64,000 nt of DNA from NCBI RefSeq assembly GCF_026341855.1, contig NZ_JAPENW010000001.1:1302001-1366000 (forward strand), read 5' to 3'. The notes under the pieces were generated by a model. That model worked only from the letters and a program-made list of their open reading frames with translations, was not told the origin of the DNA and made no database searches. Origin of the DNA: Streptomyces sp. NBC_00568 (GTDB taxonomy: Bacteria > Actinomycetota > Actinomycetes > Streptomycetales > Streptomycetaceae). The position numbers and the translations under genes were made by a program. Below are positions 1-64,000 of this stretch, piece by piece; position 1 is the stretch's first letter, and each line of letters starts with the position of its first letter.

Positions 1-27
1 AACGAACTCGGGCCGCAGCGGAGTTCC

Positions 28-258
28 TCAGCGTTCCCCTTCGAGGAATCGACCCTCGTCGAGGTCGGTGGTGAACCGCTCCAGCCGCCTTGTCGCGTCG
101 GCGAGATCGTGCTTGGCCACGGCCGTAATGACCAGCAGCTTCCGGGTCAGCGCCATCCGTACGCCCTCCGGGACTTGCAGTGCGCGCACTCTTGTGTGCG
201 CTTCCTTGAGTTGGGCCGCGACTGCCACGTAGAGCTCGAGTTGGCCGTCGTGTTCCAT
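28..258 (-). CDS. Small protein of unknown function (76 aa)
   Basis: I do not recognise the family. The product is a short, charged, probably helical protein with Arg/Lys/Leu-rich character (it contains the stretch MALTRKLLVITAVAKHDL) and an acidic/basic C-terminus ending in GER. It has no signal peptide or membrane segment. I start it at the ATG at 258; the frame remains open further upstream to 378, but that extension is Pro/Arg-rich and looks non-coding. It lies downstream of leuCD on the same strand, separated by about 280 bases that contain a hairpin, so it probably has its own promoter. Coding bias (GC-rich third positions) supports it being real, but function is unknown. Confidence 0.6.
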   Translation of the reverse strand: MEHDGQLELYVAVAAQLKEAHTRVRALQVPEGVRMALTRKLLVITAVAKHDLADATRRLERFTTDLDEGRFLEGER

Positions 259-445
259 GCACAGATTGTGCCATCTGGGGCGAGTTGTCGCCTGCGCAGG
301 GGGTAACTGCCGTACCCCGAAGGCCTGCTGAGCACCCCGGCCGGAAGCGGCGCCCACATGCGTGTACCCAGGCAACATCCCCTGTAACTAGGGGAGTTGA
401 CAGTCATCTCCGGGGTGCCCTGGAGCCGTCCGGGGGCAGACACAG

Positions 446-479
446 CTGTACCCCCAACCGTCCACGATTGGGGGTACAG
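446..479 (-). terminator. Hairpin after leuCD
   Basis: Perfect 12-bp inverted repeat (arms 446-457 CTGTACCCCCAA and 468-479) with a 10-base loop. It lies 57 bases beyond the leuD stop codon on the minus strand and is a good candidate for the leuCD transcript end. There is no T-tract, as is usual in Streptomyces. The rest of 259-535 holds no gene that I can support. Confidence 0.6.
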
Positions 480-535
480 AGGGGTGTTGCGGTGGCTGAA
501 ATCAGTCTTGCCACGGCCGCGTCGCGGCCCGCGCG

Positions 536-1129
536 TCAGACCTGCAGCGTCTTCGGCTTGTGCGACGGCCGCTTGCTCTCGTACGCCGCGATGTCGCCCT
601 CGTTCTGGAGGGTGATGGAGATGTCGTCCAGCCCGTTCAGCAGCCGCCAGCGGGCGTTCTCGTCGAGCTCGAAGGCGGCGGTGACGCCCTCGGCGCGCAC
701 CTCACGGGCCTCCAGGTCGACCGTGATCTCGGCCTGCGGGTCCTTCTCCGACAGCTCCTGGAGCGCGTCCACGATCTTCTGCTCCAGAACCACCGTGAGC
801 AGGCCGTTCTTGAGCGAGTTGCCGCGGAAGATATCCGCGAACCGGGACGAGATCACGGTCTTGAAGCCGTAGTTCTGGAGCGCCCAGACGGCGTGCTCGC
901 GGGAGGAGCCCGTACCGAAGTCGGGACCCGCCACCAGCACCGTGGCGCCCTTGCGCTCGGGCTGGTTGAGGATGAAGGACGGGTCCTTGCGCCAGGCCTC
1001 GAAGAGACCGTCCTCGAAGCCGTCCCTGGTCACCTTCTTGAGCCAGTGGGCGGGGATGATCTGGTCGGTGTCGACGTTGCTGCGGCGCAGCGGGACGGCC
1101 CGGCCGGTGTGCGTGGTGAATGCTTCCAT
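536..1129 (-). CDS. leuD: 3-isopropylmalate dehydratase small subunit
   Basis: Small subunit of isopropylmalate isomerase, the second step of leucine biosynthesis (2-isopropylmalate to 3-isopropylmalate); it works as a heterodimer with LeuC in the cytoplasm. The 197-aa length is typical. The N-terminus ([31 protein letters not shown]) carries the family's hallmark NVDTDQIIP segment, and residues around 70-80 ([17 protein letters not shown]) form the aconitase swivel-domain substrate loop with the SSREHA motif. The ATG at 1129 follows the leuC stop by 5 bases, so the two form one operon with probable translational coupling. Confidence 0.97.
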
Positions 1130-1134
1130 GGCTC

Positions 1135-2559
1135 TCAGACTCCAGCGGGCACAGGGGCGTCGGACAGGTCGGCCGGGGAGGCCAGGTGGCCGAGGACCGC
1201 CGACGCGGCGGCGACCTGCGGCGAGACCAGGTGCGTACGGCCGCCCTTGCCCTGCCTGCCCTCGAAGTTGCGGTTGGAGGTGGACGCGGAGCGCTCACCG
1301 GGGGCCAGCTGGTCGGGGTTCATGCCCAGGCACATCGAGCAGCCCGCGTGCCGCCATTCGGCGCCGGCCTCCTTGAAGACCACGTCCAGGCCCTCGGAGA
1401 CGGCCTGGAGACCGACCCGCGCGGAGCCGGGGACGACCAGCATCCGTACGCCGTCGGCGACTTTGCGGCCCTCGACGATCTCGGCGGCCGCCCGCAGGTC
1501 CTCGATACGGCCGTTGGTGCACGAACCTACGAAGACGGTGTCGACCTTGATGTCGCGCAGCGGCTGCCCGGCGGTCAACCCCATGTATTCCAGGGCCTTT
1601 TCGGCGGCGTGGCGCTCCGAAGCGTCTTCGTACGAAGCCGGGTCGGGGACGTTCGCCGAAAGCGGCGCGCCCTGGCCGGGGTTGGTGCCCCAGGTGACGA
1701 ACGGCGACAGGGAGGCGGCGTCGATGACGACCTCCGCGTCGAATTCGGCGTCGTCATCGGACTTCAGGGTCTTCCAGTACGCGACAGCGGCGTCCCACTC
1801 CTCGCCCTCGGGGGCGTGGGCGCGGCCCTTGAGGTACGCGAAGGCGGTCTCGTCGGGGGCGATCATGCCCGCGCGGGCGCCGGCCTCGATCGACATGTTG
1901 CAGATGGTCATCCGGGCCTCCATCGAGAGCTTCTCGATGGCGGAGCCGCGGTATTCCAGGATGTAGCCCTGGCCGCCACCCGTACCGATCTTGGCGATGA
2001 TCGCCAGGATCAGGTCCTTGGCGCTGACGCCGTCGGGCAGCTCGCCGTCGACGGTGATGGCCATGGTCTTCGGGCGGGCCAGCGGCAGCGTCTGGGTGGC
2101 CAGCACATGCTCGACCTGCGAGGTGCCGATGCCGAACGCCAGGGCGCCGAAGGCTCCGTGCGTGGAGGTGTGCGAGTCACCGCAGACCACGGTGGTGCCC
2201 GGCTGGGTCAGACCCAGCTGCGGTCCCACCACGTGCACCACGCCCTGCTCGACGTCGCCCAGCGAGTGCAGTCGTACGCCGAACTCGGCGGCGTTCTTGC
2301 GCAGCGTCTCCAGCTGGACCCGGGAGACCGGGTCCGCGATGGGCTTGTCGATGTCGAGGGTCGGGGTGTTGTGATCCTCGGTGGCGATGGTGAGGTCGAG
2401 GCGGCGCACCGGGCGCCCCGCCTGACGCAGACCGTCGAAGGCCTGCGGGCTGGTCACCTCGTGCAGCAGGTGCAGATCGATGAAGAGGAGGTCGGGCTCG
2501 CCCTCGGCGCGCCGGACGACATGGTCGTCCCAGACCTTCTCCGCGAGTGTCCTACCCAT
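1135..2559 (-). CDS. leuC: 3-isopropylmalate dehydratase large subunit
   Basis: Large, [4Fe-4S]-bearing subunit of isopropylmalate isomerase for leucine synthesis. The 474-aa protein has the aconitase-family cluster ligands Cys347 (VGSCTNGR) and Cys407/Cys410 (GCSMCLGMN), plus the substrate-binding segments [13 protein letters not shown] (about 127-140) and [10 protein letters not shown] near the C-terminus. The frame is open to 2703, but the ATG at 2559 is chosen because it has a clear ribosome site (GGAGGG, 6 bases away) and begins with the conserved [13 protein letters not shown]. It is first in the leuCD operon and is divergent from ndgR, whose product is known in Streptomyces to regulate leucine genes. 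Confidence 0.97.
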
Positions 2560-2719
2560 CGCTTTCCCTCCGGCCGGCTTGTGTGGCGCCGGCCCAACTA
2601 GAGATTTCCGGGGCGGTGGACGTTCGTACCCCTCGTACCGGACGTCGTCCGCCGGACCCGTTGGTTCGCGGGCCGCTGTGTCTACAAGGGTGGCGCGTTC
2701 CACCGGAAATTGAACTTGC

Positions 2720-2736
2720 GTTTCACAGAGTGAGAC
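2720..2736. promoter_or_regulatory. Candidate NdgR/IclR operator between leuC and ndgR
   Basis: Imperfect palindrome GTTTCAC-AGA-GTGAGAC (7-bp arms, one mismatch) located 15 bases before the ndgR start and in the divergent leuC-ndgR promoter region (2560-2750). NdgR-type IclR proteins are known to bind upstream of leuC, so autoregulation plus leuCD control through this site is a reasonable inference from position and symmetry, not something the sequence proves. Confidence 0.5.
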
Positions 2737-2750
2737 GCGAGTATCGTTTC

Positions 2751-3467
2751 ATGGACAACAGTAGCGGCGTCGGCGTTCTGGACAAGGCAGCCCTTGTCCT
2801 GAGCGCTCTGGAGTCCGGTCCGGCCACCCTCGCGGGCCTGGTCGCGGCGACCGGACTGGCACGACCCACGGCACATCGCCTCGCCGTGGCACTTGAACAC
2901 CACCGCATGGTGGCGCGCGACATGCAGGGCCGTTTCATTCTCGGGCCCCGCCTCGCCGAGCTGGCCGCGGCCGCGGGTGAGGATCGTCTCCTCGCGACGG
3001 CGGGGCCGGTGCTCACGCATCTGCGGGACATCACGGGCGAGAGCGCGCAGCTCTACCGCCGCCAGGGCGACATGCGTATCTGCGTCGCCGCGGCCGAGCG
3101 GCTGTCCGGCCTGCGGGACACCGTCCCGGTCGGCTCGACCCTCACCATGAAGGCCGGTTCCTCCGCCCAGATCCTGATGGCCTGGGAAGAGCCGGAGCGG
3201 CTGCACCGCGGTCTGCAGGGCGCCCGCTTCACCGCCACCGCCCTGTCGGGAGTACGGCGTCGGGGCTGGGCCCAGTCGATCGGTGAGCGCGAGCCGGGCG
3301 TGGCGTCCGTCTCCGCGCCGGTCCGCGGGCCCTCGAACCGTGTCGTGGCCGCCGTGTCGGTCTCCGGACCGATCGAGCGCCTGACCCGTCACCCGGGCCG
3401 GATGCACGCCCAGGCGGTCATCGACGCCGCCGGCCGTCTCTCCGAGGCCCTGCGCCGCACGGGCTGA
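2751..3467 (+). CDS. ndgR: IclR-family regulator NdgR (amino-acid metabolism)
   Basis: Cytoplasmic DNA-binding regulator. Residues about 8-70 form the IclR winged helix-turn-helix (LDKAALVLSALESGPATLAGL, then TGLARPTAHRLAVALEHH) and residues about 75-235 the IclR effector-binding domain (VPVGSTLTMKAGSSAQILMAW). Length (238 aa) matches the Streptomyces NdgR protein, which controls leucine, sulfur-related and nitrogen-dependent growth genes; divergence from leuC strengthens the identification. I start at the ATG at 2751 (MDNSSGVGVL); the frame is open upstream to 2547, but that part lacks family similarity and runs antisense into leuC. A palindrome just upstream suggests autoregulation. Confidence 0.92.
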   Translation: MDNSSGVGVLDKAALVLSALESGPATLAGLVAATGLARPTAHRLAVALEHHRMVARDMQGRFILGPRLAELAAAAGEDRLLATAGPVLTHLRDITGESAQLYRRQGDMRICVAAAERLSGLRDTVPVGSTLTMKAGSSAQILMAWEEPERLHRGLQGARFTATALSGVRRRGWAQSIGEREPGVASVSAPVRGPSNRVVAAVSVSGPIERLTRHPGRMHAQAVIDAAGRLSEALRRTG

Positions 3468-3642
3468 CCTTCTCTCCACTCCCGCGCGACGGGACGGGCC
3501 GGCCTCAACGCCGCGGCAGGCCCTCCCCGATGCGCACCGTCCCGTACGCGGGGTGTGCCGGCCCCGAGGCCCGCGCACCCCGCGCCTTTTTCCGGCGTGA
3601 CCGAACTCATGGCGCAGGACGCCGAGTTGATCCCGGAACGCC

Positions 3643-3674
3643 GAAAGGGCCCCCACCGGAGTGGAGACCCTTTC
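3643..3674 (-). terminator. Terminator of the tRNA cluster
   Basis: Inverted repeat GAAAGGG/CCCTTTC (3643-3649 and 3668-3674) with a second inner CCAC/GTGG stem. It lies 8 bases beyond the 3' end of the last tRNA on the minus strand, so it probably ends the tRNA transcript. Bases 3468-3642, after ndgR, show no gene. Confidence 0.65.
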
Positions 3675-3682
3675 GAACTGCG

Positions 3683-3755
3683 TACCCCCGACCGGATTCG
3701 AACCGGCGCTACCGCCTTGAGAGGGCGGCGTGCTAGGCCGCTACACAACGGGGGC
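3683..3755 (-). tRNA. tRNA-Glu (anticodon CTC)
   Basis: 73-nt cloverleaf without encoded CCA. The acceptor arm is GCCCCCG paired with CGGGGGT (a G-T closing pair), discriminator A; the anticodon loop CTCTCAA sits on a CCGCC/GGCGG stem; the T-loop is GGTTCGAATCC. It is the last gene of the Gln-Glu-Glu-Gln-Glu cluster in the direction of transcription and is identical in sequence to the copy at 3873-3945. Confidence 0.96.
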
Positions 3756-3784
3756 CTTGGATCTTGCGTTTCCGCAGACCCGAG

Positions 3785-3856
3785 CTGGGCTACCAGGACT
3801 CGAACCTAGAATGACGGTACCAGAAACCGTAGTGTTGCCAATTACACCATAGCCCA
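3785..3856 (-). tRNA. tRNA-Gln (anticodon CTG)
   Basis: 72-nt cloverleaf. The acceptor arm begins TGGGCTA and pairs with TAGCCCA (discriminator G); the anticodon loop TTCTGGT reads CTG on an ACGGT/ACCGT stem; the T-arm is GGTTCGAGTCC. It differs from the Gln copy at 4124-4195 only in the acceptor stem pair next to GGC (TGGGC here, TGGCC there). Streptomyces normally make Gln-tRNA by charging with Glu followed by GatCAB amidation, so the nearby gltX would serve this tRNA as well. Confidence 0.96.
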
Positions 3857-3872
3857 TGGTGGTTTAGACCAG

Positions 3873-3945
3873 TACCCCCGACCGGATTCGAACCGGCGCT
3901 ACCGCCTTGAGAGGGCGGCGTGCTAGGCCGCTACACAACGGGGGC
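3873..3945 (-). tRNA. tRNA-Glu (anticodon CTC)
   Basis: 73-nt cloverleaf identical to the gene at 3683-3755: GCCCCCG acceptor, CTC anticodon in loop CTCTCAA, T-loop GGTTCGAATCC. It lies 16 bases beyond tRNA-Gln 3785-3856 on the same strand. The exact duplication points to recent copying or gene conversion within the cluster. Confidence 0.96.
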
Positions 3946-4007
3946 CCTAGCGATCCTGCATGAGAGTCAGCGGGTGCGACCCGAGCTGTCTCCCTGGGAA
4001 GGATCTG

Positions 4008-4080
4008 TACCCCCGACCGGATTCGAACCGGCGCTACTGCCGTGAGAGGGCAGCGTGCTGGGCCGCTACACAACGGGGGC
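4008..4080 (-). tRNA. tRNA-Glu (anticodon CTC), variant copy
   Basis: 73-nt cloverleaf with the same CTC anticodon and acceptor as the other Glu genes but a changed anticodon stem (CTGCC/GGCAG instead of CCGCC/GGCGG), a changed D-arm base (GGCCCAGC) and loop CTCTCAC. The stem changes are compensatory, so it should be functional. Confidence 0.95.
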
Positions 4081-4123
4081 GTTGCGGATCTGGATCTCCG
4101 CGTGTGCAGATGAGCTCTGCGAG

Positions 4124-4195
4124 CTGGCCTACCAGGACTCGAACCTAGAATGACGGTACCAGAAACCGTAGTGTTGCCAATTACACCATAGGCCA
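4124..4195 (-). tRNA. tRNA-Gln (anticodon CTG)
   Basis: 72-nt cloverleaf, first gene of the cluster in the direction of transcription. Acceptor TGGCCTA/TAGGCCA, anticodon CTG, T-arm GGTTCGAGTCC; nearly identical to the Gln gene at 3785-3856, with a compensatory acceptor-stem exchange. The promoter should lie in 4196-4285, between this gene and the HAD gene stop; I cannot fix its -10/-35. Confidence 0.96.
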
Positions 4196-4285
4196 CTGAA
4201 ACGCAACCCCACTCGGGGATTTTGTTTTAGCTAGCACCTCCGGGCTCCGGCCTTTCGGCCCGCTCCCGGCGGCGCAGAAAGAACA

Positions 4286-5020
4286 TTACCCGAAGGTGGA
4301 CCACGCTCCAAAACGGGTATCGGTGCCGAGCAACGCGGGGAGTTCGGTCAGCGACGAGATGCGGTGCGGACCCGTCGGCGGACCGTCTGACGCGAGGTGC
4401 GCGCCGTCCCGGTCGATCCAGACGGAGAGCAGGCCCGCCTCGGCGGCGCCCCGTCCGTCGATCTCCGGGTGGTCGCCGACGTAGGCGACCCGGTGCGGTG
4501 GCAGGTCCAGGGCCTCGCAGGCCGCGTGGAAGGCGGCCGCGGCGGGCTTGGAGACGCCGAGTTCGACGGCGCACAGGATCGCCTCGAAGCGGTCGCGCAC
4601 ACCGAGGACGCGCAGCTTGCGGTCCTGCACGAGGAGGCTGGAGTTGGACAGGACCGCGTGCCGGTGGCTGACCACGAGGCTGTCCAGGACGGGCAGGACG
4701 TCAGGGAAGAGGGTCCAGGCGCATTCGTAGTGGGTGACGTACCTGTCGAACCACGCGTCGGCCTCGCTGTCGCTCAGCGGCTCCCCCAGGAACACCCTGA
4801 CGCGCTCCCGGCGCTGGCCCTGCCAGTCCGTCTCACCGGCCGAGAACCTCGCCCACTGCGCGTCGGTGATCTCCCGCCAGCGCGCGAGGGCCTGCTCGAC
4901 GGAGGGGTGTCCGTCGAGCAGGCCCTCGGCCACGAGGTGGTCCCGCATGCCCGCACGGTCGGCGGCTGTGTAGTCGAAGATCGTGTCGTCGATGTCCCAG
5001 ACCACGGCGTCGATGCTCAT
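4286..5020 (-). CDS. HAD-superfamily hydrolase
   Basis: Cytoplasmic haloacid-dehalogenase-like phosphatase, substrate unknown. The 244-aa protein shows all four HAD motifs: I, DIDDT with nucleophile Asp9 and Asp11; II, SNSS; III, the Lys in GVSKPAAAAF; IV, GDHPEID. An all-alpha cap lies between motifs I and II (about 20-95), as in subclass C1 enzymes. The frame is open to 5257, but upstream sequence is Pro/Gly-rich and unlike the family, so I take the ATG at 5020 (MSIDAVVWDIDDT); its ribosome site is weak. It lies between the tRNA cluster and gltX on the same strand, with a terminator-like hairpin separating it from gltX. Confidence 0.85.
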   Translation of the reverse strand: MSIDAVVWDIDDTIFDYTAADRAGMRDHLVAEGLLDGHPSVEQALARWREITDAQWARFSAGETDWQGQRRERVRVFLGEPLSDSEADAWFDRYVTHYECAWTLFPDVLPVLDSLVVSHRHAVLSNSSLLVQDRKLRVLGVRDRFEAILCAVELGVSKPAAAAFHAACEALDLPPHRVAYVGDHPEIDGRGAAEAGLLSVWIDRDGAHLASDGPPTGPHRISSLTELPALLGTDTRFGAWSTFG

Positions 5021-5234
5021 GGACCGACCGTATCCCCGGGCCCGGTGAGCTGTCCCTAGGACGCTCGTGGTCGTACCGGTCGGCGTGAGGACGGGCCCTT
5101 CGCCGCCGCCCGGGTCCGCGGTGACCTGCCAGGTGCGGGTGACGTGCCGGCCGGCGCTCGGCGGTCCGGCCTTGGCGAGGGCGCCGCCGGCCGGGGTGGG
5201 CGGGTACTCCGGGTGACCGGTCGGCGCACGCCGA

Positions 5235-5263
5235 GGGGCGGTGCCCGAACCGGACACCGCCCC
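5235..5263 (-). terminator. Hairpin after gltX
   Basis: Perfect 9-bp inverted repeat GGGGCGGTG/CACCGCCCC (arms 5235-5243 and 5255-5263, 11-base loop) starting 22 bases beyond the gltX stop on the minus strand. It would end the FAH-gltX transcript before the HAD gene. Confidence 0.6.
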
Positions 5264-5284
5264 CTGTGCGCGTACGCCTTGTGG

Positions 5285-6760
5285 CTACGCGGCGAGCCGC
5301 TCCAGCGCGGCGTCGACGCGGGCCAGCGTCTCCTCCTTGCCCAGGATCTCCAGGGACTCGAAGAGCGGGAGGCCGACCGTGCGGCCGGTGACGGCGACGC
5401 GGACCGGCGCCTGGGCCTTGCCGAGCTTGAGTCCGTGCTCCTCACCGGCGGCCAGGACGGCCTCCTTGAGGGACTCCGGGGAGGACCAGTCGGCCGCGTC
5501 CAGCTTCTCGCGGGCCGTGCGGAGCAGCGCGTCGCTGCCCTCCTTCATGGCCTTCGTCCAGGAGGCCTCGTCGACGGCCGGCTCCGGCAGGAACAGGAAG
5601 TCGACGTTGTCCGTGATCTCGGAGAGGACCTTCATCCGCGACTGGGCGTGCGGGGCGATCGCCTGCCACTTCGCCTCGTCGAAGTCCTCCGGCGCCCAGG
5701 GCGCGAAGGGGGCGCGCAGCCACGGGGCGCAGCGCTCGGTGAAGTCCTTCACATCGAGCATGCGGATGTGGTCGGCGTTGATCGCCTCGCACTTCTTCAG
5801 GTCGAACCGGGCCGGGTTCGGGTTGACGTCCGTGACGTCGAAGGCGGCGACCATCTCGTCGATGGAGAAGATGTCGCGGTCCGCCGCGAGCGACCAGCCG
5901 AGCAGGGAGAGGTAGTTCAGCAGGCCCTCCGGGAGGAACCCGCGCTCCCTGTAGAGGTTGAGCGAGGACTCCGGGTCGCGCTTGGAGAGCTTCTTGTTGC
6001 CCTCCCCCATGACGTACGGGAGGTGGCCGAAGGCCGGGGTCGCCTTGGCGATGCCCAGCTCGGTCAGCGCCTTGTAGAGGGCGATCTGCCGCGGGGTGGA
6101 GGAGAGCAGGTCCTCGCCGCGCAGGACGTGGGTGATCTCCATCAGGGCGTCGTCCACGGGGTTGACCAGCGTGTACAGCGGAGCGCCGTTCGCGCGGACG
6201 ATGCCGTAGTCCGGGACGTTCTCGGGGAGGTACGTGATCTCGCCGCGGACCAGGTCGTCGAACGTGATCGCCTCGTCGGGCATCCGGAAGCGGACGATGG
6301 GCGTACGGCCCTCGGCCTCGTAGGCGGCCTTCTGCTCGGCGGAGAGGTCGCGGCAGTGGCCGTCGTAGCCGGAGGGCTTGCCGGCGGCGCGGGCGGCGTC
6401 GCGGCGGGTGTCCAGCTCCTCGGTCGAGCAGTAGCAGTGGTACGCGCGGCCCGCGTCCAGCAGCTTGCCGGCGACATCCCGGTAGATGTCCATGCGCTGC
6501 GACTGGCGGTACGGCGCGTGCGGGCCGCCGATCTCGGGGCCCTCGTCCCAGTCGAAGCCCAGCCAGCGCATCGAGTCGAGCAGCTGGTTGTACGACTCCT
6601 CGGAGTCGCGGGCCGCGTCGGTGTCCTCGATGCGGAAGACCAGGGTGCCTTCGTGGTGCCGGGCGAACGCCCAGTTGAACAGGGCGGTGCGGACCAGTCC
6701 CACATGGGGGTTGCCGGTCGGGGACGGACAGAAACGTACGCGGACGGTCGCGTTAGCCAC
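5285..6760 (-). CDS. gltX: Glutamyl-tRNA synthetase
   Basis: Class I aminoacyl-tRNA synthetase charging tRNA-Glu; in actinobacteria it is normally non-discriminating and also mischarges tRNA-Gln for later amidation. The 491-aa protein has the HIGH-type motif [10 protein letters not shown] (residues about 12-21) and the KMSKS-type motif KLSKRD (about 255-260). A Cys-rich segment HCYCSTEE (about 110-117) resembles the zinc-binding site of bacterial GluRS, though ligands look incomplete. Start is GTG at 6760; it overlaps the upstream FAH-family stop by 8 bases (GTGGCTAA), implying translational coupling. It lies just upstream of, and on the same strand as, five Glu/Gln tRNA genes. Confidence 0.97.
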
Positions 6761-7529
6761 GCTTGATCACCTTGTTGGTGAGAGTGCCGATGCCTTCGAT
6801 GGTGACGGCGACCTCGTCGCCGACGTTCAGGGGGCCGACCCCAGCCGGGGTGCCGGTGAGGATGACGTCGCCCGGGAGCAGCGTCATGGCCTCGGTGATG
6901 TTGACGATCAGGTCCTCGATGGAGTGGATCATCTCGCTGGTGCGGCCGAGCTGCCGCTGCTGCCCGTTGACCGTGCACTGGATGGTGAGGTCGGCGGGGT
7001 CCAGGTCCGTCTCCACCCAGGGGCCGAGCGGGCAGGAGCTGTCGAAGCCCTTGGCCCGGGCCCACTGCTTCTCGCGCTTCTGGACGTCGCGGGCGGTGAC
7101 GTCGTTGGCGCAGGTGTAGCCGAGGATGACGTCCTTGACGCGCTCGCGCGGAACCTCGCGGCACATGCGGCCGATGACGACCGCGAGCTCGGCCTCGTGG
7201 TGCAGCTCGCTGGAGAAGGAGGGGTACTGGATCGGGTCGCCGGGGCCGACCACGGAGGTCGACGGCTTGAAGAAGGCGAACGGGGCGTCGGGCACCTCGT
7301 TGCCGAGTTCCTTGGCGTGCTCCGCGTAGTTGCGGCCGAAGGCCACGACCTTGTTGGGGAGCACCGGCGGCAGCAGCCTGACCTTGCTCAGCGGGACCTT
7401 CGTGCCGGAGAGCTCGAAGTCCGCGAACGGGATGCCCTTGATGATGTCGAGGACGAGCTCGTCCGGCTTGTCGCCTTCGACCGCGCCGAAAGCGACGTTG
7501 CCGTCGATGGAGAATCTGGCGATGCGCAC
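6753..7529 (-). CDS. Fumarylacetoacetate hydrolase family protein
   Basis: Mg-dependent C-C hydrolase/isomerase fold protein of the FAH superfamily (258 aa), cytoplasmic, substrate not known; homologues act on oxaloacetate, acylpyruvates or 2-hydroxyhepta-2,4-diene-1,7-dioate. The metal site is visible as the E...E..D pattern: [15 protein letters not shown] (about 106-120) with D at DVTARD (about 144-149), and the GTPAGVG loop near the C-terminus (about 224-230). Start is GTG at 7529. The stop overlaps gltX by 8 bases, so both are expressed together. There is no biochemical link between the two that I can infer beyond conserved operon structure. Confidence 0.92.
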
Positions 7530-7687
7530 GGGATCCTGGCGCCCCTCACTGAGCCGGCTGGAGTCTGACGCTCCAGGCTAACGCGGCAAGGGGCGCGAGC
7601 TTCGCGCATATAGGCCGGGACGGTGAGCGGCGGCGCGCCGGTCGGGCGCGGTGGGCGTCGGGGCCCCTGTCCGGGGCCGTGAATGAC

Positions 7688-7722
7688 GGGGCGGGGCCGC
7701 GCGCCGGGCGCGGCCCCGCCCC
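7688..7722 (-). terminator. Strong hairpin after the NPRRT small gene
   Basis: Perfect 14-bp GC-only inverted repeat (arms 7688-7701 and 7709-7722, 7-base loop). It begins 11 bases beyond the stop of the small gene at 7734-7922 on the minus strand, and lies upstream of the FAH-gltX operon, so it separates the two transcripts. Confidence 0.7.
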
Positions 7723-7733
7723 GGCCACCGTGT

Positions 7734-7922
7734 CTACTCCGCGGCCGCGACCGCGACCGGGATGTCGATCAGGACGGTGCGGCGGGGGTTGGCGGTCTGG
7801 AGGGGAAGGTCGACCGAGTGCTCCGGCCGCTCCGGCGTCTGCAGGGCGTCGGCGTCCTCGAGGTGCGCCAGCGTCGTGCGTCGCGGGTTGGCTATGTTGC
7901 GGAACATCATCGTCGTCTTCAC
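7734..7922 (-). CDS. Small protein with duplicated ANPRRT motif (62 aa)
   Basis: Unrecognised small protein. Two copies of an (I/T)ANPRRT(T/V)L motif occur, at about residues 9-18 and 44-52, separated by an acidic/Glu-Pro-rich linker; the C-terminus is hydrophobic (DIPVAVAAAE). It has no cleavable signal peptide or clear membrane segment. I choose the GTG at 7922 (reads MKTTMMFRNIANP); the two adjacent ATGs at 7910 and 7907 are alternatives, and the frame is open to 8003. The motif repeat and the strong terminator directly after it argue that it is a real gene. A peptide precursor, a duplicated binding motif or a small adaptor are all possible; no modifying enzyme is adjacent. Confidence 0.6.
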   Translation of the reverse strand: MKTTMMFRNIANPRRTTLAHLEDADALQTPERPEHSVDLPLQTANPRRTVLIDIPVAVAAAE

Positions 7923-8523
7923 CGTTGTACTCGACCTTGTCGTCCTGGGCGCCCGGTGGAGCATGAAGAGCCCCGGATAGGCGCGGGTTGTCGGATTCGC
8001 CATCCCTGTAAAGCGTCAGGCTAAACATGCAATTCCCGGGCGATGCCGTGAAGACGCCATGATCGACGTGTGAGTTTCCTCACTCACCGAGGGACAAAAC
8101 GGTCAACTGTGACCCCCAACCCCGGCCGACCAAACGGACATTGCTCCACTGAAGCAATCATTCCGCTCCTGATCATGGCGACTGGGACAGGGTATATACA
8201 CCATCGGCTCGTTGGCATACGCCCGATATGTACGAGATCCCCTTACACACCTCGTGACGCCCCCCTCACATGGTGTCACGGAGGTCACAGCCTGGTACTC
8301 GGCCCTTGTTGGAGATCCTGCACTGTGCTGGAATTCCACGGACCGCCGCGGAATCACGATCCGGCGCGCAGGGGCGCAACGCAGCGCCGAGTGGCGGCGG
8401 GAAGGGGGAACCTGCGCCGGTCACTCAGACCACATCAAAAAGGCGCGACTGCGCCTTTGTACAACGCCGACACCGTCCCGCCGTTCCAGCGGAGGGGCGC
8501 CTGGTCCAGAGGTTGCGACGCTA
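7923..8523 (+). promoter_or_regulatory. 600-base intergenic leader before cvnA1
   Basis: No gene is convincing here on either strand. It must carry the minus-strand promoter for the small gene at 7922 and the plus-strand promoter for the first conservon. Structures seen: an inverted repeat ATTGCT/AGCAAT at 8140-8158, GTGAG/CTCAC at 8070-8083, and a perfect hairpin AAAGGCGC-GACT-GCGCCTTT at 8439-8458, 65 bases before cvnA1. The last looks like a small terminator or attenuator stem. Promoter elements cannot be fixed by eye. Confidence 0.4.
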
Positions 8524-11500
8524 GTGCAGGGACGTTTCAAGAGGGATGGCAGCGCTTCGGCGGAGCCGGAGCCGCGCGGCGGGACCGACCGCGGTTCCTC
8601 GCCCCAGCACGCCCAGAACCCGGGACCGGCAGAGGTCGGCGGCAGCGGTGAACACTCCGCTCGCCCCGGCGCGAAGCCCAAGGCTCCCGCCACCACACCG
8701 GCCGCCAAGCCGACGAGCACCCCGAGCCACGGCTCGCGCGTAGCTCTGCGGAACTGGCGCATCTCGACGCGACTGGTCTCGCTGCTGGCTCTCCCCGTGG
8801 TCGCCGCGACCTCGCTGGGTGCGCTCCGCATCAACCAGTCGATGGACGACATCCAGCAGCTCGACAACATGAAGCTGCTGACCGAGATGACCAAGCAGGC
8901 GACCGAGCTCGCGGTCGCGCTCCAGGAGGAGCGTGACCAGTCGGCCGGCCCGCTGGCGCACGGCGCCCCGGCCAACGACTACACGGTCAAGGGTGTGCGC
9001 GATGACACCGACCTCGCCAAGAAGCACTTCCTTCAGGGCACGCAGGACATCGACGACGCCACGGCCAACGGCCAGCTGTCCGGTGTCCGCGACAGCCTCG
9101 TCGGTATCGCGGAGCAGCTGAACAAGCTCTCCAGCATCCGCAACGAGGCCTACAACGACCCCGAGAACTCGACGCAGACGGTCGAGGCGTACCACCGCCT
9201 GATCACCGGACTCCTCGCGCTCTCCCAGGACATGGCCGAGGCGACCAGCAACCCGGAGATGATCCAGCGCACCCGCGCGCTGGCGGCCTTCTCCTCCGCC
9301 AAGGAGTACGCGTCCGTCCAGCGCGCCGTCATCGCCGCCGCGCTGCCCGAGCGCCCGACCGTCTTCGGAACGCTCTCCAAGAACGACCAGCTGTACGCGC
9401 AGTCGGCGCTGGCTAGCCAGCAGTCCGAGGTCAGCGGTTTCAAGAACATCTACGGCGACGGCAGCGCGGACCTGCTCAAGCCCATCGAGGTCGACAACCC
9501 GACCATCCAGGCCACCGACAAGTACGCCGTTCGCGTGCTGGGCAGCCGGGACGGTCTGAAGACGCAGGACAAGCAGTCCTACAAGGACTGGATCGACGAC
9601 GACTCGGCCAAGATCGACAAGATGTCGACGATCGAGACCACGCTGCTCGGCGAGATGGAGCAGAAGGCCCGTCAGCTGCGCAACGAGTCCCAGAGTGAAG
9701 CCATCGTCTCCGGTGTGCTGATCCTGCTCGTCCTCGGTGTCTCGCTCGTCGGCGCCTTCGTCGTGGCCCGGTCCATGATCCGCTCGCTGCGCCGCCTGCA
9801 GGACACCGCGACCAAGGTCGCCCAGGAACGCCTGCCCGAGCTGGTCAAGCAGCTCTCGGAGTCGGACCCGCAGGACGTCGACACCTCCGTCGAGTCGGTC
9901 GGTGTGCACTCCCGGGACGAGATCGGCCAGGTGGCCGCGGCCTTCGACGACGTGCACCGCGAGGCCGTCCGCCTCGCCGCCGAGCAGGCCCTTCTGCGAG
10001 GCAACGTCAACGCGATGTTCACCAACCTCTCGCGCCGTTCCCAGGGTCTTATCCAGCGTCAGCTCTCGCTCATATCCGAGCTGGAGTCCCGCGAGGCCGA
10101 CCCCGACCAGCTCTCCTCGCTGTTCAAGCTCGACCACCTCGCGACCCGCATGCGCCGTAACGGTGAGAACCTCCTGGTCCTCGCCGGTGAAGAGCCCGGC
10201 CGCCGCTGGACCCGTCCGGTCCCGCTGGTCGACGTCCTCCGCGCCGCCGCCTCCGAGGTGGAGCAGTACGAGCGCATCGAGCTCTCCTCGGTCCCGACGA
10301 CCGAGGTCGCCGGCCGCGTGGTCAACGACCTCGTGCACCTGCTCGCGGAGCTGCTCGAGAACGCCACCTCGTTCTCCTCCCCGCAGACCAAGGTCAAGGT
10401 CACCGGTCACGCCCTGCCCGACGGCCGGGTGCTGATCGAGATCCACGACACCGGTATCGGTCTGTCCCCCGAGGACCTCGCCGCGATCAACGAGCGGCTC
10501 GCCGCACCGCCCACCGTGGACGTCTCGGTCTCCCGCCGCATGGGTCTGTTCGTGGTCGGTCGTCTGTCGCAGCGTCACGGCATCCGCATCCAGCTGCGCC
10601 CGTCCGACTCCGGTGGTACGACCGCGCTGGTCATGCTGCCCGTGGACGTCGCCCAGGGCGGCAAGAAGCCCATGCCGAACAAGCCGGGCCAGGGTGCTCC
10701 GAGCGTCGGCGGCCCCGCCGCCGCGCAGGCTTCGGCCGGTGTGGCCGCGGCCCGCCGGGGGAACGGCCCGCAGGGCGGTCCCTCGCTCGGCGCCGGTGCC
10801 CCCGCCGCCCCCGGTGGACCGCTCGGTGCCCCGCCGCAGCGCGGGCAGGTCGGCGCGGGCCAGGGTCCGCGGGCCGCACTGCCCACGAGCAACCAGGGCG
10901 GTCGCCCGGGTGCTCCCGGCGGTGCGCGTGGTCCGCAGGGTGGTCCGGGTGCCGGTCAGCAGGGCAGGCCCGCTCCGGCCGGTGCCGGTGCGGGTGCCTT
11001 CGGGCAGAGCCCGCAGGGCTACCAGGGCCAGAACGGCTCGCCGCAGCAGGGCTTCGGCAACGGATCCGGCTCCCAGAACACCTTCGGTGACACGTCCGGC
11101 GCCCGTCAGAACGCCTTCGGCGACAGCGGCCCCGCGGCCGCCACGCCGCCGCAGGCACCGACGAGCGGCAAGGGCAGCCGTCGCCGGCCGCAGCTTCCGG
11201 GACGCGGTGGTGCGCGTGCCGAGCTGCCCGGTGGCAACAACGGTTCCCGCACGCCGAGCTGGAGCGACGAGAACGCTCAGCCGCCGGTGCCGCGTTCGGC
11301 CCTCGACACCCCGCGCGGTCACGAGGACCCCGACGCCACCTCGCGGATGCCGCGGATCGACGACCGCCAGGGCCCCGCCTCCACTTCGGAGTTCGCCCGT
11401 CCCGACTTCGACGCCCCGCGCCCCGGCGCGAGTGCGCCGCAGAACAACGGCCAGCACACCGGCCAGTACCAGCGCCCGGACAGTTACGGTCCCGGCAACC

Positions 11501-12249
11501 CGTCCTCCGTCGGCCACAACCCGGCCGGCACGGGGCAGTTCACGACCCAGGGCTACGGCGCCTCCCAGGACCCGTCGTCCACCGGCCAGTTCGCCAGGCC
11601 GGGCTACGGAACTTCCCAGGACCCCACGTCCACCGGGCAGTTCGCGACGCCCGGCTACGGCAACGGCCAGGACTCTTCGTCCACCGGGCAGTACGAGCGG
11701 CCGAGCACCCCGCAGCCGCCCGTCCGCCCGCAGGAGCCCGAGACGCTTCCGCCGGCCTCGGGTCCCGGTGACGGCCGCACCCCGCTGTTCGACACGCTGG
11801 AGACCAACTGGTTCCACGGTCAGGCGGACGGTGGTGCTCCCGCCAACGGTGTTCCCCAGAACAACGGTTCGCAGGTTTCCTCGCAGGTTGTCCCCCAGCA
11901 GCCGCAGACTCCTCCTGCTCCGCAGCAGCGGCCGGCCGCCGCACCGGCCACTGCCTCGTGGCGCAGCTCTCCTAACGACGATCTCGTCAAGCAGGCAGAG
12001 CGCGCCCGTAAACCGTCGGCGGGCGGGGTCACCACCTCCGGCCTGCCGCGCCGCGTCCCGCGAGCCAACCTCGTCGCGGGTACGGCACAGCAGCAACAGC
12101 ACCAAAGCGGTCCGCAGGTCTCTCGTGCACCCGATGACGTACGAGGCCGGCTGACCAACCTCCGTAGGGGCATTCAGCAAGGTCGACAGGCCGCTCCCAA
12201 CGGCCAGACCGGCAGCTTCCCCAGCCCCACTCACCAGCAGGAGCGTTAG
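8524..12249 (+). CDS. cvnA1: Conservon sensor-like ATPase CvnA (first conservon)
   Basis: Membrane histidine-kinase-like protein of the conservon system, thought to signal to the partner small GTPase CvnD. From the chosen GTG (8524; AGAGG upstream) the protein is 1241 aa: membrane helix about 80-102, an extracytoplasmic nitrate-sensor-like (NIT) domain about 105-390, second helix about 395-417, HAMP about 418-480, a helical dimerisation-like region containing LDHLATRMRRN, and a GHKL ATPase about 598-710 (N box LAELLENATSF; G box DTGIGL). The C-terminal 530 residues are Gly/Pro/Gln-rich, with a tandem repeat, and end in a conserved GLPRRVPRANLV segment shared with CvnA2. The frame is open to 8212, without a plausible start. 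Confidence 0.9.
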   Translation: MQGRFKRDGSASAEPEPRGGTDRGSSPQHAQNPGPAEVGGSGEHSARPGAKPKAPATTPAAKPTSTPSHGSRVALRNWRISTRLVSLLALPVVAATSLGALRINQSMDDIQQLDNMKLLTEMTKQATELAVALQEERDQSAGPLAHGAPANDYTVKGVRDDTDLAKKHFLQGTQDIDDATANGQLSGVRDSLVGIAEQLNKLSSIRNEAYNDPENSTQTVEAYHRLITGLLALSQDMAEATSNPEMIQRTRALAAFSSAKEYASVQRAVIAAALPERPTVFGTLSKNDQLYAQSALASQQSEVSGFKNIYGDGSADLLKPIEVDNPTIQATDKYAVRVLGSRDGLKTQDKQSYKDWIDDDSAKIDKMSTIETTLLGEMEQKARQLRNESQSEAIVSGVLILLVLGVSLVGAFVVARSMIRSLRRLQDTATKVAQERLPELVKQLSESDPQDVDTSVESVGVHSRDEIGQVAAAFDDVHREAVRLAAEQALLRGNVNAMFTNLSRRSQGLIQRQLSLISELESREADPDQLSSLFKLDHLATRMRRNGENLLVLAGEEPGRRWTRPVPLVDVLRAAASEVEQYERIELSSVPTTEVAGRVVNDLVHLLAELLENATSFSSPQTKVKVTGHALPDGRVLIEIHDTGIGLSPEDLAAINERLAAPPTVDVSVSRRMGLFVVGRLSQRHGIRIQLRPSDSGGTTALVMLPVDVAQGGKKPMPNKPGQGAPSVGGPAAAQASAGVAAARRGNGPQGGPSLGAGAPAAPGGPLGAPPQRGQVGAGQGPRAALPTSNQGGRPGAPGGARGPQGGPGAGQQGRPAPAGAGAGAFGQSPQGYQGQNGSPQQGFGNGSGSQNTFGDTSGARQNAFGDSGPAAATPPQAPTSGKGSRRRPQLPGRGGARAELPGGNNGSRTPSWSDENAQPPVPRSALDTPRGHEDPDATSRMPRIDDRQGPASTSEFARPDFDAPRPGASAPQNNGQHTGQYQRPDSYGPGNPSSVGHNPAGTGQFTTQGYGASQDPSSTGQFARPGYGTSQDPTSTGQFATPGYGNGQDSSSTGQYERPSTPQPPVRPQEPETLPPASGPGDGRTPLFDTLETNWFHGQADGGAPANGVPQNNGSQVSSQVVPQQPQTPPAPQQRPAAAPATASWRSSPNDDLVKQAERARKPSAGGVTTSGLPRRVPRANLVAGTAQQQQHQSGPQVSRAPDDVRGRLTNLRRGIQQGRQAAPNGQTGSFPSPTHQQER
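11455..11710 (+). repeat. In-frame repeat in CvnA1 tail (STGQF..PGYG..QDP)
   Basis: Four to five imperfect, in-frame copies of a roughly 17-residue unit of the form (S/G)TGQ(F/Y)xxPGYGxxQD(P/S)S, for example TGQFARPGYGTSQDP and TGQFATPGYGNGQDS. The unit is Gly/Gln/Tyr-rich and is predicted to be disordered. CvnA2 lacks it but has a different Gln/Tyr-rich tail. Confidence 0.8.
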
Positions 12250-12672
12250 TTGAGCCCGATGAGCCAGGCGGCACAGAACCTAAACTGGTTGATCACCAAC
12301 TTTGTGGACAACACCCCCGGGGTGTCCCACACCGTCGTCGTGTCCGCCGACGGACTCCTTCTGGCAATGTCCGAAGGCTTCCCCCGCGACCGCGCCGACC
12401 AACTGGCGGCCGTGGCCTCCGGACTCACCTCGCTGACCGCCGGGGCTTCCCGGATCTTCGAGGGCGGAGCGGTGGCCCAGACGGTCGTGGAGATGGAGCG
12501 CGGCTTCCTCTTCCTGATGTCCGTCTCGGACGGATCGTCCCTCGCGGTCCTCTCCCACCCGGAGTGCGACATCGGTCTCGTCGGCTACGAGATGGCACTG
12601 CTCGTCGACCGTGCGGGCGCCGTCCTCACGCCGGACCTGCGCGCCGAACTACAAGGCAGTCTGCTTCACTGA
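12250..12672 (+). CDS. cvnB1: Roadblock/LC7-domain protein CvnB (first conservon)
   Basis: Small roadblock/LC7 protein (140 aa), thought to act in the conservon as a regulator or scaffold for the GTPase CvnD. The whole protein is one roadblock domain (HTVVVSADGLLLAMSEGFP, about 26-44; later DIGLVGYEMALLVDRAG). I take the TTG at 12250, directly after the cvnA1 stop, because AGGAG lies 6 bases upstream; the ATG at 12259 is an alternative with poor spacing. The paralogue at 17313 uses GTG at the same codon, supporting this choice. It is almost identical to CvnB2 over the domain core. Confidence 0.93.
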   Translation: MSPMSQAAQNLNWLITNFVDNTPGVSHTVVVSADGLLLAMSEGFPRDRADQLAAVASGLTSLTAGASRIFEGGAVAQTVVEMERGFLFLMSVSDGSSLAVLSHPECDIGLVGYEMALLVDRAGAVLTPDLRAELQGSLLH

Positions 12673-12783
12673 CCGCCGCCGGATCCAGACACCGCACGAA
12701 ATCACCGTCCGGCCGCCACAATCCCCCCACCGGCCCCAACAGACGGCACGACTGACCGACTTGCTGTCCCGCCCGGAGGATTC

Positions 12784-13182
12784 ATGACCCCGCCTACCGC
12801 CTCTCATGATCCGTACGCCGATGCGTACGGGGACGAGGGCGACCAGCCGCTGGTACGTCCGTACGCGATGACCGGCGGCCGGACCCGGCCGCGGTACCAA
12901 CTCGCCATAGAGGCACTGATCAGCACCACGGCCGATCCGGCCCAGCTGATGGGGCTGCTCCCCGAACACCAGCGCATCTGCCACCTGTGCCGGGAAGTGA
13001 AGTCGGTGGCCGAGGTTTCGGCCCTCCTGTCCATGCCTCTCGGTGTGGCCAGGATCCTCGTCGCGGACCTCGCGGAGGCCGGACTCGTCGCCATTCACCA
13101 GCCTGGCGGCGATGAGAACAACGGCGGCGCGCCGGACGTGACTTTGCTCGAAAGGGTGCTCAGTGGACTTCGCAAGCTCTGA
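12784..13182 (+). CDS. cvnC1: DUF742 protein CvnC (first conservon)
   Basis: DUF742 family, the third conservon component (132 aa), cytoplasmic. The signature VRPYAMTGGRTRP (about 24-37) is followed by a winged-helix-like segment (EHQRICHLCREVKSVAEVSALL, then PLGVARILVADLAEAGLVAIH), consistent with a DNA- or protein-binding wHTH. The ATG at 12784 has a strong ribosome site (GGAGGATTC). Its 3' end overlaps cvnD1 by 20 bases, indicating translational coupling. Confidence 0.93.
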   Translation: MTPPTASHDPYADAYGDEGDQPLVRPYAMTGGRTRPRYQLAIEALISTTADPAQLMGLLPEHQRICHLCREVKSVAEVSALLSMPLGVARILVADLAEAGLVAIHQPGGDENNGGAPDVTLLERVLSGLRKL

Positions 13183-13738
13183 CGGAGGCCGGGCGACCAC
13201 CTCCGCGAAGATCGTCGTAGCGGGTGGCTTCGGTGTCGGCAAGACCACGTTCGTGGGTGCCGTCTCGGAGATCAACCCGCTGCGTACCGAGGCCGTCATG
13301 ACCTCCGCCTCGGCGGGGATCGACGACCTCACCCACACCGGGGACAAGACCACCACCACGGTGGCCATGGACTTCGGCCGTATCACCCTCGACCAGGACC
13401 TGATCCTGTACCTCTTCGGTACGCCGGGTCAGGACCGCTTCTGGTTCATGTGGGACGACCTGGTCCGCGGCGCCATCGGCGCGGTGGTCCTGGTCGACAC
13501 CCGGCGTCTCGCCGACTGCTTCCCCGCGGTCGACTACTTCGAGAACAGCGGCCTGCCGTTCGTCATCGCCCTCAACGGCTTCGACGGTCACCAGCCGTAC
13601 AACCCCGAGGAAGTACGCGAGGCTCTTCAGATCGGTCCGGACGCCCCGATCATCACGACGGACGCCCGACACCGTGCAGATGCGAAGAGCGCTCTGATCA
13701 CGCTGGTCGAGCACGCCCTGATGGCCCGGCTGCGTTAG
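13163..13738 (+). CDS. cvnD1: Conservon small GTPase CvnD (first conservon)
   Basis: Ras-like small GTP-binding protein (191 aa) of the MglA/CvnD type, presumed output switch of the conservon complex. Motifs: G1 GGFGVGKTT (about 22-30), switch-region Thr run (DKTTTTVAMDFG), G3-type FGTPGQDR (about 89-96, P-G-Q rather than D-x-x-G), G4-type LNGFD (in place of NKxD). Start is GTG at 13163, 20 bases inside cvnC1. It is about 97% similar to CvnD2, so the two conservons share nearly interchangeable GTPases. Confidence 0.94.
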   Translation: MDFASSDGGRATTSAKIVVAGGFGVGKTTFVGAVSEINPLRTEAVMTSASAGIDDLTHTGDKTTTTVAMDFGRITLDQDLILYLFGTPGQDRFWFMWDDLVRGAIGAVVLVDTRRLADCFPAVDYFENSGLPFVIALNGFDGHQPYNPEEVREALQIGPDAPIITTDARHRADAKSALITLVEHALMARLR

Positions 13739-13895
13739 CGGCCAAGTCGACGGCTCCCTATGGAAGTTGTCGTAGACGCATTGGAGCCGGCTGTGTCATT
13801 TGACACGGTCGGCCACAGTGTTCATAACGTTTCGACAGAGAATTTCACCGACCCCGCCACGCATCGCGGTCACCCGATGCCGCTGCGCTCATGAA

Positions 13896-13917
13896 AGCCC
13901 CGCCTTTTGGCGGGGCT
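13896..13917 (+). terminator. Terminator of the first conservon
   Basis: Perfect 9-bp hairpin AGCCCCGCC-TTTT-GGCGGGGCT, followed by a pyrimidine-rich CGCTCTTTAT. It lies 157 bases beyond the cvnD1 stop and is the best terminator-shaped element between the two conservons. Confidence 0.75.
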
Positions 13918-13951
13918 CGCTCTTTATGACCGTTTTATCTGTGGTCGGTGC

Positions 13952-13976
13952 CACTCGGAATCCTCGATTCCGAGTG
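13952..13976. promoter_or_regulatory. Inverted repeat upstream of second conservon
   Basis: Perfect 10-bp inverted repeat CACTCGGAAT-CCTCG-ATTCCGAGTG followed by TTTGG, 126 bases before the cvnA2 start. It could be a second terminator stem or an operator for the second conservon. The rest of 13739-14101 holds no gene. Confidence 0.45.
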
Positions 13977-14101
13977 TTTGGAAGGGCGCCGCCTGACGTG
14001 CTGGAATGCGCTGAACTGCCCAGTAGTCAAGGGCGCTGGTAGATACCGCGGCACAACGTAGGTGCCGACGCCGAGAGGTTGTTGGTCGAGTGAGGCGAAG
14101 C

Positions 14102-17100
14102 ATGAACGGTCCCGAGCCGTCGGCACGGGGCAACTTCACCCCGCCGCCGCGCGGAGCGGCGCCCGCACAAGTGCCCGGCCCGGAGCCCATGCCGGCGCCC
14201 GCGCCGAGCGGCGGCCGTCTCTCCCCGCGCAACTGGCGCGTGCCGACGAGGCTGAACGCGATCCTGCTCATACCCGTGATCGTCGGCCTGGTCATGGGCG
14301 GCTTCCAGGTGAAGAGCTCGATCGACACCTGGCAGGAGGCCCAGGACGCCGAGAAGACGGCGCGCCTGGTCCAGGCGGCCCTGACGTACGGCGACAAGCT
14401 GTTCGTCGAGCGGGACGTCAGCGCGGCCCCGATGCTGGCCGGCAAGGGCGAGAAGGACCCCGACGTCATCAAGGCGCGCAGGCAGACGGACGAGGCGGCC
14501 GACGCCTTCGACGAGGCCGCCCAGAACATGCCGAAGACGGCCGGCCTGGAGCGACGCCTCGACGTCTTCCGCAAGGTCGAGCCCGGCCTGGTGACCCTGC
14601 GCAAGCTCGCGTACTCCACCAAGCTCACCGGTGTGAAGACCGAAGAGGGCTACCTCCAGATCCAGCACCCGCTGATGGAGTTCGCCAACGAGCTCGGTCT
14701 GGGCACCGGAAACATCACCAGCTACGGCCGTACGGTCTACGCGATCTCGCTGTCCAAGGCCGCGCTGTCGCTGGAGCGGTCCATCGGCATGCACATGCTG
14801 GTCAAGCCGGGCCCCGGTCTGAGCAGCCTCGCCAGCCAGCGGGTCGCCCTCTCCTCGTACGCCTACCTCGAAGGCATCGCGATCGAGGAGTACCTCGGTG
14901 GTGGCACCGAGGACGACGCCACGAAGCTCGGCGCGGCCCAGGCGAAGGTCAAGGCCGACCTGACGGACCAGGCCAAGCAGGCCGCGTCCGCGGACCCGAA
15001 CTACGTGCCGCCGCCGGCGGGCAACACCGCCATGGTCACCGAGCTCGCGAAGCTCAGGTCCCCGGCGGAGACCGACCGCGCCGCGCTCACCGCGAAGGGC
15101 GTCACAGCGCAGAACTGGTGGGCGGTCAACACCGCCAAGTACGACGCCTACCGTCAGATCGAGTCGGACCTCTCCGACAAGGCGGTGGCCGAGGCCTCGG
15201 ACATCGCCGACGCCGCCCAGACCGACGCCTTCATCACCGGCGCCATCGTCGTGGTCGCCCTGCTCGCCGCGTTCATCCTGGCCGGCATGGTGGCCCGCCA
15301 GATGAGCCGCGCGATGCGCCAGCTGCGCAACGCGGCCTTCAACGTCGCCGAGCAGCGCCTGCCGATGCTGGTCGACCAGCTCTCGCGCACCGACCCCGGC
15401 CGGGTCGACACCCGCGTGCAGCCCATCCCGATCACCACCACGGACGAGATCGGCGAAGTCGCCCGCGCCTTCGACCAGGTCCACCGCGAGGCCGTACGAC
15501 TGGCCGCCGAGCAGGCCCTCCTGCGAGGCAACATCAACGCGATCTTCACCAACCTGTCGCGCCGCAACCAGTCGCTGATCGAGGGCCAGCTGACCCTGAT
15601 CACCGACCTGGAGAACAACGAGGCCGACCCGGACCAGCTGGAGAACCTCTTCCGCCTGGACCACCTCGCGACCCGTATGCGCCGCAACGGCGAGAACCTC
15701 CTGGTCCTCGCGGGCGAGGAGCCCGGCCGCCGCTGGGACCAGCCGGTCCCGCTGGTCGACGTACTGCGCGCCGCCTCCTCCGAGGTGGAGCAGTACGAGC
15801 GCATCGAGCTCTCGGGCGTCCCGGAGGCCGAGATCCACGGCCGCGCCGTGACCGACCTCGTGCACCTGCTCGCCGAGCTCCTGGAGAACGCGACCACGTT
15901 CTCCTCCCCGCAGACCAAGGTCCGCGTCACCGCGACCCGTCTCCCCGACGGCCGCATCATGGTCGAGATCCACGACAAGGGCATCGGCCTCACCGCCGAG
16001 GACTTCGCGGACATCAACCACAAGCTGGCCAACCCGCCGACCGTGGACGCCGCGATCTCGCAGCGCATGGGCCTCTTCGTGGTCGGCCGGCTGTCCGACC
16101 GGCACGGCGTCCGTGTCCAGCTGCGCCCCTCCGGCGAGCAGGCCGGCACCACTTCACTGGTCATGCTTCCCGACGCGATCACCCACGGTGGCGGCGGCGA
16201 GCACCAGCCGATGCGCGACGAGTTCACTGTGTCCCAGATCATTCCCGAGCAGCACTCGTTCCAGGGCGAGGACTTCGGGGTTCCGCAGCAGCAGCCTGTG
16301 CTGACCGCCGCGGACCTCGGCTTCGACGACAGCCGCTACGAGGTTCCGGACGACATCCGCGACCTCGACCCCGTGGGCCGCTCGCTGATGCGCGAGGAGC
16401 GCCGTGCGGCCCTGGAGGCCCAGGCGCAGGGCATGGAGGCCATCGAGGGCCCCCAGGGCTACGCGGACGGCTTCGACGCCCAGCAGCCCGCCTACGACAA
16501 CGGACAGCCGTCCTTCAACGGCGGCCCGGCGGCGTACGACGGCGGACAGGGCGTGCACGAGGAGCAGCAGACCACGTACGACCAGCAGACGTCGTACGAG
16601 GAGCCGCAGCAGGCTGCGTATGACGAGGCGTACTTCCCGTCCAACGGCGGCTACCCTGAACCCTCCTATGCGGAGCCGGTCCAGCAGGACCGCGCGGGCA
16701 TGGGCGGTGGGGCCCCGGAGACGCGGTCGAACTTCGAAGAGCCGTCCTACCAGGACGACTGGCCGCAGCAGGACGCGTACCAGGGTGCGTATCGATCCGA
16801 GTACGCTCCGGAACCGGAATCATCGCAGGCCGCTGACGTGAGTGAGCAGGACCGCGTAGGCTTCAACCGTCCGGGACCGGCCGCCTCGGCCCCCCACACG
16901 CTGACCGACGCCGGACTGCCCCGCCGCGGATCCACCGCGGGCGGCAACGGCAACGGCGGACGCTCCGTGGAGCAGGCGAGGGAGCAGGCTGCGCCGGCTT
17001 CCCCCGGGAACACGGGCGGCGACTGGCGCTCGTCCAACGACGACCGGTGGCAGCGCGCCGAGTCGCTCAAGAAGCCCAAGGCGGGCGGGGTCACCTCGTC

Positions 17101-17311
17101 CGGTCTGCCGCGGCGGGTGCCCAAGGCCAACCTGGTCGAGGGAACCGCGGAATCGACCCCCCAGGGCGGCCCCCAGGTCTCCCGCGCTCCTGAGGACGTC
17201 CGGGGCAGGCTGAGCAACCTGCGCCGCGGCGTGGAGCGGGGACGCAATGCAGGTACTGAGACGAACGGTCAGGGCTTCGGTTCTGACAGCACCTACAACC
17301 AGGAGCGTTAG
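14102..17311 (+). CDS. cvnA2: Conservon sensor-like ATPase CvnA (second conservon)
   Basis: Paralogue of CvnA1, 1069 aa from the ATG at 14102, which has GAGG 6 bases upstream (GTG at 14090 is possible). Membrane helix about 52-72 (LNAILLIPVIVGLVMGGF), NIT-like sensory domain about 75-374, second helix about 377-398, HAMP about 399-460, pseudo-DHp region with LDHLATRMRRN, and GHKL ATPase about 583-690 (LAELLENATTF; DKGIGL). The sensory domain is clearly diverged from CvnA1 while the kinase core is nearly identical, suggesting a different input into a shared output. The tail is Tyr/Gln/Glu-rich (YDQQTSYEEPQQAAYDEAYF) and ends in the conserved GLPRRVPKANLV block. Confidence 0.92.
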   Translation: MNGPEPSARGNFTPPPRGAAPAQVPGPEPMPAPAPSGGRLSPRNWRVPTRLNAILLIPVIVGLVMGGFQVKSSIDTWQEAQDAEKTARLVQAALTYGDKLFVERDVSAAPMLAGKGEKDPDVIKARRQTDEAADAFDEAAQNMPKTAGLERRLDVFRKVEPGLVTLRKLAYSTKLTGVKTEEGYLQIQHPLMEFANELGLGTGNITSYGRTVYAISLSKAALSLERSIGMHMLVKPGPGLSSLASQRVALSSYAYLEGIAIEEYLGGGTEDDATKLGAAQAKVKADLTDQAKQAASADPNYVPPPAGNTAMVTELAKLRSPAETDRAALTAKGVTAQNWWAVNTAKYDAYRQIESDLSDKAVAEASDIADAAQTDAFITGAIVVVALLAAFILAGMVARQMSRAMRQLRNAAFNVAEQRLPMLVDQLSRTDPGRVDTRVQPIPITTTDEIGEVARAFDQVHREAVRLAAEQALLRGNINAIFTNLSRRNQSLIEGQLTLITDLENNEADPDQLENLFRLDHLATRMRRNGENLLVLAGEEPGRRWDQPVPLVDVLRAASSEVEQYERIELSGVPEAEIHGRAVTDLVHLLAELLENATTFSSPQTKVRVTATRLPDGRIMVEIHDKGIGLTAEDFADINHKLANPPTVDAAISQRMGLFVVGRLSDRHGVRVQLRPSGEQAGTTSLVMLPDAITHGGGGEHQPMRDEFTVSQIIPEQHSFQGEDFGVPQQQPVLTAADLGFDDSRYEVPDDIRDLDPVGRSLMREERRAALEAQAQGMEAIEGPQGYADGFDAQQPAYDNGQPSFNGGPAAYDGGQGVHEEQQTTYDQQTSYEEPQQAAYDEAYFPSNGGYPEPSYAEPVQQDRAGMGGGAPETRSNFEEPSYQDDWPQQDAYQGAYRSEYAPEPESSQAADVSEQDRVGFNRPGPAASAPHTLTDAGLPRRGSTAGGNGNGGRSVEQAREQAAPASPGNTGGDWRSSNDDRWQRAESLKKPKAGGVTSSGLPRRVPKANLVEGTAESTPQGGPQVSRAPEDVRGRLSNLRRGVERGRNAGTETNGQGFGSDSTYNQER

Positions 17312-17312
17312 T

Positions 17313-17735
17313 GTGAGCCCGATGAGCCAGGCGGCACAGAACCTGAACTGGTTGATCACCAATTTCGTGGACAACACCCCCGGGGTGTCGCACACGGTGG
17401 TGGTCTCCGCCGACGGACTCCTTCTGGCTATGTCCGAAGGCTTTCCCCGCGACCGCGCCGACCAGCTGGCGGCCGTCGCGTCCGGTCTGACCTCGTTGAC
17501 CGCGGGCGCTTCCCGTATCTTCGAGGGCGGCCATGTGAACCAGACGGTTGTGGAGATGGAGCGAGGATTCCTCTTCCTCATGTCCGTTTCCGATGGTTCG
17601 TCACTCGCGGTACTTGCACACCCCGAGGCGGACATCGGTCTCATTGGGTACGAGATGGCCCTTCTGGTGGACCGCGCGGGCACGGTCCTTACTCCGGATC
17701 TCCGTGCGGAGCTCCAGGGCGGCCTTCTCAACTAA
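17313..17735 (+). CDS. cvnB2: Roadblock/LC7-domain protein CvnB (second conservon)
   Basis: 140-aa roadblock/LC7 protein. Start is GTG at 17313, one base after the cvnA2 stop, with AGGAG 7 bases upstream; the frame is open to 17247 only through cvnA2 sequence. It is nearly identical to CvnB1 (MSQAAQNLNWLITNFVDN in both; GGHVNQ versus GGAVAQ in the middle), so exchange of subunits between the two systems is plausible. Confidence 0.94.
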   Translation: MSPMSQAAQNLNWLITNFVDNTPGVSHTVVVSADGLLLAMSEGFPRDRADQLAAVASGLTSLTAGASRIFEGGHVNQTVVEMERGFLFLMSVSDGSSLAVLAHPEADIGLIGYEMALLVDRAGTVLTPDLRAELQGGLLN

Positions 17736-17829
17736 TAGACAGACGGTGCGAATTCGCGTCCCGTGGCCGTAAGGTTTCGGGACGCGGTCCCACAGTGATG
17801 GGTGCCCGGCACAGTCGGAGGAGGAGAAA

Positions 17830-18429
17830 GTGGTAACACCCCCAGGCGGTTCGTCATCGGGCAACTGGTCGTACGGCCCCGGCCAGGGACAGGGCGGCCA
17901 GGGCGACGGTCCGCAGGACCCGAACCGGTACAACTTTCCCTCCGCGCCCAGCCAGCGACGGCCGCAGTACCCGCCCCAGGGTCCGCAGGGCCCCGGGCCG
18001 TCGCCGTACGACCAGCCGTCGGCACCGCGTATCCAGCCCGTTCAACCGCAGCGGCGCTCACCCGAGCCGTCGCCCGCGGGCTCGTCGAACAACCCCCTGG
18101 TGCGTCCGTACGCCATGACGGGCGGCCGCACCAGGCCCCGCTACCAGCTCGCCATCGAGGCACTGGTGCACACCACCGCGCAGCCGCACCAGATGCAGGG
18201 CCAGTTGCCCGAGCATCAGCGCATCTGCAACCTCTGCCGGGAGATCAAGTCGGTGGCCGAGATCTCGGCCCTGCTGACCATCCCTCTCGGTGTTGCCAGG
18301 ATCCTCGTCGCCGACTTGGCGGAAGCGGGCCTGGTCGCCATTCATCAGCCCGGCGGCGACGAGAGCGCCGGCGGCCAGCCAGCCGTGACATTGCTCGAAA
18401 GGGTGCTCAGTGGACTTCGCAAGCTCTAG
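17830..18429 (+). CDS. cvnC2: DUF742 protein CvnC (second conservon)
   Basis: 199-aa DUF742 protein starting at GTG 17830 with a strong GGAGGAGAAA ribosome site. Unlike CvnC1 it has a Pro/Gln/Gly-rich N-terminal extension of about 75 residues before the shared VRPYAMTGGRTRPRYQ signature; the C-terminal winged-helix-like half matches CvnC1 closely. The extension may tether or regulate assembly. It overlaps cvnD2 by 20 bases. Confidence 0.93.
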   Translation: MVTPPGGSSSGNWSYGPGQGQGGQGDGPQDPNRYNFPSAPSQRRPQYPPQGPQGPGPSPYDQPSAPRIQPVQPQRRSPEPSPAGSSNNPLVRPYAMTGGRTRPRYQLAIEALVHTTAQPHQMQGQLPEHQRICNLCREIKSVAEISALLTIPLGVARILVADLAEAGLVAIHQPGGDESAGGQPAVTLLERVLSGLRKL

Positions 18430-18991
18430 CGGAGGGCCTTCCCGCTCCACCACGTCCGCGAAGATCGTGGTGGCGGGCGGCTTCGGCGTGGGCAAGACCA
18501 CGTTCGTCGGCGCCGTCTCGGAGATCAACCCGCTGCGTACCGAGGCCGTCATGACGTCCGCCTCGGCGGGCATCGACGACCTCACGCACACCGGAGACAA
18601 GACGACGACGACCGTCGCCATGGACTTCGGCCGCATCACCCTCGACCAGGACCTGATCCTGTACCTCTTCGGTACGCCGGGCCAGGACCGCTTCTGGTTC
18701 ATGTGGGACGACCTGGTCCGCGGCGCCATCGGCGCGATCGTCCTGGTCGACACCCGGCGTCTCGCCGACTGCTTCCCCGCGGTCGACTACTTCGAGAACA
18801 GCGGCCTGCCGTTCGTCATCGCCCTCAACGGCTTCGACGGCAACCAGCCGTACAACCCCGAGGAAGTACGCGAGGCCCTCCAGATCGGTCCGGACGCCCC
18901 GATCATCACGACGGACGCCCGACACCGCGCGGACGCGAAGTCGGCGCTGATCACGCTGGTCGAGCACGCGCTGATGGCGCGCCTGCGCTAG
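18410..18991 (+). CDS. cvnD2: Conservon small GTPase CvnD (second conservon)
   Basis: 193-aa Ras-like GTPase, starting at GTG 18410 inside cvnC2. Motifs as in CvnD1: GGFGVGKTT, FGTPGQDR, LNGFDG. Differences from CvnD1 are mostly in the first 15 residues (SGGPSRSTTSAK) plus isolated substitutions (GAIVLV, GNQPY). It ends the second conservon, with a strong hairpin 19 bases beyond the stop. Confidence 0.94.
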   Translation: MDFASSSGGPSRSTTSAKIVVAGGFGVGKTTFVGAVSEINPLRTEAVMTSASAGIDDLTHTGDKTTTTVAMDFGRITLDQDLILYLFGTPGQDRFWFMWDDLVRGAIGAIVLVDTRRLADCFPAVDYFENSGLPFVIALNGFDGNQPYNPEEVREALQIGPDAPIITTDARHRADAKSALITLVEHALMARLR

Positions 18992-19010
18992 CGCATACCG
19001 CCTCCGAGGC

Positions 19011-19050
19011 AACGGCCCCCGCTTCTCCTGCCGGAGATGCGGGGGCCGTT
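19011..19050. terminator. Terminator after second conservon (probably bidirectional)
   Basis: Perfect 12-bp arms AACGGCCCCCGC (19011-19022) and 19039-19050, with a further inner TCTCC/GGAGA stem. It separates cvnD2 (plus) from accE (minus). The remainder of 18992-19299 is GC-rich and shows no gene. Confidence 0.75.
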
Positions 19051-19299
19051 GTCCGTCTCCCCCGCGTCGAGAAGGGCCGCGCCGGCACCGTTCCCGCCCG
19101 GTACGCCGCGACGGGTGGGCTCCGATCGAGCCCCGAGCGAACTCCTGCCCCGTACGGCCGCGTTGAGCGGCCGGGTGGCCCCCTGTCCCCGGACGCCCGC
19201 CGGAACGCCCCCTGTTCGCGCCGTAGGGCCGCGGTGCCCTCCGGACACACCTCAGCCCCGCCCTCCATCAGGAGGACGGGGCTGTGGGCGTCAGAACAC

Positions 19300-19494
19300 T
19301 CAGTGCCAGCTGTGCGGGGCCCGGAAGCCGGGCTCGCGCTCCAGGCGGCGCCAGCCTGCCTTGCGGTGGGCACGGTGGGCGGGAGCGGCATCAGTGGGAG
19401 CAGCGGCGGCACGGGCCAGGAGGATGGCCGTGATCGCGGCGACCTCCTCGGGCTCGGCGTGGCCCTTCTCGACGCGGATGTCAGGGGTGCTCAT
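19300..19494 (-). CDS. accE: Acyl-CoA carboxylase epsilon subunit
   Basis: Small stabilising/activating subunit (64 aa) of actinobacterial acyl-CoA carboxylase. The sequence begins DIRVEKGHAEPEEVAAI followed by an Ala-rich helix and ends in the family-typical WRRLEREPGFRAPHSWH. It is encoded just downstream of the carboxyltransferase accB (57-base gap), as is usual for Streptomyces; it binds the beta subunit and raises activity of the acetyl/propionyl-CoA carboxylase holoenzyme. Confidence 0.93.
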   Translation of the reverse strand: MSTPDIRVEKGHAEPEEVAAITAILLARAAAAPTDAAPAHRAHRKAGWRRLEREPGFRAPHSWH

Positions 19495-19551
19495 AGGTTT
19501 CAGTCTCCATGAGAGAGGTTTCCGCGGGGGTACCGCGGAGGGTCCGCAGGG

Positions 19552-21159
19552 TTACTGCGGGGGGTTGCCGTGCTTGCGGGAGGGCAGGTCCGCGTGCTTG
19601 GTGTGCAGCATCGCGAGCGACTTGATCAGGACCTCGCGGGTCTCCGCGGGGTCGATGACGTCGTCGACCAGACCGCGCTCCGCGGCGTAGTACGGGTGCA
19701 TCAGCTCGGCCTTGTACTCCTTGACCATGCGGACGCGCATCGCCTCGGGATCGGCGGCATCGGCGATCTGACGGCGGAAGATGACGTTGGCGGCACCTTC
19801 GGCGCCCATCACGGCGATCTCGTTCGTCGGCCAGGCGTAGGTGAGGTCGGCCCCGATGGACTGGCTGTCCATGACGATGTAGGCACCTCCGTACGCCTTG
19901 CGCAGGATGAGAGAGATCCGCGGCACCGTCGCGTTGCAGTACGCGTACAGCAGCTTCGCGCCGTGCCGGATGATCCCGCCGTGCTCCTGGTCGACGCCCG
20001 GGAGGAACCCAGGCACGTCCAGCAACGTGATGATCGGGATATTGAAAGCGTCACACATCTGGACAAAGCGTGCAGCTTTTTCGGATGCCTCGATGTCGAG
20101 CACGCCCGCGAGGCTCTGCGGCTGGTTGGCCACGATGCCGACGACCATGCCGTCGAGACGGGCCAGCGCGCAGATGATGTTGCGGGCCCAGCGCTCGTGG
20201 ACCTCCAGGTAGTCGCCGTCGTCGACGAGCTCCTCGATGACCTTGGTCATGTCGTACGGGCGGTTGCCGTCGGCCGGGACCAGGTCCAGCAGCACCTCGC
20301 TGCGGCGGTCGGCCGCGTCGGCGGACTCGGCGCGCGGCGGGTTCTCGCGGTTGTTCTGCGGGAGCATCGACAGGAGGTAGCGCACCTCGGCGATGCAGGT
20401 CTCCTCGTCGTCGTACGCGAAGTGGCAGACGCCGGAGGTCTCCGCGTGGACGTCGGCGCCGCCCAGGCCGTTCTGGGTGATCTCCTCGCCCGTCACCGCC
20501 TTGACCACGTCCGGGCCGGTGATGAACATCTGCGAGGTCTCGCGGACCATGAAGACGAAGTCGGTCAGCGCCGGGCTGTAGGCCGCGCCGCCCGCGCACG
20601 GGCCGAGCATCACCGAGATCTGCGGGATGACACCGGAGGCCTTGGTGTTGCGCTGGAAGATGCCGCCGTACCCGGCGAGGGCGGAGACGCCCTCCTGGAT
20701 ACGGGCACCCGCGCCGTCGTTCAGCGACACCAGCGGCGCACCGGCCGCGATGGCCATGTCCATGATCTTGTGGATCTTCGTGGCGTGGGCCTCGCCCAGC
20801 GCGCCGCCGAAGATACGGAAGTCGTGCGCGTACACGAAGACCGTGCGGCCCTCGACCGTGCCCCAGCCGGTGATGACACCGTCGGTGTACGGCTTCTTGG
20901 CCTCCAGGCCGAACCCGGTCGCCCGGTGCCGGCGCAGCTGCTCGACCTCCTGGAACGAGCCCGCGTCCAGCAGCAGCTCGATGCGCTCCCGGGCGGTCAG
21001 CTTGCCCTTGGCGTGCTGCGCCGCGGTCGCCTTCTCGCTGGGACCCCGCAGCGCCTCCGCACGGATGGCGTGCAGTTCCGCCACACGTCCGCGCGCGTCC
21101 GTCGGTTCGACTGTGGGGCTCGTGGAGCTTGCGGTGTCGGCCTCGTCCAAAACGGTCAT
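19552..21159 (-). CDS. accB: Acyl-CoA carboxylase carboxyltransferase (beta) subunit
   Basis: Carboxyltransferase subunit (535 aa) that moves the carboxyl group from biotin to acetyl- or propionyl-CoA, giving malonyl-/methylmalonyl-CoA for fatty acids and polyketides. Two crotonase-like CT domains are visible: the N-terminal half (GKLTARERIELLLDAGSF; FGGALGEAHATKI; LNDGAGARIQEGV; GPCAGGAAYSPALTDF) and the C-terminal half (DVPGFLPGVDQEHGGIIRHG; RKAYGGAYIVM). Residues of the oxyanion loops (GAYIVM, GGAAYSP) are intact. The ATG at 21159 begins the conserved region after a short acidic leader. The biotin-bearing alpha subunit is not in this window. Confidence 0.94.
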   Translation of the reverse strand: MTVLDEADTASSTSPTVEPTDARGRVAELHAIRAEALRGPSEKATAAQHAKGKLTARERIELLLDAGSFQEVEQLRRHRATGFGLEAKKPYTDGVITGWGTVEGRTVFVYAHDFRIFGGALGEAHATKIHKIMDMAIAAGAPLVSLNDGAGARIQEGVSALAGYGGIFQRNTKASGVIPQISVMLGPCAGGAAYSPALTDFVFMVRETSQMFITGPDVVKAVTGEEITQNGLGGADVHAETSGVCHFAYDDEETCIAEVRYLLSMLPQNNRENPPRAESADAADRRSEVLLDLVPADGNRPYDMTKVIEELVDDGDYLEVHERWARNIICALARLDGMVVGIVANQPQSLAGVLDIEASEKAARFVQMCDAFNIPIITLLDVPGFLPGVDQEHGGIIRHGAKLLYAYCNATVPRISLILRKAYGGAYIVMDSQSIGADLTYAWPTNEIAVMGAEGAANVIFRRQIADAADPEAMRVRMVKEYKAELMHPYYAAERGLVDDVIDPAETREVLIKSLAMLHTKHADLPSRKHGNPPQ

Positions 21160-21367
21160 GTAGTGACCTTACGAAGTCCACCAAGGAAAGAGGCCCGTCG
21201 ACTCTGCACAGTCTCCGGACCGTTTTCCTGGTACCCCTGAACAGAACCGCCATCACATGCAGGCGATCTGACTGCTCAGAGGGGCCTCAGCTTGTAGAGA
21301 TCACACAAACTCTTCGGCCGAGAGCCACCTCACATTCACGCGGGGCACATGCCGTCGCCAGGGTGAC

Positions 21368-21393
21368 GCGGACCGCCGTTCGAGGGTCCGCGC
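21368..21393 (-). terminator. Hairpin after the secreted M15-like gene
   Basis: Perfect 8-bp inverted repeat CGCGGACC/GGTCCGCG (21368-21375 and 21386-21393), 16 bases beyond the stop of the gene at 21409-21906 on the minus strand. It also isolates that gene from the accB promoter region (21160-21367). Confidence 0.55.
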
Positions 21394-21408
21394 ACCCGTG
21401 GCGAGGGA

Positions 21409-21906
21409 TCAGCAGCCGCCGCAGTTGTAGTAGAGGACGTCCCAGTGGTTGCCCTCGTCGGCGTAGATGTTGCCGGCGCCGGACTTGTACTGCGGGGCGC
21501 CGTCGCCGCGCAGGCCTATGTAGGTGAAGTTGTTCTTGATGTAGGCGGTGACGCAGGTGTTCTTGCCGTAGTCGAGCTTGTAGCCGTTCCAGTGCGAGTA
21601 CGTACCGCTGGCGTGGCCGGTCTCGGTACCGCCGGTGATGTTGAGCGCGCAGCCGCTGGACCCCTTGAGCGTCTGGGCGCCCTGCGCGGTGGCGAGGTTG
21701 AGCTGCTCGAACGACGTACAGGTGGAGTTGTTGCGGTCGGAGCAGCCACCGGAGGAGGACCAGGTGACGCCGACCTGGCGGAACATCGAGGTCGCGGTGG
21801 CGTGACTGATCTTGGTGACGGCGAAGGCGTCGGTGGCGGTGCCGACGACGGCGATACCGGGGGCCACGACGAGGGCGAGGGCGGTCAGCGCGGACCTGAA
21901 CTTCAT
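21409..21906 (-). CDS. Small secreted protein with M15/LAS-like zinc motif
   Basis: 165-aa exported protein: Sec signal peptide with cleavage predicted after Ala29 (TDAFA-VTK). The mature part has six Cys (55, 63, 86, 118, 162, 165), suggesting three disulfides. SHWNGYKLD places His105 and Asp112 in the H-x2-G-x3-D spacing of M15 D-Ala-D-Ala peptidases, and E151-GNHW gives a later Glu and His154-Trp as in the LAS-fold third ligand. I infer a secreted peptidoglycan peptidase-like or binding protein; the Ala of the consensus is Lys here, so activity is uncertain. ATG at 21906 with AAAGG upstream. Confidence 0.7.
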   Translation of the reverse strand: MKFRSALTALALVVAPGIAVVGTATDAFAVTKISHATATSMFRQVGVTWSSSGGCSDRNNSTCTSFEQLNLATAQGAQTLKGSSGCALNITGGTETGHASGTYSHWNGYKLDYGKNTCVTAYIKNNFTYIGLRGDGAPQYKSGAGNIYADEGNHWDVLYYNCGGC

Positions 21907-22082
21907 ATGGGGGGACCTTTCCTGCGGAGGACCGTCGGGCGGCCGTACGGACGTACGGCCGTGCTTCCTGTGGGGCGGCTGTGCAGGGGGTGCACGCAGA
22001 TGGTGCCCGAGTTCTACGCGCGTCCGCCAGAGGGCGGACGGAGATGACCCACCGTGACGCCGGAAGCACGCTCCGGATGATG

Positions 22083-22141
22083 TTGAAACTTGAACGGAAT
22101 AGGTCTACGGTTGCCCTTGTTGAGCTCGTTGAACATTCAAC
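22083..22141 (+). promoter_or_regulatory. Promoter and palindromic operator of the YceI gene
   Basis: A good -35/-10 pair TTGAAA-N17-TACGGT (22083-22088, 22106-22111) is followed, 16 bases later, by the palindrome GTTGAA-CA-TTCAAC (22128-22141). The position just past the transcription start suits a repressor; the TTGAA half-sites resemble MarR-family operators. No MarR gene is adjacent. Confidence 0.5.
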
Positions 22142-22197
22142 AGATTGACGCCGTGGCTCGGACCCGAACCGCGGCTCGTCCCCCCAAGGAGCACGTC

Positions 22198-22818
22198 ATG
22201 GGCATCTTCGGCCGCAAGACCACCGACACCGCCGAGTCCTCGGCCACCGCGACGGCCACCGCCGTCAACCCGGACCTGGCCGCGCTGACCGGCGACTACA
22301 CCATCGACCCGTCGCACTCGACGATCGGCTTCGTGGCGCGGCACGCGATGGTCACCAACGTCAAGGGCAAGTTCAACGACTTCGAGGGCACGCTGCGCCT
22401 GGACGGCGGCGACCCGGCCAGGTCGACGGCCACCCTCGACGTCAAGATGGACAGCATCGACACCGGGTCCGCGGACCGCGACGGTCACCTGAAGAGCGCC
22501 GACTTCTTCAAGACCGAGGAGTTCCCGGCGATGACCTTCCGCTCCGTCAAGGCGGAGGCCCTGGGCGGCGACGACTACCGGATCACCGGCGACCTGGAGA
22601 TCCTCGGCACCACCAAGCAGATCTCCATCGACCTGGAGTTCAACGGCGCCGCGAAGGACCCGTTCGGCAACGAGCGCGTGGGTTTCGAGGGCAAGGCCGA
22701 GATCCTGCGCTCCGAGTGGGGCCTCACCTGGAACGCCGCCCTGGAGACCGGTGGCGTCCTCGTCTCCGACAAGATCAAGCTGAACTTCGACATCTCGGCG
22801 ATCAAGAACGCCGGCTGA
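22198..22818 (+). CDS. YceI-family lipid-binding-like protein
   Basis: 206-aa YceI-domain protein, a lipocalin-like beta barrel that binds isoprenoid or fatty-acyl chains in characterised homologues. The domain covers about 30-200 (GDYTIDPSHSTIGFVARHAMVTNVKG; STATLDVKMDSIDTG; ITGDLEILGTTKQISIDLEF). The N-terminal 28 residues are Ala/Thr-rich without a signal peptide (MGIFGRKTTDTAES), so the protein is probably cytoplasmic, unlike the periplasmic E. coli YceI. The ATG at 22198 has AAGGAG upstream; the frame is open to 22090, across the promoter. Confidence 0.92.
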   Translation: MGIFGRKTTDTAESSATATATAVNPDLAALTGDYTIDPSHSTIGFVARHAMVTNVKGKFNDFEGTLRLDGGDPARSTATLDVKMDSIDTGSADRDGHLKSADFFKTEEFPAMTFRSVKAEALGGDDYRITGDLEILGTTKQISIDLEFNGAAKDPFGNERVGFEGKAEILRSEWGLTWNAALETGGVLVSDKIKLNFDISAIKNAG

Positions 22819-22877
22819 GCCGTCGGCTCCCGCCGGCCCGCACCGGCCGAACCGTTCGCCCCGGCGACACCCCGAGC

Positions 22878-22917
22878 GCGCCCGCCCTCCTGCTCCCCTT
22901 ACGGAGAGGGCGGGCGC
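22878..22917. terminator. Bidirectional terminator between convergent genes
   Basis: Perfect 12-bp arms GCGCCCGCCCTC (22878-22889) and 22906-22917 with an inner CTCC/GGAG extension, lying between the converging YceI gene (stop 22818) and YdeI-like gene (stop 22997). Confidence 0.75.
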
Positions 22918-22996
22918 TCCGGCGTCTCGGCACACGAGGGCGGGTACGCCGGGTGTCCGCGGCCCCGACAGCCGGCGCTCCACCGTCCGCGCGTCC

Positions 22997-23587
22997 TCAC
23001 TTCACCCGACGCCCCGCCTCCAGTTCAACGATCACGGCCCGCAGGCGCGCGGCTCTGGTCTCCGGCGTGCGCGCCCTCAGCAGGCCCACCACGGCCAGGT
23101 ACCGATCGGTCTTGCCGAGGCCGTCGAAGAACCGCCGGGCCCTCGGGTTCTCCCGCAGCGCCGCGGCGAGATCGTCGGGCACCGTGGCCTCCTTCTGCGA
23201 CGCGTACGCGGCCGCCCATCTGCCGTCCGCCCGCGCGGCCTCGACCTCCGCCAGGCCGCCGGGCCGCATGCGCCCGGCCGCGGTGAGTTCCTCGACCCGC
23301 CGCACGTTCACCGTCGACCACAGGCTGCCCGGCCGGCGTGGGGTGATCCGCTGGAGGAAGTACGCGTCGTCGTAGCCCTTGCGGTGACCGGTGATCCAGC
23401 CGTGGCAGAGCGCCACGTCGTTGACGTCCGCAGCGCTCACGGAGACCAGGCCGGTCCCCTTCTTCGCGACCTTCACCCACACGGCGGAGCGGTGCCCCGC
23501 GTGGGCGGTCAGCCACGCGTCCAGCCGGTCCGCGTCCGCGAAGGTCTCGATCCCTGACGCGCTCTCTGCCCCATCGAGGTTGGCCAT
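22997..23587 (-). CDS. YdeI/OmpD-associated family protein
   Basis: 196-aa cytoplasmic protein of the YdeI/OmdA family, sometimes annotated bacteriocin-protection or OmpD-associated; no biochemical function is established. The family core is FADADRLDAWLTAHAGHRSAVWVKVAKKG (start), then DVALCHGWITGHRKGYDDAYFLQRITPRR and the SLWSTVNVRRVEEL segment. The C-terminal AFDGL-like helix (ENPRARRFFDGLGKTDRYLAV) is also typical. ATG at 23587; monocistronic and convergent with yceI. Confidence 0.88.
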   Translation of the reverse strand: MANLDGAESASGIETFADADRLDAWLTAHAGHRSAVWVKVAKKGTGLVSVSAADVNDVALCHGWITGHRKGYDDAYFLQRITPRRPGSLWSTVNVRRVEELTAAGRMRPGGLAEVEAARADGRWAAAYASQKEATVPDDLAAALRENPRARRFFDGLGKTDRYLAVVGLLRARTPETRAARLRAVIVELEAGRRVK

Positions 23588-23705
23588 GGAGGAACGCTAG
23601 GACTTCCTCGGGTCGATTCCAGTCCTGAAGGGGCTCGAATTCCGCCGCGTTCTCTGTGAGCCCGCTGAGAATTCATGAGTGTTCACAATGAAATCAACAG
23701 AATTG

Positions 23706-23735
23706 TTGACACTTTTGTGGACAGCGAATTACGTT
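23706..23735 (+). promoter_or_regulatory. Candidate promoter of the secreted esterase
   Basis: TTGACA (23706-23711) followed 18 bases later by TACGTT (23730-23735), a vegetative-type -35/-10 pair about 60 bases before the esterase start. A short CAACA/TGTTG palindrome overlaps the -35 from upstream. Confidence 0.45.
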
Positions 23736-23797
23736 CGCGGAACAAGAACGAACAGGGCGTCGGCAGATCGAATGTGCCGCGAAGGGGAGAAATCTCA

Positions 23798-25468
23798 GTG
23801 AAGCACAGGGCAGTGAAGCGCAGGACCGTGGTCATGGGCATCGGAGCGACCGCGGGAGCCGCGGCGGCCGGCGGCTTCGCCCTGAACGCGAACGCGACCG
23901 GCACGTCCACCGCGAAATCGGCGGGCACCCTGGTCTTCGACAAGGACGCCTACACCGAGCTGACGACGACCATCACGGATGCCGGCGGCAAGGACCGCGA
24001 GGTGGTCTACCACTTCTGGAAGGCCGTCACCTATGTCGCCCGCCCGGTGGACGCGAAGTACCAGAGCCTGAACGTCAGCGTCCCCGTCTCGATCGACGGC
24101 ACCGCCGTGGACGCGACCGGCGCGCCCATCGTCTTCGCCAACTCGGTGGGCGGCTACATGCCCTCGTCCGTGGCGGACGCCACCGGTGTGGGCGGCGCGG
24201 GCATGACCGGCGGACCCGGCGGCGGCGCCGGCGGCCCCTCCGCCGGCGGCCCCTCCGCCGGCGCCTCGGCCCCCGCGAGCGCCCCGGCCTCGGCGAGCGG
24301 CGGGACCGGCGAGGTCCAGTCCGGCGGCAACGCGATGGTGAACGCCCAGGGCGGCATGGTCAACCTCGGCAAGCTGGGTCTCGCGGCGGGCTACGTCGTC
24401 GTGGAGCCGGGCGCCCGCGGCCGTACGCTCACCGACGAGGACGGCGCCTACTACGGCACCGCGCCCGCCGCGATCGTCGACCTCAAGGCCGCGGTGCGCT
24501 ACGTCCGCGCCAACAAGGGCGTCATCCCCGGCGACACCGACCGGATCGTCTCCACCGGCACCAGCGCGGGCGGCGCTCTGTCGTCGCTGCTGGGCGCGTC
24601 CGGCGACAGCCGCGTCTACGACTCCTACCTGAAGGAGCTCGGCGCCGCCGACGCGAGCGACGCGATCTTCGCGACCGGTGCCTGGTGCCCGATCACCGAC
24701 CTGGAGCACGCCGACGGCGCCTACGAGTGGAACTGGGGCACCAACGTCACCGCGAGCACCGGCAAGGTCGTCGACCAGGCCGTCTCCAAGGCGCTCCGGT
24801 CGCAGTTCGCCGAGTACCAGGCCGGCCTGAAGCTGCGCGGCCTGAACGGCTTCGGTCCGCTGAACGCCCGCAACCTCGACGCGTACCTGGTCACGACGTA
24901 TCTGGAGCCCTCGGCCGGCAAGTACCTCACGGACCTTTCGGACGCGGACCGCGCGAGCTACCTGGCCGCGAACCCGTTCATCACCTGGTCCGGCGGCAAA
25001 GCGACGTTCACGTGGGAGGACTTCCTGACCCACGTGGGCGCCCGCAAGAAGACGACACCGGCCTTCGACGCCTTCGACCTCTCCGCGGGCGAGAACAACG
25101 AGTTCGGCAAGGCCAAGGTCGAGGCCCGTCATTTCACGGCGTACAGCCTGAAGAACGACACCACCGGCGTGACCGGCAAGCGGCTCGAGAGCGATATCCC
25201 CGAGAAGCTGGACCTGATGAATCCGATGTACCACCTCCAGCGGGACAACCCGGGCCGCTCCAGGCACTGGTGGATCCGTCTCGGCACCAAGGACTCCGAC
25301 ACCTCGCTGACGGTCTCGGCGAACCTCGCGGCCGCCGCGCGGAACCTGGGCGACGACGTCGACCACCTCTACTACTGGGACGAGGGCCACGGCTCGAACA
25401 TCGACCCGGGCGAGTTCCTCGCCTGGATCGCCAAGGTGACGGGCCACCGGCAGCGCGCCGCCAAGTAG
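23798..25468 (+). CDS. Tat-exported alpha/beta-hydrolase esterase (subtype B-like)
   Basis: 556-aa exported hydrolase. The N-terminus VKRRTVVMGIGATAGAAAAG is a twin-arginine-type signal. The alpha/beta-hydrolase part has the nucleophile elbow GTSAGGA (Ser in about residues 248-254) after an IVDLKAAVRYVRANKG segment typical of carboxylesterases and tannase/feruloyl-esterase relatives, and a C-terminal His in DEGHGSNIDPGEF. A Gly/Ser/Ala-rich insertion of about 55 residues (near 130-185, DNA about 24185-24350) interrupts the N-terminal part. GTG at 23798 has GGGGAG upstream; the frame is open to 23675 through the promoter region. Substrate unknown. Confidence 0.82.
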   Translation: MKHRAVKRRTVVMGIGATAGAAAAGGFALNANATGTSTAKSAGTLVFDKDAYTELTTTITDAGGKDREVVYHFWKAVTYVARPVDAKYQSLNVSVPVSIDGTAVDATGAPIVFANSVGGYMPSSVADATGVGGAGMTGGPGGGAGGPSAGGPSAGASAPASAPASASGGTGEVQSGGNAMVNAQGGMVNLGKLGLAAGYVVVEPGARGRTLTDEDGAYYGTAPAAIVDLKAAVRYVRANKGVIPGDTDRIVSTGTSAGGALSSLLGASGDSRVYDSYLKELGAADASDAIFATGAWCPITDLEHADGAYEWNWGTNVTASTGKVVDQAVSKALRSQFAEYQAGLKLRGLNGFGPLNARNLDAYLVTTYLEPSAGKYLTDLSDADRASYLAANPFITWSGGKATFTWEDFLTHVGARKKTTPAFDAFDLSAGENNEFGKAKVEARHFTAYSLKNDTTGVTGKRLESDIPEKLDLMNPMYHLQRDNPGRSRHWWIRLGTKDSDTSLTVSANLAAAARNLGDDVDHLYYWDEGHGSNIDPGEFLAWIAKVTGHRQRAAK

Positions 25469-25594
25469 CGCCGCCGCACGGCCAAGTACCCTTCCCCGGC
25501 GTCGAGTTCCCCGCACACGGGAATCCGGCGCCGGGGCGTCCACGGGCCGCGATAATCCGGTGCGCGGCGACCGTCCGGTCGTTAGCCTCCGGGT

Positions 25595-26086
25595 ATGACC
25601 TGGCTGCCCACCGATTTCGTCCATCCCTCACGCGTCGAGGTGCCCGGCGGATGCCATCTGCGTCCGATCACCGGGGCCGACGCCGCCGTCGACTATCCGA
25701 CCGTCATGGGTTCGCGGGAGCGGCTGTGGTCGATCTTCGGCGAGGCGTGGGGGTGGCCCGCGGCGACGATGACGTACGAGGCGAATCTGAAGGACCTGGA
25801 ACGGCACGAGGCCGAGATCGCCGCCCACCAGTCCTTCAACTACGTGCTGTTCGACGCCGCCGGCACCACCGAGTACGGCTGTGTCTACATCGACCCGCCG
25901 GAGAAGGCGGGCGCCGACGCCGAGATCTCGTGGTGGGTGGTGGACGAGCGGGTCGGTACGGCGCTGGAACGGGACCTGGATCTGCTCGTGCCCCGGTGGA
26001 TCGCCGAGGAGTGGCCCTTCCAGCGGCCTCGGTTCATCGGCCGCGATCTGTCCTGGCACGACTGGCTGGCGCTGCCGGACGCGTAG
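25595..26086 (+). CDS. GNAT-like N-acetyltransferase
   Basis: 163-aa protein with the outline of a GNAT fold: N-terminal LRPITGADAAVDYPTVMGSRERLW, central beta strands (NYVLFDAAGTTEYGCVYIDPP) and AEISWWVVDERVGTALERDLDLLVPRWI as the acetyl-CoA-binding region, although the canonical Q/R-x-x-G-x-G/A loop is weak. Substrate unknown. ATG at 25595. A 14-bp tandem repeat begins 4 bases after the stop. Confidence 0.75.
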   Translation: MTWLPTDFVHPSRVEVPGGCHLRPITGADAAVDYPTVMGSRERLWSIFGEAWGWPAATMTYEANLKDLERHEAEIAAHQSFNYVLFDAAGTTEYGCVYIDPPEKAGADAEISWWVVDERVGTALERDLDLLVPRWIAEEWPFQRPRFIGRDLSWHDWLALPDA

Positions 26087-26090
26087 AGCC

Positions 26091-26132
26091 GAGGTCTGGA
26101 ACCAGGGGTCTGGAACTAGAGGTCTGGATCCT
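26091..26132. repeat. Three tandem 14-bp repeats (GAGGTCTGGAACCA)
   Basis: Three adjacent copies, 26091-26104, 26105-26118 and 26119-26132, of GAGGTCTGGAACCA with one to three differences each. They lie immediately after the acetyltransferase stop codon. Confidence 0.85.
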
Positions 26133-26222
26133 GACGCCTCCCCCGGGCGGCTGGAGCGGACACCTTCCCGGGACCGGGGCGGGCGGGCTCCCCACCTGCT
26201 CGGAAGGCCCCTCGGAAGGCCC

Positions 26223-27575
26223 TCAGAAGCCCCCGCCGAAGTCTCCGCCGCCACCGAAGTCGCCGCCCCCGCCGTCCCCGAAGCCGCCGCCGAAGTCGCC
26301 CGCGTCGAAGTCGGCACCGGAGACGTCACCGCCGTCGTAACCGCCGCCGAAGTCCCCGTATCCGGTGCCGTAAGCGGCCCCGTACGAGGGGCTCGCCATC
26401 ATGCTGCCGAGCAGGGTGCCGACGAGGAGGCCGGGCAGCAGGCCGCCGCCGAAGTAGCCGCCCGCCCAGGGGCCGTACGCCGGGCCCGCGTCCCAGTACG
26501 GGCGGCGGCCGTGGTCCGTCTCGACCTCGCGGACCGCCGGGTCCTCGCCGTCGGCGAGACGGATCCAGTCCGCCTTGCAGACCGGGACCTCGCGGGACGC
26601 GCCCCCGGCGGGCGTCCAGGCCGCGTCGGCGACGGACGGGCCGTGCCGGGGGTCGAAGAAGCAGGGTGCGCGGCGTTCGGGGACCGGACGGCCCTCGCGG
26701 CGCGCGGCCAGCACGGCGAGGGAGAAGCGGCCCTCCTCCAGGGACTGGGTGACAGCGCGTACGTCCTCGGGGCGCTGGGCCGCGCCCATGAAGGACTTCG
26801 CCTGCTCGTAGGCGTCCAGCGCGCGTTCGTAGTCGGCGCGCATCGCGTCGTCGGCGCCCGCCTCCGCGGGGTGGAAGTCGAGACGGTCCAGTTCCTCGCC
26901 GAAGGCGGTGATGTCCTCGTCCACGACCACGCGGAGCCTGTCGAGCGCGGCCCGCTGCTCCTCCTCCTTGCGGCGCCGGTTGCGGCGTACGACCGTGTAC
27001 GCGCCCGCGCCGCCGACGAGGGCCACCGCGCCGACCGCGACCAGCGCCCCCGTGGAGACGCCTCCGTCGCCCGTGCCGCCGCCCCAGCTCGCGGGGGCCG
27101 AACCATGGATGTTGGTGAGCGCGCGGTCCGTGAAGTCGTTCAGCTGGGTGTTCGCGTCCTTCACGCCCTGGACGCTGGTGACGAGGTTCTGCACGGCGGA
27201 GCGGGACATCACCGCGGAGTCGGCGCGGGCGTCGAAGCGGTCGCCGAGCCTGACCTCGTAGAGGCCGGTGATCCCGGTGGCGGTGCGCAGGTTCTGGAAG
27301 AGGTTCTGGGTGGGGAAGTCCGCGGGGAGCACGGCGACGAAGACGGGCTTGTCCGCCTTCTTGATCTTGTCGGCGAGAGCGTCGGCCTCCGGCGCCGAGA
27401 GCTGGGCGGAGGCGGCCGGGTCCACATAGACGGGGCTCTCGCGAAGGGCCGCCGCGACGGTGGAGACGTCGGTGGCCGCGTGGGCCCGGGGCGCCGGGAA
27501 CCACAGCGCCGCCAGGGCCGCGAGCGCCAGTGCGACCAACAGGCCCGGAAGTCCTCGGGTGCGTGCGACCCTCAT
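26223..27575 (-). CDS. Membrane protein with extracytoplasmic domain and Gly-rich tail
   Basis: 450-aa protein: Sec signal peptide (about 1-34, ...ALWFPAPRAHA), an extracytoplasmic alpha/beta domain (about 35-165, with PVFVAVLPADFPTQNLFQNL) resembling the TPM-like/actinobacterial membrane-protein family, a single helix about 175-197 (ALVAVGAVALVGGAGAYTVV) followed by the basic stop-transfer RRNRRRKEEE, then a cytoplasmic helical domain and a C-terminal tail of Gly-Asp-Phe repeats (GGGDFGGG). Function is not known. ATG at 27575. The tail is highly repetitive and is likely to vary between strains. Confidence 0.8.
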   Translation of the reverse strand: MRVARTRGLPGLLVALALAALAALWFPAPRAHAATDVSTVAAALRESPVYVDPAASAQLSAPEADALADKIKKADKPVFVAVLPADFPTQNLFQNLRTATGITGLYEVRLGDRFDARADSAVMSRSAVQNLVTSVQGVKDANTQLNDFTDRALTNIHGSAPASWGGGTGDGGVSTGALVAVGAVALVGGAGAYTVVRRNRRRKEEEQRAALDRLRVVVDEDITAFGEELDRLDFHPAEAGADDAMRADYERALDAYEQAKSFMGAAQRPEDVRAVTQSLEEGRFSLAVLAARREGRPVPERRAPCFFDPRHGPSVADAAWTPAGGASREVPVCKADWIRLADGEDPAVREVETDHGRRPYWDAGPAYGPWAGGYFGGGLLPGLLVGTLLGSMMASPSYGAAYGTGYGDFGGGYDGGDVSGADFDAGDFGGGFGDGGGGDFGGGGDFGGGF

Positions 27576-27839
27576 GCCTTCGAAGCTACCCGAAACAGAA
27601 CAAAACTGGGCATCGGGAAGGTGACGGCCTGCTGCGGGCGGGGCCCGGTCGAGCCTTCGGCGCGGGGCCGGTTCACTGTCGCGACGGGGTGCCCGGTGGC
27701 CGCGCCCGGTTCGCTTCCCGCAACGACCCGATTCCGCATACCGGAATCACGGCCTCCATCGCAGCATGTGCTGACATCAACCTTCTCCTGGGCCAGGGCG
27801 CCGCACCGGCCGCCCCGTGGGGACCGAGGACCGGAACGC

Positions 27840-27875
27840 GCGCAGGCCGGGGCTGCTGCTCAGCCCGGCCTGCGC
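27840..27875 (-). terminator. Hairpin after the GH3 gene
   Basis: Perfect 12-bp arms GCGCAGGCCGGG (27840-27851) and 27864-27875, 18 bases beyond the GH3 stop on the minus strand. The rest of 27576-27893 must contain the promoter of the membrane-protein gene; no gene is seen there. Confidence 0.7.
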
Positions 27876-27893
27876 TTCACTGTCCCGGGTGCC

Positions 27894-30800
27894 TCACCCG
27901 GCCCGGTACGCCTCCGTCAGCTTGGCCACCGCCTGCGCGTAGTGGCCGGTCAGCAGGAGATGGTCCGCGTCCGCGAAGGGCTTCGCGGCCGCCGCGGTGA
28001 CCGATGAGCCGATCTTCTGCTGGACGAGCAGACGGGCCTTCGTCACGGCCGTGCGCGCGACCCCGTCGGCGCCGGACCGCTCCGCCGCCGAGGCGACCAG
28101 GGCGAGCGTCCGGAGGGTGGCGGTGCCACCGCCCGGTGCCTTCGTGAGCGTCGTCAGACCCCACCCGTACGGGAACTGCGGGTCGTAGGACGCGTCACCG
28201 ACGTTGATCGGCAGCTGGGACTCCGTCCTGGGCCAGGTGACCGGAAGCTGCCCGGTGAAGGCGCGCCGTCCGTAGAGGACGTCCGCGACGCCGTCGCCCT
28301 CCGTGCCCGGCAGCCAGGAGGCGACGAGCGCGTCGACGGCGCCGAGGCGGTCGCCGATGAGCTGCGGACGGCCCGAGACGATCAGCACCGCGCACTTCAT
28401 GGCCGCGCACACCTTGTCGACGGCCGCCTTGTCGGCCGCGGTCAGCTCCAGGTCGTTGCCGTTGCCGACGTCTCCGACGCCCTCCGCGTACGGGGTCTCG
28501 CCGACGACGACCACACCGACGTCGTAGCCGCCGGTCGGGGCGGAGGCGTCCTTCGAGTACGTGACGTCACCGCCGGCCTTGCGCATGCCCTGGAGGATCG
28601 TCGTGCCCTGGGTGATGTTCCCGGACGAGCCCTGCCAGGTGATGGTCCAGCCGCCGGTCTGGTTGCCGATGTCGTCGGCGTTGGAACCCGCGACGTACAC
28701 CTTCTGCGACTTCCTCAGCGGCAGTACGCCGTCCGCGTTCTTCAGCAGGACCTGGGACTCGGCCGCCGCCTGCCGCGCCACGGCCCGGTGCGCGGCCGAG
28801 CCGATCTCCGAAGCGCCGCTCGTGTCCGCGTACGGCTTCTCGAAGAGGCCCAGCTTGAACTTCTGCGTGAGGATGCGCGCCACGGCGTCGTCGATCCGCC
28901 GCTCGCTGACGCGACCGGCCTTCGCCTCGTCCATGAGCGTGGTGCGGAAGTCCTTGTACGAGTACGGCACCATCATCATGTCCACACCCGCGTTGACCGA
29001 GCTGCGGACGTGGGACGCGTAGTCGCCGGGGAGCTGGTCGATGGCGTTCCAGTCACTGATCACGAAGCCGTCGAAGCCCATCCGGCCCTTGAGCACGCCG
29101 TTGATCATGTCGGCGCGGGCGTGCATCTTCACCGGGCCCTGGCCGTCGCCGACGATGTCCAGCGAGGAGTAGGACGGCATGACCGAGCCGACGCCGCGGT
29201 CGACCGCCGACTGGTACGGGGCCAGGTGCACGGCCTCCAGCTGCTGCCGGGTGACCTTGGTGACGCCCTGGTCGATGGTGTACGAGCCCGTCGTGGACGT
29301 GCCGTACCCGGTGCCGCCGTCGCCGACGAAGTGCTTGGCGGTGGCGAGGACCTTGTCGTCGTCCTTCAGGTCCTTGCCGTCGGCGGCGCCCTGGAGACCC
29401 CGGACGACCGTCTCCATGGACTCGACGAGCGCCGGGTCCTCGCCGAAGGACTCGTAGGAACGGCCCCAGCGCTCGTCGCGGGTCACGCACAGGCAGGGGG
29501 CGAAGTCCCAGGGGATGCCGGTGGCGCGGACCTCGGCGGCGGTCACCGCGCCGGTCCGCTCCGCGATCCGGGGGTCGCGGGTGGCGCCGATGCCGATGTT
29601 GTGGGGCATGACCGTGGCGCCGGTGAGGTTGTTGTGGCCGTGCACCGCGTCCACGCCGTAGATCAGCGGGATCTGGAACCGCGTGGCCTGCGACCGGAGT
29701 TGGTAGCCGTCGATCATCTTCGCCCAGGCCGCGGCGGTGTTGGGGGTCGGCGTGGAGCCGCCGCCGGAGAGCAGCGAGCCGAGGTCGTAGGTGGCGATGT
29801 CGCCGCCCGTGCCGATCGCTCCGCGCTCCGCCTGGGTCATCTGCCCGGCCTTCTCCTCCAGGGACATCCGGGAGACGAGGTCGGCGACCCGCTTCTTCAC
29901 GGGCAGTTTCGGATCCAGGTACGGGAGTCCGTGGGCGTCGATGACGACCTGCGGGGTCTCGGTGGGGGCCTTGGCGCCGGTCACCGTGAGCTTGAGGGGG
30001 ATCGTCTCGGCCGCTTCGGCGGACCGGTCGCGCAGGGTCGGGATCGTGATGGTGCGGCTCGTGCCGGACGCCGTGCCCGCGGGGAAGGTGACCTCGCCCT
30101 TGACCGGGGTGTAGTCCTTGCCCGGCTCGGCGGAGCCGCCCGCGCTCTCGTAGCCGACGGTCACGGGCTCGTCGATCGGGGCGGCGCCGGTGGTGGCCAC
30201 GGAGACCTTCACGGCGGCCGCGGAGCCCTCCTTCACCGTGTGGACGGCGGCGTCGGTGGTGACGGAGGCGCGCAGGGACTGGTCGGCCCTGCCGTACAGC
30301 TCGACGTCGTCCATGGCGAACCGCCCCTGGACGCCGACCGGGAGGGTGACGGCGTATCCCCACATCTGGTTCAGGCCGAGGACCTGGTCGATGCCGCCGA
30401 CGGGCTGGTAGTCCGTGCGATAGGCGAAGTCGGTGAAGGGGATCTCGATCTGTTTCCAGCCGGTGAAGTCGTCGGTGAAGGAGGTCGTCCACAGCTCGGA
30501 GGCCTCGCCGTTGGCTCCGCCGTCCTTGATCTCGAAGGCGATCTTCTTGGCGTTGTCGCGGCCGTCCCACCAGAAGCGGATGCCCTTGTGAGCGGACCAG
30601 TCGTGGGCCGGCTGGTCGGCCGCGTAGTCGTGGGTGAAGCCGCCGTACCCGCTGATGTCGTAGTCACCGGTGAGGACCTTGGCCCCCTCGGGTGCGTCGG
30701 TCCGTTCGGTCAGGGCCAGCCGGGGCGGGTCGTCACTGTCGCCGCCCCAGGTGAAGAGGCCCTCGGCGGGCTGGTTCGCGAAGGGCACCTCGCCCTCGAA

Positions 30801-30935
30801 GCGGTCGACCGGGACGGGTGCGGGATCGTCGGCCGCCGCCGTTCCCGCCGACGCGAGCGGAAGCAGTCCGGCGATCAGCGCGGCACCGGCCAGCAGAGCG
30901 GTTCTTCGTACGGAATTCCGATCGAGCCTGGTCAT
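27894..30935 (-). CDS. Secreted GH3 beta-glucosidase with CBM and Calx-beta domains
   Basis: 1013-aa exported glycoside hydrolase family 3 enzyme. Order: signal peptide with Tat/Sec-like start (SVRRTALLAGAALIAGLL, to about 35); CBM11-like beta domain about 40-215 (GIRFWWDGRDNAKKIAFEIKDGG); Calx-beta domain about 217-330 (SAEPGKDYTPVKGEVTFPAG); GH3 N-terminal TIM barrel about 332-690 with KHFVGDGG and the nucleophile Asp in GFVISDWNAI; GH3 C-terminal domain about 735-920. It probably releases glucose from beta-glucans outside the cell. It is divergent from a GH30 glucanase, so the two may act on the same polymer. ATG at 30935 preceded by GGGGGG. Confidence 0.93.
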   Translation of the reverse strand: MTRLDRNSVRRTALLAGAALIAGLLPLASAGTAAADDPAPVPVDRFEGEVPFANQPAEGLFTWGGDSDDPPRLALTERTDAPEGAKVLTGDYDISGYGGFTHDYAADQPAHDWSAHKGIRFWWDGRDNAKKIAFEIKDGGANGEASELWTTSFTDDFTGWKQIEIPFTDFAYRTDYQPVGGIDQVLGLNQMWGYAVTLPVGVQGRFAMDDVELYGRADQSLRASVTTDAAVHTVKEGSAAAVKVSVATTGAAPIDEPVTVGYESAGGSAEPGKDYTPVKGEVTFPAGTASGTSRTITIPTLRDRSAEAAETIPLKLTVTGAKAPTETPQVVIDAHGLPYLDPKLPVKKRVADLVSRMSLEEKAGQMTQAERGAIGTGGDIATYDLGSLLSGGGSTPTPNTAAAWAKMIDGYQLRSQATRFQIPLIYGVDAVHGHNNLTGATVMPHNIGIGATRDPRIAERTGAVTAAEVRATGIPWDFAPCLCVTRDERWGRSYESFGEDPALVESMETVVRGLQGAADGKDLKDDDKVLATAKHFVGDGGTGYGTSTTGSYTIDQGVTKVTRQQLEAVHLAPYQSAVDRGVGSVMPSYSSLDIVGDGQGPVKMHARADMINGVLKGRMGFDGFVISDWNAIDQLPGDYASHVRSSVNAGVDMMMVPYSYKDFRTTLMDEAKAGRVSERRIDDAVARILTQKFKLGLFEKPYADTSGASEIGSAAHRAVARQAAAESQVLLKNADGVLPLRKSQKVYVAGSNADDIGNQTGGWTITWQGSSGNITQGTTILQGMRKAGGDVTYSKDASAPTGGYDVGVVVVGETPYAEGVGDVGNGNDLELTAADKAAVDKVCAAMKCAVLIVSGRPQLIGDRLGAVDALVASWLPGTEGDGVADVLYGRRAFTGQLPVTWPRTESQLPINVGDASYDPQFPYGWGLTTLTKAPGGGTATLRTLALVASAAERSGADGVARTAVTKARLLVQQKIGSSVTAAAAKPFADADHLLLTGHYAQAVAKLTEAYRAG

Positions 30936-31191
30936 GGGGTCCCCCCTCGACTCTCACGTGACTTCTGACGACTCATGACGTCTTACGACTTAGATCACGG
31001 CGTGAGTTAACTGGCGCCCCGGCAACCCGTCAAGACTTCACGTCAGAACCGGTACACACCCAAGTCACGGCCGGATCAGGGCAGTTGTTCCTTCAGCCTG
31101 TGAACGCGCAACCCCTTGACGCGGGTCCGTGGCCGTCATTTACTCACGCCTCGCACGCCTCCCACCCCCACCTCCAGAAGGGCGGCGCTCC

Positions 31192-33066
31192 ATGAGGAGA
31201 TCCACCAGGAGATCCACTCGGGCGGTCCGGCTGATCGTCGCCGGGCTGCTCACCACCGCGGGATTCACGGCGGCGGCGCCTGCGCACGCCGCGGGCGAAC
31301 AGGTCACCGCCTATCTGACGACGACGGACGACGCCGGCGGACGCCATGTCGTGCGCGGCCTCCAGGCCCAGGCTCCGTTCGCCTTCCAGTCGGGCAGCGG
31401 CGGCAGCGGCGAGAACATCACCGTCGACGAGAACACCCGGTACCAGACCTTCACCGGCGGGGGCGCCTCCTTCACCGACACCGCGGCCTGGCTGATGAAC
31501 AGCAGCGGCGCGCTCTCGCAGAGCACGCGCGACGCGACGATGCGCAAGCTGTTCTCTCCGACCGACGGGATCGGGCTGTCCTTCCTGCGCAATCCGATGG
31601 GTGCCTCGGACCTCGCGCGCTTCGGCTACACCTACGACGACGTACCGGCCGGGCAGAGCGACCCGAACCTCACGCGGTTCTCCATCGCGCACGACCTGGC
31701 CGACGTGGTGCCGCTGACCAAGCAGGCGCTCCAGCTCAACCCCTCCCTGACGGTGATGGCCTCGCCGTGGACGGCCCCGGCCTGGATGAAGGACAGCGGG
31801 CAGCTCAACGGCGGCTGGCTGAAGGCGGAGAACTACGGCGCGTACGCCTCGTACTTCGTGAAGTACCTTCAGGCGTACCGGGATCAGGGCGTCCCCGTCT
31901 CGTACGTCACCGCGCAGAACGAGCCGACCTGCTGTTCGGGCTACCCGTCGATGAGCTGGAACGGCTCGGGGCTCGCCTACTTCACCAAGAGCGAGCTGCT
32001 GCCCAAGCTCCAGGCGGCCGGCCTGTCCACCAAGGTGCTCGCCCACGACTGGAACTGGGACGTGTACGACTCCTACGCCGCGCAGACCGTCGACGACGCG
32101 GCGGTCCGCTCGCACCCGAACTTCGGCGGGATCGCCTGGCACGGGTACGGCGGCGACATCGCCAAGCAGACGAGCGTGCACAACCAGTACCCGGGCCTCG
32201 ACGCCTTCGGAACCGAGCACTCCGGCGGCACCTGGATCGCCGACCAGCAGCGCGAGGACATGCTCAACATCGTCGACTACACCCGGAACTGGGCGAAGTC
32301 GGTGACCAAGTGGTCGCTCGCCGTGGACCAGAACCGGGGACCGCACAACGGCGGCTGCGGAACCTGCTCGGGGCTCATCACCGTGCACAACGGAGACGGG
32401 GCGAGCGGGACCGTGGACTACACGGTCGAGTACTACACGATGGGCCATCTGACGAAATTCGTCCGGCCCGGGGCGCAGCGGATCGCCTCCACGGCGTCGT
32501 CGGCCGTCCCGAACGTCGCCTGGCGCAACCCGGACGGGTCGAAGGCGCTGATCGCCTACAACGGCGGGTCGGCCGCGAAGTCGGTCACGATCAACTGGGG
32601 CTCCCAGCACGCCACTTACTCGCTGCCGGGCAAGACGTCGGCGACGTTCACCTGGTCCGGGACCCAGTCGGGCGGCGGCGGCCAGTCGGGCGCGTTCGTC
32701 GGTCTGGCGGGCAAGTGCCTTGACGTGGCGGGCGGTTCGAGCGCCAACGGCGCGGCGGTGCAGCTCTACGACTGCAACGGGTCGGCCGCGCAGGCCTGGT
32801 CGGTGCAGGCGGACGGATCAGTGCGCTCGCTCGGGAAGTGCCTCGATGTCACGTCGGGGTCGACGGCCGACGGCGCGAAGGTGCAGTTGTACGACTGCAA
32901 TGGAACCGCCGCACAACGGTGGTCGTACAACTCCGCCACCGGTGATGTGGTGAATACGGTGGCCGGCAAGTGCCTGGACGTCACGGACAACTCGTCGGCG
33001 AACGGTGCGCGGGCACAGATCTGGTCGTGCACGGGGGCTGCCAACCAGAAGTGGCACTTGCAGTAG
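31192..33066 (+). CDS. Secreted GH30 glycosidase with C-terminal ricin-B (CBM13) domain
   Basis: 624-aa exported enzyme. Signal peptide to about residue 33 (AAPAHA-AGEQ). The GH30 catalytic domain (about 35-480) has the sequence YQTFTGGGASFTDTAAWLM, the acid/base Glu in TAQNEPTCC and the nucleophile Glu in GTEHSGGTW; the family includes glucosylceramidases and endo-beta-1,6-glucanases. After a Gly/Ser linker the C-terminal 130 residues are a beta-trefoil with three KCLDV repeats and QxW motifs (AQAWSV, AQRWSY, NQKWHL). Start is the ATG at 31192; open sequence continues to 31129. Divergent from GH3, with 256 bases between. Confidence 0.93.
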   Translation: MRRSTRRSTRAVRLIVAGLLTTAGFTAAAPAHAAGEQVTAYLTTTDDAGGRHVVRGLQAQAPFAFQSGSGGSGENITVDENTRYQTFTGGGASFTDTAAWLMNSSGALSQSTRDATMRKLFSPTDGIGLSFLRNPMGASDLARFGYTYDDVPAGQSDPNLTRFSIAHDLADVVPLTKQALQLNPSLTVMASPWTAPAWMKDSGQLNGGWLKAENYGAYASYFVKYLQAYRDQGVPVSYVTAQNEPTCCSGYPSMSWNGSGLAYFTKSELLPKLQAAGLSTKVLAHDWNWDVYDSYAAQTVDDAAVRSHPNFGGIAWHGYGGDIAKQTSVHNQYPGLDAFGTEHSGGTWIADQQREDMLNIVDYTRNWAKSVTKWSLAVDQNRGPHNGGCGTCSGLITVHNGDGASGTVDYTVEYYTMGHLTKFVRPGAQRIASTASSAVPNVAWRNPDGSKALIAYNGGSAAKSVTINWGSQHATYSLPGKTSATFTWSGTQSGGGGQSGAFVGLAGKCLDVAGGSSANGAAVQLYDCNGSAAQAWSVQADGSVRSLGKCLDVTSGSTADGAKVQLYDCNGTAAQRWSYNSATGDVVNTVAGKCLDVTDNSSANGARAQIWSCTGAANQKWHLQ

Positions 33067-33102
33067 GGCGGGTCGTGTCCCGCCCTCGACCGGGGGCGGG
33101 AC

Positions 33103-33591
33103 ATGAAACGTGCCGTAGTGGCGGTTGTGGGTGTGGTGGCCGGGTGTCTGCTGCTCGGCGGGTGCGGGCCGGAGATACGGCCGCTGGCCGCCGTACGCCT
33201 GGATACGGAAGGGGCACCGCGGGCGGTCCTGCGGCCCTGCGGTGACGACCTGATCCGGGGGCTCTCGCTCGTCGGGGCGCCGGCCGGCACGGACTCCGGC
33301 CGGAACCGTTCCGGCTGGAAGGTGCCGGGCAAGCGGCACGGCACCGGCGCCGAGTTCCCGCTCTTCTCACCGCCGTCCGCGTGGCGGGCCCGCGCCTCGG
33401 GACAGCAGCGGCTGGTGCCGGACTACACGTACCGACTCGGCTTCGGGAAAGCCGAGTTCAACTACGAGTACACCGGCACCGTCACCTTCCGCGCGGCGGA
33501 CCTCGCCGCGCTGAAGCCCGGCCAGGTGTGGGCCGACGGCCGGGCGATGAGCCTCGGCGAGTTCGAGAGGCTCGCCGAGGACTCCTGCTGA
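33103..33591 (+). CDS. Lipoprotein of unknown function
   Basis: 162-aa predicted lipoprotein: N-terminal MKRAVVAVVGVVAGCLLLGGCGP with the lipobox LGGC (lipid-anchored Cys about 21). The mature part has two further Cys (46 and the C-terminal residue) and an immunoglobulin-like run of beta strands (YRLGFGKAEFNYEYTGTVTF). No family is recognised. It converges on cimA with only 7 bases between the stop codons. Confidence 0.82.
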   Translation: MKRAVVAVVGVVAGCLLLGGCGPEIRPLAAVRLDTEGAPRAVLRPCGDDLIRGLSLVGAPAGTDSGRNRSGWKVPGKRHGTGAEFPLFSPPSAWRARASGQQRLVPDYTYRLGFGKAEFNYEYTGTVTFRAADLAALKPGQVWADGRAMSLGEFERLAEDSC

Positions 33592-33598
33592 GGCGGAC

Positions 33599-35203
33599 CT
33601 ACGCGGCCGGTTCGACGCCCGCGCGCAGCAGCCCGAAGGTGTAGGCGTCCTCCAGTGCCTGCCAGGACGCGGCGATGACGTTCTCCGCCACGCCGACCGT
33701 GGACCACTCCCCCGTGCCGTCCGAGGTGGAGATGAGGACGCGGGTGGTGGAGGACGTGCCGTGCTTGCCCTCCAGGATGCGGACCTTGTAGTCGACCAGC
33801 TCCAGCTTGGCGAGCTGGGGGTAGATCGTCTCCAGGGCCACCCGCAGAGCGCGGTCGAGGGCGTTGACCGGGCCGTTGCCCTCGGCGGTGGCGACGATGC
33901 GCTCGCCCTTGGCGAAGAGCTTGACCGTGGCCTCGTTGGCGTGGCTGCCGTCGGGGCGGTCCTCGACGATGGCCCGCCAGGACTCGACCTCGAAGTACGT
34001 ACGGGCCTTGCCCTCGGCCTCGGCGCGCAGCAGGAGTTCGAAGCTCGCGTCGGCGGCCTCGTACGTGTAGCCCTTCAGCTCACGCTCCTTGACCCGCTCG
34101 ACGACGCGGCCGACGAGTTCGCGGTCGTCGCTGATGTCGACGCCCAGTTCCTTGCCCTTGAGCTCGATCGAGGCCCGGCCCGCCATGTCGGAGACCAGCA
34201 TCCGCATGGTGTTGCCGACCTGCTCGGGGTCGATGTGCTGGTACAGGTCCGGGTCGACCTTGATCGCCGAGGCGTGCAGACCCGCCTTGTGGGCGAAGGC
34301 CGACACTCCCACGTACGGCTGATGGGTGGAGGGCGTGAGGTTGACGACCTCCGCGATCGCGTGCGAGATCCTGGTCATCTCCCGCAGCGCGCCCTCGGGG
34401 AGCACCTTCTTGCCGTACTTCAGCTCCAGGGCGGCGACGACGGGGAACAGGTTGGAGTTGCCGACCCGCTCGCCGTAGCCGTTGGCCGTGCACTGGACGT
34501 GGGTGGCGCCCGCGTCGACCGCCGCCAGGGTGTTGGCGACGGCGCAGCCCGTGTCGTCCTGGGCGTGGATGCCGAGCCGGGCGCCGGTGTCCGCTAGGAC
34601 GGTGGCGACCACGGCCTGGACCTGTGCCGGGAGCATGCCCCCGTTGGTGTCGCACAGGACCACGACGTCGGCGCCGGCCTCCGCGGCGGCGCTGACGACC
34701 GCCTTGGCGTACCCGGGGTTCGCGCGGTAGCCGTCGAAGAAGTGCTCGCAGTCGACGAAGACGCGGCGGCCCTGGGAGCGCAGGTAGGAGACGGTGTCGC
34801 GGACCATCTCCAGGTTCTCGTCGAGCGTGGTGCGCAGGGCGAGCTCGACGTGCCGGTCGTGGGACTTGGCGACCAGGGTGATCACCGCGGCCCCCGAGTC
34901 CAGGAGTGCCTTGACCTGCGGGTCCTCCGAGGCCTTGCCACCGGCGCGGCGGGTCGCTCCGAAGGCCACGAGCTGGGCGTGCTTGAAGTCGATCTCCTGC
35001 CGGGCGCGGGCGAAGAACTCGGTGTCGCGGGGGTTGGCGCCGGGCCACCCTCCCTCGATGAAGCCCACCCCGAAGTCGTCCAGGTGCCGCGTGATGGCCA
35101 GCTTGTCCGCCACGGTGAGGTTGATGCCCTCGCGCTGCGCGCCGTCGCGCAGCGTCGTGTCGAAGACGTGGAAAGCATCGTCGAGCTCGCTGGTATCCGT
35201 CAT
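33599..35203 (-). CDS. cimA: Citramalate synthase
   Basis: 534-aa alpha-isopropylmalate/homocitrate/citramalate synthase-family enzyme, the CimA type that condenses pyruvate with acetyl-CoA to (R)-citramalate for isoleucine via 2-oxobutyrate. HMGL-like catalytic domain about 10-290 (FDTTLRDGAQREG; GIHAQDDTGCAVANTL; NGYGERVGNSNL) and a C-terminal LeuA regulatory (dimerisation) domain about 390-520, including EGNGPVNALDRALR. The ATG at 35203 has AGGAG upstream. The upstream leader holds a peptide ORF and a T-tailed hairpin that suggest attenuation. Its downstream steps would use leuCD and leuB, both in this window. Confidence 0.93.
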   Translation of the reverse strand: MTDTSELDDAFHVFDTTLRDGAQREGINLTVADKLAITRHLDDFGVGFIEGGWPGANPRDTEFFARARQEIDFKHAQLVAFGATRRAGGKASEDPQVKALLDSGAAVITLVAKSHDRHVELALRTTLDENLEMVRDTVSYLRSQGRRVFVDCEHFFDGYRANPGYAKAVVSAAAEAGADVVVLCDTNGGMLPAQVQAVVATVLADTGARLGIHAQDDTGCAVANTLAAVDAGATHVQCTANGYGERVGNSNLFPVVAALELKYGKKVLPEGALREMTRISHAIAEVVNLTPSTHQPYVGVSAFAHKAGLHASAIKVDPDLYQHIDPEQVGNTMRMLVSDMAGRASIELKGKELGVDISDDRELVGRVVERVKERELKGYTYEAADASFELLLRAEAEGKARTYFEVESWRAIVEDRPDGSHANEATVKLFAKGERIVATAEGNGPVNALDRALRVALETIYPQLAKLELVDYKVRILEGKHGTSSTTRVLISTSDGTGEWSTVGVAENVIAASWQALEDAYTFGLLRAGVEPAA

Positions 35204-35311
35204 GGTCTCAAGGCTCCTGTATTGAATCTCGGTCTACCGGAATGACCGGCTCCACCGTCCTCCAATGATCCCTCGCGCTGCGCTCCCGGCTGAAGGTGGG
35301 CCAGAAATGCG

Positions 35312-35336
35312 AAAAACCCCTCGCGGGTGCGAGAGG
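35312..35336 (-). terminator. Attenuator-type terminator in the cimA leader
   Basis: Read on the minus strand: CCTCTCGC-ACCC-GCGAGGGG followed by TTTTT. The stem has 8 pairs (one G-U) and a true T-tract, unusual for this GC-rich genome. It lies 108 bases before the cimA start and within its own leader, so it would stop transcription before cimA. See the leader peptide and second hairpin just upstream. Confidence 0.75.
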
Positions 35337-35391
35337 TCTGCGCGCGGGTCGAGAACGACGGTGTCCGCCCGTACCTGGTCGTACGTGGCGG

Positions 35392-35460
35392 TCACTGCGG
35401 ACCGGCGCGCCTGCTGCCAATAATCGTGGCGAACGAGAGCACGGGGGCAGTCTGGCACAT
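35392..35460 (-). CDS. Putative leader peptide of cimA (22 aa)
   Basis: Small frame from ATG 35460 to TGA 35392 with GGGGGCGGT just upstream as ribosome site. The middle reads PVLSFATIIG, with Val, Leu, Thr and two adjacent Ile codons. It is followed at 35365-35391 by a strong stem (10 pairs, one bulge, CTGGTC loop) and then by the T-tailed terminator at 35312-35336, the classical order of a leader-peptide attenuator. Branched-chain codon enrichment is modest, so the peptide itself is an inference; the hairpins are seen directly. The remainder of the gap, 35461-35685, shows no gene. Confidence 0.5.
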   Translation of the reverse strand: MCQTAPVLSFATIIGSRRAGPQ

Positions 35461-35685
35461 ACCGCCCCCGTGCTCACGGGGTGTCTCAGGATGCGAGCAC
35501 TGGGCTACGTGGTCAGCGCGGATGTACGACGAACACGTCCGCGACCCCGTCGGTGCCGCCGGGCAGCGGATGCCGGGCGGTGGAGGAGAGGACGACGGCA
35601 CGGCCGTACCGGGCCGTCGCGCCCGGCACGGCACTCGCCCCCGCCGAGCTGCCCAGGCGTCCGGCCGGCTGTCCCCGAACGCCGT

Positions 35686-36276
35686 TCAGCCCAGCGACGC
35701 GTCGAGGAACTCTCTTACGTGGGAGAGGACTTGGTCGCGGCCGGTGCCCCGGAGGCCGATCGCCACATGGATGGAGAAGCCGTCGAGCAGGGCGCGCAGC
35801 CGGGCGCCGAAGCGGTCCGGGTCGACGGCGCGGAACTCGCCGCGCGAGACGCCCTCGGCCAGCAGTGCGACGAGATCCCGGTGCCAGGCGCCCTCGATGG
35901 CGACCTGCCGTTCCCGGGCGTCGTCGTCCGCGTTCTGCGAGCGGTTCCAGACCTCCAGCCAGAGCGTCCAGTGCGGGTCGCGGTGGCCGTCGGGGACGTA
36001 CAGGTCGACGTAGGCGTCGAGCCGCTCGCGGGCCGTTCCGCGCGCGGCGAGCAGCCGGCCGCGCTCGGCGCCGAGGCGGCCCTCGCTCCACTCCAGGGTG
36101 CGCAGCAGCAGCTCGTCCTTGGAGCGGAAGTAGTAGAGGAGATGGCCGCTGCTCATGCCGACCTCACGGCCGAGTGCCGCCATGGTGAGCTTCTCCAGAC
36201 CGCGCTCGGCGATCATCTCCATGGCGACGGCGAGGACCTCCTCGCGCGGTGGCGCGTTCTTCCGCGCACCGGCCAT
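35686..36276 (-). CDS. TetR-family regulator of the urease-like operon
   Basis: 196-aa TetR protein: N-terminal helix-turn-helix about 10-58 (AMEMIAERGLEKLTMAALGREVGMSSGHLLYYF) and a C-terminal ligand domain (about 65-190). It is the last gene of the operon ureAB-ureC-aguA-tetR, 15 bases after aguA, and probably binds the palindrome at 39772-39790 in the operon's promoter. Ligand unknown; an agmatine, carbamoylputrescine or ureide signal would fit the neighbours. Confidence 0.88.
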   Translation of the reverse strand: MAGARKNAPPREEVLAVAMEMIAERGLEKLTMAALGREVGMSSGHLLYYFRSKDELLLRTLEWSEGRLGAERGRLLAARGTARERLDAYVDLYVPDGHRDPHWTLWLEVWNRSQNADDDARERQVAIEGAWHRDLVALLAEGVSRGEFRAVDPDRFGARLRALLDGFSIHVAIGLRGTGRDQVLSHVREFLDASLG

Positions 36277-36291
36277 CCGTGACTCCCGTTT

Positions 36292-37329
36292 TCAGACCTT
36301 CGGCTGCTGCTGGGTGATGCAGTGGATGCCACCGCCGCCCGCGAAGATCGTACGTGCGTCCACCAGCGTCACGGTCCGCTCGGGAAAGAGCCGGCGGAAG
36401 ATGCCCGCCGCGATCTCGTCGCGCGGATCGTCGAAGCCGCACAGGACGACGCCGCCGTTGCAGAGGTAGTGGTTGATGTAGGAGTAGTCGGCCCAGTGGC
36501 CGTCGGCCTCCAGGGCCGTCGGGGCCGGGACCTCGACGACCTCGATGCGGCGGCCGCGGGCGTCGGTCTGCGCCTTGAGCAGCCCGATGACCTCTCGGCC
36601 GACCTCGTGGTCGGGGTGCGCCGGGTCCTGCTGGGAGTGCGCGACGATCACGCCGGGCCGGGCGAACGCGGCGACGATGTCGACATGGCCGAGCGTGCCG
36701 AATCCGTACGGGGGGTAGTCGCCGGTGAGGCCGCGCGGCAGCCAGATCGCCTTGCTGGTGCCGAGCTGGGCGTGGATCTCCGTCTCGACCTGCTCGCGGG
36801 TCCAGCCGGGGTTGCGCTCCGGGCCGAGCTGCACGGTCTCGGTGAGCAGCACGGTGCCCTCGCCGTCGACGTGGATCGCGCCGCCCTCGTTGACCAGCCG
36901 TGAGGCGTACGTCTTCGCCCCTGCGAGGTCCGCGACCTCGCGGCCGATCTTCGCGTCGTGCTCCCAGCGGGCCCAGGCCTGGGCACCCCAGCCGTTGAAC
37001 GTCCAGTCAACGGCGGCGAGTTGGCCCCGTCCGTCGGTCAGGAAGGTGGGACCGATGTCGCGCATCCAGGCGTCGTCGAGTGCCCGCTCGACGGTGTCGA
37101 TGCCGGGGCCGAGGAGTTCGGCGGCTGGCGCGGACTGGCCCGGGCCGCACACCACGGTGACCGGTTCGAAGCGGCGGACCGCGCGGGCCACCGCCGCCCA
37201 GGCCGCGCGCGACTCGGCGAGGTCCTCCGGGTTGTCGAAGGTGGGGTTGGGGCCCGGCCACGCCATCCAGGTGCGCTCGTGCGGGGTCCATTCGGCCGGC
37301 ATGCGGAAGCCGTCGGAGGCAGCAGACAT
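36292..37329 (-). CDS. aguA: Agmatine deiminase
   Basis: Porphyromonas-type peptidyl-arginine deiminase/agmatine deiminase fold (345 aa), converting agmatine to N-carbamoylputrescine and ammonia in the cytoplasm. Catalytic features: WMRDIGPTF (Asp about 90), the His in GTLGHVDIVAAFARP (about 212), and the nucleophile Cys337 in GGGGIHCITQQQP. WAPGPNPTF-type N-terminus (HERTWMAWPGPNP) is family-typical. It follows ureC by 25 bases. No N-carbamoylputrescine amidohydrolase (AguB, nitrilase family) is present next to it. Confidence 0.93.
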   Translation of the reverse strand: MSAASDGFRMPAEWTPHERTWMAWPGPNPTFDNPEDLAESRAAWAAVARAVRRFEPVTVVCGPGQSAPAAELLGPGIDTVERALDDAWMRDIGPTFLTDGRGQLAAVDWTFNGWGAQAWARWEHDAKIGREVADLAGAKTYASRLVNEGGAIHVDGEGTVLLTETVQLGPERNPGWTREQVETEIHAQLGTSKAIWLPRGLTGDYPPYGFGTLGHVDIVAAFARPGVIVAHSQQDPAHPDHEVGREVIGLLKAQTDARGRRIEVVEVPAPTALEADGHWADYSYINHYLCNGGVVLCGFDDPRDEIAAGIFRRLFPERTVTLVDARTIFAGGGGIHCITQQQPKV

Positions 37330-37354
37330 GGGTGATCCTTACGGGCTGTGTCGA

Positions 37355-39031
37355 TTACAAGAAGTACAGGCGGTTGAGGGAGACCGAGTCGGCCGGCCCG
37401 GAGCGCAGCGGGTCGCCGTCGAGCGTGACCAGGCCGGTGCGCTGGTCCACGTCGACCGCTCCGGTACGGGAGTTGAGGCGCAGGTCGGCGGGGCCGATGC
37501 CGCGGGTGCCGCGAACCGCCACACGGCGGCGGCGCGTCGGCATGGTGTCGTTGCCCTGGTCGAGCGCCGCCTGTGCCACGAAGGCCACCGAGATCTCGGC
37601 GGGGGTCGCGCCGTGCGCCCCGAACTGCGGCCCGAGGACCAGAGGTTCGCAGGTGTCGGTGGCGGCGTTCGGGTCGCCGACGACGCCGTACGCCGGGAAG
37701 CCGGACTTCAGCACGAGCTGCGGTTTGGCGCCGAAGTACTCGGGGCGCCACAGCACGATGTCGGCGAGCTTGCCGGTCTCGATGGAGCCGACCTCGTGGG
37801 CGAGGCCGTGGGCGATGGCCGGGTTGATGGTCAGCTTGGCCATGTAGCGCAGCACGCGTTCGTTGTCGTGGTCCTCGGGCGCGCCGAACTGGGCCTTCAT
37901 CTTCCCGGCCATGGCGAAGGTGCGGCGCACCGTCTCGCCGGCGCGGCCCATGCCCTGCGCGTCCGAGGAGGTGATGCCGATCGCGCCCAGGTCGTGCAGC
38001 ACGTCCTCGGCGCCCATGGTCCCGGCGCGGATACGGTCGCGGGCCATGGCGGCGTCGCCGGGCAGATCGGTCTTCAGGTCGTGGACGGAGACGATCATGC
38101 CGTAGTGCTCGGCGACCGCGTCCCGGCCGAAGGGCAGGGTCGGGTTGGTGGACGAGCCGATGACGTTCGGGACGCCCGCCATCTTCAGGACGTTGGGCAC
38201 GTGTCCGCCGCCGCAGCCCTCGATGTGGAAGGCGTGGATGGTGCGGCCTTCGAGCACCCTGAGCGTGTCCTCGACGGACAGGCATTCGTTCAACCCGTCG
38301 CTGTGCAGGGCGACTTGGACGTCGTGCTCCTCGGCGACGCGCAGCGCGGTGTCGAGTGCGCGGGTGTGGGCGCCCATGTCCTCGTGGACCTTGAAGCCGC
38401 TCGCGCCGCCCTCGGCGAGCGCCTCGATCAGCGGTGCGCCGTCGGAGGACGAACCCCGGCCCAGGAAGCCGATGTTGACCGGCCAGGCGTCGAAGGCGCC
38501 GAAGGCGTGCCGCAGCGCCCAGGGCGAGTTGACGCCGACGCCCCACACCGGCCCGAACTCCTGGCCGATGACCGTCGTCACGCCGGAGGCCAGTGAGGCC
38601 TCCATGATGCGCGGCGAGAGCAGGTGGACGTGGGTGTCGACGGCTCCGGCGGTGGCGATGAGGCCCTCGCCGGAGACGATGGACGTGCCGGTGCCGACCA
38701 CGACGTCGACGCCGTCGAGGGTGTCGGGGTTGCCGGCCCGCCCGATCGAGCAGATCCGGCCCTCGCGGATGCCGATGGACACCTTGCGGATGCCCTGGAC
38801 GGCGTCGATCACCACCACGTTGCTGATGACGACGTCGCAGGTGTCCCGGACGGCGGCGGCCTTGAGGTGCAGTCCGTCGCGGGCGGTCTTGCCGAATCCG
38901 GCGAGGAACTCGTCGCCGGGGAGCTGGGCGTCGGACTCGACACGGATGGTCAGCCCGGAGTCGCCGAGCCGGAGCCGGTCGCCGGCCCGGGGGCCGTGGG
39001 TGGCGGCGTAGGCGTGCGGGTCGACGCTCAT
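37355..39031 (-). CDS. ureC: Atypical urease alpha (UreC-like) metallohydrolase
   Basis: 558-aa amidohydrolase-superfamily protein of the urease alpha type. All nickel/metal ligands align with urease: His134 and His136 (DTHVHL), carbamylatable Lys214 (SGFKVHEDMG), His243 (ALHSDGLNE), His269 (HIEGCGGGH), Asp357 (SSDAQGMG). But the active-site flap of true urease (MVCHHL) reads IVSVHDL here, so the flap Cys is Ser315 and the catalytic His is Val316. The C-terminal KPQLVLKSGFPAY is also altered from the urease consensus. Together with the neighbouring agmatine deiminase this suggests another ureido/carbamoyl substrate; a classical urease role is less likely. It overlaps ureAB by 4 bases. No ureEFGD genes are in the window. 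Confidence 0.85.
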   Translation of the reverse strand: MSVDPHAYAATHGPRAGDRLRLGDSGLTIRVESDAQLPGDEFLAGFGKTARDGLHLKAAAVRDTCDVVISNVVVIDAVQGIRKVSIGIREGRICSIGRAGNPDTLDGVDVVVGTGTSIVSGEGLIATAGAVDTHVHLLSPRIMEASLASGVTTVIGQEFGPVWGVGVNSPWALRHAFGAFDAWPVNIGFLGRGSSSDGAPLIEALAEGGASGFKVHEDMGAHTRALDTALRVAEEHDVQVALHSDGLNECLSVEDTLRVLEGRTIHAFHIEGCGGGHVPNVLKMAGVPNVIGSSTNPTLPFGRDAVAEHYGMIVSVHDLKTDLPGDAAMARDRIRAGTMGAEDVLHDLGAIGITSSDAQGMGRAGETVRRTFAMAGKMKAQFGAPEDHDNERVLRYMAKLTINPAIAHGLAHEVGSIETGKLADIVLWRPEYFGAKPQLVLKSGFPAYGVVGDPNAATDTCEPLVLGPQFGAHGATPAEISVAFVAQAALDQGNDTMPTRRRRVAVRGTRGIGPADLRLNSRTGAVDVDQRTGLVTLDGDPLRSGPADSVSLNRLYFL

Positions 39032-39744
39032 CGGCCGGCTCCTTCGGCTCCGGGGTGTCCGTCGGCGCCTTCGGCTCCGAGGTATCCGCAGGCGGCGGCC
39101 CTGCGCAGGGCCTCTTCCTTGGCTCCTGGCGCGTCCAGGGGTCCGTCGACCAGACCGGCGAAGCCGATCGCGATCCGTTCGCCCCCGATCGGCACGAATC
39201 CGACCTCGGCGCTCTCGCCGGGACCGAAGCGGACGGAGGACCCCGCGGGCACGGCGAGCCGCATCCCGTAGGCGGCGGCACGGTCGAAGTCGAGCCGCGG
39301 GTTGGCCTCGAAGAAGTGGAAGTGGGAGGTGACGGAGACGGGCACGGCCGCGGTGTTGGTGACCGTCAGCCGCAGAACCGCGGCGGGCTCGGTGTGCGCG
39401 GGCGCCGGCAGCAGCGCGCCCGGGGCGCGGTCGCCGAGTCCGCCGCCGATGGGGCCGGAGACGACGGCGAGCCGGGAGCCGTCGTCGAAGACGGCCTCGA
39501 CGTGCACCTCGGTGACGACGTCCGCGACGCCGGGCAGGACGTCGTCGGGGCCCAGGACGGACCGGGCGGCCTCGATGGCCTCCGCCAGCCGCCTGCCGTC
39601 GCGGGCGGCCTCGCAGACCGTGTCCGCGATCAGGGCCGTGGCCTCCGGCACGTTGAGCCGCAATCCGCGCGCCTTGCGGGCCCGGGCCAGCTCGGCGGCC
39701 GAGAACAGCAGCAGCCGGTCACGCTCCGTGGGGGTCAGTCTCAC
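39028..39744 (-). CDS. Fused urease gamma-beta (UreA-UreB-like) subunit
   Basis: 238-aa fusion: UreA-like gamma domain about 1-100 (MRLTPTERDRLLLFSAAELARARKARGLRLNVPEA; GVADVVTEVHVEAVFDDGSRLAVV) and UreB-like beta domain about 100-225 (LTVTNTAAVPVSVTSHFHFFEANPRLDFDRAAAYGMRL; GGERIAIGFAGLV). The fusion and length match Helicobacter-type UreA. The C-terminus has a GAEGADGHPGAEGAG extension. It is the first gene of the ureAB-ureC-aguA-tetR operon and overlaps ureC (ATGA). ATG-equivalent start at 39744; a palindrome just upstream is a likely TetR operator. Confidence 0.88.
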   Translation of the reverse strand: MRLTPTERDRLLLFSAAELARARKARGLRLNVPEATALIADTVCEAARDGRRLAEAIEAARSVLGPDDVLPGVADVVTEVHVEAVFDDGSRLAVVSGPIGGGLGDRAPGALLPAPAHTEPAAVLRLTVTNTAAVPVSVTSHFHFFEANPRLDFDRAAAYGMRLAVPAGSSVRFGPGESAEVGFVPIGGERIAIGFAGLVDGPLDAPGAKEEALRRAAACGYLGAEGADGHPGAEGAGR

Positions 39745-39771
39745 GCCACGACACCTCCTCGCCTTCCTCCA

Positions 39772-39790
39772 TTTAGAGCATCACTCTAAA
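39772..39790. promoter_or_regulatory. Palindromic operator upstream of ureAB and permease
   Basis: Perfect inverted repeat TTTAGAG-CATCA-CTCTAAA, 27 bases before the ureAB start and on the shared divergent promoter (39745-39909). A second half-site GCTCTAA lies near 39851. Symmetry and position suit a TetR dimer, probably the product of 35686-36276. Confidence 0.6.
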
Positions 39791-39909
39791 CGCCGGATTC
39801 ATGGATGGGAAACATTGACGGGCAACCGTTGGAGACGCCACATTGAACGTCGCTCTAACTCCTGGTGCTTCCCGCACCATTCCCAGGCGGCCGTCAAAGA
39901 AGACCAGCC

Positions 39910-41056
39910 ATGCCGATCGAACAGCGCGGAGTCGACACCATCCCCGACGGGGAACGCACCAGCGGACCGCGCAACCTGGTGTCGATCCTGCTCGGCTCCA
40001 ACCTGTGCCTCGGAGTGATCATCTTCGGCTGGCTGCCGCCCTCCTTCGGACTCGACTGGTGGTCCTCGGTCAGCGCGATCGTGGCAGGCACGGTCGTCGG
40101 CACCGCGCTCACCGCGCCGCTGGCCCTGGTGTCACTGCGGACGGGCACGAACCTCTCCACCTCCTCCGGCGCGCAGTTCGGCGTACGGGGACGGCTGGCC
40201 GGCTCGGTCGTCGGCCTGCTTCTCGCGCTCGGCTACACCGCGCTGACCGTGTGGATCGGCGGCGACGTGATGGTGAGCGTCCTCGGCCGCCTCTTCGGTC
40301 TGGAGGCGAGCGGACTGTCGTACGCCGTCGTGTACGCACTGCTGGCCGCCGCCACCGTCGCGGGCGCCGTCTACGGCTACCGCGTGCTGCTCGCCATGTC
40401 CCGCGCCCTCGCGGTCGGCATGACGGCCCTGCTGGTGGTCGGCGTGATCGCGTACGCCCCGCACTTCACCACCGCGGCGCTCCCGGAGGCAGGCGGCCAT
40501 CTGCCTCGACCTCGACGCGATCCTGCCCCGCGCCTCGCGCGCCCGCGCCACCTGCGCGGTCGCCGTCGTCGCCATGCTCTGCGTCTTCGTCGGCCTCCCC
40601 CGAGCTCTCGGCTTCGCTCGAACAGGGAGGTACTGAGGTACCCCCACCGCCTGGAACGCCCAGTCCGCGATGACGTCCTTCGTCCTGCTGCTGACCGCGA
40701 TCGGCACCCCGTGGGCGGTCATCACCCTGATCGGCTTCGTCCGCTGCCGCGGCGTCTACGACCCCGACGCCCTCCAGGTCTTCAACCGCCGCTCCCGCGG
40801 CGGCGTCTACTGGTACCGGGCGGGCTGGAACCTCCGGGCCACGGCGGCCTGGGCCCTGGGCGCCCTCGTCGGCCTCCTGGCCGTCTCGCTGCCGTCGTAC
40901 GAGGGGCCGCTGCTGTCCCTGACGGGCGGGGTGGACTGCAGTTTCATCCTGTCCGGGCGGGTCGGAGGCATCGTGTATCTGGCGCTCTCACCCGAGCGGG
41001 TGTCCCACCGGGTCGAGACCGGGCAGGAACCCGCTCACGCCGAAAGCGGGGTCTGA
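39910..41056 (+). pseudogene. Disrupted NCS1-family nucleobase/ureide permease
   Basis: Remains of a purine-cytosine/allantoin-type permease divergent from the urease-like operon. The first about 196 residues read well in one frame from ATG 39910 (NLVSILLGSNLCLGVIIFGW; ...YAPHFTTAALPEAGG) and then break at about 40497. The coding sense resumes in another frame (LDLDAILPRASRARA) and, after a TGA at 40634 inside a palindromic repeat, continues as WNAQSAMTSFVLLLTAIGTPWAVITLIGF to the stop at 41056. Compared with the family, roughly 100 residues are missing at the break. A sequencing error alone cannot explain the deletion plus the repeat insertion. Confidence 0.8.
40594..40645. repeat. Palindromic interspersed repeat inside the permease gene
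   Basis: About 50-bp element with nested symmetry: CCTCCC (40594-40599) with GGGAGG (40625-40630), CGAGC (40601-40605) with GCTCG (40616-40620), and GGTAC/GTACC at 40629-40642. From memory, very similar palindromes with the core CTCGGCTTCGCTCGA are scattered between genes in many Streptomyces genomes. Here it sits inside a coding region and supplies an in-frame stop. Confidence 0.65.
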
Positions 41057-41102
41057 GGTCGCCGAACCAGATGGCCCGCTCGTCGTACGCGGCGAAGAAC
41101 GG

Positions 41103-41138
41103 CCGGTCCCCGCACGCCGGTTGGCGAGCGGGGACCGG
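41103..41138 (-). terminator. Terminator of ilvE
   Basis: Perfect 11-bp arms CCGGTCCCCGC (41103-41113) and 41128-41138, starting 16 bases beyond the ilvE stop on the minus strand; it also faces the end of the permease pseudogene and may serve both directions. Confidence 0.7.
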
Positions 41139-41153
41139 TCACGCGTCGGTGTA

Positions 41154-42242
41154 CTAGCCCAGCGGGTGCATCCAGCCGTGCTTGTCCTCGGTGATGCCGC
41201 GCTGGATGTCGAGCAGGGCCTCACGGAGGCGGAGGGTGACCTTGCCGGGCTCGCCGCCGGACTGGTGCCACTCGGTGCCGGCGCGCTTGACGTTGCCCAC
41301 GGGGGTGATGACGGCGGCGGTGCCGCAGGCGAAGACCTCGGTGAGGGTGCCGTTCTCCGCGTCGGTCTGCCACTGGTCGATGGAGACGCGGCCCTCCTCG
41401 GCGGTGTAGCCGAGGTCGCGGGCGACGGTCAGCAGGGAGTCACGGGTGACGCCCTCCAGGATGGAGCCGGTGAGGGACGGGGTGACGATCCTGTCGCCGT
41501 ACACGAAGTACAGGTTCATGCCGCCGAGTTCCTCGATCCACTTGTGCTCGACCGCGTCGAGGTAGCAGACCTGGTCGCAGCCCTTGGCGGCGGCCTCCTT
41601 CTGGGCGAGGAGCGAGGCGGCGTAGTTGCCGCCCGTCTTCGCGTCGCCCATGCCACCGGGAACGGCGCGCACGCGGTCCTCGGAGAGCCAGATCGAGACC
41701 GGCTTCACGCCACCCGCGAAGTAGGCACCGGCGGGCGAGGCGATGACGAGGAAGAGGTACTCGTTGGCGGGCTTCACGCCGAGGCCGACCTCGGTCGCGA
41801 TCATGAACGGGCGCAGGTAGAGGGACTCCTCGCCGCCGTGCGCCGGGACCCAGTCGCGGTCCTGGCGGACCAGCGCGTCACAGGCCTCGATGAAGGTCTC
41901 CACCGGCAGCTCCGGCATGCCGAGCCGGCGGGCGGAGGCCTGGAAGCGCTTGGCGTTCTTGTCGGGCCGGAAGGTGGCGACGGTGCCGTCGGGCCGGCGG
42001 TAGGCCTTGAGCCCCTCGAAGATCTCCTGCGCGTAGTGCAGGGTCATGTTCGCCGGGTCGAGGGAGAGCGGGCCGTACGGAACGAGCTGGCCGTCGTGCC
42101 AGCCGCGGCCCTCCGTCCACTTGATGGTCACCATGTGATCGGTGAAGTGCCGGCCGAACCCGGGGTTGACCAGGATCGCCTCGCGCTCGGCGGCGGAGAG
42201 CGGGCTGGCGGACGGCTTGAGCTCGATCGTGGGCTGCGTCAT
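41154..42242 (-). CDS. ilvE: Branched-chain amino acid aminotransferase
   Basis: 362-aa PLP-dependent class IV aminotransferase doing the last step of Leu, Ile and Val synthesis with glutamate as donor. The PLP-binding Lys lies in [14 protein letters not shown] (about 202); other class IV features are [15 protein letters not shown] (about 70-85), [11 protein letters not shown], and [10 protein letters not shown] (about 318-327) for phosphate and carboxylate binding. ATG at 42242. leuB lies 265 bases upstream on the same strand, with a terminator between. Confidence 0.96.
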
Positions 42243-42450
42243 GAGTGGTTTTGTCCTTCACCGGTTGTGTGTGACGGGCCGCGCTCACGCCCGCACTGCC
42301 AGTGGCCAGTGATAGGACGTCCGAGCATTCCCTCATTCCGCGGCTCCGCGTTCGATTATCGCGCGCGGAGGACCGTGGACGAAACGGTGTGAATACGGCC
42401 CAGGGGATTGCCCAGGAGTTGATGGTGGCACCCGGCGAGGGCATAGCAAA

Positions 42451-42479
42451 GCCGCCGGGTGCGGAAGCGACCCGGCGGC
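42451..42479 (-). terminator. Terminator of leuB
   Basis: Perfect 10-bp arms GCCGCCGGGT (42451-42460) and 42470-42479, 28 bases beyond the leuB stop on the minus strand, followed in that direction by TTTGC. It could alternatively act as an attenuator ahead of ilvE, since the promoter of ilvE is not resolved. The other bases of 42243-42507 show no gene. Confidence 0.7.
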
Positions 42480-42507
42480 TGCTACGGAACGTAGACGGAG
42501 CGGCGGG

Positions 42508-43551
42508 TCAGCCGGCTACTCGCAGGGCCAGCGCGTCGCCGATTTCATCGGTGCTGCGGGCGGGCTTGCCGACCCGCTCGGCGAGATCGGCGGACACGGC
42601 GTCCTCGATGCGGGCGGCCTCGGCCTCGTAGCCGAGGTGACGCAGCAGAAGGGCGACGGACAGGACGGTGGCGCTGGGGTCGGCCTTGCCCTGGCCCGCG
42701 ATGTCGGGCGCCGAGCCGTGCACGGGCTCGAACATCGAGGGGAACTCGCCGCTCGGGTTGATGTTGCCGGAGGCGGCGACGCCGATGCCGCCGGAGACGG
42801 CCGCGGCGAGGTCGGTGATGATGTCGCCGAAGAGGTTGTCGGTGACGATCACGTCGAAGCGCTCGGGCTGCGTGACGAGGTAGATCGTCGCCGCGTCCAC
42901 GTGGACGTAGTCGGTGGTGACCTCGGGGAACTCCTCGGCCACCTTGTTGAAGACGTTCGTCCACAGGTGGCCCGCGAAGGTCAGCACGTTGTTCTTGTGG
43001 ACCAGCGTCAGCTTCTTGCGCGGACGGGCCTGCGCACGGGCGAAGGCGTCACGGACGACACGCTCGACACCGAACGCCGTGTTGACGGAGACCTCGGTGG
43101 CGACCTCGTGCGGGGTGCCCTTGCGGATGGTGCCGCCGTTGCCGGTGTACGGACCCTCGGTGCCCTCACGGACCACCACGAAGTCGATCTCGGGCTGGCC
43201 CGCGAGCGGGGTCTCGACACCCGGAAGGAGCTTCGAGGGACGCAGGTTGACGTGGTGGTCGAAGGCGAAGCGGAGCTTGAGCAGGAAGCCGCGCTCCAGA
43301 ACGCCCGACGGGACCGAGGGGTCACCGATCGCACCGAGCAGGATGGCGTCGTGCGGCTTCAGGGCGTCGAGGTCGGCGTCGGTGAGGGTCTCACCGGTGG
43401 CGTGGTAGCGCCGGGCGCCGAAGTCGAACTCCTTGGTCTCCAGCTTCACGTCCTGTGGAAGGACGGCGGAGAGGACTTTGAGCCCCTGGGCCACGACTTC
43501 CTGGCCGATGCCGTCACCGGGGATCACTGCGAGATCGATGCTGCGAGACAT
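42508..43551 (-). CDS. leuB: 3-isopropylmalate dehydrogenase
   Basis: 347-aa NAD-dependent isopropylmalate dehydrogenase of leucine biosynthesis (3-isopropylmalate to 2-oxoisocaproate). Recognised by the N-terminal [13 protein letters not shown], the substrate segment [21 protein letters not shown], the metal/NAD region [31 protein letters not shown] and [24 protein letters not shown] at 43551, divergent from the phosphatase gene with two palindromes in the 142-base region between. Confidence 0.96.
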
Positions 43552-43570
43552 GACGGCACCGTACTCCTCG

Positions 43571-43607
43571 TCCCATGGGATGACACGCTATGTCCGCCAT
43601 CCGGACA
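43571..43607. promoter_or_regulatory. Two palindromes between leuB and the phosphatase gene
   Basis: TCCCATGGGA (43571-43580, perfect 10-bp palindrome) and TGTCCG-CCATC-CGGACA (43591-43607). Both lie within the short divergent promoter region and could be operators; neither matches the leuC-ndgR palindrome. Confidence 0.4.
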
Positions 43608-43693
43608 GGTCGGTGCCGGAGAACCCCTACCCTTCGGCCCATGTTCACTCGTACGTACGACGGCTGTCGGCGCACGCTGGGAACTTTCCAGAC

Positions 43694-45295
43694 ATGACCG
43701 CTGCCTCCAGGGGGACTCCCCCCGGACTCCCCGTCCCCGACGTCGGCATTCCGCACGAGCTCGCACGCGACATGAGCATGGCCGAGCAGTACGACTACCT
43801 GCGGACGAAGCTCACACGGCGCCGCGCGCTCGTGGCGGCGAGCGCGTTCGCGGGCGGCGGGCTGCTGACCGGCTGCGCCTCGGGCGCCGAGGCCCCCGCA
43901 CGGACGGCGGCCGGCTCGTCGCCGCACCCGGCCACCGGCCGGGTGTCCGGCTCCGCCGTCACGCCGTTCGGCCGCCACCTCGCCTTCGGCGCGGATCCGA
44001 AGACCCAGATGCGGATCTCCTGGCAGGTGCCGTTCGCGGTCAGGAAGCCGTTCATCCGGGTGGGCCCGACGCCCTGGTCGCTGAGCCGCAGGATCGAGGC
44101 CGAGGTCCGCCACCTGCGCACACCGGGAATCGCCGGACAGCGGATGGCGCTGGACCAGTACTACGTGCACGCGGCCCTCGACCGGCTGCGCCCCGGGACG
44201 ACGTACTACTACGGCGTCGGCCACGAGGGCTTCGACCCGGCGAGCAAGGCGCGGCACTCCACGATCGGCCACTTCCGCACGGCGCCGGCGCACCCCGAGA
44301 AGTTCGTGTTCACCGCCTTCGGCGACCAGGGCGTCACGCCCGACGCGCTCGCCAACGACAAGGTGCTCCTCGGCCGCGGCCCGGCCTTCCACCTGCACGC
44401 GGGCGACATCTGCTACGCGGACGGGACCGGGCACGGCGAGGACTCGGACATCTACGACCCGGGGGCCTGGGACCTGTTCCTCAGGCAGACCGAGACGGTC
44501 GCGAAGTCGGTGCCGTGGATGGTGACGACCGGCAACCACGACATGGAGGCCTGGTACTCGCCGAACGGCTACGGCGGCCAGTCCGCGCGCTGGACGCTAC
44601 CCGGCAACGGCTTCGACTCCGAGCACGCGCCGGGCGTCTACTCCTTCGTCTACGGCAACGTCGGCGTCGTCGCCCTGGACGCCAACGACGTGTCGTACGA
44701 GATCCCCGCCAACAAGGGCTACTCGGGCGGCAGGCAGACGGCCTGGCTCGACAAGCGGCTCGGGGAGCTGCGCGGGCAGGTCGACTTCATCGTCGTCTTC
44801 TTCCACCACTGCGCCTACTCGACGTCGACGCACGCCTCCGACGGCGGTGTGCGCGACGCCTGGGTGCCGCTGTTCGCCAAGCACCAGGTGGACCTGGTGA
44901 TCAACGGACACAACCATGTGTACGAGCGTACCGACGCCATCAAGGGCGGCAGGGTGGGCAAGCAGGTGCCGGTGGGCGCCTCTACCGATCCGACCCGGGA
45001 CGGGATCGTGTACGTCACGGCGGGCGGGGCGGGCAAGAGCCTCTACCGGTTCCCCACCGGGGTCAGGGACAGCTTCGAGGGGAAGGTCACGCGCCGCGAG
45101 TCCATCGAGACCTTCCACTGGACGAAGTCGCAGCGGCAGAAGGCGGACACCGTGGAGTGGTCGCGGGTGCGGTACACCGGCTTCTCCTTCCTCTCGGTGG
45201 AGGCGGAGGCCGGCTCCTCACCCCGGCTCAAGGTGTCGGCGCTGGCCCAGAGCGGCGAGCGCATCGACCACTTCGAGGTGCGGCGCGGGAGCTGA
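43694..45295 (+). CDS. Tat-exported purple-acid-type metallophosphatase, probable lipoprotein
   Basis: 533-aa exported phosphatase. The N-terminus has TRRRALVAASAFAGGGLLTGC, a twin-arginine signal ending in a lipobox Cys. A fibronectin-III-like domain (about 90-190; LRPGTTYYYGVGHEG) precedes the calcineurin-like domain: FGDQG, HAGDICYADG, TTGNHDMEAW, FFHHCAYSTS, INGHNHVYER carry the dinuclear metal ligands. It probably scavenges phosphate from organic esters. ATG at 43694; the frame is open to 43433 across the leuB start, which is not credible. A duplicated 21-base end fragment follows the stop. Confidence 0.9.
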   Translation: MTAASRGTPPGLPVPDVGIPHELARDMSMAEQYDYLRTKLTRRRALVAASAFAGGGLLTGCASGAEAPARTAAGSSPHPATGRVSGSAVTPFGRHLAFGADPKTQMRISWQVPFAVRKPFIRVGPTPWSLSRRIEAEVRHLRTPGIAGQRMALDQYYVHAALDRLRPGTTYYYGVGHEGFDPASKARHSTIGHFRTAPAHPEKFVFTAFGDQGVTPDALANDKVLLGRGPAFHLHAGDICYADGTGHGEDSDIYDPGAWDLFLRQTETVAKSVPWMVTTGNHDMEAWYSPNGYGGQSARWTLPGNGFDSEHAPGVYSFVYGNVGVVALDANDVSYEIPANKGYSGGRQTAWLDKRLGELRGQVDFIVVFFHHCAYSTSTHASDGGVRDAWVPLFAKHQVDLVINGHNHVYERTDAIKGGRVGKQVPVGASTDPTRDGIVYVTAGGAGKSLYRFPTGVRDSFEGKVTRRESIETFHWTKSQRQKADTVEWSRVRYTGFSFLSVEAEAGSSPRLKVSALAQSGERIDHFEVRRGS

Positions 45296-45320
45296 GCACG
45301 GCGCGGCTCAGCACTTCGAG

Positions 45321-45351
45321 GTGCGGCGCGGGGCGTGGCCCCGCGCCGCAC
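45321..45351 (+). terminator. Terminator of the phosphatase gene
   Basis: Perfect 13-bp arms GTGCGGCGCGGGG (45321-45333) and 45339-45351, 5-base loop. The left arm is part of a 21-bp direct repeat (45269-45289 and 45312-45332) that copies the last codons of the phosphatase gene, so the terminator seems to have arisen partly by duplication. Confidence 0.75.
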
Positions 45352-45391
45352 CCCTGCGGGTGCGGCTCCCGGTCAGAAGAGGCGCCGGGCC

Positions 45392-45523
45392 TCAGTGGCC
45401 CGTCGCGCCGCCGTTGTCCCTGCGGTCCAGGGCACGCTGGAGCGCCGCGGCGGCGTTCTTGCGGTCGGACTCGCTGTTCGTACGGGAGAGGTGACGGACT
45501 CGGCGGACGGTCGTCTCGGCCAT
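45392..45523 (-). CDS. Small basic protein of unknown function (43 aa)
   Basis: 43-aa protein beginning MAETTVRRVRHLSRTNSESD, with a central amphipathic stretch KNAAAALQRALDRR and a Gly-rich end. ATG at 45523 with AGGAG 10 bases upstream; stop at 45392. No family recognised, but the ribosome site, codon bias and helix periodicity support a real gene. It is convergent with the phosphatase gene and precedes nothing on its strand except the terminator. Bases 45524-45727, upstream, hold its probable promoter. Confidence 0.65.
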   Translation of the reverse strand: MAETTVRRVRHLSRTNSESDRKNAAAALQRALDRRDNGGATGH

Positions 45524-45727
45524 GATGAATCGACTCCTTGCCTCCGGCGGAGCCCACACGGGCGGCCGGAAGTGCGGTGAGGGATTTACGAGACGCCGGA
45601 AGGGGCGGGGAGCGGTGCCGCAGGGGTTGCCTGCCAGGGGCTCCGGCTCACGACCGCCATTCGCTTGGTCGAGCGAGACGTTCGGCTCCTACAAAACTAG
45701 GCGAGGACCGGGCATCTGTCTCCACAA

Positions 45728-47161
45728 TTACTCGGACTTCCTACTATCTGAGACGGCGGATCGCGTCACACCGCTCCGACCAGGGACGACGGTCCGGACG
45801 GCATCACCCGCCCCGGGGTGCAGCCGCAGGGCTCCCACCGTCGGCAGCAGGCACAGCGCGCCCAGCACCACGAACGCGACGGCGTACGCCGACCGCGCTC
45901 CGCCGGTCAGGGCCTCGCCCCCGCGCAGCGCGACCGTGGCGATCGCGATCCCGAGCCCCGCGGCCAGTTGGTGCGAGGTCGCGAAGAGGGCGTTCGCGTC
46001 GCGCAGCCGCTCCTCCCCCGTCTCGCTGAACGCGATCGTCGCGTAGCCGCTGAGTCCGACCGAACGGGCGACACCGCCGGCGGCCACGACGATCGCGATC
46101 ACCGCGACCGGCGTCGACGCCGTGAACAGCGCGCAGCCCGCGGTGGTGACCGCGAGCCCCAGGGTGGAGACGACCAGCAGCGGCCGGAATCCGAACCGGT
46201 TGATCAGATACGTCGTCGCCGGCTTGATGCCGATGTTGCCCGCGAAGACGAACAGGACCACGGCACCCGACTTCACCGCGCTCCACCCGAAGGTCTCCTG
46301 GAAGAGCAGGGGCAGCAGGAAGGGGAGAGCCGAGACGACCGCCATGTAGAGGGAGCCGTCGAGCGCCGCGGCCCGGAAGGACGGGACGTCCAGGGTGCGC
46401 AGGTTGACCAGCGGATGCGCGGTGCGCAGCAGATGGCGTACGGCCGCCGCCAGGGCCACGACCGCGACGGCACCGGTCACGGCCGTCTCCGCCGGGCCGC
46501 TCCGGTCCCCGGACACCAGATGCGCGGTCCAGGTCAGGGCGGCGAGACCGACGCAGGTGAGCAGCATGCCGGGCACATCGAGCGGCGGCGCCCCGCCCGG
46601 CGTGCCCGGCGCGATGAGCCGGCGGGCGACGAGCAGGGCGACCACCCCGAGCGGCACGTTCAGGAGGAAGATCCAGTGCCAGGAGGCGTACGTGGTGATC
46701 ACGCCGCCGAGCAGCGGCGCGACGACCGGGGCGGCGAGGCCCGGCCACACGATGTAGGCGACCGCGCGCGGGAGGTCCCGCTTGGCGATCCCGGCGACCA
46801 CGACGAGCCGGCCGACCGGCACCATCATCGCGCCGCCCGCGCCCTGGAGGACCCGGGTCACGACGAGGACGCCGAGGCCGGGCGCGAGGGCGCAGGCCAG
46901 CGAGGCGAGGGTGAAGACCGTGATCGCGGCGAGGAGGACGCGGCGTGGACCGAACCGGGCGGTGAGCCAGCCGGAGAGGGGGACGAGGACGGCGAGGGTG
47001 ACGAGGTAGGCCGTCACGACCAGGCCGACCGAGGCGGGTGTGGTGTGCAGGTCGGCGGCTATCTGCGGGGCGGCGGTCGACACGATCGTGCCGTCCAGCA
47101 TCTCCATGAAGAAGCAGCCCGCGACCAGGAGCGCGGTGCCGCGCTGACGCGAATCCATCAT
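45728..47161 (-). CDS. MFS drug transporter (DHA2-like)
   Basis: 477-aa major-facilitator efflux protein with 12-14 predicted membrane helices. Typical drug:H+ antiporter signatures: LDGTIVSTAAPQIAADL (about motif D1), GWLTARFGPRRVLL (motif A), and GAGGAMMVPVGRLVVV (motif B/C region). Start taken at the ATG pair 47161/47158 (MMDSRQRGTALLVAG); the frame is open to 47197. It is divergent from a LysR gene, which probably controls it. Substrate unknown. Confidence 0.88.
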   Translation of the reverse strand: MMDSRQRGTALLVAGCFFMEMLDGTIVSTAAPQIAADLHTTPASVGLVVTAYLVTLAVLVPLSGWLTARFGPRRVLLAAITVFTLASLACALAPGLGVLVVTRVLQGAGGAMMVPVGRLVVVAGIAKRDLPRAVAYIVWPGLAAPVVAPLLGGVITTYASWHWIFLLNVPLGVVALLVARRLIAPGTPGGAPPLDVPGMLLTCVGLAALTWTAHLVSGDRSGPAETAVTGAVAVVALAAAVRHLLRTAHPLVNLRTLDVPSFRAAALDGSLYMAVVSALPFLLPLLFQETFGWSAVKSGAVVLFVFAGNIGIKPATTYLINRFGFRPLLVVSTLGLAVTTAGCALFTASTPVAVIAIVVAAGGVARSVGLSGYATIAFSETGEERLRDANALFATSHQLAAGLGIAIATVALRGGEALTGGARSAYAVAFVVLGALCLLPTVGALRLHPGAGDAVRTVVPGRSGVTRSAVSDSRKSE

Positions 47162-47228
47162 GGGTCCAGGTTCGGGGCGGACCATTACTGCACACAAGGT
47201 CCGATTGCTTCACGTAGCATTGCGTCCC

Positions 47229-48194
47229 ATGCAGCATTCACGGTCCCCCGCACGGGACGGGGCGTCCCCCCTCCCGGACATGAACCTGCTCCCCGCTCTC
47301 GACGCCCTTCTGCGCGCGGGCGGCGTCGCGGGCGCCGCGGCCGAACTGAGCGTGTCCCCCTCGGCGATGAGCCGCACCCTGGGCCGGCTGCGCCGGGTCG
47401 TCGGCGACCCGCTCCTCGTCCCGTCGGGCCGGGGCCTGACCCTCACGCCCCGCGCGCGGGAGATGCAGCCCGGGGTGCAGGCGGCGCTCGCGGCCGCCGT
47501 GGCCGCCCTCCACCCGCCCCGCGACATCGAACTTGCCTCCCTGCGAAGGGAGTTCAGGATCCGCACGAACGACGGGGTCGCGATGTCCCTGGGCTCTCCG
47601 CTGCTGGAGCTGGCGGCGCGGGAGGCACCCGGCGTGCGACTGCGGCTGTTGCCGGAGGGCGACGAGGACCCGGCGGACCTGCGCACCCATGTCGACCTGG
47701 ACGTCGGCGAGTTGCCGGAGGAACTGCCGCACGACGTGCGCAGCGCCGCCCTCCGGGTGCACCGGTACATGGCCGTCGCGCGCGCCGACGCCCCCTTCGC
47801 GCACGGCCCGTTGACCGCCGCCCGCTTCGCCGCGCTGCCCCACATCACGGTCACCCGGCGCGGCCGCACGCACAGCGTGGTGGACGAACGTCTCGCCGAA
47901 CTCGGCCTGAGCCGTGACGTCCTGGCCACCGCCCCCACCTACGGCGCGGCCTGCTTCTTCGCCCTGCGCACCGACGCACTGGCCCTGGTCCCCTCGGAGG
48001 TCGCGACCGAGGCGTGCCGGGCGATGCCGCTCGTGACCCTGGAGATTCCGCTGGACCTGCCGGAGGTGGTGTCGGCGCAGGCGTGGCACGTGCGACTGGA
48101 CACCGATCCGGCGCACCGGTGGCTCCGCGGGGCACTCACCCGCGTGGCCGGGGAGTTCGGCCCCGCCGTGGACGCGGCCCCCGCGACCGGCTGA
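47229..48194 (+). CDS. LysR-family regulator
   Basis: 321-aa LysR-type regulator. N-terminal winged helix about 18-78 (LLPALDALLRAGGVAGAAAELSVSPSAMSRTLGRLRR) and a PBP2-like effector domain to the C-terminus. ATG at 47229 (MQHSRSP) or the internal ATG at 47280 (MNLLPALDAL) are both possible; neither has a strong ribosome site. Divergent from an MFS exporter; the 67-base region between contains the LysR-like dyad ATTGC-N7-GCAT near 47201, so joint regulation is likely. No signal or membrane segment. Confidence 0.88.
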   Translation: MQHSRSPARDGASPLPDMNLLPALDALLRAGGVAGAAAELSVSPSAMSRTLGRLRRVVGDPLLVPSGRGLTLTPRAREMQPGVQAALAAAVAALHPPRDIELASLRREFRIRTNDGVAMSLGSPLLELAAREAPGVRLRLLPEGDEDPADLRTHVDLDVGELPEELPHDVRSAALRVHRYMAVARADAPFAHGPLTAARFAALPHITVTRRGRTHSVVDERLAELGLSRDVLATAPTYGAACFFALRTDALALVPSEVATEACRAMPLVTLEIPLDLPEVVSAQAWHVRLDTDPAHRWLRGALTRVAGEFGPAVDAAPATG

Positions 48195-48199
48195 CCGCT

Positions 48200-48311
48200 G
48201 CGCGGCCGACCCAGCGCGGCCGACCCAGCGCGGCCGACCCAGCGCGGCCGACCCAGCGCGGCCGACCCAGCGCGGCCGAGCTAGCGCGGCCGACTTGGCT
48301 CGGCCGCCTAC
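48200..48311. repeat. 14-bp tandem repeat array (GCGCGGCCGACCCA)
   Basis: Five identical 14-bp copies (48200-48269), two to three diverged copies (48270-48311), followed by two 16-bp copies of TACCGCGCCGCCGGCY (48309-48340). The array starts 5 bases after the LysR stop and occupies most of the gap to the acetyltransferase stop at 48393. No gene is supported here. Copy number probably varies between strains. Confidence 0.9.
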
Positions 48312-48392
48312 CGCGCCGCCGGCTTACCGCGCCGCCGGCCTACCCCGGTCGACCGACCGGTACGGCGGGCGCTCCGCCGGCACCCGTTCCGG

Positions 48393-48938
48393 TCAGAGCA
48401 CGTCGCCGTCCCGCCAGTCGAAGACCAGCCCGTACGCCGGGTCGAGGGGACCCACGGCCGCGCCGGGACGGACGAAGGTGGTTCCCTCCTCCTCGGGCAG
48501 GCGGCGGACGGCACCGTCCGGCGCCAGGACACAGACCTGGCCCGGCCAGAGCCGCCAGCCCCGGACCGTGTACAGGGCGGCCCCCTCCTCGCTCGCGGAG
48601 AGCGCGCCGAGCCCGTAGGCACTCTCGATGATCCGTTCCAGTTCCGCCATCACGCGCCCGCCGAGCCCCGTGCGCCGCACGTCCGCGCGAACGCCGACCG
48701 CCTCCACGTATCCGACGCGCAGTGAGCGGCCGCGGTGCAGGACGCGCCGCTGGATCACCGAGCCGTGCGCCGCGAGGCCCCGGCCGTCATGGACCAGGAC
48801 GTGCATGCCGCCGAGTCCGTGGTCCCAGTCCTCGTCCCTGAAGTCCCCGTCGAAGGCGTCCTCCAACAGGGCACGGGCGGCGCGGAGTTCGGCGGGGGCG
48901 AGGTCCGCGGTGTGGGCGATCCGCAGTCGGGTGGCCAT
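48393..48938 (-). CDS. Aminoglycoside 2'-N-acetyltransferase-type GNAT protein
   Basis: 181-aa GNAT acetyltransferase. It matches the AAC(2')-I enzymes known from mycobacteria and Providencia along its length (family length also 181 aa): FDGDFRDEDWDHGLGGMH, VIQRRVLHRGRSLRVGYVEAVGV, the acetyl-CoA loop RRTGLGGRVM, LGALSASEEGAALY and the C-terminal FDWRDGDVL. Known members acetylate aminoglycosides at the 2' position; whether this one confers resistance or has a house-keeping substrate cannot be told from sequence. ATG at 48938; open frame continues to 49010. No aminoglycoside biosynthesis genes are nearby. Confidence 0.88.
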   Translation of the reverse strand: MATRLRIAHTADLAPAELRAARALLEDAFDGDFRDEDWDHGLGGMHVLVHDGRGLAAHGSVIQRRVLHRGRSLRVGYVEAVGVRADVRRTGLGGRVMAELERIIESAYGLGALSASEEGAALYTVRGWRLWPGQVCVLAPDGAVRRLPEEEGTTFVRPGAAVGPLDPAYGLVFDWRDGDVL

Positions 48939-49115
48939 CCGGCCAGTATTCACACGGGAGACAGGAATCCCAGCCCTCTCACCGCGCCGACCCGGGGCGG
49001 CGGCGACCACACACGGGCGGCATCTAACCTTTAAAAACCCATTGACTGGTTAGATCCGTGCATGGTGAACTGCTCTCACCACCAAAGATGCTTTCAGGGG
49101 TTAGGGGATCCGATC

Positions 49116-50021
49116 ATGAGCAGCCACCCGGTCCACCACCGCACCACCACCGTCCGCGGCCACCGGATCGCCTACCGCGAGGCCGGCCCCGCGGACGCGC
49201 CCGTCCTGCTCCTGCTGCACGGCTTCCCGAGCAGCTCGCACATGTTCCGGGACCTGCTGCCGCTGCTCGCCGACCGCTACCACCTGGTCGCCCCCGACCA
49301 TCTCGGCTTCGGCCGCTCGGCCGCCCCGGCGGCCACCGACTTCCCCTACTCCTTCGACCGGCTGGCCGAGATCACCGAAGAGTTCACCGAGCAGCTCGGC
49401 CTCAAGGAGTACGCGCTCTACATCCAGGACTACGGCGCCCCGATCGGCCTGCGCCTCGCGCTCGCGCACCCCGAGCGGGTGACCGCGATCATCACGCAGA
49501 ACGGCAACGCGTACGAGGAGGGGCTGGGCGCCGAGGCCTGGGCTCCGGTGCTGGCGCTGATCGCGGAGCGCACACCCGAGACGGAGGCGCCGGTCCGGGC
49601 CATCAGCAGCCCCGACGGCATCCAGTGGCAGTACCTGACCGGCGTGCCGGACCCGACGCTGGTCAGCCCCGACGCCTACGAGCACGACGCGGCTCTGATG
49701 GCCCGCCCCGGCCAGCCGGAGATCCAGCTCGACCTGATCTCCGACTACGGCTCCAACTTCGCGCTCTACCCGGCCTTCCAGGAGTACTTCCGCACCAGCC
49801 GGGTCCCGCTCCTGGCGGTCTGGGGCAGTCACGACGAGATCTTCGTCCCGGAGGGCGCCCTCGCCTTCCGCCGCGACCTCCCGGACGCGGAGATCCATCT
49901 GCTCCCCACGGGCCACTTCGCCCTGGAGACGCACGCGGCACAGATCGCGGCCCTCGTCAGGGGCTTCCTCGGCCGGAGGGCAACGGCCGACGACCGGCAG
50001 TCGGGTCACCCGCACGACTGA
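49116..50021 (+). CDS. Haloalkane-dehalogenase-like alpha/beta hydrolase
   Basis: 301-aa alpha/beta hydrolase. The oxyanion region HGFPSSSHMFRDL (about 35-47), PDHLGFGRS, the nucleophile region YIQDYGAPIG with Asp105 (Asp, not Ser, so the dehalogenase/epoxide-hydrolase type), VWGSHDEIF as acid region and GHFALETH as catalytic His. Substrate unknown. ATG at 49116 with AGGGG; the frame is open to 49062. Upstream, CTAACC (49024-49029) and GGTTAG (49048-49053) form a wide dyad around TTGACT that may be a TetR-type operator. Confidence 0.88.
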   Translation: MSSHPVHHRTTTVRGHRIAYREAGPADAPVLLLLHGFPSSSHMFRDLLPLLADRYHLVAPDHLGFGRSAAPAATDFPYSFDRLAEITEEFTEQLGLKEYALYIQDYGAPIGLRLALAHPERVTAIITQNGNAYEEGLGAEAWAPVLALIAERTPETEAPVRAISSPDGIQWQYLTGVPDPTLVSPDAYEHDAALMARPGQPEIQLDLISDYGSNFALYPAFQEYFRTSRVPLLAVWGSHDEIFVPEGALAFRRDLPDAEIHLLPTGHFALETHAAQIAALVRGFLGRRATADDRQSGHPHD

Positions 50022-50071
50022 TCCTCGGCCGGGCATGCCACATCGGGCCCGGCAGAGGGAACGGTGACGGC

Positions 50072-50278
50072 ATGAGCGACACGACGAAAGCACTGCTCGA
50101 GGGCGGCCCGGACGACCTGTCCGAACGGATCGTCCCCGCCCCGGACCCCGGATCGGACGTGAAGATCGAGCTGCGCGGTGGATACGAACACTTCAGGCCG
50201 ACCCCACGTCACGCGGACTCGCCGGAGGGCCGGCTGCCCGTGTACGAGTGGTGGGAGCGGACGGAGTTGCCCGGATAG
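50072..50278 (+). CDS. DUF5988-like small protein
   Basis: 68-aa protein of a family conserved in Streptomyces (DUF5988-like, from memory). Marked by KALLEGGPDDLSERIV, VKIELRGGYEHFRPTPR and LPVYEWWERTE. Function unknown. ATG at 50072 with GAGGG 12 bases upstream. It lies 50 bases after the dehalogenase-like gene on the same strand and is followed by a strong bidirectional terminator. Confidence 0.8.
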   Translation: MSDTTKALLEGGPDDLSERIVPAPDPGSDVKIELRGGYEHFRPTPRHADSPEGRLPVYEWWERTELPG

Positions 50279-50301
50279 CTCCGCGGGGCCCGGAATGGGA
50301 A

Positions 50302-50345
50302 CCGCCCCCGCTCCACGGACGGGGGAGACCGTGGGGCGGGGGCGG
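50302..50345. terminator. Bidirectional terminator between DUF5988 gene and pruA
   Basis: Seventeen-pair stem (arms 50302-50318 and 50329-50345; one G-U pair) with a 10-base loop, between the plus-strand gene ending at 50278 and the minus-strand pruA ending at 50394. Confidence 0.85.
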
Positions 50346-50393
50346 AGTGGGTGACGGGCGGCCGGCCCGGGGGCCGACGGCCGCGTTGGGCTG

Positions 50394-52025
50394 TCAGCCC
50401 ATGTGCGGGTAGCCGTAGTCGGTCGGCGGAACCAGCGTCTCCTTGATGGCGCGGGTCAGCGTCCAGCGCATCAGGTTCTGCGGGGCGCCCGCCTTGTCGT
50501 TGGTGCCGGAGGCACGGCCGCCGCCGAAGGGCTGCTGGCCGACGACGGCGCCGGTCGACTTGTCGTTGATGTAGAAGTTGCCCGCCGCGTAGCGGAGCTT
50601 CTCCATCGTGTACGCGGCCGCCGCGCGGTCGCCGGAGATGACCGCGCCGGTGAGCGCGTAGTCGGACGCCGACTCCATCTGGGTCAGCATCTCGTCGTAC
50701 TTGTCGTCCTCGTAGACGTGCACGGCGAGGAAGGGACCGAAGTACTCGGTCGTGAAGACCTCGTTCTCCGGGTCCGAGCACTCGACGACGGTCGGGCGCA
50801 CGAAGTAGCCGACGGAGTCGTCGTACGAGCCGCCCGCGACGATCGTGCAGGTCGGGTCGGTCTTCGCGCGGTCGATGGCCGCCTTGTTCTTGGCGAAGGA
50901 CCGCTCGTCGATGACCGCGCCCATGAAGTTCGACAGGTCGGTGACGTCACCCATGGTCAGGTAGTCGACCTCGGCCGCGAAGTCCTCCTTGAAACCGGAG
51001 TTCCAGATGGAGGCCGGGATGTAGGCGCGGGAGCTCGCCGAGCACTTCTGGCCCTGGTACTCGAAGGAACCGCGGGTCAGGGCGGTCTTGAGGACCGCGC
51101 GGTCGGCCGACGGGTGGGCGACCACGAAGTCCTTGCCGCCGGTCTCGCCGACCAGACGCGGGTAGGAGCGGTACTTCTCGATGTTGTTGCCGACCGTCTT
51201 CCACAGGTACTGGAAGGTCTTGGTCGAGCCGGTGAAGTGGATGCCGGCGAGGTCGCGGTGCTCCAGGGCGACCTTGGAGACCTCGATGCCGTCGCCGGTG
51301 ACGAGGTTGATGACGCCCTTGGGCAGGCCCGCCTCCTCCAGGAGCTGCATCAGCAGCACGGCGGCGTGGGTCTGCGTCGGGGACGGCTTCCAGACGACGA
51401 CGTTGCCCATGAGCGCCGGAGCGGTGGGCAGGTTGCCCGCGATCGCGGTGAAGTTGAAGGGCGTGATCGCGTAGACGAAGCCCTCCAGCGGACGGTGGTC
51501 CATGCGGTTCCACACGCCCGGGGAGTTCGCCGGCGGCTGCTCGGCGAGGATCTGGCGGGCGTAGTGGACGTTGAAGCGCCAGAAGTCGACGAGCTCGCAG
51601 GGGGTGTCGATCTCGGCCTGCTGGGCGGTCTTCGACTGGCCGAGCATGGTGGAGGCGGCCAGCGTCTCGCGCCAGGGACCGGCCAGCAGCTCGGCGGCAC
51701 GCAGGATGATCGCCGCTCGGTCGTCGAAGGCCATCGCGCGCCAGGCGGGAGCGGCGGCGAGGGCCGCGTCGACGGCGTCCTGGGCGTCCTGCTGCGTGGC
51801 GTTGGCGTAGGTGCCGATGCGCGCCTTGTGGTTGTGCGGCTGCACGACGTCGATTCGGTCACCGCCGCCCATGCGCCGCTCGCCGCCGATGGTCATCGGC
51901 AGGTCGATCGGGTTCTCGGCCAGCTCCTTGAGCTTGGCCTCGAGGCGGACGCGCTCGGCCGAGCCGGGGGCGTAGCCGTGCACCGGCTCGTTGACGGGGG
52001 TGGGGACCTGGGTCACAGCGTCCAT
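50394..52025 (-). CDS. pruA: L-glutamate gamma-semialdehyde (P5C) dehydrogenase
   Basis: 543-aa aldehyde dehydrogenase-superfamily enzyme oxidising P5C/glutamate semialdehyde to glutamate with NAD, the second step of proline catabolism. Catalytic Cys in GQKCSASSR (about 325), catalytic Glu in LVGETGGKDF (about 291), NAD-binding FTGSTKTFQYLW (about 264-275) and PFNFTAIAGNLPTAPALMGN. N-terminal MDAVTQVPTPVNEPVHGYAPGSAE is typical of Streptomyces PruA. ATG at 52025. It follows the proline dehydrogenase gene on the same strand with 130 bases between. Confidence 0.95.
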   Translation of the reverse strand: MDAVTQVPTPVNEPVHGYAPGSAERVRLEAKLKELAENPIDLPMTIGGERRMGGGDRIDVVQPHNHKARIGTYANATQQDAQDAVDAALAAAPAWRAMAFDDRAAIILRAAELLAGPWRETLAASTMLGQSKTAQQAEIDTPCELVDFWRFNVHYARQILAEQPPANSPGVWNRMDHRPLEGFVYAITPFNFTAIAGNLPTAPALMGNVVVWKPSPTQTHAAVLLMQLLEEAGLPKGVINLVTGDGIEVSKVALEHRDLAGIHFTGSTKTFQYLWKTVGNNIEKYRSYPRLVGETGGKDFVVAHPSADRAVLKTALTRGSFEYQGQKCSASSRAYIPASIWNSGFKEDFAAEVDYLTMGDVTDLSNFMGAVIDERSFAKNKAAIDRAKTDPTCTIVAGGSYDDSVGYFVRPTVVECSDPENEVFTTEYFGPFLAVHVYEDDKYDEMLTQMESASDYALTGAVISGDRAAAAYTMEKLRYAAGNFYINDKSTGAVVGQQPFGGGRASGTNDKAGAPQNLMRWTLTRAIKETLVPPTDYGYPHMG

Positions 52026-52155
52026 TTTTTCCGTAACTCCTTGAGTCGAGCGGGTGGTTCGGTCTCAGCCCTTGGTGAGGATCGAGCGGGCGCTGTGCCT
52101 GCCCGGGGGACAACCCCCGGACCCTCGGCCGAAGCCGCGGCACAGCCAAGTGGAA

Positions 52156-53082
52156 TCAGCCACGTGTGATCATGCTTCGCAGGAAGAACACGAGGTTGGC
52201 CGGCTTCTCCGCCAGGCGGCGCATGAAGTAGCCGTACCAGTCGGTGCCGTACGCGGTGTAGACGCGCATGCGGTGGCCCTCGGCGGCGAGCCGCAGGTGC
52301 TCGTCGCTGCGGATGCCGTAGAGCATCTGGAACTCGTACTCGTCCAGTTTGCGCCCGGCCGTGCGGGCGAGCTCCTGCGCGATGGAGATGAGGCGCGGGT
52401 CGTGGGACCCGATCATCGGGTACCCCTCGCCCTCCATCAGGATCTTCAGGATGCGGACGTACGCCTTGTCGGTCTCGGCCTTCTGCTGGTACGCGACCTC
52501 GGCGGGCTCCTTGTAGGCGCCCTTCACCAGACGGACGCGGCTGCCGCTCCCGGCGAGGCGGCGGGCGTCGGCCTCGGTGCGGAACAGGTAGGCCTGGATC
52601 ACACAGCCGGTCTGCGGGAAGTCCTTCCGCAGCTCCTCGTGGATGGCGAACATCGAGTCGAGGGTGGTGTGGTCCTCGGCGTCCAGCGTGACCGTGGTGC
52701 CGATGGCGGCGGCGGCCTCGACGACCGGGCGGACGTTGGCGAGGGCCAGCTCGTGACCGCCCTCCAGCGCCTGTCCGAACATCGACAGCTTGATCGACAT
52801 CTCGGCCTTGGTGCCGAGGCCGAGCTCCTGGAGACGGCCGATCAGCTCCAGGTACGCGTCACGGGCGGCGTACGACTGCTCGGGGGTCGTGATGTCCTCG
52901 CCGACGACGTCCATCGTGACTTCCAGGCCCTTGCCCGTGAGGTCCTTGATGATCGGGACGACCTGGTCGACGGTCTCACCGGGGATGAACCGGTCGACGA
53001 CCGGCTTGGTCACCGGGGCTGCCGAGATCAGACGGCGCATCTTGTCGCTGCGCGAGGCGGCGAGAATCACGGGACCCAGCAC
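52156..53082 (-). CDS. Proline dehydrogenase
   Basis: 308-aa FAD-dependent proline dehydrogenase (monofunctional; in E. coli this and PruA are fused as PutA). TIM-barrel signatures: VTLDAEDHTTLDSMFAIHEEL, VRLVKGAYKEPAEVAYQ, IGSHDPRLI, FQMLYGIRSD. The GTG at 53082 is chosen for the strong ribosome site GGAGG 6 bases upstream (MLGPVILAASRSDKMRR); the frame is open to 53199. It is first of the proline operon and divergent from a PucR-type regulator. Confidence 0.93.
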   Translation of the reverse strand: MLGPVILAASRSDKMRRLISAAPVTKPVVDRFIPGETVDQVVPIIKDLTGKGLEVTMDVVGEDITTPEQSYAARDAYLELIGRLQELGLGTKAEMSIKLSMFGQALEGGHELALANVRPVVEAAAAIGTTVTLDAEDHTTLDSMFAIHEELRKDFPQTGCVIQAYLFRTEADARRLAGSGSRVRLVKGAYKEPAEVAYQQKAETDKAYVRILKILMEGEGYPMIGSHDPRLISIAQELARTAGRKLDEYEFQMLYGIRSDEHLRLAAEGHRMRVYTAYGTDWYGYFMRRLAEKPANLVFFLRSMITRG

Positions 53083-53246
53083 GGGGCACCTCCACAACGA
53101 AGCCAGTAGGAGGCCGAATCCCGACGATTCGGGTACGGCACGGAGAACCACCGTGAAACCTAAGGATCTCTCCGATCCTCGGCCATCGACAGCTGTCACG
53201 CATCCGTGCCCCGGATCTCAGACATATGTATGAAGGGCTCGCGGAA

Positions 53247-54623
53247 ATGCGCGAGAATGCCCGGGTGAGCGGTGAATACAGAGGCGACTACCAAGAGCTG
53301 GTCGACGAGATCTCGGCGCTCCTCGGCGTCCCCGCGACGCTGGAGAACCGTGATTTCGAGCTGATCGCCTTCGGCGCGTACGACAGCGAGGGCGACCTCG
53401 ATCCCTCCGCCCTCGACCCCGTGCGCACCCGCTCGATCCTCACCCGCCGCTCCACCACGGCGGTCCGCACCTGGTTCGAGGGCTTCGGCATCACCCGCGC
53501 CACCGGGCCCGTCCGTATCCCGCCGACCCCGGAAGCCGGCGTCTACCGAGGGCGGATCTGTCTCCCGGTGCGCCATCGGGGCATCGTCCTCGGCTATGTC
53601 TGGCTGCTGGACGACGACCCGGGTCCCACGGACGCCCAGCTGACCGCCGCCATGCAGGTGGCCTCCCGCATCGGCGCCCTGCTCGCGGACGAGGCCCAGG
53701 CCGGTGCGGATCTCACCCGCGAGCTGCGCGCCGTCCTGACCGCCGAGCGCGGCTGGCAGCGCGACATGGCGGTGGCCGAGCTGCGCACGGCACTCGGCCC
53801 GCGCGGCGACGGCCTGCACACGGTGGTGTGCGTGGCGCCGTGGCCCTCGGCCGACCCGGACGACTCCCCTTCCGCCCGTACGGTGCCGGGGGCGACCGCG
53901 CTGTGCACCATCCCGTGGGGCGCCACCGGCCAGAGCCTCGCCCTGCTGGTCCGGCTGCGTTCGCCGGACGTACTGACGCCCGCGCTGACGGCGGCCACCC
54001 GGTTTGTACGGGAGGCGGCGGGAGTCCGCGGCGAGGCCGGGGCCACCGGGTCCGGCCGTCCGGGCGGTCCAGCGGGACCGGCCCGGAGAGGCGGCGCTTC
54101 GGCGTCCGCGTCCCCCGGCGGCGCAGGTGCCTCAGGCATCTCCGGAGCCTCTGGCGGGACGGTGGCTGCCGCTTCCTCCCACGGCGCCCCGGGAGCCGCC
54201 TCCCCCGGCGGGACGGCGGCAGCCGGGATCGCCGGGGCCCGGGTGGGGCTCGGGGAACTGGGGGCCGCCTGGCACGAGGCGGCCGCCGCCGCGCGTGCGG
54301 TGCTGGCCGAACCCCGGCTCGGCCCGGTCGCCGAGTGGGGGGCCATCGGCCCCTTCCGGCTGCTCACAGCGCTCCCTCGGGAGGTCGCCCACGACCCTGT
54401 CGTACGCGACCTGTTGGCACCGGCACACCGCGAACTCGCGCGCACCGCCGAGGTGTTCCTCGACCGGGCGGGCCAGGCCGGCCGCACGGCGGCCGAGTTG
54501 GGCATCCACCGACAGACGCTCTATTACCGCCTGTCCCGCGTGGAACAGCTCACCGGCCTCGACCTGGACGACGGCGAGGACCGGCTCCTGCTTCACATGG
54601 CGCTGAAGGGGGCGCGGCTCTAG
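53247..54623 (+). CDS. PucR-type regulator of proline catabolism (putative)
   Basis: 458-aa PucR/CdaR-family regulator, divergent from proline dehydrogenase and thus probably its proline-responsive activator. An N-terminal sensor region (about 1-170; [19 protein letters not shown]), a middle domain, and the C-terminal PucR helix-turn-helix ([39 protein letters not shown]). A Gly/Ala/Ser-rich segment of about 70 residues (DNA about 54040-54245) splits the middle domain and is not a family feature. ATG 53247 has GAAGGG 9 bases upstream; ATG 53226 and GTG 53265 are alternatives. A 17-bp duplication spans the stop. Confidence 0.85.
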
Positions 54624-54644
54624 CTCTGGCGCGGCTCTAGCTCT
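54611..54644 (+). repeat. 17-bp tandem duplication across the pucR stop
   Basis: GGCGCGGCTCTAGCTCT occurs at 54611-54627 and again directly at 54628-54644. The first copy contains the stop codon TAG of the regulator gene; the second is downstream. The rest of 54645-54732 has no visible gene. Confidence 0.9.
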
Positions 54645-54732
54645 CGGGGTCCCTCGATCTCCGGACCGGCTCGGGCCCGTCCCCTGCCCCATCCTCAGGA
54701 CCGGCCGGGCAGGCTCGCGTCCGGCGTCGGCC

Positions 54733-56160
54733 TCACGGCCGGCTCGACGGCCTCGCGTCCGGTGTCAGCAGATCGCCGACCGCCGCCACCCCCTCGGCGA
54801 TCGCCCGCTCCCCCACGTCGCCGAAGCCGAGGACCAGTTGGGCCGGCGTCGACGCGTGACCGGAGCGGCAGGAGCTCATGCCGTACAGGCCGACGGAGCG
54901 TTCCCGGGCCGCGGCGACGACGAACCGCTCGTCGGCCGCCGCCGCCAGGTGCAGGACCGCGTGGAACCCGGCGGCCAGTCCGGTGAGCCGGACCTCCGGA
55001 GCGTGCGTGGCGAGCGCGGTGACCAGGGCCGTGCGCCGGGCGGCGTATACGGTGCGCATCCGGCGCAGGTGGCGGTCGTAGCGGCCGGACTCGATCAGCT
55101 TCGCGAGGGCGAGCTGGTCGAGGGTCGGGGAGCCGCGGTCGGTGAACCGCTTGGCCTCCGTGACCGGGACGGCGAGCGCGGGCGGGCAGAGCAGCCAGCC
55201 GATGCGCAGCGCCGGGGCGAGCGACTTGCTGACGGTGCCGATCGAGACCACCCGGTCCGCGGCCAGCCCCTGGAGCGCGCCCACCGGCTCCCGGTCGTAG
55301 CGGAACTCGGCGTCGTAGTCGTCCTCGATGACGTACGCGTCCCGCCGCATCGCCCACTCGATGAGGGCGAGCCGGCGCGCGGGGGCGAGGACGACCCCGG
55401 TGGGCCACTGGTGCGCCGGGGTGACGATGACGGCGCGGGCTGCGGTCGCGTCGAGGGCCCGTACGTCGACGCCGTCCTCGTCGACCGGCACGGGCACGGC
55501 CGTCAGTCCCGCGGCACCGGCGGCGGCCGACGCGGTGGCGGGGCCGCCGGGATCCTCGTACGCCACCACACGCACACCGGCGAGCGCCAGGCTGCGCAGC
55601 GTCAGCCCGAGCCCCTGCGCGTAGCCGGAGCAGACGACGATCCGCTCGGGGTCGGCCGCGGCCGCCCGCACCCGGCGCAGATATCCGGCCAGCACCTCGC
55701 GCAGCACCGAACTCCCGCGCGGGTCGCCGTAGTCCAGATCCGCCGTCGGCATGGCACGGCCCGCCTCGCGCGTCGCCCAGAGCCAGTCGGCGAGCGGGAA
55801 GCTTCCCAAGTCCGGTACGCCGTGCCGGAAGTCCGCGATCAGGCGTGCGGCGGCCGGGTCCGGGGAGACGGGCGCGGGCGGCACATGGGCTCCCGCCGCG
55901 ACCCGCGTGGCGGAACCGACACGGGTCACCAGGTAGCCCTCCGCCTGGAGTTGGGCGTAGCAGTCCTGGACGAGGCCGCGCGACAGACCGAGCCCGCGGG
56001 CGAGTTCACGGGAGGACGGAAGACGTTCACCGGCGCCGAGGCGGCCGGTGCGGATCGCTTCGCGCACCTGCCGCTCCAGCTGGGCGCGCAGCTGCTCGCC
56101 GCTGTCCCGGTCGACGGACAGCAGCAGCTCGGGCGACAGACCGGCCCACTGCGGAGGCAT
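54733..56160 (-). CDS. MocR-type GntR/aminotransferase regulator
   Basis: 475-aa fusion of a GntR winged helix (about 10-90; LRAQLERQVREAIRTGRLGAGERLPSSRELA) and a PLP-dependent aminotransferase-like domain (about 105-465), the MocR/PdxR architecture. PLP Lys lies in IGTVSKSLAPALRIGWL; other fold I residues are IEDDYDAEFRYDREP and PAHQWPTGVV. Such proteins usually activate or repress neighbouring genes in response to PLP or amino compounds. Divergent from an MFS transporter with 47 bases between; a dyad ACCG..CGGT near 56174-56187 may be its operator. Confidence 0.9.
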   Translation of the reverse strand: MPPQWAGLSPELLLSVDRDSGEQLRAQLERQVREAIRTGRLGAGERLPSSRELARGLGLSRGLVQDCYAQLQAEGYLVTRVGSATRVAAGAHVPPAPVSPDPAAARLIADFRHGVPDLGSFPLADWLWATREAGRAMPTADLDYGDPRGSSVLREVLAGYLRRVRAAAADPERIVVCSGYAQGLGLTLRSLALAGVRVVAYEDPGGPATASAAAGAAGLTAVPVPVDEDGVDVRALDATAARAVIVTPAHQWPTGVVLAPARRLALIEWAMRRDAYVIEDDYDAEFRYDREPVGALQGLAADRVVSIGTVSKSLAPALRIGWLLCPPALAVPVTEAKRFTDRGSPTLDQLALAKLIESGRYDRHLRRMRTVYAARRTALVTALATHAPEVRLTGLAAGFHAVLHLAAAADERFVVAAARERSVGLYGMSSCRSGHASTPAQLVLGFGDVGERAIAEGVAAVGDLLTPDARPSSRP

Positions 56161-56207
56161 GAAATTGGAGCTTACCGACGGTCCGGTCGAAATCTAACGT
56201 CGTTCCC

Positions 56208-57746
56208 ATGACGACTCCCCCGACGCCGCAGACGCCGCAGACGCCCCGGACAACTCCGACGACTCCGACGACTCCGAGCCCGACTGCGGGTCCGGCTGCG
56301 GGTGGGGCTCCGGGTCGGGGTCCGACTGAAGGTCCGGCTGCGGGAGGGGCTGCGCGTGGGACTGCGGGTCCGGCTCCCAGCCCGGCTGCGCGTGGGACTG
56401 CGGGTCCGGCTGCGGGTCCGGCTCCCAGCCCGGCTGCGGGTGGGACTGTGGGTGGGGCCGAGACGCCCTCACCGGCCCCGGCGCCCGCGCCCGCGCCGAC
56501 CACTTCTGCCGCTCCTGCCACGCCCGCCATGCCCGCCATGCCCGGTCCGCCGGATCAGGTTTGCGTTCCGACGGCTCCGACGGCGGCGACTGCTCCGGCC
56601 TCCGGGTCCGCCGCCCGGCCGCCGCTGCTCACCCGGCCCCTGATGCTCCGCTTCGTGAGCATGATCGGCGCCTCGGTGAGCTTCTTCCTGCTGCTCTCGG
56701 TCGTCCCCGCCTACGCCACGGCGTCGGGCGCGGGCCCGGCCACCGGCGCCCTGATGCTGTCCACGGTCCTCGGCGAACTCGCCGCTCCCCGCTTCGTAGC
56801 GCGCTACGGATACCGCGTGGCACTGATCGCCGGCCTCTCCCTGCTCGGCGCACCCGCCCTCGTCCTCACCGTCTCGCACTCGCTGGCGTGGATCGTGCTG
56901 ATCTGCCTGGTCCGCGGCCTCGGTTTCGCGCTCACGCTGGTGGCGGGCGGCGCGCTCACCGCATCGCTGATCCCGGCCGAACGGCGGGGTGAGGGTCTGG
57001 CGCTGGTGGGCGTGGTCTCCGGCGTACCGTCGCTGATCGCCCTGCCCCTGGGCGTGTGGCTGGCCGCGCACGTGGGCTGCACCCCGGTCGCCGTCGCCGC
57101 GGGCGTGGCCGCGCTGGCCGCCGTCGCGTCGGTGCCGGGTCTGCCCGACCGGGAGGCGACGTCGGAGAAGCCGGTGGGGATGGTGGCCGCCCTGCGGACC
57201 GGCGCCCTGGCCCGGCCCGCGATCGTCTTCGCGACCACCGCCCTGGCGACCGGGATCATCGTCACCTTCCTGCCGCTGGCGGTCCCCGCCGCCGCGTCCG
57301 GAGTCGTCGCGGTGGCCCTCTTCACGCAGCCCGCCGCGTCGACCGCGGCCCGTTGGGCGGCGGGCCGGTACGGCGACCGGCACGGACCGGCGCGGCTCGT
57401 GCTGCCGAGCCTGCTCCTGTCGGCCGGCGGCATGCTGATCACCGCGTTCACCGGGAGCCCGGTCGCCGTCGTGGCCGGGGTGGCCGTCTTCGGCGTCGGC
57501 TTCGGCATCGCCCAGAACGCGACCCTGACCCTGATGTACGCACGGGTCCCGGCCTCCGGCTACGGCACGGTCAGCGCGCTGTGGAATCTGGCGTACGACG
57601 GTGGCATGGGCGTCGGCGCGGTCGGCTTCGGCACCCTGGCCGGACCGGCGGGCTACGCGGCCGCCTTCGCCATCACGGGCGCGTTGATGCTGGTGGCGCT
57701 GGTCCCGGCCGTCCGCGACCTGCGCACCCCCGCGCCCAAGGGGTGA
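56208..57746 (+). CDS. MFS transporter with low-complexity N-terminal extension
   Basis: 512-aa MFS exporter; twelve hydrophobic segments from about residue 140 to the end, with SMIGASVSFFLLLSVVPAYATASG and IAGLSLLGAPALVLTVSHSLAWIVLICLVRG. The first about 130 residues are a Pro/Ala/Gly/Thr repeat tract (PAAGGA, PSPAA and PAPAPA repeats) encoded by tandem GGCTGCGGGTCC-like units at 56290-56460; it is probably disordered and cytoplasmic. If the annotated start is too far upstream, the true start could be near 56529 (MPAMPGPPDQ). Divergent from the MocR gene. Substrate unknown. Confidence 0.85.
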   Translation: MTTPPTPQTPQTPRTTPTTPTTPSPTAGPAAGGAPGRGPTEGPAAGGAARGTAGPAPSPAARGTAGPAAGPAPSPAAGGTVGGAETPSPAPAPAPAPTTSAAPATPAMPAMPGPPDQVCVPTAPTAATAPASGSAARPPLLTRPLMLRFVSMIGASVSFFLLLSVVPAYATASGAGPATGALMLSTVLGELAAPRFVARYGYRVALIAGLSLLGAPALVLTVSHSLAWIVLICLVRGLGFALTLVAGGALTASLIPAERRGEGLALVGVVSGVPSLIALPLGVWLAAHVGCTPVAVAAGVAALAAVASVPGLPDREATSEKPVGMVAALRTGALARPAIVFATTALATGIIVTFLPLAVPAAASGVVAVALFTQPAASTAARWAAGRYGDRHGPARLVLPSLLLSAGGMLITAFTGSPVAVVAGVAVFGVGFGIAQNATLTLMYARVPASGYGTVSALWNLAYDGGMGVGAVGFGTLAGPAGYAAAFAITGALMLVALVPAVRDLRTPAPKG

Positions 57747-58060
57747 CCGGCCGGTCCGCCGGGCGAACAACGATCGGGCCCACGACCACGGAGTGGCGGG
57801 CGACCACCGAGTGGCGCGCGGCCGGCGGACGGGCGTCCCGCGGTCGAGCGGACGGCTCACGGCTCACGGCTCACGGCTCACGGCTCACGGTCCCGCTCAC
57901 GGCTCACGGCTCACGGCTCACGGCTCGGGCTGACGGCTCACGGACGAACGGCGGCCGGACGAGCAGCGGCGGCCGGACGGAAGACCACCGAGCGGAGGCC
58001 CCCCACGCCGGACGGAGGCCCGCCACGTCGGGCGGAGGCGCGCCGCGCGGCCGGCCGGGC
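57747..58060. repeat. Repeat-rich intergenic region with 7-bp GGCTCAC array
   Basis: No gene. Between 57854 and 57945, GGCTCAC is tandemly repeated at least eight times, with two interruptions (TCCCGCTCAC and GGGCTGAC). It is followed by degenerate GGCGGCCGGAC/GGAGGCC repeats to 58060. It separates the MFS gene (stop 57746) from the TetR gene (stop 58061), which converge. Confidence 0.85.
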
Positions 58061-58645
58061 TCACTTCGCCTCGCGCGCCCCGTCGATCACGCGGCGCAGC
58101 CCGTCGGTGAGTTCGTCCGCCGTGGACGCGCTCGCCGGGTCGAAGAGCCACTGCACCATCAGGCCGTTGAGCAGCGCCTGATAGAAGCCGCCGAGCGACT
58201 TCACCGTCGCGTCGTCGAGCGTCTCCTCGTCCTGCCCGGTGAACATCGCGACCAGCCCGGACCGTCCCTCGATCTGGGCCTTCGCCATCAGATCCCGCAG
58301 CTCCGGCACCCGGTCCCCCTGCGTCGCGATCTCCATGCTGGCCGCCCACAGGGGCCGGAAGTCCTCGAAGGACTCCAGCATCCGCGCCCACACGCTGTGG
58401 AAGCGCTCCACGGAGCCCCCGGGCTCGACCTCGCGCGCCGACGCCGGGGCGAACTTCTCGCCCCACTCCTGGATCAGCTCCACGAAGGCCTGCGTGAGCA
58501 GCGCGTCCTTCGACCCGTAGTGGTAGCCGATGGACGCCAGATTCGTCCCCGACTCCTTGACGATGTCGCGCGCCGTGGTGCGCACGAAGCCCTTCTCCAG
58601 CAGGCAGCGCTTGGCGCCTTCGAGCAGATCCTCACGGTGTCCCAT
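58061..58645 (-). CDS. TetR-family repressor of adjacent MFS exporter
   Basis: 194-aa TetR regulator. Helix-turn-helix about 5-50 (LEGAKRCLLEKGFVRTTARDIVKESGTNLASIGYHYGSKDALL); ligand domain about 60-190, ending LTDGLRRVIDGAREAK. ATG at 58645, divergent from the 14-TM exporter at 58756; the perfect long palindrome at 58701-58739 between them is a likely binding site for both promoters. Confidence 0.92.
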   Translation of the reverse strand: MGHREDLLEGAKRCLLEKGFVRTTARDIVKESGTNLASIGYHYGSKDALLTQAFVELIQEWGEKFAPASAREVEPGGSVERFHSVWARMLESFEDFRPLWAASMEIATQGDRVPELRDLMAKAQIEGRSGLVAMFTGQDEETLDDATVKSLGGFYQALLNGLMVQWLFDPASASTADELTDGLRRVIDGAREAK

Positions 58646-58700
58646 GCCGGCCAGCGTACCCGGAATTCAGACAACCGTCCCATACGAACGTCAAGGACGG

Positions 58701-58739
58701 ACGTATTAAACGCCCGTACTAGACAAGCGTTTAATACGT
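58701..58739. promoter_or_regulatory. Long perfect operator palindrome (TetR/MFS)
   Basis: Perfect 12-bp arms ACGTATTAAACG (58701-58712) and CGTTTAATACGT (58728-58739), 15-base spacer containing TACTAGACA. It is AT-rich against a GC-rich background, lies exactly in the 110-base divergent region, and is the strongest operator candidate in the window. The arm length would suit two TetR dimers or one wide dimer. Confidence 0.8.
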
Positions 58740-58755
58740 GCGTACAGTCCCTGCC

Positions 58756-60324
58756 ATGACGAACCCGACGAGCACGACACCCTCCTCCGGCGCCTCCGGC
58801 GCCCTGGCCGGCCGCCGTGAATGGACCGCCCTCGGCGTGCTGATGCTTCCGCTGCTGCTGGTCTCGATGGACGTCTCGGTCCTCTACTTCGCGATCCCCT
58901 CGATCAGCGCGGACCTGGAGCCGAGCGGGACCCAGCAGCTGTGGATCTTCGACATCTACGCGTTCGTGCTCGCAGGTCTGCTGATGACGATGGGGTCGCT
59001 CGGTGACCGCATCGGGCGCCGCAAGCTGCTCCTGTTCGGCGCCGCCGCCTTCGGCACCGCCTCGGTGCTGGCCGCCTACGCGAACAGTGCCGAGATGCTG
59101 ATCGCGGCCCGCGCGGTCCTCGGCATCGGCGGCGCGACCCTGATGCCGTCGACGATGGCGATCATCCGCACGATGTTCACCGACCCCGGCCAGCGTGCGA
59201 AGGCCATCGGCATGTGGTCCGGCGTCATGACCGGTGGTATCGCGCTCGGTTCGGTGATGAGCGGTGTCCTGGTCCAGTACTTCTGGTGGGGCTCGGTCTT
59301 CCTCGTCAACCTGCCCGCGATGGTGCTGCTGCTGGTCCTCGGCCCGATCCTGCTCCCCGAGTCCAGGAACCCGGAGCCCGGCCGCTTCGACCTGCTCAGC
59401 GTGCCGCTGTCCATGGCCGCCGTGCTGCCCGTGATCTACGGCATCAAGGAGATCCCGTCCGAGGGCTGGAAGACCGAGTACGTCGTCTCGGTCCTCGTCG
59501 GCCTGGTCTTCGCCGCCCTGTTCGTGCACCGTCAGCGCACCGCGAAGTCCCCGCTGATCTCCCCCGCCCTGTTCCGCGGCCGCGGCTTCGCGCCCGCCGT
59601 GGTGCTCAACCTGATCGCCTCGTTCGGCATGCTGGGGTCGGCGTACTTCACCACCCAGTACCTCCAGTCGGTGCTCGGCAAGAGCTCCATGGAGGCCGCC
59701 CTGTGGGCCCTGCTCCCCACGGTCCTGGTCGGAGTGGCCGCGCCGGTCTCCGCGCAGCTCGTGCAGAAGGGCGTGGACCGCGCCCATGTCGTCTCCGGCG
59801 GCTTCGTGACCGCCGCCTGCGGTTACGGCCTGCTGGCCCTCGCCGGCACCGACTCCCTGTGGCTCGTACTGGCCGGCGCGGGCGTCCTCGCCGCCGGAAT
59901 CGTCACCGTGATGTCGCAGATGATGGACCTGGCACTCGGCACCGTCCCCGTCGGCAACGCGGGCTCGGCCTCCTCCCTGCTGGAGACCGGTGCAGAGTTC
60001 GGCGGCGCCCTCGGCATGGCCGTCCTGGGCTCCATCGGTACGGCGGTCTACCGCCAGGACATCCCGGCCGGTGTCCCCACCGCGGCCCACGAGACGCTGG
60101 GCGGCGCGCTCGCCGTGGCCGGACAGCTGCCGGGCGACGCGGGTCAGGCCCTGGCGCGGGCCGCACGGGAGGCATTCACCAACGGCATGCAGGCGGCGGC
60201 GGTCGCGGGCCTGGTCCTCCTGCTGGGCGCCGCGGCGCTCGCCACCGCCACCCTGCGCAAGGTGCCGGTGCGCGAGACCGAGGGGGCACCGGAAGCGGTG
60301 GCCCCCGAGCAGGCGACGGCCTGA
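58756..60324 (+). CDS. MFS multidrug exporter (DHA2, 14-TM)
   Basis: 522-aa DHA2-type exporter: motif D1 LVSMDVSVLYFAIPSISADL (about 32-51), motif A GSLGDRIGRRKLL (about 82-95), motif C-like MWSGVMTGGIALGSVMSGVL. Fourteen helices are predicted. It resembles SmvA/LfrA-type multidrug pumps. ATG at 58756 (MTNPTSTTPSSG); the frame is open to 58738. Divergent from its presumed TetR repressor. A hairpin follows the stop at 60367. Confidence 0.9.
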   Translation: MTNPTSTTPSSGASGALAGRREWTALGVLMLPLLLVSMDVSVLYFAIPSISADLEPSGTQQLWIFDIYAFVLAGLLMTMGSLGDRIGRRKLLLFGAAAFGTASVLAAYANSAEMLIAARAVLGIGGATLMPSTMAIIRTMFTDPGQRAKAIGMWSGVMTGGIALGSVMSGVLVQYFWWGSVFLVNLPAMVLLLVLGPILLPESRNPEPGRFDLLSVPLSMAAVLPVIYGIKEIPSEGWKTEYVVSVLVGLVFAALFVHRQRTAKSPLISPALFRGRGFAPAVVLNLIASFGMLGSAYFTTQYLQSVLGKSSMEAALWALLPTVLVGVAAPVSAQLVQKGVDRAHVVSGGFVTAACGYGLLALAGTDSLWLVLAGAGVLAAGIVTVMSQMMDLALGTVPVGNAGSASSLLETGAEFGGALGMAVLGSIGTAVYRQDIPAGVPTAAHETLGGALAVAGQLPGDAGQALARAAREAFTNGMQAAAVAGLVLLLGAAALATATLRKVPVRETEGAPEAVAPEQATA

Positions 60325-60366
60325 CACCCACCCGCCGGGCGGCCGACGCCCGAGCCCCCACCCGCC

Positions 60367-60394
60367 GGGCGGGCCGGACGACACCGGCCCGCCC
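60367..60394 (+). terminator. Terminator after the 14-TM exporter
   Basis: Perfect 11-bp arms GGGCGGGCCGG (60367-60377) and 60384-60394, 6-base loop, 42 bases beyond the stop. The left flank holds a direct repeat CCCACCCGCCGGGCGG (60330 and 60358 region). Apart from this, 60325-60697 contains no gene that I can support and must hold the promoter for the LAL regulator. Confidence 0.7.
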
Positions 60395-60697
60395 GGCATC
60401 GGCACGCGCCGGAACTCCGGCCGCCAATCTCGGCACGCACGCACGCGGGGAGTACGGGTCCGCATTCCGGCCCGTCGGCCCGGCGGGCCTGGGTTCGCGC
60501 GCGGAGCGGGAGCGTTCCGGTCCGGCCCGCATCGGCGCGTGTGCGGCGCGCGGCACCGCTCGGCGTCCGAGCGTCCGCGCGTCGCTGTGCGTCAGGGTGC
60601 GTCGGGGCGTCGCGGGCGCGGACTTGACCGAGGGGCGAGTGCGGAGCCGGGTCCCCGGGAGGCCGGCGCCGGGGAGTTGTCGGCGGAGCGTGCCAGG

Positions 60698-63682
60698 ATG
60701 GGTGTCGTGGCACAGACATTCGGTACGCCGTTCATCGGCCGGGGGGACGAACTCGCCCGGCTCACCGGCGTGCTGGAGCGGGCCAGGGACGGCGACCCCC
60801 GTGCCGTCCTGGTGGCCGGAGACGCCGGCGTCGGCAAGACCCGCACACTCACGGAAGCCGCGGCACACGCAGCCGCCGCCGGGATGACGGTCCTGACCGG
60901 CCACTGCGTGGACCTCGGCGACGTGGGCCTGCCGTACCTCCCGTTCACGGAGATCCTCGGCGCCCTGGCCGCCGACGACCGCTTCGCCCCGGCCCTCGCG
61001 GCCCACCCGGCGGTGCACCGGCTGACCGGCGGCGGATCGGGCACCGGCTCCGCACCGGACCCCGGCAGCCGCCTCCAGCTCTTCGAGGGCATCGCGGGTC
61101 TCCTCGCCGACCTGTCCGATGTCACGCCGCTCCTGCTGATCCTCGAAGACCTCCACTGGGCGGACCAGTCCTCCCGCGACCTGCTCCGCTTCCTGCTCAG
61201 CCGGGGTGTCCTCCAGCGGCCCGCGCCCGGCGGCCCGGCCCGCCGCCTGGCGGTCTTCGCCTCGTACCGCGCGGACGACCTGCACCGCCGCCACCCCCTG
61301 CGCCCCCTGCTCGCCGAGCTGATCCGGCTGCCCGCCGTCGACCGGCTGGAGCTGCGGCCGATGGCCGACGCCGACGTGGCCCGGCTCGTGCGCGCGCTGC
61401 GCACCGGCCCCGTCTCCGACACCACGGTCCGCCGCATCGTCGACCGCGCCGAGGGCAACGCCTTCTACGCCGAGGAGTTGCTCGCCGCGCTGCCCGGTGA
61501 CGACGACCCCGTCTCCCCAGCCATGCCCAGCGGGCTGGCCGACGTCCTCCTCATCCGCATCGAGCAACTCTCCGAGACCGCCCAGCAGGTGCTGCGCACG
61601 GCGGCCGTCGCGGGGCGCCGCGTCGAGCACGAGCTGCTGCGTGACGCCGTACAACTGCCGCAGGACGAGCTGGAGTCGGCGCTGCGCGAGGCCGTCGGCC
61701 ACCAGCTGCTGCTGCCCGGTGGCGACGCGACGTACTCGTTCCGGCACGCGCTCACCCGGGAGGCCGTGTACGCGGACCTGCTGCCCGGCGAGCGGGTCCG
61801 GCTGCACGGACTGTTCGCCAAACTCCTCGCCGGGCAAGCCCGTTCGGCGAAGAACGCGGCGGAGCGCGCCCATCACTCACGCGAGAGCCACGACCTGGCC
61901 GACGCGCTCGCCGCCTCCCTCGAAGCCGCCGACCACGCCCAGGGCGTCGGCGCGCCCGCCGAGGAGCTGCGCCATCTGGAGACCGCACTCGAACTGTGGC
62001 CCGCGGTGGACGCCGCCGCCCGCCCCGAGGGCGGCGGCACGGTCGCCCTCACCCTGCGCGCCTCGGCGGCCGCCGCACGCGCCGGCGAGTCCCATCGCGC
62101 GGTCCACCTCACCCGCGACGCGCTCGCCCGGGCCGGCTCGGACGCCGACTCCGAGCTCGCCGCCCGGGTGCGGTACACCCTCGCGGGCCATCTGATGCGG
62201 ATCGACAGCCTGAAGGCCGCGTTCACGTACAGCAGCGAGGCGCTCGCGATGATCCCCGCCGAGCCGCCCTCGTACACCTGGGTGTGGGCGGCCGCGACCC
62301 ATGTCATGGCCGCCCGCTATGTGGGGCGGGACGAGGACGCGGAGCGGGTCGCCCGGCAGGCGCTGGCCACCGCCGAGCGGCTCGGACTGGCCGACGCGCA
62401 GGCCGACCTGTCGATCTCCCTGGTCGGTATGGAAGCGCACAACCGGCGCACCCCGAAGGGCCGCGACCGGCTGAGCCGGGCCCGCGAACTGGCCCGCGGC
62501 GCGGGGAACCTCCCGGTGGAGATGCGGGCGCTGTTCAACCTGGCCATCGGGTGCTACGAATCCGGCGACCTGGACGAGTGCCTGACCTGGCTGGGCGACG
62601 GCCTCGGCCGTGCCCGCAGCGCCGGCCTCCTCTCCTCGCCGTACGCCCTGGAACTGCGTTACCTCCAGTCCCTGGTGCTCTACACGCTGGGCCGCTGGGA
62701 CGAGTGCGCGCGAGCCGCCGCCGACGACGCCGAACTGCTCCCGTCGGCGGGCGGGTTCGCGACCGGCCCCGCCCTGTACGTCGCCCTGGCCCGCGGCGAG
62801 CACGACGCGGCCGTCACCGGGGCCCGCGCACTGCTCGACCGGCCGTTCGACTGGATGGCGACGCTCGTCGCGAGCATCGTGCTGACCGACGCGGCGGCGC
62901 TGCGCGGCGACGCCGAGGAGTCCGTACGGCGGCTGCACACCGCGACCGAGGCCCTCACGGACGTCTCGGGCACCGACCGGCCCCCCGTCGTGGTGCGGCT
63001 CGCCGCGCTCGCCCTGTCCGCGGTCGCGGACACGGCCGAGGAGTCCCGCCGGTCCGGCGACCCGGCGGGCGCCGACCGCTGGGCGGACACCGCGGCCGAA
63101 CTGGTGGAGCTGGTCCGGGGCACGGCGGCCCAGAGCGGTGACACCACCGAGCAGGGGCCCGAGGGACTGGCCTGGCTCGCCCGCGCCGAGGCGGAAGGGC
63201 TGCGCGCCCGCACCGGTCCGGACGTCGCGGCCTGGGAGCGGGCCGTGACGGCGTTCGGCTACGGCGATCCGTACGAGCTGGCTCGCAGCAGAAGGCGGCT
63301 CGCGGAAGCGCTCCTCGCGGCCGGCCGCCGGGAGGAGGCCGCCGAACAGGCCCGCGCGGCCCGTGAGACCGCCCTGCGCCTCGGTGCGGTGCCGCTGCGC
63401 GAGGCCCTGGACGCGCTCGTCCGGCGCGGTCGCCTCGCCGAGTCACCCGCCGCCGGGGAGCGCATCGCCGCGCTCACCGCCCGGGAGAGCGATGTGCTGC
63501 GGCTGCTCGGCCGGGGGCGCACCAACCGCCAGATCGGCGAGGAGCTGTTCATCAGCGGCAAGACGGCGAGCGTCCACGTCTCGAACATCCTGGCCAAGCT
63601 GGGCGCGGCGAGCCGCACCGAGGCCGTGGCCATCGCCTACCGCGAGGGCCTGATCGAGCCGGAGACGACACCGTCCGCGTGA
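60698..63682 (+). CDS. Large ATP-binding LuxR-family (LAL) regulator
   Basis: 994-aa LAL regulator. N-terminal AAA-type/STAND ATPase domain (about 10-350): Walker A GDAGVGKT (41-48), Walker B LLLILEDLHWAD, then AEGNAFYAEELL. The middle (about 400-880) is helical repeat-rich, TPR-like (RARELARGAGNLPVEMRALFNLAIGC). The C-terminal LuxR helix-turn-helix (about 925-985) reads ALTARESDVLRLLGRGRTNRQIGEELFISGKTASVHVSNILAKLG. Target unknown. ATG 60698 chosen; GTG 60707 is possible. Open frame extends to 59990 but overlaps the MFS gene. Located just before serA (convergent). Confidence 0.9.
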   Translation: MGVVAQTFGTPFIGRGDELARLTGVLERARDGDPRAVLVAGDAGVGKTRTLTEAAAHAAAAGMTVLTGHCVDLGDVGLPYLPFTEILGALAADDRFAPALAAHPAVHRLTGGGSGTGSAPDPGSRLQLFEGIAGLLADLSDVTPLLLILEDLHWADQSSRDLLRFLLSRGVLQRPAPGGPARRLAVFASYRADDLHRRHPLRPLLAELIRLPAVDRLELRPMADADVARLVRALRTGPVSDTTVRRIVDRAEGNAFYAEELLAALPGDDDPVSPAMPSGLADVLLIRIEQLSETAQQVLRTAAVAGRRVEHELLRDAVQLPQDELESALREAVGHQLLLPGGDATYSFRHALTREAVYADLLPGERVRLHGLFAKLLAGQARSAKNAAERAHHSRESHDLADALAASLEAADHAQGVGAPAEELRHLETALELWPAVDAAARPEGGGTVALTLRASAAAARAGESHRAVHLTRDALARAGSDADSELAARVRYTLAGHLMRIDSLKAAFTYSSEALAMIPAEPPSYTWVWAAATHVMAARYVGRDEDAERVARQALATAERLGLADAQADLSISLVGMEAHNRRTPKGRDRLSRARELARGAGNLPVEMRALFNLAIGCYESGDLDECLTWLGDGLGRARSAGLLSSPYALELRYLQSLVLYTLGRWDECARAAADDAELLPSAGGFATGPALYVALARGEHDAAVTGARALLDRPFDWMATLVASIVLTDAAALRGDAEESVRRLHTATEALTDVSGTDRPPVVVRLAALALSAVADTAEESRRSGDPAGADRWADTAAELVELVRGTAAQSGDTTEQGPEGLAWLARAEAEGLRARTGPDVAAWERAVTAFGYGDPYELARSRRRLAEALLAAGRREEAAEQARAARETALRLGAVPLREALDALVRRGRLAESPAAGERIAALTARESDVLRLLGRGRTNRQIGEELFISGKTASVHVSNILAKLGAASRTEAVAIAYREGLIEPETTPSA

Positions 63683-63700
63683 GGCGCCGCGGAACGCGCG

Positions 63701-63732
63701 AGGGCCGGGACACCCTCGGGTGTCCCGGCCCT
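63701..63732. terminator. Bidirectional terminator between LAL gene and serA
   Basis: Perfect 15-bp arms AGGGCCGGGACACCC (63701-63715) and 63718-63732; with the tight loop the inner pair opens. It lies between the LAL stop (63682) and serA stop (63766), which converge. Confidence 0.85.
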
Positions 63733-63765
63733 GTGCTCACGTGACGGAAGCGTCGCGGGAGAACC

Positions 63766-64000
63766 TCAGACGAGGTTCACCGACCGCGCCGACGTCGCGC
63801 CGATCTCCTCGGAGAGCTCGGTGAGGACGCTCTGCGGCACCGTGTCGTCGACGGTGAGGACCGCGAGGGCCTCGCCGCCGACGGCCGCGCGGGCGACCTG
63901 CATGCCGGCGATGTTGATGCCGGACTCGCCGAGGATGCGGCCGACGGTGCCGACGACACCGGGACGGTCCTCGTAGCTCAGCACGACCATGTGGTCGGCG
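63766..64000 (-). CDS. serA: D-3-phosphoglycerate dehydrogenase (C-terminal part)
   Basis: Only the last 78 codons are in the window; the gene continues beyond base 64000. The sequence is the C-terminal ACT domain of long-form SerA: DHMVVLSYEDRPGVVGTVG, ESGINIAGMQVARA, and the ending SARSVNLV typical of actinobacterial enzymes. It performs the first step of serine synthesis; the ACT domain binds serine for feedback control. The nucleotide-binding and substrate domains are not visible here. Confidence 0.9.
   Translation of the reverse strand, partial: ADHMVVLSYEDRPGVVGTVGRILGESGINIAGMQVARAAVGGEALAVLTVDDTVPQSVLTELSEEIGATSARSVNLV

What the first reader, a model, noticed from the sequence alone, without database searches (positions are those of the whole stretch)
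35686..39744. Urease-like operon fused to polyamine metabolism: possible ureido (carbamoyl-amine) hydrolase
Seen: ureAB-like, ureC-like, agmatine deiminase and TetR genes are contiguous on one strand with gaps of -4, 25 and 15 bases. Known: agmatine deiminase makes N-carbamoylputrescine, normally cleaved by the nitrilase AguB, absent here. Inference: the UreC-like enzyme hydrolyses N-carbamoylputrescine (or another ureide) to the amine, CO2 and ammonia, replacing AguB, and not classical urea hydrolysis. The divergent (broken) NCS1 permease could have imported a ureide.
Basis: partly seen in the sequence, partly recalled or inferred. Interest (0 to 1): 0.85.

Follow-up and report, generated by a model that had tools for sequence, protein, structure and literature searches.

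The report
Urease relative paired with guanidine deiminase
A soil actinobacterium carries a urease-like enzyme whose reaction centre is kept but whose substrate pocket is changed, encoded in one operon with a deiminase that should make substituted ureas, so it probably splits those rather than urea; many relatives live without the usual urease helper genes.

Summary
In detail: ureAB-ureC-deiminase-tetR on the minus strand, 39744-35686, beside a broken NCS1 permease. The genome, probably a Streptomyces, has a separate canonical urease. This UreC (UreC*) belongs to one clade that keeps all metal ligands and the flap histidine, but has a rewritten urea-binding loop, four residues shorter in 116 of 116 aligned members, and a changed flap. 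Of 31 genomes with UreC*, 23 have neither UreD nor UreF, exactly those with no second UreC match; of 30 control genomes with other UreC, 29 have UreD, and the exception has an altered loop itself. UreG is in the stretch fetched around UreC in 42 of 42 loci with the GGG loop and 0 of 126 without; a PF04371 deiminase, Amidohydro_3 protein or polyamine-type transporter lies within 6 kb in 0 of 42 and 120 of 126. Best reading: an accessory-free urease-family hydrolase of N-substituted ureas, fed here by the deiminase. No activity is shown.

The parts
39028..39744 (-). UreAB: fused urease gamma/beta-like subunit, 238 aa, GTG start
   Evidence: ORF; NF009671 319.5 bits, cut-off 243; best solved chain 1e9y_A, a fused urease subunit
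37355..39031 (-). UreC*: urease alpha-like subunit, 558 aa; metal ligands kept, urea-binding loop rewritten and shorter, flap changed
   Evidence: (TIGR01792 622.1 bits, cut-off 680)
36292..37329 (-). PF04371 deiminase, 345 aa; catalytic Cys/His/Asp kept, agmatine-recognition features missing
35686..36276 (-). TetR-family regulator, BetI-type C-terminal domain
   Evidence: found downstream on the same strand in most Streptomyces loci (77 loci with the tetR used)
39773..39789 (.). 17-bp palindrome TTAGAG-N5-CTCTAA between ureAB and the divergent permease; predicted operator of the TetR protein
   Evidence: <=1 mismatch within 300 bp upstream of ureAB in 71 of 77 loci with the tetR, against 17 of 770 random windows of the same loci
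39865..41056 (+). divergent NCS1-family permease, broken here (330 bp lost inside and change of frame); uninterrupted ORFs in some relatives

Best explanation
UreAB-UreC* is an accessory-free member of the urease family that hydrolyses an N-substituted urea (R-NH-CO-NH2) to the amine, CO2 and ammonia. In this operon the PF04371 deiminase makes that ureide from a guanidino compound, releasing one ammonia, and UreC* releases the rest, so the pair strips a guanidino group in two steps. The TetR protein represses the operon through the palindrome upstream of ureAB. Shown here: gene order and its conservation, kept catalytic residues, changed pocket motifs, distribution without maturation genes, partner genes. 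Inferred: the reaction, the metal, the order of steps and the regulation. Which guanidino compound is used in this strain is unknown; agmatine is unlikely.
For: (1) In 116 of 116 UreC* aligned the HxH, K-x-HED, two further His and Asp motifs stay and the flap His is kept, while GGG becomes GQE-like (Q in 116 of 116), the loop loses four residues (116 of 116), EGAGGGH becomes EGCGGGH (116 of 116), the flap Cys is replaced in 113 of 116 and SDSQAMGR typically becomes SDAQGMGR. A review puts urea-binding backbone contacts at Ala170 and Ala366 and the moving flap at Cys322/His323 (PMC7433671, passages; numbers anchored). (2) UreD 8 of 31 and UreF 8 of 31 genomes with UreC*, the same 8, which are those with more than one UreC match; UreD 29 of 30 in the control. 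(3) UreG in the fetched stretch: 42 of 42 GGG-loop, 0 of 126 other loci. (4) Deiminase, Amidohydro_3 or Pot-type transporter within 6 kb: 120 of 126 against 0 of 42; clustered at 80% identity, 13 of 16 against 0 of 16. (5) Other altered-loop lineages repeat this: type B with a deiminase 448 bp downstream, type C with Pot-like genes directly behind in 3 of 5 loci, type E with Amidohydro_3 directly behind. (6) UreC* is one clade, SH-aLRT 98, in a quick tree of 68 rows. (7) Relatives at 67% identity lie in an NRPS cluster on three annotated plasmids, with the same neighbours in a fourth; that urea is not the substrate there is inference.
Against: No activity, metal or substrate is demonstrated. 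Four UreC* loci (L097, L098, L100, L108) and two type-C loci (L215, L217) have none of the partner genes within 6 kb of the fetched stretch, and G569 (L097) is not among the deiminase matches. In three loci (L104, L105, L118) the nearby deiminase is on the other strand, in two of them with other genes between. Deiminases also occur without UreC* (for example f85 genomes at 60-62% identity). Absent accessory genes do not by themselves exclude urea: B. subtilis and H. mustelae UreA2B2 are recalled examples of active ureases without accessory genes of their own. The urea contacts of Ala170 and Ala366 are by backbone, so side-chain change alone does not prove loss of urea binding; type D keeps GGG, the VCHH flap and UreD although its loop is three residues shorter, so loop length alone is not the marker. 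The structure model failed (mean pLDDT 34).
Confidence: 0.62

Rival explanations
1. One reading: the deiminase is an agmatine deiminase and UreC* is an N-carbamoylputrescine hydrolase that replaces AguB.
For: Adjacency; polyamine-type PotABCD-like genes within 6 kb of UreC* in f91 (L101-L103), f98 (L107, L113) and f101 (L111, L112) and of type C in f15; agmatine deiminases of 518-552 bits lie within about 2.1 kb of UreC* in f93 and f100; no protein over the AguB cut-off in this genome.
Against: The window deiminase scores 306 (cut-off 381.8), lacks the Asp220 equivalent and has a shorter gate loop; agmatinase-family protein and AguB-like proteins elsewhere in the genome; the Pot-like binding proteins are below the PotD/PotF cut-offs.
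Confidence: 0.17
2. An ordinary second urease that hydrolyses urea and is matured in trans by the UreDFG of the canonical operon.
For: All metal ligands kept; this genome has UreD and UreF; the S. coelicolor genes SCO5525-5526 are listed as ureABC, urea-utilizing (PMC3293853, passages).
Against: 23 of 31 genomes with UreC* have no UreD and no UreF; pocket motifs differ throughout the group; UreG near 0 of 126 altered-loop loci.
Confidence: 0.08
3. An accessory-independent urease of urea with another metal (such as iron), working on urea released by the deiminase from free guanidine.
For: Accessory-free distribution; H. mustelae UreA2B2 as recalled precedent.
Against: Changed urea-binding loop; the Amidohydro_3, Pot-type and NRPS contexts are not explained.
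Confidence: 0.1

Closest known systems
Canonical nickel urease (UreABC with UreD(E)FG)
   Same: Subunits, metal ligands, flap His; 47% identity to the same genome's own urease
   Different: Urea-binding loop rewritten and four residues shorter, flap Cys replaced in 113 of 116; UreG in the fetched stretch of 0 of 126 altered-loop loci against 42 of 42 GGG-loop loci; found in 23 genomes without UreD and UreF
S. coelicolor ure(AB)C (SCO5525-5526, with SCO5527)
   Same: Cluster of only ure(AB)C (PMC2492869, passages); SCO5527 is listed as a homologue of an agmatine-pathway gene (PMC3293853, passages)
   Different: In those passages the genes are treated as urease and the pathway homologues as scattered; identity with the window genes was not computed here
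AguA-AguB and AguA-AguY pathways
   Same: PF04371 deiminase beside a hydrolase that would split the ureide; AguY was found by the same reasoning (PMC12283126, passages)
   Different: The hydrolase is a nitrilase or amidase there and a urease-family protein here; the window deiminase fails the agmatine-deiminase cut-off
Helicobacter mustelae UreA2B2 iron urease (recalled; a chain named 'Urease subunit beta 2', 3qga, is among the matches)
   Same: Urease-family enzyme, recalled as having no accessory genes of its own
   Different: Recalled as acting on urea; its loop motifs were not compared here

Membership tests
Canonical urease (EC 3.5.1.5) | Dinuclear metal ligands and the lysine that is carbamylated | tested here: met
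   HVH, K-x-HED, His, His, Asp kept in 116 of 116
Canonical urease (EC 3.5.1.5) | Urea-binding loop with GGG...Ala170 and flap VCHH | tested here: not met
Canonical urease (EC 3.5.1.5) | NCBIfam equivalog TIGR01792 cut-off | tested here: not met
   622.1 against 680; the wider subfamily NF009686 is met (733.4 against 354)
Canonical urease (EC 3.5.1.5) | Dependence on UreD/F/G | tested here: not met
   By distribution only: 23 of 31 genomes without UreD and UreF; UreG near 0 of 126 altered-loop loci
Canonical urease (EC 3.5.1.5) | Hydrolysis of urea with nickel | not testable with these tools
   needs an assay
Agmatine deiminase (AguA) | PF04371 family with catalytic Cys/His/Asp | tested here: met
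   PF04371 363.9 bits; GGGGIHC, GHVD kept
Agmatine deiminase (AguA) | TIGR03380 equivalog cut-off | tested here: not met
   306 against 381.8; L104, L105, L118 score 518, 552, 543
Agmatine deiminase (AguA) | Asp220 and long gate loop with Arg301 (MtAIH numbers) | tested here: not met
   alignments
N-carbamoylputrescine amidohydrolase (function) | Hydrolysis of N-carbamoylputrescine | not testable with these tools
   needs an assay

The most novel reading that the evidence does not exclude
The urease family has a large accessory-free branch, made of several altered-loop lineages, that hydrolyses N-substituted ureas instead of urea: a ureide hydrolase used to strip guanidino groups together with deiminases or Amidohydro_3 enzymes, to use imported polyamine-like compounds, and, on plasmids, to tailor a nonribosomal peptide.
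Probability: 0.5. Interest if true: 0.85.

Novelty: new variant of a known kind. Interest (0 to 1): 0.72.

Why it matters
Urease is taken to act on urea with nickel put in by dedicated helpers. If this branch splits substituted ureas without those helpers, many genes now named 'urease subunit alpha' in actinobacteria (as three on plasmids are) are misnamed, ureolysis predicted from genomes is overcounted, a further route from guanidino compounds to ammonia exists besides AguB, AguY and transcarbamylase, and the pocket changes give a direct test of what makes urease specific for urea.

Tried and rejected
A structure prediction of UreC* with 11 sequences gave mean pLDDT 34 and was not used. NCBIfam and PDB searches gave no function for the Amidohydro_3 partner (no NCBIfam family for the three scanned; two uncharacterised hydrolases in the PDB). 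My label 'OppPerm' was wrong for f91, f98 and f101: those permeases belong to a Pot-type transporter; Opp-type parts were found in L092, L144, L160 and L175. My first regex missed UreG; one search replaces it. My gene caller failed on the low-GC loci L111 and L112, which were redone. Considered and set aside: loss of Ala170 itself (the alignment puts a Val there and the gap just behind it), so only the loop is claimed to be rewritten and shorter.

Literature searches. None of the listings showed me a paper on a urease-family ureide hydrolase or on this gene pair; only openly licensed PMC papers are held and most searches listed the best 20 only, so absence in print is not shown. Papers seen as passages only: PMC3293853, PMC4991794, PMC2492869, PMC9397018, PMC9956245, PMC12283126, PMC6447857, PMC5489568, PMC7547064, PMC7433671; no paper was read whole.
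Full report
What is there. On the minus strand of the window four genes run from 39744 to 35686: a fused urease gamma/beta-like subunit (UreAB), a urease alpha-like subunit (here UreC*), a PF04371 deiminase and a TetR regulator, with spacings of -4, 25 and 15 bases. A divergent NCS1 permease is broken. The genome is 7.9 Mb in 4 contigs; the nearest named relatives of its UreC* are Streptomyces, from which I infer the genus. It has a second, canonical UreC, 47% identical, with UreF and UreD close behind it.

Conservation. In 394 genomes of the class, full-length UreC matches fall into two groups: 53-100% identity (UreC*) and 50% or less (the listing was cut at its low end). Of the 40 genomes of the same genus, 28 have UreC*; in 27 of them a deiminase of at least 74% identity is the next gene, and in the 28th (G602) another deiminase is. 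Two of the 12 others have such a deiminase, both at a contig end; further PF04371 genes of lower identity occur too. The 80 named loci, kept by the tool as the best of 580, show UreAB-UreC*-deiminase in most Streptomyces and in some Kitasatospora, Streptacidiphilus and Thermoactinospora, with exceptions such as Nonomuraea (Amidohydro_3 in place of the deiminase) and Kineosporia (deiminase about 4 kb away).

Active site. The alignment has 116 UreC* and 24 other UreC (16 canonical, and types B, C and D with 1, 5 and 2). In 116 of 116 UreC* the metal-ligand motifs and the flap His stay, the loop is four residues shorter and the second G of GGG is Q; the flap Cys is Val in 90, Ala in 13, Ser in 8, Thr in 2 and still Cys in 3. 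Counting from the first His as 137 puts Lys, flap Cys, flap His and Asp of this genome's canonical urease at 220, 322, 323 and 363, the numbers used in a urease review (PMC7433671, passages), so the changed loop is the one with Ala170. That review gives Ala170 and Ala366 as backbone contacts of urea and places Cys322 and His323 on the flap. I infer a changed, probably wider pocket; this was not modelled, because the structure prediction failed.

Maturation genes. Of 58 UreC* genomes I gave 31 to the searches: all 30 outside Streptomyces and 1 of 28 Streptomyces (this one). Eight have UreD and UreF; 23 have neither; the eight are those for which one search counted more than one UreC. Of the other 109 genomes with a UreC I gave 30: 29 have UreD, and the exception, G547, has an altered-loop UreC with an Amidohydro_3 gene right behind it. 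In 25 further picks from the phylum (G547 again among them) UreD is absent from G208 (type B), from the eight f15 genomes (type C in the five whose loop I read; three of those five are 84-86% complete) and from G547, and present in 14 of the other 15; the miss, G259, is in about 370 contigs.

Neighbours. In 168 loci I asked for a PF04371 deiminase, an Amidohydro_3 protein or a Pot-type transporter within 6 kb. By loop motif 42 have [GA]GG-x-GP and 126 do not. Without it: 120 of 126 have a partner (118 UreC* by motif: 114, of which deiminase 97, Amidohydro_3 18, Pot 9; L144 1 of 1; type B 1 of 1; type C 3 of 5; type E 1 of 1). With it: 0 of 42. UreG in the fetched stretch: 0 of 126 and 42 of 42. 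The 42 were picked from coordinates listed. The transporter near UreC* in f91, f98 and f101 is of the spermidine/putrescine kind: the three ATPases scanned pass the PotA subfamily cut-off, while the permeases and binding proteins scanned have Pot families as best match but below equivalog cut-offs. UreC* is one clade with SH-aLRT 98 (quick tree of 68 rows, plasmid copies not included).

The deiminase. Catalytic residues are kept, but at the place of Asp220, which binds the amine of agmatine in the Medicago enzyme (PMC6447857, passages), it has no acidic residue, and the gate loop is some 15 residues shorter. It scores 306 against 381.8 for agmatine deiminase; the deiminases near UreC* in L104, L105 and L118 score 518, 552 and 543 and keep these features. 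So agmatine is plausible in those lineages and unlikely here. Five loci (L092, L094, L144, L160, L175) have two to four deiminases; some begin with what I read by eye as Tat or lipoprotein signals, and the four of these loci whose neighbours were scanned have Opp-type transporter parts.

Regulation. The palindrome TTAGAG-N5-CTCTAA is present with at most one mismatch upstream of ureAB in 71 of 77 loci that have the tetR, mostly 30-60 bases before it; 17 of 770 random windows of the same loci have it, some of which may overlap the real site. That the TetR protein binds it is inference.

Conclusion. Two facts point away from urea (changed pocket, distribution without maturation genes) and one towards ureides (partners that would make or import compounds with guanidino, ureido or amine groups). 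A hydrolase of N-substituted ureas fits all three. The Streptomyces ure(AB)C cluster is known as such (PMC2492869, PMC5489568, passages) and is read there as urease.

Noticed in passing
L264, L265, L266, L267 (plasmids of Embleya sp. NBC_00888, Streptomyces sp. NBC_00637, S. anulatus NBC_01523, Kitasatospora sp. NBC_01519): UreAB-UreC* relatives (67% identity to the window) between a condensation-domain protein, an APH-like phosphotransferase and a 528-aa protein (no Pfam match; by eye a radical-SAM-like Cys motif) on one side and, on the other, a protein annotated as 2OG-Fe(II) oxygenase in one record only (no Pfam match). NRPS genes are annotated in three records; the Kitasatospora record has no annotation but the same neighbours by tblastn.
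   Followed up: partly
L111:2498-15942 and L112:1696-17899 (unnamed small-genome actinobacteria, family f101): One-strand array which on L112 holds a FmdA-like protein, diol dehydratase subunits and reactivase, Amidohydro_3, UreAB, UreC*, a C45-family hydrolase, a DAO-like oxidoreductase and a PotABCD-like transporter; L111 has similar gene sizes but was not scanned.
   Followed up: partly
L092, L093, L094, L144, L160, L175: Clusters with two to four PF04371 deiminases around UreC*, some apparently secreted, with oligopeptide-type transporter parts.
   Followed up: partly
L218 (G547) and L268 (plasmid of Streptomyces sp. NBC_00841): A further altered-loop UreC type (GMGIGGVWDVGANPAY) with an Amidohydro_3 gene right downstream and, in G547, no UreD match in the genome.
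   Followed up: partly
L213-L217 (family f15, another class of the phylum): Altered-loop type C UreC (AGFEEP or similar in place of the loop) without UreD, in three of five loci followed by Pot-like genes.
   Followed up: partly
window 39865-41056: NCS1 permease broken in this strain, uninterrupted ORF in L127 and some other relatives; if it imports the substrate, this strain must use another route.
   Followed up: partly
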